Assembly: GCA_032164295.1 (NCBI GenBank)
Contig: JAJHTX010000003.1
Span: 1,798,001 to 1,862,000 of the forward strand
Direction of reading: 5' to 3'
From: Inonotus obliquus
Lineage: Eukaryota > Basidiomycota > Agaricomycetes > Hymenochaetales > Hymenochaetaceae
Length of the DNA stretch: 64,000 bases
Under the pieces are notes generated by a model. The model was given only the letters and a program-made list of their open reading frames with translations. It was not told the DNA's origin and did no database searches. This document shows, piece after piece, positions 1-64,000 of the stretch. Within the stretch, counting starts at the first letter, position 1. The number at the start of each line of letters is the position of its first letter. The position numbers and the translations under genes are program-made.

Positions 1-49
1 TGCTCTTCAGTGTCCATAACGAGTCTGGAGTGATGTCAAATTAATTTGA

Positions 50-2673
50 CTATCTAGAAAATATGTTACGTACTCTTAGACTTCTCCCTTTGATTTGCAT
101 GAACGGGACGATTAGGATGAATAGTGCCATTACGATCCTATTCATATTCAAACATCAGCATCAACAAGAAATAGAAGTAATGTTACTGTAACAGAAAGGA
201 GGGAACTAGTGACGACGTACGCTGCTTCGACGCCAAAAGTTTGAAGAGCACCATTCTTCAAGGCCCATGGAACTTGGAAATAGGCTACGCTGAAACCACC
301 GAGTGTACGTGCCAAGTTGATTAATCCGGATATTTCACCTTTGTGTCGTGGGAAACAGTCATTGCAATATGCGTCTAACATTAAGTACACGTTAGAGAGT
401 TGGTAACAGCGGTACAATTGTTAAAGCGTGCGAAGTGTGAACTTACAGACGGCGACTGTGTTGATCATGACGGCTACTTCGGCTATACCCCAACCCATTA
501 TAAGGGCTCCGACGGAGAGCTTTTCTTGGAAGGAACCTCCGAGGAGAAGGAAACCGCAGAGATATAATGGCATGGCGATATAACAAGCCCTGAATTATCA
601 TTTAGTTCAGCATTTCGCTTTACATGACGTCGTACTTAACACTGACCAGAGACGTGTTTCAGCTTCGAAAACACCATTGTTTCTTTTGATACCCATGTTC
701 ATTATCCATTCGTTTGCGTAACGACCGATTAATTCACCGAGGAAGACGGCTACCTGTAATCGAGCCTTAGGGAGAATCAAACTCGCAAGGTCAGAAGAGG
801 CAACGCACAATTGGTGTACCGTAGCTGCCCGAAATAGCATCCTCGCTGAATCCGTAGCCTTCGGGAGCGGGCATACCGAGGAATACAGCGTTCGTGACCT
901 ATATGATGCATAATTATGAAATTGAAATTCGGGCTAATGGAAGAGCATGGCGTACGTTGATACCGATACTAAAGCCGAACACCATTGCCTCGAACAGTAG
1001 GATGAGAAACAAATGGGGACGCCAGATGATTTGAAGAGGTGCAAATATGGAACTAGTCCAGGTCTGTCGGTACTTAGCCATACGGGCTCCTGTAATCCCG
1101 ATAAGAGTTTCCAGACGGTAACGAAGTCCGGTAGTTCTGGGAGGCTGTTCCTTCAGGTGACGATCGTACAGCCTGGATTTCCTTGTTATTGACAAGACGT
1201 GTGTAAATAGAGGAGGTGGAGACGCACGTTTCTTCCATGAATAGAGCGATGAGAACAACAACTACGGCGCCGTATAAGGTCCCTGCACCGTACGCCCAAC
1301 GCCAGCTGTAGGTTTGCGGTATGGTTCAGAAATTTATACGTGATAATTGACAGTCGGGATTCACCTTTGGCGTGCGACAAGGAAGCCAAATGCAAAGGGT
1401 GACAAGAATGGTGATACGATGAAGCCCATCGTCCAGATGTTGAGCTGGGACGAACAGTAAGCGAGTTGCTCATGAAACGGTATGCAATACGCACCATCCG
1501 AGCCTGTAAGTGAAATGGATGCATGTCTGCAATTACGAAGAGACCCTTCGCGGAATCGATTAACTTAGGTTCAACTGGCAGGAATAAATAACTCACTGTA
1601 ACCTGCGGACATGTTCTTTGACAAGATTAGTATCCGATTAGCCGAGGAATACTATGGTAACCCACCCAAAGAATGCTGTCAAGCACCGGAAGGCTACAAC
1701 GAGGCGTTAGGCATTCAGTCATATAGATTCCACAAAGGGATTAACCTGTAAAAGTCTTCAGGGTGGGCGCAAACGTGCAGCCAACCATGAATCCAAGAGC
1801 CAGAACTTGCGACCAGAACAGCACAGGTAAACGTCCGACCTTTCGCATAACCATGACAGCAAAGATACCACCCCATCCTGAACGTGACATGAGTAAAGGA
1901 AGTTCTTCCTATTTTTGATCTGCTCACCAAGCAAGAAAATGCTCCAGCTATATTTATTCGCAGAGCATAAGAGGTAATTTCATATGTGAAGTGAGTATAT
2001 GCGCACTTTGACGTCAAGTTATTTATTACGCCTGTGGTGGTGTTATATTGTTCGGCAAGGGCAAAAATAGCCGCAATACCTGTTGGAAGTCGTGAGCATA
2101 CAATCAATTGTGATCCACATATCGCTCGAGTTCTACAAACCTATTCCGGAATCAAAATCTGGAACGATAGCTGCCAGCGTGATAATGATAAGATGAATCA
2201 TCTTTCGGCGTTCCGACCACTGCGGTAGGAATAAGGTTAGAAAGGCAAAAAAACCACAGGAAAATGGAATCGGGGAGCGCACGTTCTGAGGGTCGTTTGG
2301 GTCATCAGACGGCTGAAGGTGTAATTCAGTCAATTAGATCTGGTATCCGATGAGTGTCGCGCGGGTTTCTGGTACATACCTGAGGCCATAGAACTTTCGT
2401 TCCGTCGGTCGAAAGCTTGAGACGTGCGGCCACCTTCTCTCCGAATTCGACTTTTGCTTCCCTGCATGCAAGTGTTAGATGACAAACAAACTAGACAAGG
2501 TCATAGTGGTACGCACGCGGGGTCGACGACCAAACTACCTGCATTCTCTTCATAATATTTGGCGAGGTTGACTTCAGAGATTCCTGGACTGCTGTGAACG
2601 GATGTTAGGTCCAGGTTTCCCTTCTCCGAGTCCGTTGTCGTTATCTTCTCGGATATCTCATCATTGTTCGCCA
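50..2673 (-). CDS. MFS transporter, DHA1 (HOL1/polyamine-type) family
   Basis: Multi-exon major facilitator, probably a plasma-membrane drug:H+ antiporter-type carrier. The start at 2673 begins MANNDEISEK. Exon 1 ends at 2517, exon 2 is 2461-2380 (DPAEAKVEFGEKVAARLKLS) and exon 3 begins at 2312 with PSDDPNDPQN. An intron then leads to WSERRKMIHL and the first membrane helix (LAAIVPDFDSGIG). A later exon has WGGIFAVMVMRKVGR and VLFWSQVLALGFMVG, the 948-1261 stretch carries the central loop and helix 7, and the last large exon reads GEISGLINLARTLGGFSVAY and FGVEAA. A GTACGT...ATAG intron (ending just before 139) joins FGVEA to IVMALFILIVPFMQIKGRSL, with a TAG stop at 50-52. The DPNDPQNW and NLARTLGGF signatures are typical of the family. 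The substrate cannot be told. Middle exon borders are approximate; overall span confident. Confidence 0.8.
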
Positions 2674-3655
2674 TGGCTTCCGTACGTTACACTTGAAGGG
2701 TGCAGAGGAGCAAGTAGTAGGATGGAGAGTGAGAATGAAGCCCGACTTAGCCTGTGGAATCTTATATACTCTACTATTTGCTTTCATAGAGTTTTTTTGA
2801 GAGACAGCTTTCACATAGTTTCCCACACACACGGAGGGTATTACCGTAGCGACGTGTGGATCTGAGATAGTCATCCCTTGTTGGGTGTCGAGGCGTTCCA
2901 TTGGTTGACCCCGAATGCGGCCGTTGATGAGTTCTAGCCAGGTAAAATTCGGAAGGAAACTTCCGGGATAACGAGTTAGGTCATCGACGTCGACCTGCAG
3001 AAAACATTTCAGTAATGAAAAAGAAAGGCATCGATATGCCGGATCACCCCACAGGGGAGGGTAAGGGAATTGGTTCCGTTGCACGAGAAGCAGGATCATG
3101 GGAGCGATGGACAAGAACACGCGACCAGTCAAAAATAGTCGCGTGAATAAGAGTTTATATGTCGGATGATCCAATCAACCTGAATACCGTCTTTCGTTGT
3201 ATGGATGAACGAGACCTATCACAGATACCAGAAGAATGCAAGTCATCCAATCCGAAGCTAGTCTTTACGTAGAGGATGACCTTTGTCGGATGTGCTGGAT
3301 GGGTGCCTTAAGAATCTATAGCCGATTCAATGTTCGGAGAGTTCGTCTGCACGCGTGTTTTCACAGTCGGGTATTTCCAGTCGGGTGCTTTTGATGGAGC
3401 CTACGCCTGTGCCTCAGACTAGTTTAAGGTTCGCGTAAGACCAGGAGAGGTGTCCCGAGAGAGCTCCAGCTGCAATTCACGTAAGGAACAATCTAGGACG
3501 AATCACTTGAACTTCTGGACCTGGAATCTCTGAACATAGCTCAAACGAATCATTAGAATGCAGAGTTCAAGAGGACGCATACATTTTATTATTATCGGCG
3601 GATTAGATCAGAGCCGTTTTAAGGGAAGAGATGCCAAGACCGCCACCTTCCAAAT
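2674..3655. other. Intergenic stretch with possible unassigned exons (minus strand)
   Basis: There is no gene I can name here. On the minus strand around 3000-2870 a stretch after a plausible CAG acceptor reads VDVDDLTRYPG, then FLPNFTWLELINGRIRGQ and ERLDTQQG, which looks protein-like. A further stretch near 3145-3050 reads ATIFDWSRVLVHRSHDPASR. They could be exons of a small unrecognised gene lying upstream of the MFS gene, or a decayed gene. I could not chain them to a start and a stop. The remainder (3200-3655) shows no convincing coding signal. Confidence 0.25.
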
Positions 3656-4516
3656 CTAGAAAGAAGCATCCTTCGCTTCTGCTTCTACCTTTGTATCCAC
3701 CTCCTTTGATCGTTCACCTATGCCGATGTAGCCAGCGTTGATATGGGTGGGAAGCCTTACACGCGCAGATTCTTGTAGTTCAGATGCCCATCTCTTGACA
3801 CCAGCACCCACCGTAGGCTCTTCACGTACATCCTGAACAAAATGTATGACCTGGTATGCGCTGAGGACGAACACGGTAGCCGTGACGGAAACGATGGAGA
3901 TCCAGAACAAGGCGATAATGAGCAGTAAGGCTGCGATAGGAAACGGTCAGGAGCTTTGAATCACGAAGACGCCACAGAGGACGCACCGAGGAAACTGATG
4001 ACAGAAGCAGCGAATACGATAGCAAGCGTCAAAGCTACGGTCAATGACGTGGACAGAATGAACAGTGAGGCAGATCTAGAGGTATTGGTGAGCTTCGTTT
4101 ATGTATAAGGATGCAAAGAAGCGCACAAGAAGAGCAGAGCAGGGACGACGCTCAGGACTGAGAAGATTCCGATGAATACCTGAGACGGATACTTTGTGAG
4201 ATTTAGGGCTGATTGAAGCTGAAAAGGGGGCTTACGGAAAGTACAGGATAGACTTGGCTGAATGATTGTGCGCGCTTATACGCTGGATCGAAATAGTCGT
4301 GCTGGATCCTTTAGAGTTTGGAATGAAATGAATCAATGACACAGGCACGTAATAGAAGGAATGCGGAGCTTACTGGGAGGAGTAAGAGTGTACATTCGAT
4401 ACGCTTTTGTCGAAGAGGAGGCGTATCTTCTGTTCAAGTTCGGGCTCGGTACCTTGAATGTTGGGAAAGCCTGAAGGAGATGCATTGGCTGCAGCTGATT
4501 CGTTGCGTCCAGGCAT
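3656..4516 (-). CDS. Small multi-pass membrane protein, unrecognised
   Basis: Predicted integral membrane protein of unknown function. The start at 4516 gives MPGRNESAAANASPSGFPNI followed by EPELEQKIRLLFDKSVSNVH. The next exon contains HDYFDPAYKRAQSFSQVYPV. An exon beginning VFIGIFSVLSVVPALLFL is joined by a GTGCGC...CTAG intron to SASLFILSTSLTVALTL, and another GTGCGT...GCAG intron leads to ALLLIIALFWISIVSV and a short hydrophilic tail ending EAKDASF. At least three hydrophobic helices are visible, the N terminus is polar and probably cytosolic, and the tail is charged. The junction between the first two exons was not resolved. The topology resembles small fungal four-helix proteins, but no family motif was recognised. 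It is divergent from the REG1-like gene. Confidence 0.55.
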
Positions 4517-5602
4517 AGCCAATCAAATGAAACCACGGATTGAGTTAGATATGGATGAAAACAGTTTGAATAGAAAGGAGTGAAAGGTAGTCGTCAGCGG
4601 TGAAGCTCTACAAGACGGTCAAGAAAGCTAAGCAGTGGGTGTCTTTGATCTGCACGTGACTTTGATGCATTTATTCACGTGAATACTGAGATTACGTAAG
4701 AGCTGCCAGTGCTTGGTGGCCAATGGATAGATTTCCCGAGTATTTCCGTATTGCGAGTGTTTTTCTCACGTGCGATAGTTCGCGGGGTGCCGACATTGCG
4801 AATGTTGAATAATGGAGAAAAAGATCAAATGACCATCGATAGTGATTGTTTCCATCACTCCACCGTTGGATACAATTTACGCCGAGAACGAAAGCCACCT
4901 GAGAGTGCCTGTTTTAGAGAGGAACCAGCCAGCTGGCGAAACCGGGGCTGGCGTTTATTTTGAGTATTAAGATCCATCCGAAGAGAGGAAATGCCCTAAC
5001 ATACTTCAGCCCACTACTAGTACAAGTACTGTGGTAATAAATACACGATATTTGTGGGGTATTTTTGAAAAGAAAGTATTACTATAAAAGGAGTATTACC
5101 GAGGGATCGGCACGGAAAAGGTCTAGATCCGGCAAGTGATTGATGATAACCGCCGCCCTGAGTGATTCTGCAGCAGCATCCCATCCATCCATCCCATCCA
5201 TCCATATCCTTTCCCGTCGTCGAGCCACCTCCCTCCACTCTCCACAATGCTCCCCTCATCCCTCGTCTAATACTCCCACTCAACGACCGCCTCGCATCTC
5301 GTCCACCACGTATAACCACCACTCACTCGACATACTCCTCTCCGTCAATCGTCGCCTCTCCATTTCCGCTTTATCTATCGCTTCCCACTCTCCTCAACAC
5401 ATAACTCTGCTTTCGCCTCTTTATTTCGTGTCTCGCGTGTCTCAGATTGCATTCGACACGTCTGCGCGATATCCGTCTCCTTCCTATTGACCAATAGCGT
5501 TTATATCTGCCAACAACGCTTGCTTTGCAGTCGGACACCCCGCGATTTCTTTTGTCTATGGCGAACTATCTGCCAGTACTTCTCGTTTCGGTCACCGCAG
5601 GT
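4517..5602. promoter_or_regulatory. Divergent intergenic region with pyrimidine-rich leader
   Basis: About 1.1 kb separates the divergent membrane-protein and REG1-like genes. Positions 5170-5520 are strongly C/T-rich on the + strand, with runs of CCATC, which is common in fungal promoters and 5' UTRs. At 5581-5600 a pyrimidine tract ends in CACCGCAG directly before GTATGCC, so a 5'-UTR intron acceptor may sit immediately upstream of the chosen start of the next gene. The overlapping short open frames on both strands here look like shadows of the skewed composition. Confidence 0.4.
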
Positions 5603-8600
5603 ATGCCAGACGATGCCGCCCTGCAGCCACTACCTCGTGGTCAGGTCGACTATCTCTCTCACGACTGGGCCGAAGAGGATGTCTGGCGTTCATGGAGAAG
5701 TATGACAAAGCAGAAGCATGAAATTGCCAATGGTGTTCGTCTCGAAAACGCTTCCTGGCGCACTTGGATGAAGCAGCGTAACAATCTAAAGACAGTTTCC
5801 CCAGAAACGCTCAATTGGTATGTAATTCCATCTTATCTTCATCGCGTAGACAAGCACCTGACAGAGTCTATCTTGATTCATAGGCTCAAGGATTCCGACG
5901 TGACCTGGCTTTACGGCCCCCTTCACACCGCAGTCGATTGGTCACCAGCTCCTAAACCAGCATTCTCGCCACCTGCACAACAACAGGCTAAGGACGACAT
6001 TTCGGCGCCAGCTTCAAAGTCAGGTGGCACAAGCAGCCTATCTTCTCCCTCGAGCACTCTGGACCTTGATCATCTGAACCAATCGAACGGTCGATACGGT
6101 ATTCCTCCTCAACACGAGGCAGCTGCTAAGAAGCCGATTTTGAAGCACCGTAGTATTGCAGAGATGCTCACGAGTGCCCTTCCTCCAGCACCTGCTTGGG
6201 CAGAAGAGAGCGGCGAGTACCCTGCCGACAACAACATCAAACATTACGATATCACATACGGTCACGACTTCTCCTCGCAGCGAGACGGTCGTGATTTTTC
6301 GTCAGTCGGGCGGGGAGGTCGCCCTCCACTATTGCATACGAAGAGCGACACGCACGTTCTCCCACGCTTCGGACGTGGTGGCGCGCCGAACACGCGTCTC
6401 TCGCCTCCACGCCCTCCAGCGGCAGACTACGACTCTGGGGCAAACACTCAAGAGTACTCTAACTCTCTATCTGCGAATCAGCGAACGGGTGCGTCTAACA
6501 ACCTCGCCGAGATGATGCTCAACGCGAGAAATACGGCAGTCAGTCCCCAAAGCTCGATGTCTCCCTATACAAGCGCCGTGCCTCTAGATAATACCGAGAG
6601 CAGCGGTACAAGCACATATGAATTAACGAGTACCGGACGGGCTGATAGCGAAGGTGGCGCAAATCCACACGCACCGGCATTGGTCCCTCAGAAGAAGCAC
6701 ATCAGCTTCAATGCAATCGTTGAGCAATGCATAGCGATTGATGGAAATTCAGCACCCTTATCTCCTTCCGCACGTGGGCAGTCATGGTCTTCCTACGATG
6801 ATGATGGGTGAGCGTCCATGTTGTATTCTGTTATTCAATGTTATTAGTGAACTTTCGCTGACCATCTTCCCATGGTTGCCTTCTGGGTCCAACCTCAATT
6901 GGACTCTGATAGTTATGCAGAAGATATCGAGGATGGGTTGTACGAGGATGTCGACCAGGTTAATGTTGGCAACTCCGATTCAGGGGATGATTCGCAAGTT
7001 GAAGCCGAGGATGAAGTGATTGAGATCAGACCCTCATCACGAAGATTATCGCCGTCGAATCAGGAAAGCTATCGACCGGCTCTCGAAGATCATCAACTCC
7101 ATTCCTCGCAAGCACTTGCATCCCGTTATCCAAAACGTCCATCTTTTCGGCGCTCATCAACCGGGAGTAGCAAATTAAGTCGATCGCGCCATAGTGCATC
7201 TGTGGGTTCTGGATCGGGGAGTAGCAGCGGGCGTACAAGTGAGACCGGCCGGAGTCGTTCAAACGTAGCTCTGGACCGCGAGCACGTATCAATAGCACCT
7301 ATTGCACCGACAATTCTCAAGACCGAAGGAGTGGAAGATAACGATGATGGCGTCCTATATATAGGCGGCTCGCCCTACTCAACTTACGGCACTTCTTCCG
7401 GCATTGTGTACGGCAGTGGTCCTCACTACACACATCGTGGTTTATCAAGTGGAGGGATTTATGGTGGTCCTTCCGGATATGGCTACGGGTATGGCGGATA
7501 CGGCTTCGGGGAACAAGTTAGCGAAGGTCGAAATGACGTATTCGAGCATTATGAGCGCGGGGCAGAGGCAGGCGAATTAGTCTATCAAAGCCCTAATGGA
7601 AATATCTATCCATGGGGTGAGGGTGATACTATTCGATTCCGCATGCAAGCGGAGTATGGCGAACTGGGTTCTCCCTCTCGATTGTATGGATACGGATCCC
7701 GTCAAAGATCACCCTCGCGTCGAGTGGGCATTCCTCCCTCTTCTCCTGGCCCTCGTTTCGCTCATGGTCCGATAGTCGATGAACCGAGCTCAGATGGTCT
7801 TGCAAACGAGGCCGACTTTGCGGATTTTGATGATATTCCGGGAAGCAGTTGTAGGAATAAGTTGGTCAGCAGGAGTGTGCATGAATACAAGGGAGAAATA
7901 AACTCGCCTCAGGTCCGTGATGTAAGCTTATCACGGCTTGAAGATCAGGGTGGGGAAGGAAGCAACGTGCGGATAGCGATTGCGCCCTCAGCCATCGGTA
8001 CGGACGTAACTGAACACAGTAGTCCTCACTCAGGACTGGAATTGTTGCGTGATCGTACCCCTTCTCCCGACTTCCCGCCGAAGGTCAATCCGCGCATCGC
8101 TAGCCTAAAGTACGAAAGCGGTTGTCGGTCGCCTTCGCCGTCATCGTCAACATCTGACATCGCGTCAACACTCGTCCCCTCTTCCCCTACTTTAGCCATT
8201 CCAACTCCTGGAATCAGTCCTGCACACGAAGAAGATTATACGCGTATGCGATCCCCTCCAGACTCCCCTACCTTGAATTCAGGGTTGTTGTCTCCCCCGG
8301 ATATGTCACCGCGTGGGCGATCTGTCTGTGCTTCCCCTCTCTCCGGCTCTGCGACTTCCTCTTCCATCGTACGGTCCGGTTCACGATCAGAGTCGGAAAG
8401 TCGAAGTGACAGTCGTGGTCGGTCTCGTACGCGCAACTCTTCTCTTGCTTCATCTCCAGATCAGGGAGAGCCCGAGCGAGGGAGATCGCGCTCGCGGTCA
8501 AGCGCCAGTGGTGCAAGCTCACCATTGGGAGGCAATTCTCCGCAGACCCGGTATCCTCCTATCGCCATTGGAATTGGGCTAGGCATCGGTGGTAATCTGG

Positions 8601-9394
8601 GTGCATCGCACAGCGGACGCGAAGTTCGCGATGGGCGCGGTGTGCGATTGTATCGTAAAACGAGTGAGGACTACATCGGTAGAGGTAGTTCATCTGAGGG
8701 ACGTGGCACCTACAGCTCCCGTGGTCGCACTCGAGAAGGGAAGCGCATCAGCGAATCTCTTTCTCCTCCTTTCGTGGGATCGGGGAGCTCCGAAGGAAGC
8801 GTGATATCTCCCCCGAGCGGCGTTTATCAATCAATTCCAGCTTCAAACCAAAGTCACCACTCTGGGAGAACGCTGGAACATGAAAGCTCTACGGACTCTC
8901 ACCGTCAAGGTTGTGATAGGGATTCACTGTCTCGTAATGCGCCTAACGTTAAGCAAGGTGAAGATTCACCAAGTGGTCCCCCGCCGGCGAGCTCAAGAAG
9001 AATTGTTCTACCAACGAATAGCACATCGCTTGCAGGAGCTACCTCATCAGTGACGACGACCAATGGTCGAATTCTACCACTGTGTATTCCCGAAGAGGAG
9101 GAACAACACGTCCGATGGCCTGCTGAAACCAACGATAGAACGAGTACAGACAATGCAACTACCAATCCCATACCTACCCGGTCACAACCTAAGGCTGTGG
9201 TATCTGTTGATAATTGGCCGTCTGAGCAACACATCGGATCGGTTGTGCCTTCACAGACCACAAGTGGACGAACGAGAGGAAAGGATACGCTCAACAACAC
9301 CGAAGATGGCTCGAGTAAGACAATTGCTGATCGTTCTGGAGGTTTCGTCTCTTCTGCGCGGACGCTTCTAGGTACTATTTGGAATGCCGCGTGA
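5603..9394 (+). CDS. REG1: REG1-like protein phosphatase 1 regulatory subunit
   Basis: Predicted targeting subunit of PP1 (Glc7) for glucose repression and Snf1 control, acting in the cytosol and nucleus. Residues about 16-80 form the DUF1752/Reg1 domain: VDYLSHDWAEEDVW, RLENASWRTWMKQRNNLKTV, SPETLNW and then LKDSDVTWLYGP. Near residue 340 KKHISFN followed by VEQCIAID is the RVxF-type PP1 docking site typical of Reg1. The second exon begins YAEDIEDGLYEDVD and is disordered, Gly/Tyr-rich at 7440-7510 and Arg/Ser-rich at 8370-8500; the end is RTLLGTIWNAA. Introns are 5818-5883 (66 nt, no stop, in frame) and 6808-6912. The product is about 1206 residues. ATG 5603 is preferred because the upstream in-frame ATG at 5558 is followed by a likely splice acceptor. 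The long C-terminal tail has no recognisable domain. Confidence 0.85.
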
Positions 9395-10020
9395 TAGTGA
9401 CGATACTGTAGTATCCACATACCTACCATACTTTTTCCTTTTCTTTCTCCTGCGTGTATTGTTGTGAACCTATTATCTTTTATCTGTTCATTTTTCTCCT
9501 TTCGTCCCATTCCTCTATTCTTTTCTTGCCTGTCGCATATGTGTGTAGCACGATGAAACCCATACCTGTCTCTCGATCTTATTTCAACTGCACCATTTAT
9601 CTCACAGCTCCGTTATTTTCCCTCCATATACATGCAGCGTTACTACTTTAACTAGGTCAACCATACGCTAGACTACATGTCGGTTTCGCCTGAGTTCAGG
9701 GTCTCATCTTTCATACTTTTCATACTTTTCTGTGTCTTTTAAGTATAGCACGTTCGTCAGTCTTATTCTCTTTTCTCAAGACGACTATTCGGATTAGTCG
9801 CTGCTTGATGGGTAAATAATGTGCGTATAAGTACTCCTATTAGTGCAATCGATATATTGTTTTTTGTGGAGTGGTACTTGCCTTGTCCATTGTGCTCCTA
9901 GTCGTGTCGTTGAGAGGGCAACCATATAGACTTAATCTTTGAATTCATTTAATATTGTTGCTGACAATGAGTAACCCTGTCATAACAAAACATATACATA
10001 GTACATCAGCATTGGGATGG
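9395..10020. other. Convergent 3' intergenic region
   Basis: T-rich sequence between the stop codons of the convergent REG1-like and VPS9 genes. It presumably holds both 3' UTRs and polyadenylation signals. No further gene, repeat or RNA is evident. Confidence 0.5.
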
Positions 10021-12798
10021 TTAACCACCACTTCCAACTTCCAACAACTTCTCGATACTTCTTCCGAGGTCCCCGCCCTCGGCTTCCAACACCCACTCAA
10101 CAATTTCGCGTTCAACAGCAGGAAATATCTGAACCAGTGTACCTAAAGCTGCGTCAGCTGCGCGTGCGTGAGCCAGATCTATTTCGGCTTGTACGCCAGC
10201 CAGATCAAGTGCTGGAGTTGGTGTACGGGAAACACCTTCTGGTTCAGCGAGTTGTGCGGAGAGATGGGATGGGATGGGTGAGCCGAATCCGTATCCTAGT
10301 TCCCCACCTGGGCGACTTGGATAAGAACCAGGTGCAACACGGGAAGGTGTAACATAACGTGAATCGGGCGTACTCCAGCCTGAAGTGGTGATGGAACTTG
10401 GAGTTTGACCAAGAGGTGTTCCAGATGAAGGAGTAGGGGTGTTCCGCACACGGGGCTTATAAGGTGTCTGAATTTGGGGAGGTGGAATACCGTCGCCTGC
10501 AAGTAAGTTGCCTGACGGAATGCTATCCCTACGCGAACCTGACGCGCCTGCGCCTGGAGGGTTATCTAGTCCGTCAAGGGCATCTCCTAGGAGTCGACCC
10601 AAAGCATTGAATGGTTTCCCGATTGCGTCACCAGTCCTCTGGAGGAACCGACGTGTGTCGTCGGCCAAGTTACCTGAACCAAGACCACCGAGAGACAGAG
10701 CTAAAGGTTGAGCAGATTCCTCCCCGGCGTGCGGAGAATCAGTGGTGGAGGATCCGGGACGAGTCGGTCGTAATGGTGTCGACGGTATAGACGAGATTGC
10801 TCCAAGTGAGGATGAACGTGCTGGTGTACTTGGTTGTGAAGATGTTGGAGGGGTAGGTGGGAAGGGTTTATCAAGGGGAAGCGGTGAGGCGGGAAGATCG
10901 TGGATGGCAAATTCGACATGACGTTCGAACTCTTCTGCGGTAATATTCGATAGACTTGAATGATCCATCGTTTCGATGAAATGTACTGCTCCCATCTGAA
11001 TTGGAATATGAGTTGAAGGATGACAGAAAGCGAGAGGCGGTGATGCGTACCAGACTTGATAGGTAATAGCCAGCTTCACTCTGTAATTTCTGGGGATTTC
11101 GGAAGCGCTGAATATACCTGTTTGGACAATTGGCGAATGACTGTATGAGACAGTGGAGGACATACTCAATATTCGAGATGAGGTTGGGAGGGCTCGCTTT
11201 GAGGACAACGAAGATGAGTATAGGGACGAATGAGTCGGCATTCTCCTCCTTATGCAGGTGTCTTATCAGACCTATCAAGAGGAATGAGAATGTCAGTCTC
11301 AGAGAGTCTGCGAAGACAATAAGTATGGCCAACCGAAGATGACCTTACAACAGTTAAGCACACAGATGAGCTTGTCTCGCGGTGCCTTGTAATGGTTGAT
11401 CTTCAATAATTCTGATTGTTTATGACTCAGATGCAGACCAGACCAGAGTATCAAAAAGCACTGACCTTGCTGCGCGAACATGAGAAAGCCACCGCTCTCC
11501 GCCGGATCTGTTACTTCGAGATGTTTCTCTTCGATCCATCCGAAGAGTGCGATACGTTGTGCCAGAACGCGATCTCGCTCCAGATCGTCCGTGGTTATTG
11601 GTCGCGGGGGTTGAGCTTCTGCAAGCTGAGGCGTGAACGTGCTATAAGTATGAGTCATGTCAGTTCCAGTATCGACGCATATACATGCTGTTGGATTAGC
11701 GCACAACTCGTATAATCGGTTCATGACGAGTTTCTCCATAGCTTCCGAAGCATTGTCAAATTCATCGTCCGTCGCATTCCGCCATATTTCTGCTTCCCGC
11801 ATGCGTATAGCGATAAACTGCGCTTTGGATGCATTAGCCAACACTTGTATGTCAGCTATAAGATACATACATTAAGAAACTCGTTGATGACCTTGATTTG
11901 CTCATTGACTGCGAGAGATTTTTTTGCAAAATTACTCAGGAATCTTGAAAAGCGTCTTAGAACTATAAGCCAGCAAAATGAAGGTCTTGACATACGAGCG
12001 AAGATACTTTGCCACAGGTTCTGCACTCTTCGATTTCATTTGGTCCAGGAAGAGCTGAAAATCGAAAGGAGGTGGCTCATCTTTCGGTCGAGCACGTTCT
12101 TTCCGTGAGTTGGACTCAGCAGGCACATCCGCGGGGATCGGTGGCGATGCTGATGCTGACTGTTCGATGGCGGGTTCGAGTTGATGCGCTGGTCCGTTGG
12201 GAGTGCTAGGTCGTGATTGTTGTTGCGCGAAGGAGGAAATCGTATTGGGAGTGATGAGATTAGCGGGAGGTACGATATCTACAGAGCGAGTGCGGACTTT
12301 AGGGAGAGTGAAGGAGCGAGCAAGGTTGGCAAGAGAAGATAGACCAGAACCGATGCTTGGAGTGGATGCATGCGCACGCACAGGCGCCGTGTTATTTGTG
12401 CTGTTGCTTGCCGTCGGCGCTTCCACCGGCACTAGCGCTGGTCCTGAGGATGCTTGTGCTGCTGCGTCCGAGTTTTTCTTTGGGGATGACTGCGAAGAGT
12501 CGGGTTGCGTTGGTGGATCGGGAGCTGAGTTAGGGATTATAGGATGACCCTGCGAGGTACCCCAGGCTTGTCTTGCCTCTCCCTCTGCAGAATCTGCAAG
12601 TGGATCGAATTCGCTGAGTATCTCGCGTTCCTTTGGAGTATCAGCATGTCGGACGGTTGAAGGGTCAAGACTGTCTTGCTCTGGACGGTTGCCTGTGTCG
12701 TTTTCTAACCAAGGATTCGAGTGCGAAGATCGGACGGGATCAGATAAGGTGAGTTTATCGGTATCGGAAGTGAGGGAGTCTGCATCCCGAGAATTCAT
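10021..12798 (-). CDS. VPS9: VPS9-domain Rab5 guanine nucleotide exchange factor with CUE domain
   Basis: Predicted GEF for the endosomal Rab5/Vps21 GTPase, needed for Golgi-to-vacuole and endocytic traffic. The start at 12798 ([18 protein letters not shown]) is followed by a long disordered Ser/Pro-rich region. The conserved part begins [20 protein letters not shown], and a GTATGT intron leads to [21 protein letters not shown] 48-nt intron joins FLN to [12 protein letters not shown], then [17 protein letters not shown] (start of the VPS9 domain). Later exons give [18 protein letters not shown] and [20 protein letters not shown], then [16 protein letters not shown] followed by the [11 protein letters not shown] region. 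The C terminus is a CUE domain: [20 protein letters not shown] with a LL motif at the end. The domain order (helical bundle, VPS9, CUE) matches yeast Vps9p and Rabex-5 relatives. Start and stop are clear; some internal borders are approximate. Confidence 0.88.
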
Positions 12799-13333
12799 TT
12801 TAACATTGGTAGGTAGAAGAGGAAGACAAGATAGAGTCCGAAATTGTAACTTGTGAGTATAACGCCTTCGACCCCATCAATAATATTAGTCAGCAGCCAA
12901 GCCCCGCGGGTCACTCGCGTGACATTTTGTGGCTTCTCGTTCATATCGCACAGTGTCTTGTCCCCTCCAACCTTGGAAAAACAATCACACATGGAACGGA
13001 AAATTTGATTCCGGAACTCTCTTTTTACTGGGCATGGAACTTGAGCGGCTCTTTATGTTCCTTGCACTCTATACGCCCTCCCCGTGGCCAATGATCGAGA
13101 TCTATCTATCTATCTATTCACTTTTGATGTTTTCCTATGGTTTGCAAATTCAGCCATCTATCGGTCCGCATTTCGCGTGACCTAGAGCACTACCTTTTAT
13201 CCGCGAGGCAAGAATAAAAGCCCCAGTCATCAAACCGCATTTCATCTAAGAGCCCAATTACTTTACTCCTCAAGCTTGTTCCCATTCTCCTTCTGTCTGT
13301 CTCTTCCTCAACTTAACGGCTTTCATCGACATC
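12799..13333. promoter_or_regulatory. Divergent promoter region (VPS9 / MFS transporter)
   Basis: 535 bp between divergent start codons. On the + side a T/C-rich stretch follows AATAAAAGCC near 13213 and continues to ATG 13334, which looks like a TATA-like element and pyrimidine leader for the transporter. A TCTA repeat (ATCTATCTATCTATC) lies at about 13100. No ORF is convincing. Confidence 0.4.
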
Positions 13334-15856
13334 ATGTCTTCTCCCGATATTGAAGAGGGCCTGTCTAAGCGCACTTCCTGTGATAAGACGCGCATAGAAA
13401 CGATCGAGGCAGTGGAGAAACCCGCCACTACAGTCTACCGCCCCGACATCGACACCACGGATATTGACGAGAAGAAGCTCCTCCGCAAACTGGACTGGAC
13501 ATTCCTTCCGTGGCTTTCGTTCCTCTACCTCCTCAGCTTCCTAGACAGAGCTAGTATCGGCAACGCAAAGGTAGCTAGATCACTCCATCCTACTTTCTGT
13601 TCCGAGTCTAAACGTTATCAACAGCTGTATGGTTTGGAGGAGGACCTTGATCTGACAGATAAGCAGTACTTGCTGTGTCTGACGATTTTCTTCTTCTCAT
13701 ATGCTGTGTTTGAGGTTAGCAGGGACTCGTCTCTCGAGAGGTTATATTCCTTACCTGACATTATTACTTGGTTCTAAGGTTCCTTCCAACATCTTCCTCA
13801 AGCGCCTCCGCCCCTCCATCTGGCTTTCAGCCCTCATGCTTATCTGGGGTATCTGCATGGTCAGTTATTTTTAGCTAGATCTATATCGGAGCTTACCAGG
13901 TTGCCTTAGACTGCTCAGGGTCTTGTACATAACTACTCCGGTCTTCTCAGTAGGCTAAAGTCCCATAATCATGTAGCCCGGATTAACACTGACGAATTTG
14001 TGATAGCTATGCGCTGGTTTCTCGGAGTGTTTGAAGCTGGACTTTTTCCTGGAGTGAACTACTACTTGTCATGGTACCCTCCATTAGATCGTAGCTTCAG
14101 GGTCGCTTGCTTACATCTTCTCCGCTCGTAGCTGGTATAGGCGCTCCGAGTTCGGTATACGTGCTGCTCTGTTCTTCTCTGCCGCTACTGTGTCCGGTGC
14201 TTTCGGAGGTCTGCTTGCCGTACGTCCTTTGATTTCCTATCCTACACCCAAGGTTTATTTCTTATGATAGGCCGCCATTGCCAACATGGACGGAATTGGG
14301 GGTAAACCCGGTTGGTACGTGAGGTTCATTATTATCTCATGTGATCAATGATCAACGACCGAGAATGATAAGGGCATGGATTTTCATATTGGAAGGCCTC
14401 GCTACTGTAATAGCCGGCGTCTTTTCCTTTTTCATCATACAGGATTTCCCGGACACTGCGCGCTTCCTTACAGAAAAAGAACGTGCATTTGTCATCCGCC
14501 GACTGCAGGGCGATGATCAATACTCTGCTGCAGGTGAAAAGCTACGTTGGCACTACATCAGGGAAAGCTTGGTAGATTGGAAGACATGGCTAGGGAGTAT
14601 GCCCACCTTTTGATTCATTTCCATTGGGCGCGACTGACGGCGAGGTTACTTTCAGTGTTGATCTACGCTGGTGTTGATGGTCCTCTCTACGGCGTGAGTG
14701 AAAACACCAAACAATATTGTCCAATTGATTGATGTTATTTTGTCAAGTTCTCTCTCTTCCTCCCCAGTATCATAAACCAGTTGGGTACGTGCGGTGTATG
14801 CAGTCAAAACGATGAGGCAGGGCTGATATTATTAACAAGGCTACGCTGCAACACCGGCCAACCTGCTGACCGTCCCTGTTTATGTGGTCGCTTGCATCGT
14901 TACCTGTATAGTTGGTTTTACGGCTGATAGACTTGGTCGTCGTGGCTTTTTCTCGATGTAAGCCTTCCACGCTCATTTCATTTGTTCATCGGGGTTGATC
15001 GTACCTCAATCCGGCAGATTCTTATTCTTACTTGGTATGTTCTTCCCTTGATAGTCATTCTTGAGAGTTTTGTGGTTACCTATTATGCAAACAGCTGGAG
15101 CGGGGTATGTCATTCTAATATTTTCGAGATCTGGCGGGCTATCGTACTTCGCTGTTTACGTTGCTGCATGGTGGGTCCACTCTTCCGTTCACCTACGATT
15201 ATTGGTCTACTGACTTGCTCGTCGTGCAGTGGAATTTATCCTCTGATCCGTGAGTGAATTCCTCTTTCAAACGAAAGGCAATCTGAAAGTTCAAATGCGA
15301 TCACTAGCTAATGTTATGTGAGTCTCTTTCTTAAACGACAGTGTTCCTTCAACTTAGCTTTTTTCTAGTGCCTGGATGTCGAACAATGTCGAAGGTTCCT
15401 ACAAACGGAGTGTGACCCTGGGAATGGTCATCAGCTTGTGAGTAACGCCACTAAGATGCATTCTATAACCTTCTGGTTTACGAGTCGTCTCAATAGTGGT
15501 AACATTAACGGAGGGGCCACCTCAAATGTGGTAAGTATTCATGCCTCTTGCTTTTTCGATAAACAACATCCCACATGTTATTTTTGCAGTATCGAGCGCG
15601 CGACCGGCCTTGGTACACGCTCGGTCATGGCATGGTTCTTGTTTACATCGGGATGGGCTTCTGCGCCTCCGTCATCATGTTCCTCTGTCTCCGCAGGGAG
15701 AACGATAAACGCGCGCGGGGGGATAGGGACGAGATCATCACAGGAGTGAATGACTCAAAGGATGGTTTGGAGGAGAAGAATGGCCGGTACGAGAGCGTGG
15801 AGCATGCAAAGAAGGATAAAGGTGACAAATGGAGTGGATATAGGTATACATTGTGA
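13334..15856 (+). CDS. MFS transporter, allantoate permease / anion:cation symporter family
   Basis: Predicted plasma-membrane proton symporter of the Dal5/Tna1 type for organic anions or vitamins. The N terminus MSSPDIEEGLSKRTS is cytosolic. DEKKLLRKLDWTFLPWLSFL then LLSFLDRASIGNAK is the classic first-helix signature of the family. Successive short exons give LYGLEEDLDLTDKQYLLCL, VPSNIFLKRLRPSIWLSALM, RWFLGVFEAGLFPGVNYYLS, WYRRSEFGIRAALFFSAAT, AIANMDGIGGKPGW and AWIFILEGLATVIAGVFSFF, then FIIQDFPDTARFLT. The second half includes PANLLTVPVYVVACIV with GFTADRLGRRGFF. The tail (KDGLEEKNGRYESVEHAKKD) is charged and ends YRYTL. There are at least ten introns. The substrate cannot be inferred. 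Confidence 0.85.
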
Positions 15857-16041
15857 AAACCTACTACAGTTTGGCTGATAAATCTCCGGATGTATGACGA
15901 TACTAGAAATAAGAATGAATTTACGCCACTGGAGAATAATCTGTGTGCAGAACCCTGCTCCTCCCCCCTTCAAGTTGTCTATCTATGTTCCACGATTGGA
16001 CCGTTTGTAGCGTTGAGTCATTTTTTTGCCTAGAAGCCATG

Positions 16042-17385
16042 TCAAGTCATGGTGTCAGTGGTTGTTTGTACACCGTGCGGATATTTCTTGTTGAGGGATG
16101 AACTATTTATACCCCGACGCGCCTGCGGGAGAAGTGAGAATTTGGGACGGGGTATAACAGTTTGATCACTAGTTAATGTACAAATGCTGCGCCGTTCGCC
16201 TGAATCGCCATCTCCCATTGTGCGCGATAAGGTTGAGGAAGAAGCTCTACTGCGTGTTGGACGGCGTGGATTTCTTTGTGGTCGAGTAGGAGAGGGCGAG
16301 GGATGCGCAGAAAGTGATTCATACAAACGAAGCTTGGTCTGCACGGGGGAGAGTGAAATGGATTCCGAGTCATGGCGTGCACAGTTGGACGTCCTAGATT
16401 TGTTGCAGCAAGTGTGCGTCTTTGGCAATACTATGGAAGTTGGAGTAAGTCTTCCGCCTTCGGGGGACGTGGGAGGTGTAAGAGTCTGGCGCCTCTTCAG
16501 CGAAGGAATGAATGATCTTGTACGGGTCGTTGCACTATCTGCCCTAAAATTGACGAGCGTCTGATCCAGTTCATCTCCGCTCGAATAGACAGGCGAAGTT
16601 GACAGCTCCTCGGTGATCGGTACAGGTGGATCTGGGGAATGAGACGCATCTGACACGCTGGATTCGGCGTCCAACGCGAGCGGTGTAAGCGATAGAGCGT
16701 CGAACTTTGCGCTGGTGACGCAGCCATGATCGATATAGTCAGTTGTGCAGCTAGCGTCAGAATCACGGCGCTTCGCTATCAGTTCTTCCAGCCTGTCCTT
16801 GCGTTGGGCGGGGAGTGCTTCGAATAGTCCGGTATCGGAAATATCTGAGGGACTGGGAGTCAGAGGTACATCTTCCTCGGACGAGAATGTCTCGAGAGCC
16901 AAACGCTTCCAGTACTTGGCCACCTTTCTCCTTCTTCTAGTTTCGTTGCGAGCGTTTATCGCAATGTCCAGGGCGCAGAGGTAATGCTCGGGCGTGCGGG
17001 GCCCGACCACAGGAGGTCGTCCAGGCAAGAATTTTGACCAAGGACTGCAGGAATCATTCATGGCGTCATTAAGAGCACAGATGAGCACGTCTTCCAGGTG
17101 TTCAACATTCTCTGTATGAGAGCACTTCCTCGCTAGGTTCATGATGGGCTCCATAAGCGGCAAGGAGAATAATGGGTTCGAGAATTCGCCCTGAAGGAAA
17201 TTGTGCTTGACGAAGCATTTAGAGTCGAGTGTATCCCCGGGATGCATAGATAGGTCCGATTTCGCATATTGACTTCTGGGTGAGCACGAAGGGAAGTGTT
17301 CATCATTGTCCGCCGTGCTAATTCCATTTGCTGGTGCCAGTAACGGGAGGCAGCTCTCTGATTTTGCGCGTCTGTGGGGGAGCAT
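16042..17385 (-). CDS. Hypothetical Ser/Pro-rich protein, single exon
   Basis: An uninterrupted 447-codon frame from ATG 17385 (MLPHRRAKSESCLPLLAPAN) to 16042. Two moderately ordered blocks are visible: LMEPIMNLARKCSHTENVEH with LEDVLICALNDAMND, and PGRPPVVGPRTPEHYLCALD followed by IAINARNETRRRRKVAKYWK. The remainder is low-complexity Ser/Pro/Thr-rich with repeated SP and TPP sites (e.g. QTLTPPTSPEGGRLTP), suggesting a phosphorylated regulatory protein. The RRRRKVAKYWK stretch could be a nuclear localisation signal. I recognise no domain. The length of the clean frame and the matching divergent promoter with ETR1 argue that it is a real gene. Confidence 0.6.
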   Translation of the reverse strand: MLPHRRAKSESCLPLLAPANGISTADNDEHFPSCSPRSQYAKSDLSMHPGDTLDSKCFVKHNFLQGEFSNPLFSLPLMEPIMNLARKCSHTENVEHLEDVLICALNDAMNDSCSPWSKFLPGRPPVVGPRTPEHYLCALDIAINARNETRRRRKVAKYWKRLALETFSSEEDVPLTPSPSDISDTGLFEALPAQRKDRLEELIAKRRDSDASCTTDYIDHGCVTSAKFDALSLTPLALDAESSVSDASHSPDPPVPITEELSTSPVYSSGDELDQTLVNFRADSATTRTRSFIPSLKRRQTLTPPTSPEGGRLTPTSIVLPKTHTCCNKSRTSNCARHDSESISLSPVQTKLRLYESLSAHPSPSPTRPQRNPRRPTRSRASSSTLSRTMGDGDSGERRSICTLTSDQTVIPRPKFSLLPQARRGINSSSLNKKYPHGVQTTTDTMT

Positions 17386-17741
17386 GATTTCTCAAAGACT
17401 GAAACGAGTAAGTCAAAGGATCGTGGTGGAGGGAAGCAATACCTCTTGGTCCCAAGTCATTCACCTTCTTGTAGTACCACCAAAAAGAGGCTGACAGACT
17501 CGCTAGCCGTGTAAGCCGCTGAATCGATCACACGGAGCACGAGACGGATAGTAGACTCGTTCTATAACACCAATCGTGGTTCCACTCGCCGTCCCACCGT
17601 GTCCTTAGTGCTCATTGTGTATCTGAATGAGAAAGATTTGACGAGTCGGCAAGTATGAGTTTGTTACGTAATATCAGTATATAACAGCACAACAGCAAAC
17701 AACTACAAACAGGACTCTAGCACCACTCACCGCTACTTATC
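17386..17741. promoter_or_regulatory. Bidirectional promoter region (hypothetical gene / ETR1)
   Basis: 356 bp between two divergent start codons. A TATATAAC motif at about 17678-17685 lies some 60 bp upstream of the ETR1 start, followed by an A/C-rich leader. No coding frame is evident. Confidence 0.4.
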
Positions 17742-19175
17742 ATGGTCATGGTTCATAGTAATATTGTTCCTCGCCTTTGGCGACAGAAGAGCGCCTTCGG
17801 GGTACTTCGATTTCGCTCCTATGCATCGACTAGCTCTTCGTTAAATCGTGCAGTCGTATTCACATCTAACGGTGACCCTGCAAAGGTCATTCGCGTTCTA
17901 TCCTTTCCCAAACTTTCACCTCCTCAGCCCAGGTCCGTCAACATTCGCTTTCAACTATCACCGATAAATCCTTCAGACGTCAATGTTATCGAGGGAGTCT
18001 ATCCTGCGAAGCCCGAGGCGCGTTCCAACCTTGCTCAGGACGGCCCTGGAAGTGAGAAGGAGCCATGTTACATTGTCGGAAATGAGGGATTGGCCGAGGT
18101 AATGGAGGTCGGAGAAGGCGTCACCAGCCTGGTTCCAGGAGACAGGGTTGTCATGGTCAAGCCTCAGTCCGGCACTTGGTCAACAAGTGCAAACGTACAA
18201 GAACAGGACGTGATCAAAATACCGACCGTCGAGGGTTCTACTGTTAGCGACGTGCAAGGCGCAACCATGTCTGTACGCATCTCTTCAGATAGACTGCCTT
18301 CTGAGTGGATGTCTCATGCGCATCATGTAGGTAAATCCTCCGACGGCTTACAATATGCTTCGTGAATTCGTACAGCTCAGAGCTGGCGACTGGATTGTCC
18401 AGAATGGAGCAAACAGTGCAGTTAGTACTGGATAAATTTTGCGGTAATACATCCATCATCCAATACTTCACTCAGGTTGGACAAGCAGTCATCCAAATCG
18501 CAGCTCACCGCGGACTAAAGTCGATCAATTTTGTTAGGAATAGGTATTTTATTTCATTCATGAACCGAGTATCTGGGATTGTTTGTTCACAGAGTTGCAG
18601 ACCCGAGTTTTCCGACCTCGAAAAGGAGCTGAAGAGCTTGGGAGCTACCCATGTCCTTCCGCTCGAACTTTTATCAGACAAGGCGGCTCGATCAACTGTA
18701 AAGGAGCTCGTTGGTGGGGCGAATATCCGTCTCGCTCTGAACTGTGTCTCAGGACGGACAACTGCTGCTCTTGTTGGACTGTTGGGACATGATGCACACC
18801 TGGTATCCTACGGCGCAATGTCAAAAGAACCTCTTTCGCTTCCGACAAGCGCGTTTATATTCAAAGGTTTGACCGCCCATGGCTTCATGCAAAATCGCTG
18901 GTACCGGGAAAATGGGCTCAAAAGAAGGGAAGAATTAATGAAGGAACTAACTGGCCTCATGGTGACGGGAAAGGTAGGAGGATACGTCAACAGTTACAGT
19001 TGTTGCTGCTCACCAATAGTTCATCCAGCTCAAAGAGCCCCGTCACACCATTCTTGATATTCCAATATCTCTGAGCGATGCTGACGCGACGACGAAAGTT
19101 CGAGACATTATAGAGAAAGTGACGAGTGGGAAGGGGATGTTTGGGAGAAAAGTACTATTAAGGTTCGAGAGCTAA
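17742..19175 (+). CDS. ETR1: Mitochondrial trans-2-enoyl-ACP/CoA reductase
   Basis: Predicted NADPH-dependent 2-enoyl reductase of mitochondrial type II fatty acid synthesis (MECR/Etr1p), which supplies octanoyl-ACP for lipoate. The N terminus (WRQKSAFGVLRFRSYASTSS) is a basic, hydroxylated presequence. NRAVVFTSNGDPAKVIRVLS and LSPINPSDVNVIEGVYP give the GroES-like domain, including the Tyr of the active-site loop. GLAEVMEVGEGVTSLVPGDR follows. After an intron VNPPTAYNMLREFV and GDWIVQNGANSA are joined across another intron to VGQAVIQIAAHRGLKSINFV, the nucleotide-binding fold. LALNCVSGRTTAALVGLLG, HGFMQNRWY and the last exon, ending GMFGRKVLLRFES, complete the enzyme. Two ATGs (17742 and 17748) are available; the first is taken. 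The TAA stop is at 19173-19175. Confidence 0.9.
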
Positions 19176-19292
19176 TGAATAGTATACGGGAAGAATAAAT
19201 ACATGAATTGGTTTGACGGTACTCATCTAGCCTTTCGATACTTGGGAACCAATGGAAAGCAGAAGAAAATCGAGTCTGCACATTTGGGAGGG

Positions 19293-20111
19293 CTATCGAG
19301 CTTTCCTGTCATCAAAGAAATTCTGGAGGAAATCAGACTCAGTGTGCATCCGTAAAGTGGCCAAATCATATCTTACCCTAAGATGCCTCAGTTGCCAAGC
19401 GCAGGTTGCGACCAAAACTCCGATCTGGAGAATGCTGTACCATACTGCTCGCTCGTTCGTCGCCTCACTCAGGTCGCGGTAACTCGCCTCTCGCTCACGC
19501 TGGTACTGCTGTTCTCGACGTATCTCATCGAGTTTCGAGTTCAAATCGCGAATCTTTTGGGCGAGATCAGAGACGTGGGATCTATCATGCTCGGTATTCG
19601 GACGGGCGGAGCCGACAACAATGTCGATATAGAGCTTTATATGGGTGTTGGGAGAGGAAGAGGACGGTACTGAGAGGCATATGGAATGGTCTCCCGCTTC
19701 GTGTGCTGTAAAGGTGAATTTACCATCGAACGGTCCGCGTGTACGTACGACGGAATGGCCGGATTCCATTTCCTAGACGTTCGACCAATTAGAAAGCGAA
19801 ATACCTGTGTGCAAAGAAACGAGCGTACGTCGACCTCAACTAGAATGCCGATGTTCGAGTTTTCTATGTATTTTTGTTGTTGTTCGCTCCATTCAAGAGC
19901 CTTGTAGTGCCCTGTGCACATAATCACCGAATGAGCTGCATTGAACCAAGATTGAATGGGACGCACCTTCAACAACGGTGTCCGTAGGAAGTTCCTCGAT
20001 GAAGCACCTTCTTTCCGAAGCATCAAGGTAGAAGTGGAGAGCATTCGAAAAGGTCGCTGCACACAGAATGAGGAAGCAGAGACTTGAAACGAAGCCATTA
20101 TGACGAGCCAT
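19293..20111 (-). CDS. p24 family (EMP24/GP25L) cargo receptor
   Basis: Type I membrane protein of COPI/COPII vesicles. A signal peptide (GFVSSLCFLILCAATFSNA) precedes LHFYLDASERRCFIEELPTD, the start of the GOLD domain. Further exons give HYKALEWSEQQQKYIENSN, IGILVEVD, then MESGHSVVRTRGPFDGKFTF and TAHEAGDHSICLSV. A coiled coil (AQKIRDLNSKLDEIRREQQY) and a single membrane helix (YSILQIGVLVATCAWQLRHL) follow. A GTAAG...CCAG intron then joins LR to the cytosolic tail NFFDDRKAR, which keeps the FF and dibasic-like sorting signals of p24 proteins. The start may be ATG 20111 or the in-frame ATG 20120. It resembles the Erp1/5/6 group more than Emp24, but the subfamily is not certain. It is divergent from RPF1 over about 150 bp. 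Confidence 0.85.
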
Positions 20112-20263
20112 GTTGCGCATTGAGCGGCCAGCGCGTAGAGTTCGTGTTCAAGAGCAAGTAGAGTACACGTATCGCAATCATAAAAGTGTGAGAACTAGCT
20201 TCCATTTCAGCATAATGACTTTTACTCAAAGACTTGGTTCAAAATTCTCAATATTCCTCTGTC

Positions 20264-21711
20264 ATGCCGACTCATCGTTTCCAGGCTTCTTTAATCAGAA
20301 ACAAAGTGAAAAGAGAAGAAATCTCTCGCAAAAACAAGAAGGGCAAACGCCAGGAGAAATTACAGAAGAGACTTGCACGAGCTAAAGCAGAGGCAAATGA
20401 TCCCCAGGCCAAAAAGGCGAGCTTTCCTGCTCTCTATCCGTGCCGTACTGTTCGTGCCAACTTGCCTCCCCGTCTAGAAACGACTAGCGGAGAATGTCCC
20501 GAGGACGTTAGATAACACAAGAGAGTTTGATCCCTCCGTTCTCACCGCTCCGCCCTCAGTACCTCAAGTTAACACTACAATCCCTTCAGCATCGGACTTC
20601 AGAGAGAAACCTGCCGACGAATCGTTTTTGGATATTTCATCTGATCCTTTCGCTTCATACTTTTCGTCCGCCTTTGAGACGGATCCGTCAATACCTCCCA
20701 AAGTCCTCATTACTACCTCTTTCAAGTCGTCCAAGTTGACCTATGAATTCTGCGATGAGCTAGTCAGCGTCATCCCTGGGGCAGAGTTCGTTCGGCGGAA
20801 GAAGGGAAAGGGTTTCGAAATAGGCCGTGTTGCAGTCTGGGCTGCGGAGAGGGGCTATGGGAACATGATTGTGGTGAATGAGGACATGAAGAAACCCAGT
20901 AAGTGACATTGGTGTTCATTTCTCATCCAAGAGTTGGATACTCAGCCCTCTGTTTTAGACGCAATAACACTTATTCACCTACCACAAGGACCAACGGCGT
21001 ATTTCAGGCTATCGTCAGTCCAACTAACGAAACAAATCAGCGTGAGTCGTTGTCATCCTAAACTTATTAACGTTTCCACTTAGTCATTTTCTTGCAGGGA
21101 CACGCCCGCCCAACAGAGCATTTTCCCGAGCTCGTCCTTAATAGCTTTGTTACTCGACTCGGGAATACCGTCGGCCGAATGTTTCAGACGCTATTCCCAC
21201 CAATGCCAGAGTTCCAGGGACGGCAAGTGGTTACGCTACATAACCAGCGAGACTTTCTGTTCTTCCGAAGACACCGGTAAGCTTCTCCACGAGATGGTCT
21301 ATTCGTGAGACGTATATGTTAACGCTGCTTAGATATGCATTCCGAAGTACAGAAAAGGCGGCTTTACAAGAAATTGGGCCCCGCTTCACGTTGAAACTAA
21401 GGTGGATGAAGAAGGGAACGCCGGCTGTTCAATCGTTGGGCCAGCCATCAGGAAGCCTAGAGGTGGCTCGTGATGATGATGGAAGTGAGCCAGGTGTAGA
21501 TCTTCGCGATAACTCCAACTCGAAAACGGATAACGATATGAGTGTGGATGGAAAAGAGGCGGATAAAAGATCCAAATTGGAGCCTCCTACCAAGGACGAA
21601 TACATTTGGATGTGGAAGGTGAGTGCAATTTTCTATACAGATCTTTTCTTGATAGTGAATGACCTTCTCCAGCCTGAACTAGAGACTACGAGGCGGACGT
21701 TTTTCCTGTAG
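20264..21711 (+). CDS. RPF1: Ribosome production factor 1 (Brix domain)
   Basis: Nucleolar factor for 60S subunit assembly. The start gives [20 protein letters not shown] and a Lys/Arg-rich nucleolar-targeting N terminus ending NDPQAKK. An apparent GC-AG intron (20417-20477) leads to [20 protein letters not shown]. The Brix domain follows: [109 protein letters not shown] and [15 protein letters not shown]. The C-terminal part is [19 protein letters not shown], then an acidic insert (about 21440-21590) and [11 protein letters not shown] spliced to [12 protein letters not shown]. The whole family signature is present, including the YIWMWKPE ending. Confidence 0.92.
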
Positions 21712-21919
21712 CTCGTTTTATTAGAATTGAAGTTTATGTGGTTTATGTAGCGCACTGATGTTCGAGAAAGAGAACGAGTGTATGACTAAGCATCTTCAAA
21801 AAAAGTTTGTTCACGTCTTCCATAAATGCGATAACCGTAAAAATGAACAACCAGAATATCCTCCCCAGCACCACCCATCACACACTCTTAAAGCCCGTTA
21901 ACCTTGTATTACTATTGCC

Positions 21920-23732
21920 ATGGTCACAAAGCAGGAATTTTTCCCCTCCATAGGGAACATCGTCGAGAAGACAGTCGGGACAACCGAGTCTTCTTCTTCC
22001 ACAGCCCTTGACACCGATGTCGACGACGACAATGCAGTCAAGGAAATAGAATCGTTGTGCATGAACTGCGGCGAAAATGTGCGTTGATTTTATGTTTTGT
22101 GTGTCGGATCGTAATGCATGTAGGTACTGAATCTGATCAGGGGACAACGCGATTGCTATTGACTTCGATCCCGTATTTCCGGGAGGTGATAGTGATGTCT
22201 TTTCAATGCGATCACTGCGGCTGGAAAAACAACGAAGTCCAATCGGCCGGTACCATTAGAGGTACGTTATGCTTTCAAGTCGTGTCAGGTCGTAGTGCTG
22301 ATCTCCCTCCTCTAGAGCATGGAACAGCATATACAGTTCGCATTCTTACACGAAAAGACCTTGATCGACAGCTCGTTAAATCACCCACATGCACCGTTAC
22401 CATCCCCGAGCACGAGCTTACCATTCCTCCAGGGAAAGGCCAACTCACTACTGTTGAAGGTCTCATTCGCGATGTGGTTACCGATCTTTCAACAGACCAA
22501 CCTCTCCGGCGCATACAAGCGGAGGAAGCATATAAGAAGATAGAAAGTATTCTGACCGCCTTCAGAGCGATCCTTGGGGATGAAGAAAATGCTGAGGAGG
22601 TTGACGGGGATGACAATGCGGCGAGGGAGAAGGCGTCGGAGAAAGGCTTGCCTATGGAACCCTTCACGATCAAGGTCGATGATCCAGCCGGAGACTCCTT
22701 CATCGAATTTGTAGACTCGATGGCCGATCCCAAGTGGAACTTGCGCACATATAACCGAACACGTGAACAGAATATCCAGCTAGGTTTGGTCGTCCCAGAC
22801 GATGCAGCAGACGCGGCGAGCTCAGCAGATGCCACGACAGAACCGAGCAAGGTAACCAGTAAGCAACAAGCGGAAGAAGCTCTCGGAGGTGGGCTTGAAG
22901 GCAAAAACGAAGAAATTTTCGCATTTCCAGGGACATGTTCGAGCTGCGGTGCACGATTAGATACATTGATGAAGAAGGTTAACATTCCATATTTCAAAGT
23001 ACGCCTTTGCAGTACTTCTTTCACGTATAACAATTCTTATTTATCGATAGGATATTTTGATCATGTCTACGAATTGCGATCATTGCGGTTACCGAGACAA
23101 TGAGGTGAAATCGGGTTCTGCAATTTCCGAGAAGGGAAAACGAATAACTCTGAAGGTTGAGGATCAGGAGGATCTGAGCCGCGATGTTCTCAAGGTAAGG
23201 ATTCTGATTCGTGATGTGAGATGAAAACAGGGATGACAAGTATTTGCAGAGCGAGTCTTGCGGATTAAAAATTCCTGAAATAGATCTCGTTTTGCAAGCT
23301 GGTACTCTCGGTGGCCGATTTACGACTCTAGAGGGTCTCCTGAATCAGGTATACGAGGAGTTGTCAGACAAAGTTTTCGCCTCCGGAGATTCAGTCACGG
23401 GGGACAGAAAAGTATTTGAGAAGTTCCTGGCCGACTTGAAAGCTGTACGTTACGTATGCTAGGTATCTTGTTCTATCGCGATGCTTATTGTTTGTTCGAA
23501 GGTCAAAGCGGTGGAACGACCATTTACAGTGATCTTAGAGGATCCTCTGGCGAATTCATACCTCCAGAATCTGTACGCACCAGATCCTGACCCGAATATG
23601 ACCATAGAGTTATTCGAAAGAACCTGGGAGCAAAACGAGGAGCTAGGTCTGAACGACATAAAGATTGAGGGCTATGAGCAAGATGCCGTTACAGTCGACA
23701 AGAAGGAGGAAGACCACCATCGTGCATTATAG
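21920..23732 (+). CDS. ZPR1: Zinc finger protein ZPR1
   Basis: Zinc protein that acts as a chaperone/partner of translation elongation factor eEF1A and shuttles to the nucleus. It has the expected two tandem modules, each a zinc finger followed by an alpha-beta domain. Module 1 has CMNCGEN, spliced to [20 protein letters not shown] and [15 protein letters not shown]. Its alpha-beta domain includes [20 protein letters not shown] and [16 protein letters not shown]. Module 2 has [39 protein letters not shown] and [15 protein letters not shown], followed by [20 protein letters not shown] and [13 protein letters not shown]. The end is [10 protein letters not shown]. All eight zinc cysteines are visible. 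Start ATG 21920 gives [13 protein letters not shown]. At least five introns are present, some crossing the finger loops. Confidence 0.93.
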
Positions 23733-23869
23733 AGCCAAATTAGTGCATACGCATACAATTATGTATTATGTAATTCATGATAATACACTGCCTCTCCATC
23801 CATAGCGATCTCATTTCATGACCATCAACATTCCGTGGACTGATTTTTGACTCGGTGAAGATTGTACAA

Positions 23870-24983
23870 ATGACAGAAACGGGTGCGCGATGGGTGCCGT
23901 TGGAAAGCAACCCAGATGTACGTCTACTCTCTACGCGCGTAGACGGTGGACTGAAAGAACGACTCGTCAGGTCTTAAATAATGTATGTGGGTCAAGTTCA
24001 GCCACTTGTTGTCTGTGGCAAACCCTGCTGCTGTCTAGTGGTCTCGGAAAGTTGGCCTTGTCTTGTCACAGGAGGCGTTCACGGACGTCTATGGACTGGA
24101 CGACACGGTATAGTGTCTAGTGCTCGCATCCTTAATGGAACACTGACCAGTCGAGTGAAGCTTCTGGATATGGTGCCGAAGCCGGTCAAGGCCGTAGTCC
24201 TCCTGTTTCCGATCACGGAAGCTTTCGAAGCGAAGAGGAAGGAGGAGGACGACGCCGCGACGGAGGAAGGAAAGCTTCCCCCAGTAGACCCAACTGTGAT
24301 CTGGATAAAGCAGACGGCATGCCAACCTTGAATCACCGACAAGACTTCATTCAGCTCATCTCCTTTGCAGATACCAAACGCATGCGGTACATTGGGACTC
24401 CTTCATGCCTTGATGAACGTGGGTGGTCTTCTCCGACTGTTGCCACGGAGCTGTGCTGAACTTGTTGCACGAAGTCACCGGTCACGATCGCCCCTGAAAG
24501 CCCTTTGGCACAGTTCATGGAGCAATGCAAGGGTACTGTGCCAGTGAAATTCTCTACGGACGGATTAGGCTGATATCTCGTGAATTAAAGAAAAGACACC
24601 GTCGGAGCGAGCACAGTTGCTGGAAACGACGCCCCTGTTTGCCGATGTCCATGCTACTGAGGCTCAATCGGGACAGAGCGCAATCCCGGAAAACCTGGAC
24701 ACTGATTATCACTTCACTTGCTTCGTACAAGCACCAAGCATGGAGCCGGGAAAGCCGAAGGGTATTGACGGACTTCGTCTAATCGAGCTAGATGGACGGC
24801 GAGTAGGCCCAATCGACAGGGGAGCGAGTGACGACCTGCTCAAGGTTAGATTTTGTGCCAGTTTCTGTTTATGATGGTAGTCTGATAAGTGCACAGGACG
24901 TAGCCTCGTTCGTTAAGGAACGGTTCCTTTCCGAGTCGACGAGTGTGAACTTGAATTTGATTGCATTAGCTGCGCCAGAATAA
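23870..24983 (+). CDS. YUH1: Ubiquitin C-terminal hydrolase, UCHL3/YUH1 type (peptidase C12)
   Basis: Cysteine protease that removes small adducts from ubiquitin or Nedd8. Exon 1 is MTETGARWVPLESNPD. After two introns come VLNN and WSRKVGLVLSQEAFTDVYGL, then LLDMVPKPVKAVVLLFPITE. PTVIWIKQT is joined to IPNACGTLGLLHALMN across a GC-AG intron (24317-24370). This unit holds the oxyanion Gln and the catalytic Cys. SPVTIAPESPLAQFMEQCK and EKTPSERAQLLETTPLFADV follow; LDTDYHFTCFVQAP contains the catalytic His and LIELDGRRVGPIDRG the catalytic Asp. The last exon is DVASFVKERFL to LIALAAPE. All catalytic residues of the family are present. At least seven small introns are needed, so exon borders were read by eye from conserved blocks. 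Confidence 0.9.
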
Positions 24984-25245
24984 TACTTGCACTTTCATAA
25001 GGAGATAGCTGGCTGTATGCATCTTTGAAATTGAAATGGATATCCGAATTTGGTGTGTGTGATATATGACGTACCTTCCCAAAATAGAATATGTTGCGGT
25101 AAATCTCTGAGAAATTATTTATTTTATTTTATAGCAGTATAGCACCCTCTTTTTTCTCCATCCCATCCGCTCTTTCCCCAACACCTTCATTGATAACACT
25201 CGTCCACTCGCTTGTTCGCGCCATCCGCGCCTTGTTTTCTTCACA

Positions 25246-27920
25246 ATGAACAAGGACGACCCTGCTGTCTATGAGATGTCCTCTCGTTCGGACAATTCAA
25301 AATTCCAAAGACCCCAGGATCATGCCCATGATCAATCCGCTGTTACCCTCAACGTTGCTGGGAGCGGCCACCACGACATCTATACCAAGCCTAATGCCAA
25401 TGACTCTCTCACAGATACCGCCACCGACTCTTCCGACGAGTTTGACTGGGACGCGGAGGATGATAATGCTAGCAAGAAGGACTTGGAGACACATCGCAAG
25501 ACTAGACGAGGAAGGAAGATCTATGGTCTTTTCATGAAGCTTTCCCGCACCTTCCGCACCTTCCTCGTCGCTATTCTTGGTGCCGGCATTTTTATCACTC
25601 CACTCCTCGTTGTCCAGTTTCGCTTTCATGATAGCGTTGTTCGCCCACACGTCCATGCTTGGTCTCTCTGGCTCTCCATTACATGGGCAGCCGGTTCGGG
25701 GACGTATCTCATCGTTGACCTCATTCCGCGATTCATCATCTTTATCGTCACCCTCTTCCGTGGTCAGGTAGAGAATCTCAAGACACAAATAGAGGTAACC
25801 GCGTTATCTAATCATTGCGTCAAGTAAACTAACTTGCAGTCAAGCTTGTTTATGCCGTATCAGGCTGGCTAAAGCTTTGCCTCGACGTGGCTTGGTCGTG
25901 GATTGCCTTGTCTGTCATACGCGCTACTGTTCAACCTCCAGGTTCCTACTGGGCGATCATCAATCGTATCATGCAAGTGAGTCCCCTTGAACCTTTCCCA
26001 TTTCCATTTTACGCATTGCCGTTTCATAGGCACTGTTCGCAGCGAGTGTGATTTTGCTTGCCGAAAAGACTTTCCTTAGATTTGTTGCCATTCGTTTCCA
26101 CCAAAAAGCCCTTGCAGACCGACTGGCCGAAAATAAGCTCGCCTTGAAGGCGCTGGATCGGTTGTCAAATGCCCAGCCGGTGGCGTCAAAGAGATATCCG
26201 TATATCCTGAGCAAGAAAAAGGGTCACAAAGGTAGCAACAACGGTTCGCGCAGTGCATCAATGGACATGATCAATAAGGAAATGGGTATCGAGGGTGGCG
26301 TCTCGACTGAGGCAGTAGCCAATCCGGCAGGACGTGGAAGGCGGTCGGAGAGGAAGAGGAGACGAAAAGCTGTTGGAGCTATGATCGTTGATCAGCTTGG
26401 TGATGCCATCGGTCAAGTCGCTCTCAAGGATAGCAAATTCAACAAGGGTGGCGAGCTTACTGGTCTTCATTCGGCCCGAAAACTTGCTCGTCAGCTTTTC
26501 TCCACTCTGAGCAAAGTTAGTCCACCTCGGAACTACCTTATCGTTGAAGGTGAGTGGTAGATCTTTCAATTTCTCGCAATGTCCTGGACACTCATGATAT
26601 GCCTAGATTTTCACCCATATTTCCGTTCAACCGCCGAGGCGGTAAGGAGCTCATCATGTTATTAAAGTGTTTTGACTCGAACTTGCTCGTTTAGGAGGCT
26701 GCATTTGGCATATTCGATAAGGACAACAATGGTGACATCACGAAGAAAGAAATGAGAGAAGCGGTTCAACGCATATACAAGGAACGGAAGGCACTCGTAG
26801 CCAGTCTAAAGGTGGTGCAACTGCTGTATTCGTTCGTCACGATTGCTAACGCTGCACAAAGGATGTTGGTAGTATTGTCGCGAAGCTCGATGGCGTCCTA
26901 GTCTGCGTCGCCCTGCTTGGAATAATTTTTGTCTGTCTACTAATTTTCAATCGTGACAATACGATTTCATCCCTGGTGCCAATGGCGACAATCGTACTCG
27001 GATTTTCGTTCGTTTTCGGGAATTCGGCGCAGACTCTTTTCGAATCCGTGGGTACATGTTAGCATGTGATCCGTATGTCCTACTAACATTTCTTGTAGCT
27101 TATATTTATCTTCTCGACTCACGTATTCGACGTTGGTGATTTGGTTATGATTGATGACAATGTGAGTTCGTCCATTTTTTTGCTCTTCTTGGGGTCCCAC
27201 GGTAACATACGCTCTCCAGCCCCTCTTCGTACGTGAGTTCGGCCTATTCTCTACGACTTTCCGCAGAGTGGATGGGCAAGAGATTGTGGCTCCAAACTCG
27301 CTGCTGGCAAGTAGCAAGCTCGTGCACAACCTGAGACGTAGCAGCTCGATGTAAGTCACTCGCGTGTATGGGGAACCTACATTTCTGACCGTTTCTTGAT
27401 TTAGGTGGGAAACGACCAATCTTCAAGTCAGATATGATACACCATTGGAGTTGATTGAGACGCTTCACTCGAGACTGAAAGCATACGTCACGCAGAATAA
27501 CCGGGAATGGTCCAATGTAAATGTCAACATTGATAAGATGGAGTACCAGAATGCATTGGTCATTGTCATTGCGATGGAGCGTGAGTGTGACTTTACGCCA
27601 TGTTCTACTCTTCTCCTGACCATTGTCTCTTAGATCGTCCGAATTGGCAGGACTGGGGTGGACGTTGGGCCAGACGCACCGAATTTATGCGTAACCTGAA
27701 GACTATTCTTGAGGACCTCGATATCTCTTACACCCTGCCTATTCAGCCTGTCTTGCTGCCGAAGGCCGCACCATACGCGAGTAGTTCGCTCAACCTGCCG
27801 ACCCGCTTCAGTCAGTCGAGAGAGTCGTTCGGAAATGCTGGGTACCATCATGACGATATCTATCGGGCGCCTGAGGGTGGATTTGGACCATCCATTAGAG
27901 TTGGAAGAGGGGATTCTTAG
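25246..27920 (+). CDS. EF-hand MscS-type mechanosensitive channel (MSY family)
   Basis: Fungal MscS-like channel, related to fission-yeast Msy1/Msy2, which act at the ER in calcium and hypo-osmotic stress responses. A polar N-terminal region of about 90 residues (MNKDDPAVYEMSSRSDNSKF) precedes a first helix TFLVAILGAGIFITPLLVV, then WLSITWAAGSGTYLIVDLIP and RFIIFIVTLFRGQVENLKTQ. More helices follow (VSGWLKLCLDVAWSWIAL, ALFAASVILLAEKTFLRFVA). A basic cytosolic loop leads to an EF hand, FGIFDKDNNGDITKKEMREA, with full acidic ligands. The pore helix region is LDGVLVCVALLGIIFVCLLI with SSLVPMATIVLGFSFVFGN, and the beta domain reads FIFSTHVFDVGDLVMIDDN and VAPNSLLASSKLVHNLRRSS. The C terminus is disordered. 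Introns are small and regular; start and stop are clear. Confidence 0.92.
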
Positions 27921-28193
27921 ATCTTGGAAGATTGTTTATATATATACCGTTTGGAACTGCGCACGGTTCTTCGATTTTTCTCTTAGCCTTAGAATTAGTC
28001 TGTCACTACTTGTCTCTTGCATGAGTTATCATACGATTACAGCACAAATCTCACGTACAAATGGACCGTGACGGACGCGTTGCGTCACGCGAATGTGCCA
28101 CAAGATCATGTTTCACTCTCACTCCCATGTCGAATCCAAGCTAGGTGTTTCCTTTCCTCCTTTCCTAACCTTTTGTGTACTTTCATTACCCTA

Positions 28194-31100
28194 ATGACGG
28201 AGCCTGTAAATACAACTCCTGTCCCTTTCTCCTTGTAAGCTTTTTCTATCTACTTACCACTTCGGCGCTCATCTTCTTGACTCTAGCTTCGTTTCTCTAT
28301 GCAGAGAGCTTAGGAACATAAAACCCCGAACCATTAGCGACGGAGCTACATCTGCATCCACAATTAATACTGATCCCAGACCCCTCAAGGTTCTCCGAAG
28401 ATGGGTGCAAGAACTCCACCGACTTTTCCCTCGTCCGCCACCAGAAACAACGACCGTTTTGTTTCTCTTCCTTTTTCCAGAAGAAGACGCACGACGGAAG
28501 TATGGAATGAAAGAGACCACACTGGCAAAAGCACTTGTCGATGTCTTTGGTTTTGCAGGGGACAGAAGCGCTGGACTAGAGAGATGGTCTAGCCTTACGT
28601 CAAGTTCTCAGTCTCTAGGGGAGAAGATATACGAGCTTCTGTCTCTTTCATCTGTAGTGGGTAGACTTTCAGTCCGAGAAGGCCATATGCATTCTAACTT
28701 GTCACATACGTCTACAGGACAGTGATGATACGGGTGGGCCTTCGTTGCAAGACCTCAATACGGCATTGGATGAACTTGCTTCTAAATCAGGCTTCTCAGC
28801 GTCGAGCTTGCGCATAACTATGGGCCGCTCTTCTCGAACTCGACAAGAAATTCTTCGAGATGTCTATCGTAGTCTGAAGCCTTTTGAGGCAGCCGTGATG
28901 ACTCAGATAATACTAAAAGACCTGAGACCCATTCTATATCCAATCAAGGATGTTTCCACCCACGAATCCCTTCTAAAGTTCAATTCCAGTTCTGTGCATG
29001 TGCTGACACTTCAAGAAGCCATGCGAGTATGGGACGCTTCAGGTACCCTCTTGCGTTGCTACAGAGTTCGGTCGACAATCGAGGATTCGATCCTGCTTTT
29101 TGAAAGAAATCGAGGGAAGGACTTGAGGCCCCAGATCGGTACGCCTGTTGAGGTGCGTTATGACTGAACGATCGTGCATACGTCTCATGTTAAGTTTAAT
29201 GAAGATTCCGAAATGCGTCAAAGGCTATGGATGCCGTGATGCTCTGGAAAAACTCAAATCGTCTGCTTCGGTATGGGCAGAGACTAAATACGACGGGGAA
29301 AGGTTAGATTAATGCCTAACCTCGCCCGTAGCATGTCGCTTAATCACTTTATCGGTTTTAGGATGCAAATCCACGTCTCAGTAGACGAAAGAGGATCTAA
29401 AGTTGTTATTTACAGTAAAAGCAGAAGAGATTCGACATCGGACAGGACTGCGACTCACTGGTAATTGCCTTGCTTTCCGCTATCCTCTTGCCGTTGACGT
29501 ACTACGTACCTTAGGATCATCAAAGAAGCGCTTGGGTTGCAACATAATCACTCGGGAAAGGCTTGCGGGAGCAACCGTCATCGCAAGACTGTCTCATCCG
29601 CGATTGTTGAAGCGGAAATGGTAGCATACGACAAGAGTCGTGGGATAGATGGTACGTAGTTACTCGTCCACTTCCGGTCCGCCTTCAGCATAGCTGAGTA
29701 CTCTGCTATAGAATATTGGAGAATCAGACATCTGGTTGAGAGTACAGCTCGTGGTGTACGGCGGAGAGCAAAACCTGATCAGAAGACGACTGAGTCAGTG
29801 CCATCATTGGTTATGAGAATATCCACTTAATTCGCTGTTCAGTTCCGATGCATTGCAGCATCTCGCAATCGTCTTCTTCGACGTGATCTATTTGAACGGC
29901 GTCTCGCTTCTATCGGATCCCTACTCCTCTCGCAGAGAGACTCTTGAAGCGATCATCGAACCCATTCCCACATTTGCTTTTATTGCGAAACGGGCGGAAA
30001 TACCACTAACTGATGGTAAATATTTCGCCCGAGCACTGAGGGCTTTGGAACAGACTTTTGCTTCAAGCATTGCGAATCACGAGGAGGGTCTCATCTTGAA
30101 GGCATCAGAGGCAACTTATGCTGACTGGCGATACCCCTGGGTTAAGGTGAACAGCTTCATTACCACCCACCACGAATTACGCTGCTGATTGCCAGTGAAG
30201 TTGAAAAGGGACTACATACCCGGTCTAGGTGACACAATCGATTTCGTCCTTATCGGAGGTTGTTGGGACAAGGACAGGGGAAGAATTTTGCGTGGTATGC
30301 CTCAATAATGGTGCACAACGACTACAATTGTTGATTGCACATTAGTCCCGACTTCAACATACACGACGTTCCACGTTGCCGCCATCGATGCACAACCAAA
30401 ACATGTACGTGGTATCAGTAAATGAGGCTACCGGACTAACAAGTAGGACAGCCAAATACTCGGCCCCACCTTGAAGTTCTCTTTACGGTTTCATATGGGC
30501 TCGATCGGCGACAGCTTGAAGATCTAAATTTCCTTATCGCGTCAATGAACGCAGAGCACTGTGACGTGAGCATTTTTACCCTCTCGCTGTGGACCTGTTA
30601 CAAGAGATGTCCTGTAGAAAGATGATCTGCCTTATACGTTCAATCTTCCGCCTGGCTGTTCGGGTCCTCGTGTACTACTTGCTAAACCTTTGTTGGTTGA
30701 AGTATTCGGAGCTGGATTCACCAAGGTCGATGAAGCAAGGGTTGGTTACTTGTTGCGATTTTGCTACCTGTCATCATGTTAACTTCCCTCGTGCACCCAG
30801 AATTATGAACTACGCTTCCCTCGAATAAGCAAGGTTCACAGACCCAATGACAGAAGCTGGTTAGAAGGTAGCTACTTTACTTGTTTCGGTCTGTTGTGTT
30901 TTTGGATGACCGACGATTAACAGGTGTGACATTACGGGAGTTCAACGAAATGGCACTTATTTCCGTTGGGATAAACGAGGATGACTGTAAGAAAGCCGGA
31001 TGTGGTGATGGTGTGCTACAGGACCGCGTCGTGAATGCAATGACCTGTGCAGAGGGAACTTTACCTGCTACACATCGCGGGTATCCCCGTCGCTTTAGTA

Positions 31101-31837
31101 TGGCAACGACGATGAAGCCGCTTTCGAGAAAGGCAGAGAAATTGACTTGCGAGGACAAGAAGCGACGTAGGTCAGATGAAAACGATTTCTTGGTATCTAA
31201 CTCGGTCCGGAAGAGGATGTCCTTCTGCGGCCACTTATCGGGTCCACTAGCATCGATTACAAACCGCGGACGGCTGCTCAGCGAACCTTCTCAGCACGGA
31301 CCTCCTCAGCACGACGATACAGACGTTTCCATTGATGTATTTTCTGACATGGGATTGGAACATGGCACGCATGGCACAACTGCAACGCATGTGCTGGAAA
31401 TGTATCACGAACGAATGAAAAATGACGGGACCCTGGACGATGATCAGCACACTTTCGCAAAATTTCTACACTCGGCAGTGATCCTTCTAGATTGCTGCTT
31501 TTCGACCAAAGACCACGACTCGGGCTTTATCAATCAATTCGTAATACCAAACGTAGTTCATTCAGAAGGGGCATTTGCGTTGGGATGCGGATGGATTCCT
31601 TGCGCAACAGGAAAGACGTGTGAAGTCGTACGACATGGAGTTGTACTTGTCGATGGAGAAACCGCTCAGCTCTGGTGCAATGCTTCTCGGTTTGCGGGCT
31701 ATTCAGCTGGTTCAGAAACACTTCGTAAACCGATTTTTGTTTTCAGCGTTGATTCGCTCACAAGGGAAGCGCTGGTAAGGGGGCGGCTAAATGAGGAACT
31801 GGAATTTAAATCGCAAAGCTTAGTAGTGTATCTCTAG
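28194..31837 (+). CDS. ATP-dependent DNA ligase (ligase IV-like), no BRCT domain recognised
   Basis: Predicted nucleotidyltransferase-type DNA ligase. The start MTEPVNTTPVPFSLL is spliced to ELRNIKPRTISDGATSAS. The N-terminal ligase region includes WVQELHRLFPRPPPETTTVL, GMKETTLAKALVDVFGF and DLRPILYPIKDVSTHESLLK. The catalytic core has motif I in AETKYDGERMQIHV (adenylated Lys), motif III in LAIVFFDVIYLNGVSLLSD, motif IV in EEGLILKASEATYADWRYPW and motif V in WVKLKRDYIPGLGDTIDF. The OB fold continues with LIGGCWDKDRGRILRV and LEVLFTVSYGLDRRQLEDLN, and NYELRFPRISKVHRPNDRSW ends the core. The last exon (about 30881-31837) reads FLDDRRLTGVTLREFNEMAL and ends SQSLVVYL. It has no BRCT repeat I can recognise, unlike true ligase IV, so this may be the fungal ligase-like paralogue. 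There are many introns; mid-gene borders are approximate. Confidence 0.75.
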
Positions 31838-32091
31838 GTCTAGGATGGTGAAGTTATAGTCATAGATAGAACAAAAAAAGTTGCCTGTGAGCGACGCGTG
31901 GGAGACGCGGTAACGTGCAGTGTAAATCACAGCACAGTATCTGGCGAACTCGTACAATGCTGGCACGGTGACACGTAGTCATCTACTGCCACTAACGCCT
32001 CTCCCTTTCTTTTCTTCAACATCTAAGGCGACCAGGCGCCTGAACTCCTTCGTTGGACCTTTATACAATAACTCGTTAATTCGTAGGCCTG

Positions 32092-33192
32092 ATGGCAGAC
32101 GTGGCAACCATTCTGCACCTTCCTTTGCCCTTGGGTGCAGCACTCGCCTTGAGCTTCTTGTTCATTTATTCCTGCGTATGTTCAGGTCCTTTGTGCCTCC
32201 TCAGCTACTGACCCTGCCCATGCTTTCTTGCGCAGATCTACGTTGCTCTTGTGGCACTGTCGCCTCCGCCGATCAAAAGCGTTCCGTCCGAACGAAAGTA
32301 CCGTACCGCAAAATCTAGCGCTAAATTACGTGATTTGCCAGACATCACTGCTTCTCCGGCTAGCGTAGACCTCACTGTCGTTATCCCTGCTTTCAATGAA
32401 GTGCCCAGGCTGCCGTCTATGCTCACCTCCACTATTCAGCACTTGTCAAATCCCGCATGCTCCGCGCGTACCTACGAGATTCTCATCGTTGACGATGGTT
32501 CTTCTGATGGCACAGCAGACTTTGCCTTGAAAATCGCTCAAGAATATTCATCCAGCGACATACGGGTAGTATCGCTTCATAAGAATCTCGGGAAGGGTGC
32601 TGCGGTGCGACATGGGATGCTGCATGGTCGTGGGCGTCGACTCTTGATGGTTGACGCGGACGGTGCAAGTCGATTCGAGGACTTGGAGATGTTGTGGAAG
32701 GAAATGGATAAGTTGTCTCCTGAAGACACACCAGGTGTTGTTGTTGGGAGTCGTGCCCATCTGGTCAATACAGAGGCAGTAGTCAAGGTCAGTAGTACAA
32801 TTTATTTTTACGTATCATATTAATACTCCTGAACATAGCGTTCCGCTATCCGTAATCTGGCGATGCGCGGTTTACACTTCACTTTACGGATTATCGGCGT
32901 CGGACACGTCCGTGACACTCAGTGCGGATTTAAGCTTTTTTCCAGAGAAGCAGCTCGAGCAATCTTTCCCTACCAACACCTCGCTGGTTGGATCTTTGAT
33001 GTCGAGATTCTTCTACTTGCCAAGAAACAGAGTATTCCTGTAGCGGAAGTGCCGATCAATTGGCATGAAGTTCCAGAGAGTAAACTGAAGCTTGTGAAGG
33101 ACTCTCTGTTGATGCTCCGTGACCTATTAGTTCTTCGTGGAAACCAACTAACCGGACGATGGGTCATCCCAGGTAAAATTAAGACGCAATAA
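32092..33192 (+). CDS. ALG5: Dolichyl-phosphate beta-glucosyltransferase
   Basis: ER membrane GT2 enzyme that makes dolichyl-phosphate-glucose for the last steps of N-glycan precursor assembly. The start at ATG 32092 gives MADVATILHLPLPL and the helix GAALALSFLFIYSC, spliced to IYVALVALSPPPIKS. This single N-terminal anchor is typical. The catalytic domain has VDLTVVIPAFNEVPRLPSML, ILIVDDGSSDGTADFALKIA, NLGKGAAVRHGMLHGRGRRL and the metal-binding DADGASRFEDL. GVVVGSRAHLVNTEAVVK is joined by an intron to RSAIRNLAMRGLHFTLRIIG, then DTQCGFKLFSREAARAIF and WIFDVEILLLAKKQSIPVAE. All landmark motifs are intact. It is convergent with GAL7, with 88 bp between the stop codons. Confidence 0.93.
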
Positions 33193-33280
33193 TGACTCCA
33201 GGTATCTAGATCCACCACAGGTTTAATGCATGCTGTAGATTCCTATTCTATGTATGTTTCAGCAGTGTTTCCGTAGCTCA

Positions 33281-34631
33281 TCAGAGCGAGTTGGCATAAT
33301 GCCTAGTAGCACAATCTCGCAGGCGACTGGCACCCTGCTCGGGAGTTAGATCTCTCTGGGACTCTGCCATCAGCTCGAATCTAATAATGAATTAGCAAAC
33401 CTTGCCGCAAGAAATGATTCCGTGCTGAGTGGACGAACCCAACCAAGAATTTCCGGACCAACGCACTACGGAGAAGCGGGGGATAGAAATGTAGGTGCAG
33501 GTGTGCAACATCATACTCGCTTTCGCATTGTTTCTTCAGCCTCGCCGCTTCGAGTGAAATCGGTGCCTGATGGATGCCCATCGAGTACGGAAACGAACAC
33601 GAGAAGAGATTGTCATAGCGGATCGTGACCTCGGAGAGGATTGCTGCAAAGTCGATTTGCTCTTCGTTGGACAAGTCCGGAAGAGATTGTATATGTCTGC
33701 AGAATGGCAAGACTGGAATGCGTGAAAAAGTTGTAAATGGTAAGAAGAAACTGGCAGGTCATGGACCGACCAAGTAATTCGAAGGGCCATGTCGCCCACC
33801 ATGGTACGAGTGCAACCCAACTGTTGTTCTTAGCCACCAAACGCTCGCCAGAAGATCCATTGACTTCAAAGTGCGCGTATTCGCACAGGAGGCACGAGTG
33901 GTCCTGCGAACCTCTTGGAGCCTGGCCTGATGGATCATTCGATGAAGCGTATCGTTGAAGGGAAGCGAGCTCTTTTCCAGGGCTAGTCGGAATATCAGAC
34001 ATTGACCAGACTTGACAGTGAGGGTGCGGATTGGAGCAGCCCATCGTGGCACCCTTGTTCTATATTAATCGACTTTCAAGTTGCTACTGAATGTTGAAAT
34101 CCCAAAGTGAATTGTACCTCAAAAATCTGGACATAGCGGATGCCATCTTGAACGCTCCTTTCCTTGTAAATTCGAATCCATTCAGCAATCACAGCCTTGA
34201 GGTCATCATCCTCGAGACGAGCAAGGGTAAGATCATGGCGAGGATGGAATACAATAACATCGCAGAGTCCATGGACAGCATAACTTGCAAGCAGAGGGTG
34301 TGCTGGCTGAGGAGGTGATGGGACCGGAGGGGGAGTAAGTGCAGCAAAGTCATCGGTGAAGGTGAAGGTTGAGGTGTAGATGTCATTTACTATTCCACCA
34401 GCGCGGGTATTACCTGGGCAAAGGTAGCAAGATGGATCATACTCTGGAAGTGATGGTGGTTGAGGGGGTTCGACTTGGCCGAGCCAAGGTCTTCTGGCGC
34501 GATGCGGAGAGACGAGGATATACTCATCCAAGAGTGGATTATCTGGGCATGCATGGGATAAAGCATTCGCAAGGAGGAAAATTTGAGGACGTACATCTGC
34601 GATGGGGATGCTGACTTGGATCAAATTCCAT
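33281..34631 (-). CDS. GAL7: Galactose-1-phosphate uridylyltransferase
   Basis: Leloir pathway enzyme that swaps UMP between UDP-glucose and galactose-1-phosphate. Start ATG 34631 reads MEFDPSQHPHRR. An early intron joins it to YNPLLDEYILVSPHRARRPW, the expected family N terminus. SCYLCPGNTRAGG carries the Cys-x2-Cys zinc ligands and VIVFHPRHDLTLARLEDDDL follows. YVQIFE is spliced to NKGATMGCSNPHPHCQVW, with the catalytic His-Pro-His. WVALVPWWATWPFELL continues to LPFCRHIQSLPDLSNEEQID and NLFSCSFPYSMGIHQAP, then HLHLHFYPPLLRSALVRKFL. A GTTCGT...TTAG intron joins VG to FELMAESQRDLTPEQGASRL, and the end is RHYANSL. The DPSQHPHRR and ELMAESQRDL ends are only found by splicing. No pathway neighbour is adjacent. 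Confidence 0.93.
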
Positions 34632-34802
34632 GATTCCACTCGTAAGTAGTACTGGTACTTGTGGTGAACTTGTAGATATATGCCTGTGTATTTATAGATA
34701 AATCATCCGTCGGTCCGTCTCTGTGCTGCGGGCCGGATGAGAGCCGTGGATGCCGTGGATAACCGACAATTTCCATTCATGTTACATACATAGTCCTGCA
34801 CT

Positions 34803-37213
<2,411 letters not shown>

Positions 37214-37890
37214 ATTGTTCAATGAGGTCTTTGCTTGCCTGTCTTTGACAGGGCATGATTGGTTATCAACAGGATTGGGCATGGATATGTCTGGTATCTC
37301 ACAGAGTGCCAATGTAACCATCAAATTCTGTGCTGTTCAACCCTTCTGATGCATTCATATACAGCTACCCTGAAATCATTCATATTTACCACACATTTGT
37401 AATTGATTATAGACACATGTTATAAAAAGCTTGTCACTATACAGTCTTTTTCATACAGTCTTTTTCATACAGCCATTTGCAGAAGTATTGTCAAGTCCAT
37501 TCCTTACCTCCTCCCTCAGGCAATGCAAAAATTGTGGCTCATAAAATACTTCATGAACAAATCTGATTTAGGTGGCTAAACTCATGCCAGTATAGGAGGC
37601 ATTCATATATGATGTTTTGAGGTATTCTGCTAATCCCTTCATAATAGAGCAGGGCAACATGTTAGTACAGTCATTTGCAGAATTCTCTCCCTTAACATTG
37701 CACCAGCCATAACTCATGCATTTTAACAGCAAAAAGTCTGATTCTTTTTGCTAAAATTACATCTTTATAGAGACTTTCAGATAATGTACAGTTGAGAGCA
37801 ATTGACAATGTGTGTAGTTGTAGTGCATGGATGACTCTATAATATAAGATCTCTAGTGTAGGCAAAACAAAACTGTCCCCTTTACTCTAC
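37214..37890. repeat. AT-rich flank with short degenerate repeats
   Basis: AT-rich, CpG-poor sequence downstream of DDX41. A 17-bp unit (CATACAGTCTTTTT plus spacer) is repeated in tandem at about 37438-37475. Two diverged copies of a sequence starting CAG(C/T)CATTTGCAGAA lie at about 37471 and 37671 and share several downstream words, which suggests remnants of a small inserted repeat. No coding frame is convincing. Confidence 0.35.
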
Positions 37891-37892
37891 TA

Positions 37893-38555
37893 CAGCCTGT
37901 TCTAGCTGATGGTTAAGTCACGTGAAATTTGTAAGGATCGGCATTGCCTTTATAAGTCAAGAGAGAGACACTCAATGACGCGACAATCTGACAGAGCATA
38001 TATTCCAATGTATCTACAATAAATTACATATAAACATATTACTTGCTTTCTGCTTGTCAATAACTAATAACGTGTAGAACCACCTTGCTTTCTAATGCAT
38101 TCATCAAGAGTTTTAGAAAGCCGGTAATACTCTCGCTCTGCCAGTTCCTTTCTCACTGTCCCTTGGGAGATTCTAGGGTCCGTATTGATGCCCAGCTCCT
38201 TTAAGGTCATTCGACGGTTGTTACATGCTAGGTTAACTAGTCGGTCTTGCTTTTCACGGGTGAGCTTTCTCTTTTCGCTATGTCGGTTCTTATAGTGCAT
38301 TGAGCCAGTAGATACAAATTGATCGAATGCCTTTTGGCAAGAGAGCCAGGTGGTCTGGTGGAGGTCTGCAGCTTCTTAGATGGTGTGCCCAGCAAGTATG
38401 GTCCCAACAATGCGGTCCTTTCATGGTGTGTCGAGTCATGCCCCAGGCATGGTGAGTGATATAAAAGACGACGCGAGAGATGTCACACTCCACAAGTCTG
38501 CGTCGATCCTTACATAATATTTCCATGTGACTTAACCATCAGCTGGAACAGGCTG
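37893..38555 (-). mobile_element. Internally deleted Tc1/mariner-type element with TIRs and TA target duplication
   Basis: Inverted terminal repeats of about 50 bp: the left end reads CAGCCTGTTCTAGCTGATGG and the reverse complement of the right end CAGCCTGTTCCAGCTGATGG. Both continue through GTTAAGTCAC(G/A)TG to GTAAGGATCG. Each end is flanked by TA (37891-37892 and 38556-38557), the target duplication of the Tc1/mariner superfamily. The 663-bp element holds only the DNA-binding half of a transposase, so it is non-autonomous. Its right TA is shared with the neighbouring foldback element. Confidence 0.75.
38064..38526 (-). pseudogene. Tc1/mariner transposase remnant (helix-turn-helix part only)
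   Basis: Minus-strand coding begins with ATG 38526 inside the TIR (MEILCKDRRRLVECDISRVV). After a frame change it reads KDRIVGTILAGHTI, a TAA stop, and EAADLHQTTWLSCQKAFDQF. It then continues HYKNRHSEKRKLTREKQDRL and NRRMTLKELGI to TAA 38064. This is the paired helix-turn-helix region of Tc1-like transposases. The DDE catalytic domain is absent, and the frame change and stop make this copy inactive. Confidence 0.65.
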
Positions 38556-38557
38556 TA

Positions 38558-39636
38558 CAGAAAATTCCATAAGAATTTGGACACGTGATTTTCACCATTT
38601 TGGGGCCCTTCTGTATCTCAGAACACAAAATAAATCGGATCTCACTCAATTCTTAATCGTTTCGTGTCATCTAAGTTGCTAAATCCATGTCTCATTTATG
38701 CCGTCCAAATTGTAACAAACCCGAGCAAATTCGGGCAAGAATTGACACCGAAACGGCACAAAATGTTGTTTTTTCATATATTCCTCATGTACATTTTTTC
38801 CTGCACTCAATTCTGAGTCTGCATCACTCACAAGTGTCTCAGAATGCTCATATGTAATAACTGTGAACTTAGGGCCTGTATTTGAGATGTATTATAAGGT
38901 GTGTGTGCTGTTCTGGAGCATGCCTAGAAGGCAGAAATTCTCCCTCCCTGCCCTCTCTCCCCATGCCCCAAAAAGATATATCTGAGGCCAATCTCATACA
39001 TGTAAATTCATTCTGGGCCTATTTAAAGTGATTTGAGCACTTCTCATATCTTCTATGAGGATTGGTTCATTGTTTGAGGTGGGGAAGACAGGGCATATGC
39101 ACTATGTTTCTCTGCCTTTTCCCAGCTTCCCAACACATCCATTTGCTCTGGGAGAGGCTCAGATGAGTTTCATTATACTCCAAATGAGTTTCTATACATA
39201 AATTTGGCCTCGGATATTTTTTCTAGGGCATGGGGAGCTTGAGAGATGAGGGGGCATTTCTGCCTTCTAGGCATGCCCCAGAACAGCACACACACCTTAT
39301 AATACATCTCAAATACAGGCCCTAAGTTTACAGTTATTACATATGAGCATTCTGAGATACTTGTGAGTGATGCAGACTCAGAATTGAGTGCAGGAAAAAA
39401 TGTACATGAGGAATATATGAAAAAACAACATTTTGTGCCGTTTCGGTGTCAATTCTTGCCCAAATTTGCTCAGGTCTGTTACAGTTTGGATGGCACAAGT
39501 AAGGCATAAATTTAGCAACTTAGATGATGCGAAATAATCAAGAATTGAGTGAGATACGATTTATCTTGTGTTCTGAGGTACAGAAGGGGCCCAAAATGGT
39601 GAAAATCACGTGTCCAAATTCTTATGGAATTCTCTG
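38558..39636. mobile_element. Foldback element with long inverted repeats, TA-flanked
   Basis: A 1079-bp palindrome centred at 39097. The arms of about 430 bp (38558 to about 38990, and about 39205 to 39636) pair base to base with a constant coordinate sum of 78194, so they contain no net indel. They differ by scattered mismatches. The ends are CAGA...TCTG flanked by TA (38556-38557 and 39637-39638). The central about 210 bp is not palindromic. No ORF of note. The long TIR plus TA duplication suggests a non-autonomous Tc1/mariner-class foldback element or large MITE. Confidence 0.75.
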
Positions 39637-39638
39637 TA

Positions 39639-42133
39639 ACTGCAGGGCATGCCCTTTAGAATAGCATGAGAGACTTGTAAAGAATTGTTTATTGTTACTA
39701 GTGTGAGTGATTGATCAGTAAAAGAAAGAGGTAGGGTTGATACAGACAAACTGGTCAATACAGGTGTATATAGGAGTATGGTATTTGTGGGTAATATATT
39801 GATGTTAAAAAAAAGCTCTACAGGAACTATACAGTAATCATAATAGGATCTAGGATCAGCAATAGATTTGTTAGAGTTTCCGAAACCTGCTTGGTTTTTA
39901 CAAACAGAGCAGATTCTCAAGAGTACTCTGTTAGTGTCTCAGATATTCTTCTTTAGCTAATCAAGTTGTAATATGTAAATATGTAGGCATTTTTAAGGTT
40001 GATTGGGTGATGAATTATGTTTTTTTCAACAGATAAGCCTTTGTACATATTTCCTCTGTCTGCTGGTATGCTGTTTGAGTTTGACCAGTCCTTCAGTTCT
40101 CTTGTGTTAGATTGATAACGAAAGAATATAGAGGAGATGGTTAGACTGGAACAGGTTCTGGATGCTGGAAGTGGTGACTTGTGAGTTCTTCCAAGATAGT
40201 GATAACAATCTGGAATATCTATACATAAGCTACAACTGATAATACCTGACTAATCTACACACAATCTATTTTCCAACTCCACACACATTTTTTGTAAATC
40301 TAAAGGGTGATCCTTAGTACCAGTTTGGCTTAAGGATAACGGACGTTGGTGACTACCAGACTGCAAATCAACACTATCTGTCATTAAGGAACAAGACAGA
40401 GCACACTTAGAGCATTGACAATTCATCTAGGTTTTTGCAAGACACTACTAGTCAGTTAGATCTTACAATCCTAATTAGACAGCGCTAGCTGAGAGAGGTG
40501 TTTGGTCAACTGGTGAACAAGATTAGAGGCAACACTTTACAGCAAGTAGAAAAGGCTAGATAGACGTCGGTAACTACTATGCAAAGTCTTAACAGTGAAA
40601 GTAGAGATTGTAGAGGTAGAAGTTTGTCATTCAATAATACGACATGAGATAAAATATAAATAGTAGTGATAGTGAGTAAAGAAACAGAGGAACAAGAATA
40701 GATTTGACCTTATATTACATATTACAACTAACAGCACTGGGTTACTGCTGGGCTGTGCCTTTACTTAGTTGCATATTAAAGAGTAGTAGAGAAGAGAATA
40801 AATTGGGCTGTTGCTAATCAGAGATTAGATCAGATCAAAGTTAGGATACAGGAGAGTACTACGAGCTACTTATATACCCTGCAGTGTGGCTGTGCAACAG
40901 CTGCTATTACTAAGCTAATATTCTAGAAGGTTCTAGATCAGATGACTAATTACTAAGAGAGTATGACAAATAAAGAGTGTATGTAATTAAGAGATCAAGT
41001 GATGAGGTAAATAAAGAAAAAGAAAAGAAAAAGGAAAATAAATGCAAGTTCATGACATTAACTAAGCCTTCCTCCTTAATGTCTTAGCCACACATTACAC
41101 TATAATGGTATAGTGACTTGTCAGTTTAATATACACAAGCACCATTATACTCTCTCTATTTAGGCTGTAGGTAAAAGTTATAAAACAACTGAGCCTTCTA
41201 AATAGAGAAAACTCAAACCTCTGAATGACATCTGCTTATCACTGTCTCTCTTATCTAAGGATTACTAGTCTAAGAATTACCAAGCTCCCTTATGCTAATA
41301 CTAACAGCTTATAGAAGGTATTGTAAGTACTATCTTTACTTTATACTCTTATTGTTGACATGTATCCTTTATCTATACTTTCTTTACTTTTTATTACTTT
41401 CTTTTCTTTATTATTTCTACTAATATTGTGACTTAAACTCATGACCTTGACATTTCTTTTTCTTTCTTATATAATCAAAGTGTAGATACATACCACTAGT
41501 AGATCTGTATACACTCACTGTGGTCTGTGCATATTATTTGTATGTATAGACAGTTCTTAGTCTAATAGTATAAAGGGAGAATAGAGAACACTAAAGCTTA
41601 GAAAGCTTTAGTATTTTCTCAATATTCCTCTATATTATAGTTCTGTCTCTTGTATGATTGCTAGAGAGTGGAGCTCAATACCTTCTTGTATCTCTAACTT
41701 TGGATCAGTAGTTATATACTTGGTAGTGTTGTTCACTGTAAGAACTTCTAGAGGGTAGATAGATTAATGCTAAGCTATCTACCTGCTAAGAGGCTGAGCT
41801 AACTAGTTATGAGATACACCTACTTTCAACTTGTCTCTAGTCTCTAAGCTTGTACTCTGTCTCTTTACTCTGTCTTATTATTTAGCTTCTTAGAAACTAC
41901 AACTGTGCTCCCTAAATAGAAGGTATAACTCATACACTTCCTAGTTGTAAGTCTCTTGTCTAAACTTCACTTTGTTACTCTCTCTTTCTCTGCCTAGAGT
42001 AGTAAGTGATTTTTGGGGTATCACCTCTTGGTGTCATTAGTATAACCATAGTCTCTCTCTTATATCTCATAAGTAGATTACAGCTGTTTGCAAAAACATT
42101 CGCAGTTAGGCTGTTATGTGCTTTTTTTTATGT
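39639..42133. repeat. AT-rich, CpG-depleted repeat debris
   Basis: About 2.5 kb with very few CG dinucleotides and no credible gene. Possible LTR fragments are present. A GGGTATATAAGTAGC box reads on the minus strand near 40880, CTAACAGCACTGGGTTACTG lies near 40728, and a TCATGACATTAAC block lies near 41052. A small palindrome (ACTAAAGC...GCTTTAGT) lies near 41588. The composition fits old transposons decayed by cytosine deamination. No borders could be set. Confidence 0.4.
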
Positions 42134-42137
42134 GCGT

Positions 42138-45100
42138 TAAATGTGCGAGATCGCGTCCGGTACCAGAGGTACCGAGACGAGGGGTGTATGGTTTTAAGTG
42201 GGGGAGGGCTAATATGTGCCGGTACTTAACCAGTACGCTCACGGTACTTGTTGTCTATGAAAAGGGGGAGTGAATGGATGGGCCAGAAGCGAAGAGTATG
42301 TGATTCTGGTATGAAAAGGACAGTTTAGAACGTGGGAAAAACTTCGGTACAGGTCGGTATGAGAGAGAACGTAGCAAAACAAGAGTCTAATACCATGGGA
42401 AAAACCTCGGTACAGGTCGGTACAGAAACAAAGGGGTCGGTATGTGAAGGTATGTTGTCAAACAAGAAGATCAGTACAGAAACTAAAGGATGATGTGCAG
42501 AATACAAAGAATAACAAAATGTCGGTATCGTGGGAAAAACATCGGTACACGTCGGTACTGCAAGAAAACAACTGGCACAGGGTGGTATAGCAAGAAACTG
42601 AATGGGAGAGACTGGTGGATGAAGGTGTCGACTGGACTGGGAAGCAAACCTGAGCCCTCACACGGGAGGCTAACTCTGAAGGTTTACTTGAGACGGAACT
42701 GGGATGGGACTGGGACGAAGCTTGAGATGAGACTGAGATAGAACTGAGAAGGGGGTGAGGAAACCCGAGCCCTCACGTTAGAGGCTAGCTCCTAAGATTA
42801 CCTGGAGAGCTACTACGTACAGGAGAAGATATTTATACTACTGTACCGTAGTTAGCTCATAAATCCAAAAGGAGAAAGTAGAAAGGAAGATCAAAACAAA
42901 GAAAAGTCTGAAGAAAAATGTAACAAGGAAAGTGAACATTGCAGCGCCATCAGGAGGACAATAAGAAAGGGTTAGGGAGGACAAGATACCAATGAAAATG
43001 TAGCATATAGTACCCCTGGATGAAAAGTCCTCAGGACAAGAGATCTGCGCCCCTGCTGATTGATACCGACACGTTTCTGGTGGTACCGGACCTGAAAACC
43101 TTAACAGATACTGACCCTGAGCTTCCCCAAAGAACCGGCATGCATAGTCCAACCATCAGGAATGAATACCAGAGAGGAAGACGTCTGATCCATGTCATGA
43201 GAGCATGTTGAATTGTCAAATTGTCTCGGTACCGGTGAATGTGCGAGAACGCGGCCGGTATCAGAAATACCGGACGAGGGGGGTACGATTTAGATGCATT
43301 GGGAGGGCCGGTACGTGGCGGTACTAAGTCGTACAGTCACAGACAAGTCGTCAAGAGAGAATAGTAGGGCCTGGCTGGATTGATGAGTACAGGAGGCTAT
43401 AGGTGACCGCTCAAGAGGAGAGGTATCAGGAGACGATCAATACCGAGACGAATCTGTCGATACCGAGTCGTCTGGTGTCCGGTATCACGGTAGAGAGAAC
43501 GAAGCAGTAGAGAAGGCGAGCTGAGGAGGTGTTTCTGATGGGGCTGGTCGTGAGATGAGAGACGAGGGCGACGAAGACGAGAACGATGACTGCCAGTATC
43601 GATACCGGTGACTACGAGATGAGACGAACGAACGGGGACTTGAACGAGATGAGCAAAACCCGGACCTTCACTCTGGAAGTTCCTCTCAGATTAGCTGGTT
43701 TGCTACAGTAGAACATGCAGGCTATAAATACCATAATACCGTAGCCATTCAAGATACCAAATGGGGGGTTTTTACAAGTCGAATCGTACCGTAATCCGGT
43801 ACAAGAAATGGAACATAAAGTCGAATTGAATGTAAAATTACAATCAGGGGAAACATAAGATGATGAATGAATAAGAAGTTTTATCAGGGGGTAGCTAAGA
43901 ATAGGGTGGGACGAGACAAGAATCCAATGAAAACTCACGACGAGTGATACCGAGGTAGGGCGGCGATACCGACGTCGACCAGCGCTAAATTAAGGACGTG
44001 TCTCAAGCTACCGCATGGGCGCTCCCAGCGATGTCCCTGTCGTAGGAGAAGCACGTCATCCTGATTTACCTTTGTTCCGGTATCATGATCCGTGCGGCGT
44101 CAGTCTGGGCGTCTACCGATCGATCGGACGGCGTGCTCCGATGTTGACGTGTCGGTACAACCCAACCTTGGCAATGGGGTACTCTACCGTTCGGTACCAA
44201 TCAGTACCCTGGGATCGTCCCTGAGCATCGCTCTAGCCCCTCGATATCGACCGGTATGCGTCGCCTGACTCGACTGGGCATTGCTTGGCTTCCCCTCCGA
44301 GTCGGATCGATGGCCTCCTCCGAGATCGAAGCAGCGTACGGCGGACTTGATTTATTTCCCAACCTTCCTCTCGACGTAGATCTCCGATGGCGTGGTCTCG
44401 ACCTAGCACACGTAACGAACTCCGGTACCGGAGCGGACCATCGGTATCAACACCGGTATCGTCGGTATCGATGCATGGCGGTTCGGAAGGGCATACCGTC
44501 GGACTTGGAGCTTCGACCATGATCCAACTCTTCGCAGCAACGTATGGCAGACCGATTGCAGCTTTGTGAGCCTTTTCCTCTGGTATGGGCTGTCGAGGGC
44601 GTAGTATCGACTAGACGTGGAGTATTAAGCGTCGGTATCGGGATGGGGGGGCGGTACGGTATTGGTATCATCGGTATCGAAGTCTGGTGGTTCGGTACTA
44701 TGATGGAAGACGGGCGTAGGGATTGGTGATTCGGTATTGGCACAGAAGTGGACCAGTTCTCAATCGTTCTTAGCCTTGTCGAATCGCAGAAGCCTCGTAC
44801 TTTGTTGGAACCGCAGGCGTAGATAGGACGGCAGAAGTACCGTGGTCCGAAGAGAAGTAAGAAGTGGTAGAATCGCAGAAGTATTGTTAATTGGAAGAAG
44901 CGGTAGAATCGCAGAATTAAGCCCATATCGATCGTAGCCTCCGGTATTACTCTTTACCGGGTTTCTTGGCACTTGGTACTCTCAGTATTCTCGGTACCAG
45001 GTTTCTTGGCACTCGGTACCGGTACTCTCGGTGTTCGGTATCTTGAGAATGGGACCGACGGTTTCTCTAGGTGTGCTGGTGGATACTGGAAGGTATAGAT

Positions 45101-45181
45101 GGGACTGTACCGTAGCATGGGGTAAGCATAGAATGGGATACCGGGCTTGATACCGAGCTCAGCTGCACGTAGTTCTCTTCA
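42138..45181 (-). repeat. 3' LTR of family A element, split by solo LTR B1
   Basis: Outer part 42138-43235 and inner part 44957-45181 together match the intact LTR at 50031-51349 almost base for base. The break falls in GGTACCGG, where CCGG is duplicated around the insertion. The minus-strand sequence next to its inner end is CCCGGGAGA, which could serve as a short purine tract for plus-strand priming. Confidence 0.85.
43236..44956 (-). mobile_element. Solo LTR, family B, copy 1 (nested in the 3' LTR of A)
   Basis: 1721 bp inserted into the family A LTR with a CCGG duplication (43232-43235 and 44957-44960). On the minus strand it starts TAAAGAGTAATACCGG and ends CGCACATTCA. The end resembles family A (CGCACATTTA) and so does its subterminal region (GTGCGAGA-CGCG, CCGGTA-CAGA, ACGAGGGG), so A and B are related families. 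The several short open frames inside show no recognisable domain. It has a near-identical inverted copy at 46863-48569. Confidence 0.8.
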
Positions 45182-45555
45182 TCTCCCGGGCACTTTAAAT
45201 AGTGACTGTCCTCAGTCATCCTCCATAGCCAAGGTGCATCAGTAACGTGAGGCGGCACAAGGAGAGGTAAACCAAAGAGTCCTTTCTCCAACCCAATCCA
45301 TCATCGAGTCGACTCGGCATCTCCGGTACCAGTGATTAGTAAGCTTCGGTACCGGGAGTGGTAGTGGAATGCAACTGCAGTGTCATTGAATAGGAACCAA
45401 TACCAAAATTCGAACAAAGAATAGAAGAACGTGAATAAGTGAGACAGTGGAAGAATGTATAAGATAATTTGAGAATGGGATGAGGGTATAGGTACGGAAG
45501 GTAAAACAATCAAATACCGACCGTGCACACGGGTTTCAGAAGTAGAAGTTCAAAA

Positions 45556-46862
45556 TTATCCATAATCAGAAAAGAGAGGGTGGAATAGAAGAAAGAATAG
45601 CTGGGAAAGGAGTAGCAACCAGTCCACAGCCATACCGAGGTATGTTCCACCATTGATACAATAGCCCTGTCCGGTACCGAGCTTATGTAAGCAGTACCGA
45701 GGCGGTACTGAGAACAGGAGAGAGTCTTGCACAGTACTCTGGTACCGGTAGCTGCTGCGAGCCGTCGCTAGTTGCTTACCCGGGTAGGCAGGGAACGTCT
45801 GGCTGAGTTGTCTTAAAATGAGCAAGCCATAGTCGTCCTTGAACCATAGTCCATCACGTGTACCAAATACCAACGACTCCTTGGTGCTTGTAGACTTTAC
45901 AGTCACCACATTTCCCAACTCGAGAGCCCTTACTGAAGTACCGGAAATGCTTCGATGGGTCGTAGAATGAGTTCCAAGAGCTGCTGCCACCACTGAACGA
46001 ACTACCGAGCCAATACCAGGGGGTTGGTACCGATGCCGAGAGAAAAGTACCGGTACCGGTACCAGAAATCGATCGAATGAGCCAAAACGTGCAACTCCTC
46101 CAATACCGATAGAAGCTCTACTAGTTCCAGTAGATGTCGTATGGCTGACCTGAGACTCCTGGGCTGAATTCTGCCTAGTACCATAGTCCAAATGGCTGGC
46201 GTCTACCGACTTGATGTGGCTGTGCTCAGTACCGAGAGGCTGGGGAATCCCGGGTGATGAGACTTGCATAGGGGAGCAACCAATAAACGCCTTCTGAAAC
46301 TCGTACACTGGATCCAAAACTTGAGGATGGGCACCAACTAGACAAAAGATCGATGTGGGGGCCTTCCTAGCTATGCCAACAACTGGGAGAATGGGTACCG
46401 AAGAATCTGGAGCATGTACCGGGGCCTCGACAATTGCATCCTGCACTGGAACGATTGGTACCGGGGACTTGACAATTTCATCTGGCACTGGAATGACTGG
46501 TACCGGAGCCACCAATGACACTAATGAGTCGTCAGCTGGATCCATATCCTGACTGATACCAGGGTCCGGTACGTGACTGTGCACCTCAATTCCGATCGAT
46601 ACTTGATGCTCGTCCACCAGATCTATGCCTCCTAGACTCTGCACCACTTCCTGACCTAACACTTCACCTCCTGCAACCGAATCCGCTGATCCTTCCTCAA
46701 CTAACAATCTGAAACTGAGTACCGAGGGAACTTCCTCCTTCTCTGACGGCTCTCCTGCTGTCTCGGTACCAACTGCATACACGCTCCTGGGACCTCCACA
46801 CTCAACTGAAACTAACTTGCTCATCTGCCTTCTAAGCTCCTGCGACAATGCCAACAACTCGC
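45556..46862 (-). pseudogene. Retrotransposon Gag-like polyprotein, C-terminal part (separated by B2)
   Basis: About 430 codons continuing the frame broken at 48570. It begins ELLALSQELRRQMSKLVSVE and ends LLFHPLFSDYG at TAA 45556. It is Pro/Val/Ser-rich (repeats of the type VPIVPVQDAIVEAPV) and ends with a hydrophobic segment (WLLLLSQLFFLLFHPLF). No zinc knuckle, protease DTG/DSG or RT motif is visible. If the nested LTR is discounted, it follows directly on SGLTVSQR of the N-terminal part in the same frame. Confidence 0.6.
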
Positions 46863-48569
46863 TAAAGAGTAATACCGGAGGCTACGATCGATATGGGCTT
46901 AATTCTGCGATTCTACCGCTTCTTCCAATTAACAATACTTCTGCGATTCTACCGCTTCTTACTTCTCTTCGGACCACGGTACTTCTGCCGTCCTATCTAC
47001 GCCTGCGGTTCCAACAAAGTACGAGGCTTCTGCGATTCGACAAGGCTGAGAGCGATTGAGAACTGGTCCACTTCTGCACCAATACCGAATCACCAATCCC
47101 TACGCCCGTCTTCCATCATAGTACCAAACCCCGATGATACCGATACCGTACTGTCCACCCGTCCTGATACCGACGCTTAATACTCCACACCTAGTCGATA
47201 CTACGCCCTCGACAGCCCATACCATAGAAAAAGGCTCACAAAGCTGCACTCGGTCTGCCATACGTTGCTGCGAAGAGTTGGATCATGGTCGAGGTTCCAT
47301 GCCCGACGGTATGCCCTTCCGAACCGCCATGCATCGATACCGACGATACCGGTGTTGATACCGATGGTCCGCTCCGGTACCGGAGTTCGTTACGTGTGCT
47401 AGGTCGAGACCACGCAATCGGAGATCTACGTCGAGAGGAAGGTTGGGAAATGAATCAAGTCCACCGTACGCTGCTTCGATCTCGGAGGAGGCCATCGATC
47501 CGACTCGGAGGGGAAGCCAAGCAATGCCCAGTCGAGTCAGGCGACGCATACCGGTCGATATCGAGGGGCTAGAGCGATGCTCAGGGACGATCCCAGGGTA
47601 CTGATTGGTACCGAACGGTAGAGTACCCCATTGCCAAGGTTGGGTTGTACTGACACGTCAACATCGGAGCACGCCGTTCGATCGATCGGTAGACGCCCAG
47701 ACTGACGCCGCACGGATCATGATACCGGAACAAAGGTAAATCAGGATGACGTGCTTCTCCTACGACAGGGACATCGCCAGGAGCGCCCATGCGGTAGCTT
47801 GAGACACGTCCTTAATTTAGCGCTGGTCGACGTCGGTATCGCCGCCCTACCTCGGTATCACTCGTCGTGAGTTTTCATTGGGTTCTTGTCTCGTCCCACC
47901 CTATTCTTAGCTACCCCCTGATAAAACTTCTTATTCATTCATCATCTTATGTTTCCCCTGATTGTAATTTTACATTCAATTCGACCTTATGTTCCATTTC
48001 TTGTACCGGATTACGGTACGATTCGACTTGTAAAAACCTCCCATTTGGTATCTTGAATGGCTACGGTATTATGGTATTTATAGCCTGCATGTTCTACTGT
48101 AGCAAACCAGCTAATCTGAGAGGAACTTCCAGAGTGAAGGTCCGGGTTTTGCTCATCTCGTTCAAGTCCCCGTTCGTTCGTCTCGTCTCGTAGTCCCCGG
48201 TACCGATACCGGTAGTCGTCGTTCTCGTCTTCGTCGCCCCCGTCTCTCTTCTCACGACCAGTCCCATCAGAAACGCTTCCTCAGCTCGCCTCCTCTACTG
48301 CTTTGTTCTCTCTACCGTAATACCGGACACCAGACGACTCGGTATCGACGGATTCGTCTCGGTATTGATCGTCTCCTGATACCTCTCCTCTTGAGCGGTC
48401 ACCTATAGTCTCCCGTCCTCATCAATCCAGCCAGGCCCTACTATTCTCTCTTGACGACTTGTCTGTGACTGTACGACTTAGTACCGCCACGTACCGGCCC
48501 TCCCAACGCATCTAAATCGTACCCCCCTCGTCCGGTATTTCTGATACCGGCCGCGTTCTCGTACATTCA
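46863..48569 (+). mobile_element. Solo LTR, family B, copy 2 (nested in the Gag-like frame)
   Basis: 1707 bp, the inverted counterpart of copy 1. It starts TAAAGAGTAATACCGG on the + strand and ends CGTACATTCA. TCGC is duplicated on both sides (46859-46862 and 48570-48573). Discounting the insert and one TCGC restores a continuous reading frame across the site, which confirms the borders. Its sequence is nearly identical to copy 1, with scattered substitutions. Confidence 0.85.
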
Positions 48570-49761
48570 TCGCGTTGAGATACCGTAAGCCCAGATCCAA
48601 GAGGCTGATCTACCGGGGCCAGTACCGGAGACTTCCAGTCAGCTACCGAGGGCTCGTACACATCTTCTTTGGGTTTCGGGAGTGGGTCCGGCATTGCTAA
48701 GACTCTGCTGAGAGACGTGTCCTCCATATAGTAGTACTCCGGTATGGATGATCTCTCGGCGCTCTGGTACTCCGGTACTTGCAATCTCTCGGCACTCCGG
48801 TACTCCGGTACTGACAGTCTCTTGGCGCTCCGGTACTCCGGTACTGACAGTCTCTCTGCACTCCGGTACTTCCTCCTGCGTGCTTTCTCTGCCTTCTTTC
48901 GAGCCTCCTCAAGCAGAATCTCCAACCTAACGACCTCCTGATCATCTCCTACCTCCTCTGCAATTCTCTGCCTTGCAACTGGGGACTCTCGGCATTGCTG
49001 GATCAGTACCGAGACTGATACCGGGGGCGAATGGTTCACGACTACGTTTACCGAAGGCAACTCCAATGGTTCCGGTAACAACTGCTGCTCCTGTTCCAGT
49101 TCCTCTACCTGTAACTGAAGGACCTGCAACGTCTTCCAGAGTGTACTAAGGTCTGGCTCCTCCTTGACTGGCTGCAACTCAGCATTACGTAATCCGGTAC
49201 AAGGTGATTCATCGAAAAAGTCGGTACCGAGAACGTAATCAGCATGCTTATGGATCTGCTCCACTGTATATGTTGTTCCAGGCTGGGGATCGGCTTCTTT
49301 TGTCTCGAGACGTAAACAGATGCGATCCCGAAGGCTGCTTCCTCTACCGAGAGTGTACCGAGACTCTTCAGGTAGCTCCAACGCATGAGATATTTGTTCC
49401 GGTACTGGGCCAGATTGAGTCGTGTCTTGATCCCTTTGCATCTCCAGAACTCTACAAGCTGAATAACGTCTTCTCGAGTATACTGGGCTCCTTCAGACAA
49501 AATCGGGTAAAACGACTTGATGGCTGCTTTGGCCTTCGACCAATCGGTAGCAGTATCTGATGCATCTGATGAGGTCTTCCAAAGCTCGGCTACGGTGCGA
49601 GATGCATAGTATCCAGCATACCAAATCGTCTGGGCTGGGTCTAGGTTGTATTCGGCAGCTAGGTACTCTATGTCTTCAAGGTACTGGGGCAGTTCTCGTG
49701 GTTCGGTACCATCGAACGAAGGAGTGTCTTCGGTTCCGCGTCTGGGAGGACGTCCTACCAT
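48570..49761 (-). pseudogene. Retrotransposon Gag-like polyprotein, N-terminal part, frameshifted
   Basis: The start ATG 49761 (MVGRPPRRGTEDTPSFDGTE) lies 250 nt inside the primer-binding site. The Gag-type helical domain reads PRELPQYLEDIEYLAAEYNL, KAAIKSFYPILSEGAQYTRE and LNLAQYRNKYLMRWSYL, then SLGTLSVEEAAFGI. The frame then changes near 49330 to continue LRLETKEADPQPGTTYTVEQ and IHKHADYVLGTDFFDE. This is the usual Gag layout, so one frameshift is inferred. A heptad-like Glu/Gln-rich stretch, a Lys/Arg-rich linker and an 11-residue tandem repeat (VPEYRSAERLS) follow before the B2 insertion. Confidence 0.65.
48732..48868 (-). repeat. 33-bp minisatellite in the Gag-like frame
   Basis: Three and a half copies of a 33-bp unit (core CTCCGGTACTCCGGTACTG on the + strand) encoding the minus-strand peptide VPEYRSAERLS with variants (SAKRLS, SAERLQ, SAERSS). 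The repeat is in frame and rich in the GGTAC word that pervades the element. Confidence 0.8.
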
Positions 49762-50010
49762 CTTGCTCGAGTGGGGTTATACTTCTAAATTGATAACGGA
49801 GTGAAATACGAACTGAAAAGGGAAAACAACTAATGGCTGGGGGATTGTGAAGCGGCAATAAGAACAAATGCTACCGTCCGGTACCGAGGTACCGGTCTGC
49901 TGAGACTTTTACAGAGATGAACTGGACAAAACAAACTGTCGGTATTGAAAGGAAATGAAAGGGGAGTAGTCAGAATAATCAATTAGACAACAAGACACCT
50001 TGAAAACCCT

Positions 50011-50028
50011 CCCTCGCGGTGGGCTCCA
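50011..50028 (-). promoter_or_regulatory. Primer-binding site of the family A element
   Basis: On the minus strand the 5' LTR end CACATTTA is followed after TC by TGGAGCCCACCGCGAGGG. The + strand reads CCCTCGCGGTGGGCTCCA, ending in CCA as a tRNA 3' end would. The 2-nt spacing and the TGG start are standard for LTR retrotransposons. The matching tRNA was not identified. Confidence 0.75.
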
Positions 50029-50030
50029 GA

Positions 50031-51349
50031 TAAATGTGCGAGATCGCGTCCGGTACCAGAGGTACCGAGACGAGGGGTGTATGGTTTTAAGTGGGGGAGG
50101 GCTAATACGTGCCGGTACTTAACCAGTACGCTCACGGTACTTGTTGTCTATGAAAAGGGGGAGTGAATGGATGGGCCAGAAGCGAAGAGTATGTGATTCT
50201 GGTATGAAAAGGACAGTTTAGAACGTGGGAAAAACTTCGGTACAGGTCGGTATGAGAGAGAACGTAGCAAAACAAGAGTCTAATACCGTGGGAAAAACCT
50301 CGGTACAGGTCGGTACAGAAACAAAGGGGTCGGTATGTGAAGGTATGTTGTCAAACAAGAAGATCAGTACAGAAACTAAAGGATGATGTGCAGAATACAA
50401 AGAATAACAAAATGTCGGTATCGTGGGAAAAACATCGGTACACGTCGGTACTGCAAGAAAACAACTGGCACAGGGTGGTATAGCAAGAAACTGAATGGGA
50501 GAGACTGGTGGATGAAGGTGTCGACTGGACTGGGAAGCAAACCTGAGCCCTCACACGGGAGGCTAACTCTGAAGGTTTACTTGAGACGGAACTGGGATGG
50601 GACTGGGACGAAGCTTGAGATGAGACTGAGATAGAACTGAGAAGGGGGTGAGGAAACCCGAGCCCTCACGTTAGAGGCTAGCTCCTAAGATTACCTGGAG
50701 AGCTACTACGTACAGGAGAAGATATTTATACTACTGTACCGTAGTTAGCTCATAAATCCAAAAGGAGAAAGTAGAAAGGAAGATCAAAACAAAGAAAAGT
50801 CTGAAGAAAAATGTAACAAGGAAAGTGAACATTGCAGCGCCATCAGGAGGACAATAAGAAAGGGTTAGGGAGGACAAGATACCAATGAAAATGTAGCATA
50901 TAGTACCTCTGGATGAAAAGTCCTCAGGACAAGAGATCTGCGCCCCTGCTGATTGATACCGACACGTTTCTGGTGGTACCGGACCTGAAAACCTTAACAG
51001 ATACTGACCCTGAGCTTCCCCAAAGAACCGGCATGCATAGTCCAACCATCAGGAATGAATACCAGAGAGGAAGACGTCTGATCCATGTCATGAGAGCATG
51101 TTGAATTGTCAAATTGTCTCGGTACCGGGTTTCTTGGCACTCGGTACTCTCAGTATTCTCGGTACCAGGTTTCTTGGCGCTCGGTACCGGTACTCTCGGC
51201 ATTCAGTATCTTGAGAATGGGACCGACAGTTTCTCTAGGTGTGCCGGTGGATACTGGAAGGTGTAGATAGGACTGTACCGTAGCATGGGGTAAGCATAGA
51301 ATGGGATACCGGGCTTGATACCGAGCTCAGCTGCACGTAGTTCTCTTCA
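50031..51349 (-). repeat. 5' LTR of family A element
   Basis: Intact 1319-bp LTR, starting TGAAGAGAACTACGTGCAGC and ending CGCACATTTA on the minus strand. It is densely populated with GGTAC and CGGTAT words. It is almost identical to the split 3' LTR; the differences are mainly transitions at CpG (for example CTCGGTGTTCGG versus CTCGGCATTCAG). Confidence 0.85.
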
Positions 51350-51353
51350 GCGT

Positions 51354-52010
51354 CATGTCATTAGAGGTCAAAAATGGACTAATCAGCCATTTTCTCCATC
51401 AATACTGCACATAAAACTCTGATATAAACATGTAAAAATTGTACTTGAAAATGTACTTCTAACAGTATAAGAATGTCTCAGAAATGTGATGTGTGCGTGA
51501 CAGAACAAGAAACACAATTGCGTCAAGTATATACCTCACCTTCTTCTTCAGACAATACAAAGCTTGTAACTTACTAAATACTGCACGCAAAAACATAATA
51601 CAACAACATAAAAAATATACTCAAAAAAGTGCTTCTGGACATGCCACTATCTTGCAAATTCATTGTGCACAGGCATCAGCGGAAAGGAAACAGTCTTGCA
51701 AATATCGGTCATCACAATGCTCCCTGCAGACTGTACCAGTCGTTGCCATTGACTAGATCATCTGAGTCAACAAAGAGTCAACAAAATTGTCTCTACCTGA
51801 TATGCATCTGGGCAATAGATATGGAAACTGCAAAAGGTTTTATTCATGTTTGAATATGATTGTTGCAGTAGCCCTCAATATCGCTGTTCCAATCACCTAT
51901 ATAAAGAATCAATTTTATTTGACAGTTTGTGTCAAGATGGAGGCAGTTATACATGGTAGGATGTATAAAGAATATTATGTAGTCACATTGCCAGGATAAG
52001 CAGAACATAC
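51354..52010. other. AT-rich debris, nothing recognised
   Basis: A-rich, CpG-poor sequence immediately outside the family A element, with short open frames only (e.g. 51493-51756). I see no motif, repeat pair or RNA. Confidence 0.4.
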
Positions 52011-52512
52011 TGTAACGTCTGACCCAAAGAACAGGGCCCGACAACAACCTCCTCTTAGTTCATCTGCTACAAACACAGTTTGGCCCAGCTTGAGAAAGGA
52101 AGCCACATTGAGTAGAGTGCTCGCAGTTGGTGAAGTTCAATATGATATATCATTGTGTTAGGACGGACAAGATGGCAGTGCACGTTTGAGGCCTGTTCTC
52201 ACAAAGGTCATCTGGTGACAACCTCTACTGCGTCTTGGGGGAAGTACACAGTCGTCGGCGACGTACATCAAAGGGGATAAGCCTTGAGTAATGCATGTGT
52301 CTAAGAACAGTATACGACTAAGACATCATGGTAGTAAGTAAGTACAAGAGAGGAATACCTAAGACGTCGTGGTGGTAAGTAGAAGAGTCGAATGGGGAAG
52401 ACGAGACAAGATCTATCTACTTATATACACATGAGACGTGGGAAGGTATTACTCTAAGAAGGTGCTGCGCAGCAGCATAACAATATAACTAAATAAACAA
52501 TAGGGCCCGACA
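52011..52512 (+). repeat. Possible solo LTR
   Basis: A 502-bp stretch beginning TGTAACGTCTGACC and ending AATAGGGCCCGACA. It has TG...CA termini, an internal TATATACAC box near 52423, and an internal AACAGGGCCCGACA near the start that echoes the end. This pattern is common for fungal LTRs. The flanking bases (CATAC and AGTCA) do not form a duplication, so the call is tentative; the orientation is also a guess. Confidence 0.35.
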
Positions 52513-53639
52513 AGTCAGCAAGAATGAGTAAGCGTGAGTAAGCGTCGTCAGGGTTGGGGCGGAATTAGTAATGCAGTAATAGTAATATATCGGGATGGGG
52601 CGGAGGGAGTCATAAGGTATTAGTAATGAAAGGAAATTGGTAATATAATGGAATACGAAAAATAAGAAAAAGACAAAAAAGGAAAAGTGTTCTTACACAT
52701 TGCAAGTATAGAGTTACGAGTCTCTGTAATGCATCCTAAGTCATTCCAACATGTCTTCATCCTGTAGAAGTAGTAAGAACGTAATAGGGTATAGTTTACA
52801 ACTTTCATACTTTCTGTAGGCAGTTGCTCCCCTTTCCCCTCAAGAATTGGCCCAATTGTGAACCTAGCAAGAGTAACTTGCTATTTCATATTTAGTGTAC
52901 TATAGTCAATCTCATACCAACTGTTACACGATCAGTGAGACTTCAGAAGTATTGATTGAGTTATTTATAAGACCAGTTCACTATATTTACAAAGATATAT
53001 TGTCTTGTTTATGGCTCCAGATTGTATGACAAGTAAACTTAGTGATTTCGTCAGATGCTGAGACAGTGAGAATTATTGTTGCTAAGAGCATTGATCTCTC
53101 CAATGCCCAGTGTCTGTGAAAACTTGTAAAAGAGGCCGAGGCTGAGGAAATACACTGGTTGGGTACATGCAATAGAGGTGGGGGTAGGAGGACGATTGAT
53201 TAGCAAGCAAGATGCAGCATATACACATACCTCTCAGAACACTTTGCCACTCTCTCTACTCTACTACTGCTATTGTCATTATGACTCACTGCTCAAGGCT
53301 TTCCAATGATCTGAGAAAATGCATAACGAAGATTCATAAACATGAGATTTGAGTCAGGCAGATTTTAGAATGAACAAGCATTTCAGAACATACATTATAC
53401 AATATCATTTAGAAGTATAATCACAAAGAGATTGTTTCAATGGAGGTCATAAAGAACTGTAGAAGGCCGAGAGCATTAGATTACATTGATACAGGGGTGA
53501 GTCATTATTCCGAAGAGTCAACTTGTACCCTTTTATACGTACTGTATAGTTCCTGCTCGGCTCATTGAGATACTGAAATAACATCTATTTAGATGAACTA
53601 AAGAATATGTTGTAATAGAGATGAGGACAAGACATCTCA
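52513..53639. other. AT-rich debris, nothing recognised
   Basis: No credible gene or repeat boundary. Sequence next to the possible solo LTR contains GAGTAAGCG repeated twice at about 52525-52545. The remainder is CpG-poor and probably decayed transposon sequence. Confidence 0.35.
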
Positions 53640-54290
53640 GAATCAACTATATATAGAGCATTAAGGCACATCGGCTTCAGGCTGAAGAAGGTGGCTGCTT
53701 CATGTCAAGCTCAGGTAGTGCAGGATATGCTAACACTGCATATTTCAGATCTCAAAGATGTCGCTAAAACACAGCAAAACTCAATGCATGTGCTATTAGG
53801 CTCAAATGGAATCTCATTACTTGTCCGAGCAGCTGGTGTTTGTGGACGAAAGTGCTTATGATCGCTGAACTTTTATCCAAAATCAAGCCTGGGCACTTGA
53901 GAGTAGGCAAGCTTGTCGGAAGCACTTCTTCACAAGAGGAAAGTGGTAAGTTAATTATTTGATTCCTTCAGACTATCTAATCTGCCTTCTACATTTTTCG
54001 CATGTAGCTATTCATTACTACCAGCAATCAGTCTTGATGAGATGGTTAACTGTGTGGTCATCAAGAATGCATTCAATATAAACCTCTTTGTGAAATTCAT
54101 TACTGGTCTTCTAAACAAGATGAATTCATTCTCTGCACCAAGATCTATGATCGTAATGGACAACTGCTCAATACATAAGGCTCCTGAGATCCATCAGCTC
54201 ATAGAGTCCAGGTCAGCCTTATCCTTGTTATCTGCTCAATATTGTGCTGATATATACATTAGGACATCAGACTGGAGTCTTTAGAGATTC
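53640..54290 (+). pseudogene. Tc1/mariner DDE transposase relic
   Basis: Translated fragments on the + strand follow the order of a fungal mariner-type transposase. They are STIYRALRHIGFRLKKVAAS, then EQLVFVDESAYDR followed by a stop and TFIQNQAWALESRQACRKHF with FTRGKW. After a break come AISLDEMVNCVVIKNAF, LFVKFITGLLNKMNSF and SMIVMDNCSIHKAPEIHQLI. FVDES and VMDN carry the first two catalytic Asp. The third catalytic region is not readable. Stops and breaks make it inactive. No terminal repeats were found. Confidence 0.65.
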
Positions 54291-54708
54291 AAACTACAAT
54301 CTGATCATTCTGTATCTTCTACTAGTGCATCTGTAACACAGTAGCTGATTTGTCACTTGTACCTGTCTAGATTCTACTATTCCTTTGTATTCTGCCTACA
54401 TTGTCATTTGCAAAGTAGAGAACAGAAGCTGCTAGTCTATGGCTAGCATATACACTATTTTGTGCAGTCAGGCTGAGTAGATCTGACACTGACAGTTATG
54501 CAAGCACTGTGTCAACCTGTAGATAACCATTCTTCTTCAACACATTGACAAATACCATATAGTTGTGCTGATCTCGACCTTGTTCTCTATCATCCTTGCA
54601 AGTCTTCAACTATACGTCAACCAGAGGATAGTTTCAGATTCCGTATAGCAGAGATGCACTTGTTCTTCTATGCTTTTTAGATGTATGCAATCATCTGCAG
54701 TAATCATG
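54291..54708. other. Decayed sequence between transposase relic and solo LTR
   Basis: CpG-poor, with frequent stops in all frames. It may contain the decayed 3' part of the transposase element. No feature could be supported. Confidence 0.35.
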
Positions 54709-54712
54709 CTGC

Positions 54713-56021
54713 TGAAGAGAACTACATACGACTGAGCTCAGTATCAAGCCTGGTATCTCATTCTATGCTTACCTCATGCTACAGTACAGTTCTATCTACA
54801 CCTTCTGGTAGCCATCAGCACACTCAAGGAAACTGTTTGTCCTATTTCTCAAGATACTGAACACTGAGAGTACCAGTACTGAGCATCAAGAAACCTGGTA
54901 CTAAGAGTGCCAAGAGTACTGAGTGCCAAGAAACTCGGTACCAAGACATTTTGACAATTTGACATGCTCTTATGACAGATAACTCTCTCTCTAATATTCA
55001 TTCTTGATGGTTGAACTATGCATACCAGTTCTTTGAAGAAGCTTAGGGTCAGTATCCGATAAGGTTTTCAGGTCTGGTACCACCTGAAATGTATTGATAT
55101 CGTTCAACGGAGGTGCAGATCTCTTGTACTAAGGACTTTTCATTCAAAGGTACTATATGCTATGTTTTCATTGGTATCTTGTCCTACCTAACCCTTTCTT
55201 GTTATTCCTCTGGTGACTCTGCTGTATTCATTCTTCTTATGACATTTTCTTTAGACTTTTCTTTATTTTGATCTTCCTTTTTACTTTCTCCTTTTGGACT
55301 TATGAGCTAACTATGGTACAGTAGTATAAATATCTTCTTCTGTACATAGTAGCTCTCTAGATAATCTTAGGAGCTAGCCTCTAGCATGAGGGATCAGGTT
55401 TCCTCATCCCCTCTCAGTTCTGTCTCAGTCTCATCTCAAGTTTTGTCCCAGTCCCATCCTAGTTCTGTCTCAAATGAACCTTCAGTTAGCCTCTTGTGCA
55501 AGGGCTCGGGTTTGCTTTCTGGTACAATCAACACTACTCAGCTACCAGTCTCTCCCATTCTGTTTCTTGTTATACTGCCCGACGCTAGTTGTTTTCTTGC
55601 AGTACTGACCTGTACCGGCATTTTTTCCACAGTACCAACGTTTTGTTATCCTTCATATTCTGCACATTACCCTTTTGTTTCTGTACTGACCTTTATGCTT
55701 GACTACATTTCTCCACATACTAACCCCTTTGTTTCTATACTAATCTGTACCAATGTTTTTCCCATAGTGTTAGACTTTTGTTTTGCTATATTCTCCCTTG
55801 TACCAACCTGTACCAAAGTTTTTCTCATGTTCTAACCTGTTCTTTTCGTACCAGAATCTCATACCTTTTGCTTCTAGCCCATCCATTAACTTACCCTTTT
55901 CATAGACAACAAATACCGTGATCATACTGCTTAAGTACTGGCACGTATTAGCCCTCCCCCACTTAAAACCATACACCCCTTGTCTTGATATTTCAGTACC
56001 GAATACAATCTCGCACATTCA
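54713..56021 (+). repeat. Old solo LTR of family A, CpG-decayed
   Basis: It starts TGAAGAGAACTACATACGAC, matching the family A LTR start with CG changed to CA. It continues through AGCTCAGTATCAAGCC, the GGTTTCTTGGCACTC-like blocks, TCAAATTGTC, the CTGGTACCACC region and the ACTTAAAACCATACACC block, and ends CTCGCACATTCA. It is 1309 bp against 1319 bp for the intact LTR. Candidate target duplications are CTGC (54709-54712) and CTGG (56022-56025), one mismatch. Most differences from the young LTR visible at the start are CG to TG or CA. Confidence 0.75.
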
Positions 56022-56025
56022 CTGG

Positions 56026-57480
56026 TCTCTCAAGGATGAACTATTGCTGCACACCTTCTGATAGTGACAATTTCTGATATACGAACAGTAAGGACTGTAG
56101 TACCAACAATACTTGTGATCACCTTTATAGGACTTGGGTGAACACCACTCTGAGCATCGGTAACTTCTCTGTGATCTGCTCCTCTCTCATCTTGCTCTCA
56201 GAGTAGATTTGGATTCACCATCACTACAGTTACTGCTCAATAAATCAGACCGTCTCCAATTGTTTTTTGATTCAGATAATCTCTGTACATATCTTGTCTT
56301 ATTGTTGGCATGTATTGCTTCCTTCTCTGGTAGCTTTACACAGTCCAACAACTTTAGTTGAACAGGGATCTCTTGGGACATCACACTTGGTGTACCAGCC
56401 AACTGTGTCATTGTCAAAATACTACTGGGTGAAAAATCTTAAACATCAGAACTCATAATTAGTCAAGCATAATCAGCATAATTCGTCATATTATAGCATA
56501 TATGCTTGCCATTGTGGTAGACCAGGTAGATGTTCTACAGGTGCTCGTTGCATGTAAGATTTCTTTTGATTTTGTTTATAGTAGAGCCAAGAATCTCCTT
56601 CTCATCCATCTTCTTTTGCTGATTTGTGATTGGAGCAGTCATGATTAGCTTAGTTGCATTTGCTATATTGGAATGTTTCAGACTATCCTAGGTGATAATA
56701 TATCATCATATCAGATATACACAGTAATTTGATGAAGGAGGGGAAAATCACTGTTTCATCGTTAATGTTGTAAATAACAACCTCACAAGTGACATTTGGC
56801 TTCTTCTTCTTTTTCTGTTCTGCAATATACTCCTCAATGCTTCTCACTATTTTATCAAGCTCTTTCTTGAAATTCAAATAATGTAGTGTCACCCTCTGGG
56901 CAGTAGTCTTCTTAAACCAAGGGGTAGTATAACCAAGTAAAACAGAGGTATAATTGTTAAGACAACACAAGTCTTACTTAACTACCAATAATATAATCAG
57001 AGGTCTAGTTCACAAGGACACTTCCTGTCTTGGAAGGTCGAGTCAGAGTTTAAAGGTTCAGTTAGCCTAAAAGGCTTGGAGTTAAGTTAAGAGATTAGTA
57101 GCTGTATTGCACTGAGAGTACAAGAGATCAAGCTGGAGAGTCAGGTCCCTCATACATGGGGTTTATATAGACTACAGGCCCAGAGACAAAGTGTGAGAGA
57201 AAGTTGGGAAAAGGTAAAAGGGCAAACCAGAGTCAGAGAGACCCCCTCTAGTCTGATGCAAAGTGGTACATGTGTTTCAGTAAAGTAGAGTGGAGTCTGG
57301 TGGAGCAAAGTGAAGTGAGACCATGTGAGTGCAATGTAGGATAAATAATAGAACCATGAGAACACAAAGTAAATAAGAAATAATACATGCAATGTGTGAT
57401 ATAAATAAAGACTGAGTTGAATCAGCAAGGATGAGTAATAAAAGATGACCAAGTCATAATGACTGTTGAAGTTTTAAGTA
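56026..57480. other. Degenerate repeat sequence
   Basis: AT-rich, CpG-poor. A minus-strand open stretch at 56683-56970 reads KTTAQRVTLHYLNFKKELDK and IVRSIEEYIAEQKKKKKPN, coding-like but unrecognised. No start/stop structure or repeat border can be given. Confidence 0.3.
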
Positions 57481-58190
57481 ATTGCAGTTTGCTTTATAGA
57501 GTTTCATTGTAACAGTAATGGTGTTGAAGGATTTCTGCAACATTCCTGCGAATATTACAGAGAGCATCCAATGAGCCAATCGCCAATCTTCATAAACCAC
57601 GTCTATTATTGACTAAAACCGTAAAAGGAGTATGCTGTTTAAGTACATCGCTGGCAGGTTGGCATCTATCTTGGGCAGGCATGGACATTACAATATTATT
57701 TTCGCCACCTAGTAAATTACTAAGTCGTATAAATACATCTCTAGAACAGCTTGTACATACCAGAAGAGAGTATCAAATCAGAGAAAATTATTGATCCCTC
57801 TCGATAAATAGGGTCTGCTTCTATATCTTCAATAATATTTCCAATATCTACTTGTGATGGTTCTTCTTGCTCTTCATCCTCTTCATAAATGAGGGTAAGA
57901 TTGTGACGAGTATCTATAACTTGAGATTCAACCTGAAAAGAAGAAAATCTCTACTAGACTGGCATTTTCATAACTGGGTAACTATCTAAACCTCTTCCTC
58001 GGTATTTTTAATAAGCTTTTTATGGTGTCTTCATTTGACAGGTTTTTAGGTCGGAACCCTTTTCTCTTTGCAGCTCTAGCCTTTACCACTGTAGCATTGG
58101 ACTTTGCAGCTGCTTTTGTCTTTTGTATTTCTCTGCCTCTGCAGGCCACAGGTGTCTACTCTAGCAGTTTCTTTCTTCCCTTAGGAGAGT
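57481..58190 (-). pseudogene. Unrecognised decayed coding sequence
   Basis: Minus-strand fragments look like remains of one gene. From about 58190 they read EIQKTKAAAKSNATVVKARA and AKRKGFRPKNLSNEDTIKSL (basic). Then come VESQVIDTRHNLTLIYEEDE and EPSQVDIGNIIEDIEADPIY (acidic), then VFIRLSNLLGGENNIVMSMP and PASDVLKQHTPFTVLVNNRR. Stops and frame changes interrupt them. No family is recognised; a transposon-borne gene is likely given the setting. Confidence 0.35.
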
Positions 58191-58648
58191 CATCATGATG
58201 TTGATGTTGAGGTAAAAGAAAAGAAAAAAAATAAAAAAATAGCAGAGAGGTGGTTTCTGAAACAACACGACAATATTTTCTTATGTTTCAACGGCAATTT
58301 TTGCTACTTTAAGAATGCTCTTTTACATACTCAAATTTTTGCATCTTTCGTACTTCTTATAGTACTTGCGCATTCACTAACGACTGATTGTTTGGTTGCA
58401 TATGTACATGTACATATAGTACCATGCATACCAAGCACTCAGCCTATTACAATACACCTTCCCACAGGGCAGAACAGGTAGAACAGGAACCTTGATAAGC
58501 CACTAGTTCCCCATTGCCATTGCCACCTATTACATCAGTCTAGCTCTAGCATTCTGCCTAGTTTTATAAGTATGTGAGCTTCCTCTCAACATTGACATGC
58601 ATGTTGAATGCCAGTATAATATATTGGTCTTAGCAGGAAGAAGAGAAG

Positions 58649-60265
58649 ATGGCTACTTCAGGTTTGATCATTATTAATGTCAGTAGCAACAGGTCTAATT
58701 GCTCAATCAACAGCTCAGCAGACACTTCCAGTAGAAAGAAAGGTCCTCAAAAAGCCACAGTCCCAAGCTCACACCCAAGCCTGATATCAACAAATGATAA
58801 TGATTGTATATGTCTCAACCTTGCTCCTGGCCTAAATCTGATCCTTATATATTCCTAGCAGATGATACCAAGGAACTGAAGGAACAGTCAGACAAAGCTC
58901 GAACACGCCTAGCTCAGGAGAAGGCAATGAGTATCATTGACCCTCTACTTATGAGGATAATTAGCAAATTGGATGCCCAGAACAAGGCACATAAAGAAAC
59001 TTAGGCTGAGTTAGATGAACTTAAGAGGAAGCAGGAGGATCTAATTATCAGATGTAAATCAAATGAAGTAAGGTTAAGGAGCGATACTATTGGAATTTAG
59101 CTTGCAGAGAGTGTGTTCAATCTGGAAGAGATGGTCTTGATGAATGTAAGTTTCATGTGACAAGTGATAACTGTACAAATAACATATTTTTAGGACATTG
59201 CCAAAAGTGACTACATATTTTATTGTAACTTCTCTGATGATATTATATATGCTATTTATGATAGTATCTGTACAGTCCTGTTGATGATGAACGTTGCTGA
59301 AGCTGGAATTGAGCAATTGTAGCAAGTGTTTCTTCTAACAGGCAAATTTAATAAAGAGATGTTTTGAAACCAGTGGCTTGCATACTTGAATTTCAAACTG
59401 CCACAGCAGAAGGAGAAAGTGGTAGGATCCTAGTGTGATATAAAGCCAAAGTCATTGCAGGAAGATATATCTTATGTATCAACTATAGGGTGGTTGCCAA
59501 CATGAGACCAACTTTAGAAAGTTTTGAGGTACATGCTTCGAGATACCAAGGCACCACTTGAGATCAAAATTAAGAATGAGGTTCAGGATCTCAATGCTGT
59601 GCAGGCAGAGGATAATTGGCACAATGACAAAGCAGCAGAGTATTGGAAAAAACTTACCGACGAGCACAATATTGATCCCACTGATAACCTTTCAAAAGTA
59701 GATGGCATTAAAGTAGTCCAATTGATCCCAAGAACAATAGGCAGCTCAGTGACATTATCACCAATTGTGATATCTTAAATGACTTCCAACTTTTGACGGA
59801 ACACAACAAAGATGCTTACAAGGCATGGGCATACAATAAATTCCACATTAAGAAAGTGCAAGGGATGACCAAAAACGTTAGCAATTGCAAAGTGCAACTC
59901 ACTAAATTAAAGAGTATCTACTACTTGGTGTCATGAGCTTCTACAATTCTAGAGGATGATGACTTGATACAGTTCTTCCTTACCAATTGCTTGCACATCT
60001 TTAGGATCTTAGGAAATCATTCTGTCCATCCTCACAACAGTTTCAAGAGAATAATGCAGACTATAGAGTGGATTGATCTGAAACTTCAAAACTTTGAAGG
60101 TCATGATGAAGAAGCAAGGTTTCATACCAGTAGTGCCAAACAGAAAATGGCAACACTTACCACAGCATATAGGAAGCATCAGCCAGCCGATATGAACGAT
60201 TTCATCTTTTATCTGCCCAAAATTGTGCAGGGGATTTGGCATGAGATTCTAGAGGAAAGTTAGGG
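58649..60265 (+). pseudogene. Decayed coiled-coil gene with CAG-to-TAG stops
   Basis: The frame starts near ATG 58649 (MATSGLIIINVSSNRSNCSI) and after a break reads DDTKELKEQSDKARTRLAQE, then LLMRIISKLDAQNKAHKET. It then meets TAG at 59002, 59098 and 59320, each in a context where CAG (Gln) would fit (AELDELKRKQEDLIIRCKSN continues after the first). An intact 48-nt GTAAGT...TTTAG intron lies at 59146-59193. Downstream blocks include VQAEDNWHNDKAAEYWKKLT and NSFKRIMQTIEWIDLKLQNF, ending EILEES near 60262. A long helical protein is indicated, but no family is recognised. Confidence 0.5.
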
Positions 60266-60522
60266 ATTATCGGCCCCATCATTGGAAAGCTTCTCTTACA
60301 AAAAAACAGTCAAGGTTCTTCCAAGACTAAAAGACAGTAATTTTAATAGGAAGGCTTCCAAGGATGTCAGTGCATCTATCGGTAGCTTTGCTCCTTCAAT
60401 GTTGGCAATACAGACAACCTCTTATTTGATAACTACCTTTGCAAGTTGAAATCCATTCAACATGCTGAGCAGCACAGAGTGTTAGAAAGGTAGTATTATC
60501 CATCATTAATAAGCCAATAACT

Positions 60523-61308
60523 ATGAGCGTCCTACGTTGGATACAAGAGCGGTTAGCGGCAGTAATACAAGTACTAGAACAGCCCATCGTTCCCCCGACA
60601 CCGCGAAGCAATATACTACGATGTTGCAACACGTGCCGCCCAGCTAAAGAACTAGCTGGAGGACTAATGCGAGAATTAATCAGAGAGATCACGTACGGAG
60701 ACATAATGAACGGACAAGCCGACATAATGATACGACGTCGATTTGTAGAACTAACCTACGACCCTAACCAACAAATGCAAAAGGCTTATGAAAGGGAGAT
60801 ACGAGTATTATCCTACGACGCCGGACACTTTGTAATGATGATCGGAATACGAAACGTAGCACAGGAAGGAAGACACGAACGATGCGACGCAGCTATAGTA
60901 GATGTCGACATTGTCTACAAGCGAGACCAAGCCGGAACAAACGAGAGAACTGCATATGCTTGGGGGCATTGGATAATGAATTACATAAGTCGAGGATTAC
61001 CATATGGATATACCATAATGGAAATAAAGGTAGAACAGTACGGCGGAGTAATACACCTACAAGGAGTACAAGGGATAACCCTACAACGCGCCAGGACGAC
61101 GCCAGGATATACACGAGTGCAAACTATTCGAAACTGGCTGACTGTACCACGACCGATCCTACCGATACAAACGAGACCCGAAATACAAGCAAGGGGAGGA
61201 CAAGAACAGATGACTCAGCAATTACCTAGAATAGCTGAATTAGATCAAGTGCCGTTACCGGCACAGGAATCAAACCTGTCTACAAGATGGTACCGCCCAC
61301 TACACTAA
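60523..61308 (+). CDS. Hypothetical 261-residue protein upstream of the TATA box
   Basis: An uninterrupted frame from a true ATG (MSVLRWIQERLAAVIQVLEQ) to TAA 61308. Features are a Cys-rich spot (RCCNTC), a charged helix (ELAGGLMRELIREITYGDIM), a central beta-rich part (DAGHFVMMIGIRNVAQEGRH, AAIVDVDIVYKRDQAG, GHWIMNYISRGLPYGYTIME, VEQYGGVIHLQGVQGITLQR) and a Pro/Gln-rich tail. No signal peptide, membrane helix or known motif is seen. Unlike its left flank the frame is intact. It is followed after about 150 bp by a TATA box reading the same way, so it could lie in the U3 part of an LTR, or be the 3'-terminal ORF of a preceding copy. Confidence 0.6.
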   Translation: MSVLRWIQERLAAVIQVLEQPIVPPTPRSNILRCCNTCRPAKELAGGLMRELIREITYGDIMNGQADIMIRRRFVELTYDPNQQMQKAYEREIRVLSYDAGHFVMMIGIRNVAQEGRHERCDAAIVDVDIVYKRDQAGTNERTAYAWGHWIMNYISRGLPYGYTIMEIKVEQYGGVIHLQGVQGITLQRARTTPGYTRVQTIRNWLTVPRPILPIQTRPEIQARGGQEQMTQQLPRIAELDQVPLPAQESNLSTRWYRPLH

Positions 61309-61455
61309 ACGAATCAAGGAGAGGCTAGTAACACAGAGGTAGTGAAATGAGGAAGGAAGTAAAGAGAAAGCACGGACCAGGTAACATAGAGGAAGAAACA
61401 GATAAATACCATAAACAGTAAGTAACAAGGTAGTAACGTCACACATGTAAATTAG

Positions 61456-61462
61456 TATATAA
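61456..61462 (+). promoter_or_regulatory. TATA box
   Basis: TATATAA followed by GGAGG, in a non-coding stretch just after the 261-codon ORF. Transcription would be expected to start near 61485-61495. The last ATG on the + strand in this window is at 61445-61447, immediately upstream, so the AUG-free stretch matches the predicted transcript. Confidence 0.55.
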
Positions 61463-61807
61463 GGAGGCCATCGTAGAGCCGACCTAGTAGTTTAATCCAA
61501 GTCAAGGGACCCTACCATAAGTCCCTAAGTTAAATCGTAACATCAATTACTTGCGAGCCAGTAAATTACCAGTAGCGACACGGCTGAACTAAACCGATTG
61601 TGTGAAATCGAAGTAAAGCTAAAAATACGGATTGCAACTAGATTGTTCTCCCTATTGTCTGCACGGTACGAGCTACTCACAACGTAGTGCGATTCCCGAT
61701 ATTCCCTTATCGTGAATAACAATCAGTATAACAATCGCGTCTGCACGCCGACTTAATACTGTACGATTATAGTATCAGGTTCAACTGCAATATTAGTTAG
61801 TTGCTAG

Positions 61808-61990
61808 TTGTTTCAGATCGGATCAGCTACACAGTCCACTAAGGTGATTAGCAATTCCATAACCAGTATTGTAGAATTTGGATTAACCCCTCAAACCGAG
61901 GAATTAGCCAGATTGGTCCGTCGATTAAGAATCAACGAACCCTCCACGGAGATAAACATCTGGATTAAACTCCCTTCTTGGCAAGCTTAA
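61808..61990 (+). other. Short Met-free open frame in the AUG desert
   Basis: A protein-like stretch after a TTTCAG acceptor at 61815: TQSTKVISNSITSIVEFGLT, PQTEELARLVRRLRINEPST, EINIWIKLPSWQA and then TAA. It has no ATG. It could be an upstream exon of the long frame or an independent small ORF. The link to the next open frame (frame +1 from 61969, ending at the GTAATT donor 62021) was not resolved. Confidence 0.3.
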
Positions 61991-62085
61991 AGGAACAAGC
62001 GCAGACTACTGCCAATAAAGGTAATTGTGATAGCACGAACTAGTCATTCAAATAGACTGATTGAATAATTCCCTTATCCAATCAG

Positions 62086-64000
62086 TAGGCCACCTGGAAC
62101 GGCAAATAGACATCAGTAACAACCACCGAAACCTAGAACCACAGGTCGGGTTAACATTGGAGCGTACAAAACAAACGCAGGAACGAGAACGAGGAGCGCC
62201 GAAGGATATAGACGCGTGGAAGCTAATAGCGAGGCAACCAATTTGGCAAGATCTCTACTGGGATCATTTCAAGACAGGAAGGGTTATAGGCAAGGTATCA
62301 CCTACACCACACGAGAGTGTATTTAAGAGAGCACTAGAAAACGGAGGAGGAACGTTGTACTCCGCGCAAGCACACGCCAACCTATTACACCGAATACTAC
62401 TAGCCCTACTTAACGGAAAGAAAGAGAAAGCAAAAGCAAGTAAAGTATAAGCACAAAAATCGAATATATAATTAAATATAACTATAGTGGCTTACGAAGG
62501 AATATACGCGGGGCTGGTTACAGTATTCATATTTGGTACGATCTACTATAGGACAGCGATTGCAAGTGCGCTCAGACGAGGAACAAGACTACTTCAATAC
62601 CTGTCTATTTACGAACCCTACGCAACGCAGTGGGGGATATATCACTACTCAACTGCCATTGGAACGCAAGTGGACCGATTGGCCAGAAGGATCGAACTAA
62701 TCCTCAACACACAGGCTGAAAAGGATCAAGCATTGGGAGTGTACCTAGACCATCAGTTCAATCAACATATCGAGAAACATAGCCGCTGGCACAGGAGTAA
62801 CGACGAGGCACACCATATCACCAGAACGTTAGTAAGGTACAACCAGACAGAGCTAGGCATCCTCAGGACAAGAACGAGAGAAGTACAACATACCTTCGAA
62901 ACGCTACAACGAAGACAAGAAGAGCACATAGAGCGGTGGACTGCCCGAGAACACCGAGACGCCGAATTTCAGCGCGAACTATTAGATAAAGTAAGCCGCA
63001 TCGAGACAAACTTCCTACGCCTAAGGAATCAAGTGTCGGATATCAGAGTCGCACTCGCTGCGTGGGAAGGAGAAGAGAGACAGCGGGAGGAAACGGAAAT
63101 CCAACAAGACTGGAACACCGTTGGATCGTTATTAGGAGACGATCAAGATCAACCAACGCCGGAACTAACTCAGTCCGAAGCCAGTTGGGAATCACCGAAC
63201 GAATCGGAGCAGAACGGAGGAGAGTGGGGAACAGGGAGCCGTTGGGCAAATTCAGAACCAAACGGGTTTAGGGACTTCAACGGAGACGAAAGTTACAGGC
63301 ACCCAGACTCGCCAATTCCCACTATTCCAGACGAGGAACCGGAAGAAGGAGAGATACAATTACACGTAGTCGACTTCAGGGCCCAGACGGAAAACGAAAG
63401 TGAGAACCTAACTACAATCACGGAGGAAGAAGAAGGCATTAACCAAGAAAGTAGTACCTCCAGGGTTACATTTGATAACGGGAGAAGACTACCAAGCGGC
63501 ATTAACGTTACTCGAGATCAGACAGGGAACGTCCGCATAGACCTGCGAGGATTGGCTAGGTTAAACATAAACGAGATAGTCGAGGAAGTAATTACAGAGC
63601 TACAAGAAGAACTAAAACCGACAAACGAACAAATCCCAACAATAACCATTAGTCGCAAATATCATCGAAAAGCAGATCAGGACAGAATAGTTAAAGGAAT
63701 CATAGGTCGAATCCGAGAACAAAGGGAAGCGAACAATAGGAAAGAAGAAACCAGAGAAGTCCAGAAAACCGAACGAGAACAGGGGATAATTGAAGAGGTA
63801 GAAACGAGAGGAAGGTTGGTATTGTATTATTCCCCAGGATCCACGACCAGTGGCAATTCAGAAGAATTCTCCAGCTCATTCAGCGACGTTAGTCAAGCCC
63901 ACAGTAGCAACACCACAGAAGACGAATACCTAGAAGACAATTATCGAAGGCATTTAGCGTTACTAGAATTCGACCCAGCGGAACTCGAAATCTCGGAACA
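62086..64000 (+). CDS. Met-free long open frame, partial, unknown protein
   Basis: Two open frames in the same phase: 62086-62439 (GHLERQIDISNNHRNLEPQV, DAWKLIARQPIWQDLYWDHF, SAQAHANLLHRILLALLNGK) and 62488 to the window end. They are separated by stops at 62448 and 62469, which a 48-nt GTAAAG...CTATAG intron (62440-62487) would remove in frame. The junction codon would be ATG and would be the only Met. The second part starts AYEGIYAGLVTVFIFGTIYY, a possible membrane helix, then a long coiled coil (KVSRIETNFLRLRNQVSDIR), an acidic Asn/Glu-rich region, and NINEIVEEVITELQEELKPT. No known domain. An upstream acceptor at 62084-62085 (donor GTAATT at 62021) suggests further 5' exons. How it is initiated is unknown. 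Confidence 0.5.

What the first reader, a model, noticed from the sequence alone, without database searches (positions are those of the whole stretch)
61448..64000. A 2.55-kb strand-specific AUG desert that starts at a TATA box
From 61448 to the end of the window I find no ATG on the + strand in any frame, including across line boundaries. By chance a triplet would appear about forty times in 2553 nt. The reverse triplet CAT occurs about thirty times on the same strand, so base composition does not explain it. Upstream, the 261-codon ORF and its flank (60523-61447) contain well over ten ATG. The desert begins within 10 nt of TATATAA 61456, so it coincides with the predicted transcript. Selection against AUG in a sense RNA fits scanning ribosomes that must reach a distant start, non-AUG initiation, or an AUG made only by splicing. 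Extended AUG-poor leaders and short ORFs read by leaky scanning are known in some plant pararetroviruses. I know of no fungal element with such a long one.
Basis: partly seen in the sequence, partly recalled or inferred. Interest (0 to 1): 0.92.

Follow-up and report, generated by a model that had tools for sequence, protein, structure and literature searches.

The report
AUG-cleared leader of fungal retrotransposon
A young retrotransposon in a fungal genome keeps about the first 2.5 kilobases of its predicted RNA free of the normal start codon AUG, although two conserved proteins are encoded there, apparently so that ribosomes can start weakly at other codons and still travel on to the capsid gene.

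Summary
Confirmed and strengthened. There is no + strand ATG from 61446 to the window end; the desert runs on to 64038 and stops exactly at the gag start codon, 64039. The element is an 11.3-kb Ty3/gypsy chromovirus with 16 near-complete matches to ORF B in the same genome. An 11-nt self-priming match places the RNA start at 61489, 33 nt after TATATAA. Inside lie two ORFs without Met codons, ORF A (129 codons) and ORF B (532 codons from its likely GUG), both evolving as proteins (pN/pS 0.18, 0.16; gag 0.14). In 14 uninterrupted copies the interval holds 5 ATGs in 35.7 kb, each private to one copy. A second family (ORF B 34% identical) repeats the layout with 2 ATGs against 24 expected; a third, distant family has one conserved ATG, in weak context, opening an unrelated upstream ORF. 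Best reading: polycistronic leaky scanning as in rice tungro bacilliform virus, but over 2.55 kb instead of 0.9 kb, with non-AUG starts for both upstream proteins. No RNA or ribosome data were available, and no relative outside this genome could be read.

The parts
60477..61958 (+). 5' LTR (3' copy at 70342-71823, beyond the window)
   Evidence: 1482-bp direct repeat, 3 mismatches
60523..61308 (+). 261-codon ORF inside the LTR, upstream of the promoter; carries normal numbers of ATG
   Evidence: pN/pS 0.31 over its last 315 nt; no homolog found
61448..64000 (+). ATG-free stretch (continues to 64038)
61456..61462 (+). TATATAA, predicted promoter element
   Evidence: sequence; kept in 12 of 14 copies by exact pattern together with the RNA-start block
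61489..61499 (+). AGTTTAATCCA, inferred RNA 5' end, self-priming arm
   Evidence: perfect complement of 61961-61971; block shared with family 2
61961..61971 (+). TGGATTAAACT, inferred primer-binding site 2 nt behind the LTR
62021..62085 (+). Intron-like block GTAATT..CTGAT..CAG, unproven
   Evidence: sequence; pattern kept with the same length in 14 of 14 copies and in family 2
62061..62450 (+). ORF A, stop to stop, 129 codons, no Met; start codon unknown
   Evidence: pN/pS 0.18; 30% identical in family 2
62487..64000 (+). ORF B from its likely GUG start (532 codons, ends 64082, stop follows), no Met, N-terminal hydrophobic segment
   Evidence: pN/pS 0.16; open in 13 of 14 copies; ATAGTGGCTTAC shared with family 2 and present in 14 of 14 copies; hydropathy

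Best explanation
This is the 5' part of a young Ty3/gypsy chromovirus whose full-length RNA works as a polycistronic mRNA read by leaky scanning. The RNA starts near 61489. Ribosomes scan 2550 nt without meeting an AUG. A fraction starts at non-AUG codons and makes protein A and the probably membrane-anchored protein B (most likely from the GUG at 62487, in good context); the rest passes on and starts at the first AUG, that of gag (64039). An AUG arising in the interval would capture ribosomes and cost gag, so it is removed by selection. Shown by sequence: the AUG-free interval, its end at gag, coding selection on A and B, the repeat of the pattern in other families. Inferred: the RNA 5' end, scanning, the GUG start, the membrane location, any function of A and B.
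For: ATG 0 against 23.5 expected, CAT 30 against 36.4. First ATG after the interval is the gag start in 14 of 14 copies. pN/pS 0.18 (ORF A), 0.16 (ORF B), 0.14 (gag), against 0.93 and 2.07 for ORF B read in the other frames. Variants shared by 2 or more copies: 0 new ATG, 4.25 expected, Poisson 0.014; singletons: 5, expected 4.8. Out-of-frame ATG in synonymous shuffles: ORF B 0 against 10.5 (0 of 5000), family 2 ORF B 1 against 7.4 (3 of 5000). Family 2: 2 ATG against 24.0. Family 3: one conserved ATG in weak context (TAT ATG C) opening a 293-codon ORF with pN/pS 0.11, then gag in strong context (ACA ATG G); 7 of 11 copies have no other.
Against: No transcript, ribosome or peptide data. Over all variants the ATG deficit is weak (5 against 9.1, P 0.11), and among shared variants CGA, TCG and GTC are also at zero with 2.8-3.9 expected. 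ORF A alone is less telling (175 of 5000 shuffles as low; family 2 50 of 5000; family 3 ORF 301 of 5000). Family 2 has a 4-codon uORF in good context and a second ATG late in ORF B. No shared start codon could be named for ORF A. One of 14 copies has a stop in ORF B. The leader is strongly structured (z -4.7, 20 shuffles), which hinders scanning.
Confidence: 0.8

Rival explanations
1. Splicing supplies the starts: ORFs A and B are translated from spliced RNAs whose AUG comes from an upstream exon or a junction, and gag from another RNA.
For: An intron-like block at 62021-62085 is kept in 14 of 14 copies and in family 2. If it is removed, one exon-1 frame joins ORF A in both families (read off by eye).
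Against: There is no AUG between the inferred RNA start and gag, and the predicted junction AAAG-TAGG makes none. Splicing gives no reason to clear AUG from 1.5 kb of ORF B in all frames.
Confidence: 0.1
2. Ribosomes reach gag by shunting or internal entry over the structured leader, and non-AUG starts are a side effect.
For: Leader fold z -4.7 in family 1 and -3.3 in family 2, 20 shuffles each; family 2 has a short uORF near the 5' end.
Against: A route that skips ORF B would not need AUG clearance inside ORF B. Family 1 has no AUG uORF to launch the known kind of shunt. Shunting over the leader followed by scanning through ORFs A and B, as in RTBV, is not excluded.
Confidence: 0.05
3. Termination and reinitiation: ribosomes that finish ORF B restart at gag.
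For: In family 2 ORF B ends 24 nt before the gag AUG.
Against: In family 1 ORF B runs 44 nt past the gag AUG, and reinitiation after a 500-codon ORF does not call for out-of-frame AUG clearance.
Confidence: 0.03
4. Chance, base composition, or avoidance of Met in the proteins.
For: The stretch is A-rich and T-poor, which lowers the expectation.
Against: 23.5 expected and 0 found, CAT near normal; out-of-frame ATG is missing too, 0 of 5000 shuffles; the non-coding LTR part is also free (0 against 6.4); other families repeat it.
Confidence: 0.01

Closest known systems
Rice tungro bacilliform virus and badnaviruses (Caulimoviridae), leaky scanning (PMC5902531, passages seen)
   Same: Long upstream ORFs cleared of internal AUGs; a non-AUG start for the first ORF; a later ORF reached by scanning.
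   Different: RTBV scans 900 nt and only ORF I lacks an AUG start; here 2550 nt and both upstream ORFs lack AUG. The element has LTRs, integrase and chromodomain and is no pararetrovirus.
Fungal Ty3/gypsy chromoviruses (PMC2864245, passages seen)
   Same: Gag, PR, RT, RNase H, integrase, chromodomain; a figure legend mentions additional ORFs of unknown function in some elements.
   Different: The passages seen describe one or two ORFs for most elements and no AUG-free leader.
MDG1 group of insect Ty3 elements with sORF1 and sORF2 upstream of gag (PMC11952523, preprint, passages seen)
   Same: Two accessory ORFs between RNA start and gag on an unspliced RNA; the second carries a transmembrane segment.
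   Different: About 110 and 70 aa; ORF B here has 532 codons, a long hydrophilic tail and no AUG. Function here unknown.
Tf1-type self-primed elements (recalled; self-priming in general)
   Same: RNA 5' end complementary to a site just behind the LTR, 11 nt.
   Different: Not shown biochemically here; Tf1 has no such upstream ORFs (recalled).

Membership tests
Ty3/gypsy chromovirus (Metaviridae) | LTRs around gag and PR-RT-RH-INT with chromodomain | tested here: met
   LTR pair; Ty3_capsid, zf-CCHC, protease, RVT_1, RNase H, H2C2, rve, Chromo
Self-primed Ty3 element (Tf1 type) | RNA 5' end complementary to the primer-binding site behind the LTR | tested here: met
   11-nt perfect complement, 33 nt after TATA; family 3 has its own 16-nt pair. 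RNA 5' end not mapped.
RTBV-like leaky-scanning mRNA (mechanism) | Upstream coding ORFs free of internal AUGs before the main ORF | tested here: met
RTBV-like leaky-scanning mRNA (mechanism) | Fraction of ribosomes starts at a non-AUG codon, the rest scans on | not testable with these tools
   Needs ribosome profiling or reporters; GUG at 62487 is only a candidate
Caulimoviridae (Tungrovirus, Badnavirus) | No LTRs and no integrase | tested here: not met
   LTRs and integrase core present
MDG1-type sORF elements | Two accessory ORFs upstream of gag | tested here: met
   ORFs A and B
MDG1-type sORF elements | sORF2: short (about 70 aa) transmembrane protein | tested here: not met
   ORF B is 502-532 aa without AUG; only an N-terminal hydrophobic segment is alike in kind

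The most novel reading that the evidence does not exclude
A group of fungal Ty3 elements has independently evolved an RTBV-like genome strategy: two accessory proteins, both started at non-AUG codons, are read from the same RNA as gag and pol, and 2.55 kb of RNA (leader plus both genes) is held free of AUG by selection, the longest scanned AUG-free stretch I know of. Within one genome it exists in graded forms: no AUG at all, a 4-codon uORF plus one late AUG, and a weak AUG opening an unrelated upstream gene.
Probability: 0.6. Interest if true: 0.82.

Novelty: new variant of a known kind. Interest (0 to 1): 0.76.

Why it matters
Genes without an AUG are easily missed by gene finders that ask for one; here two conserved proteins of a young element have none. 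The element offers a natural test of how far a fungal small ribosomal subunit can scan and how often it starts at GUG or similar codons, with three families as ready variants. It also suggests that accessory genes in front of gag, known from insect elements and plant pararetroviruses, occur in fungi and can be found by looking for strand-specific AUG deserts.

Tried and rejected
Homologs of ORF B (7989 best-sharing candidates scored) and of the LTR ORF (449 candidates) in the protein collection: none at E 1e-3. Pfam on ORF A, ORF B and the LTR ORF: only a sub-threshold DUF4948 match (E 0.14) to ORF B. PDB sequences for the LTR ORF: none. Relatives in viral contigs (two scans) and prokaryote genomes (one scan): none confirmed. 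Single-sequence fold of the LTR ORF: mean pLDDT 47, not used for a fold search. Homology of ORF B with the upstream ORF of family 3: none by hhalign. A conserved stop in pol as a read-through signal: the TGA context near 66195 was found in 2 of 8 loci searched with one pattern, so it was dropped. L046 (gag 32%, with stops) was fetched as a further relative; it shows no desert. L047 was fetched as a control and turned out to be family 3. The first alignment of copies was discarded because minus-strand loci had not been turned.

Rows dropped: of 16 near-complete ORF B matches, L026 and L036 were left out because their leader does not align with the rest (their matches are split); 14 remain. One further short match, L041, was not used. 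For family 3, 11 of the 16 similar gag rows were read. My pN/pS script tests single changes only and missed one ORF B stop made by two changes in a codon of L027.

Full report
Observation. No + strand ATG starts from 61446 to 64000, while CAT occurs 30 times in 61448-64000. The window is G000:C3:1798001-1862000 of a 36-Mb assembly. Reading on in the genome, the next ATG is at 64039. Over 61448-64038 ATG is the only missing triplet; 23.5 are expected from the stretch's own dinucleotides.

What it is. The 1482-bp stretch 60477-61958 recurs at 70342-71823 with 3 mismatches: these are LTRs. The internal region encodes gag (Ty3 capsid, zinc knuckle), protease, RT, RNase H, integrase and a chromodomain. 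The element is therefore a Ty3/gypsy chromovirus of about 11.3 kb. Among the 120 best RT matches listed, the nearest named ones are from Sanghuangporus, a basidiomycete genus (55-56%); two unnamed proteins reach 60%. The host itself is not identified.

Where the RNA starts. AGTTTAATCCA at 61489-61499 is the perfect complement of 61961-61971, two bases behind the LTR. This is the arrangement of self-primed Tf1-like elements (recalled; self-priming is mentioned in PMC2864245), in which the RNA 5' end primes reverse transcription. It lies 33 nt after the start of TATATAA. Family 2 keeps the same block. Family 3 has its own 16-nt pair, 34 nt behind its TATA box; by exact patterns both arms are present in 8 of 10 further copies. 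The inferred RNA is therefore AUG-free for 2550 nt, up to the gag AUG.

What lies in the desert. After about 570 nt of leader come ORF A (62061-62450) and ORF B (62472-64082 stop to stop), both without Met. Among 14 copies pN/pS is 0.18 for ORF A, 0.16 for ORF B and 0.14 for gag; ORF B read in the two other frames gives 0.93 and 2.07. Gaps in ORF B are of 6 and 3 nt, and ORF B is open in 13 of 14 copies. These look like real proteins. ORF B begins with a hydrophobic segment (best 19-residue Kyte-Doolittle mean 1.6 in family 1, 2.15 in family 2). Protein similarity between families 1 and 2 begins at a shared ATAGTGGCTTAC, present in 14 of 14 copies. Its GTG has A at -3 and G at +4 and is the best candidate start. 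For ORF A no shared start codon could be named.

Selection against AUG. In the 14 copies the interval 61489-64038 sums to 35,656 nt with 5 ATG, each in one copy only. Among variants shared by at least two copies 0 create ATG where 4.25 were expected (Poisson 0.014); CGA, TCG and GTC are also at zero there, with 2.8-3.9 expected. Among singletons 5 create ATG where 4.8 were expected. This fits mutations that arise freely after insertion but do not spread; over all variants the deficit is weak (5 against 9.1, P 0.11). Synonymous shuffles of ORF B average 10.5 out-of-frame ATG and 0 of 5000 give zero; family 2 ORF B has 1 against 7.4 (3 of 5000 as low). ORF A alone is less telling (175 of 5000 in family 1, 50 of 5000 in family 2), as is the family 3 ORF (301 of 5000). 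Gag, PR, RT-IN and the LTR ORF are at expectation.

Other families. Family 2 (C6:2446.6-2457.3 kb; LTR pieces of 744 and 754 bp with 1 mismatch each) has gag 55% identical and ORF B 34% identical. Between its inferred 5' end and gag it has 2 ATG where 24.0 are expected: a 4-codon uORF in good context 149 nt from the 5' end, and one late in ORF B opening 30 codons. Its relative on C13, with broken ORFs, has 8 (26.9 expected). Family 3 (gag 24% identical) has a 293-codon ORF upstream of gag with no detected relation to ORF B. In 7 of 11 copies its start is the only ATG before gag; the other 4 carry extra ATGs, none at a position shared with another copy, and one of them (L057) is strongly diverged. 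The start context is weak (TAT-ATG-C), that of gag strong (ACA-ATG-G). This graded set is what leaky scanning predicts. Five other loci around zinc-knuckle ORFs show longest ATG gaps of 353-743 nt in about 4 kb each and ATG numbers near expectation; the 743-nt gap (L062) begins in a family 1 LTR, so that locus is not an independent control.

Mechanism. Rice tungro bacilliform virus reaches ORF III by scanning 900 nt through ORF I (AUU start, about 10% of ribosomes) and ORF II, which lack internal AUGs (PMC5902531, passages). The same logic fits here over 2550 nt. Accessory ORFs in front of gag, one with a transmembrane segment, are known in insect MDG1 elements, where sORF2 is proposed to carry capsids from cell to cell (PMC11952523, preprint, passages); a similar role for ORF B is speculation. 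The leader folds more stably than 20 shuffles (z -4.7; family 2 z -3.3), so shunting over the leader is not excluded, but it would not explain clearance of ORF B.

Novelty. Searches of an open-access library (listings read, three papers opened in passages) showed no LTR retrotransposon with such a leader; most subscription papers are not in that library. Working like RTBV is well supported by sequence; membership in Caulimoviridae is excluded. I rate it a new variant of a known kind.

Noticed in passing
window 60523-61308 and LTRs across the genome: A 261-codon ORF lies inside the LTR (U3). The protein search gave 125 matches in the genome, many in complete frames, down to about 31-48% identity; no homolog was found elsewhere. 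Its position recalls MMTV sag or Nef (recalled).
   Followed up: partly
L009:9512-9900 (window scale 69512-69900) and L010:1-355: A second TATATAAAG lies near the 3' end, followed about 100 nt later by an ORF with a strongly hydrophobic segment (Kyte-Doolittle 2.68) and an intron-like GTGCGC..CAG that would join it to an acidic ORF: possibly a separate 3' gene in env position.
   Followed up: partly
window 61489-62090; L037:432-1060: The leader RNA folds far more stably than 20 shuffles, with the 5' end paired to the primer-binding site.
   Followed up: partly
window 62021-62085: Intron-like block kept in both families. If it is removed, three 1-nt length differences between families 1 and 2 add up to one codon (read by eye).
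   Followed up: partly
L009 near 6195 (window scale 66195): In-frame TGA between the protease and RT frames; the same context was found in 2 of 8 loci searched with one pattern.
   Followed up: partly
L038, L040 (C13:493.9-498.3 kb): Broken family 2 relative in which the desert holds 8 ATGs, 6 more than the copy on C6: may show how deserts fill once selection ends.
   Followed up: partly
window 45556-49776, minus strand: Several long minus-strand ORFs that look like parts of another retroelement (impression only).
   Followed up: no
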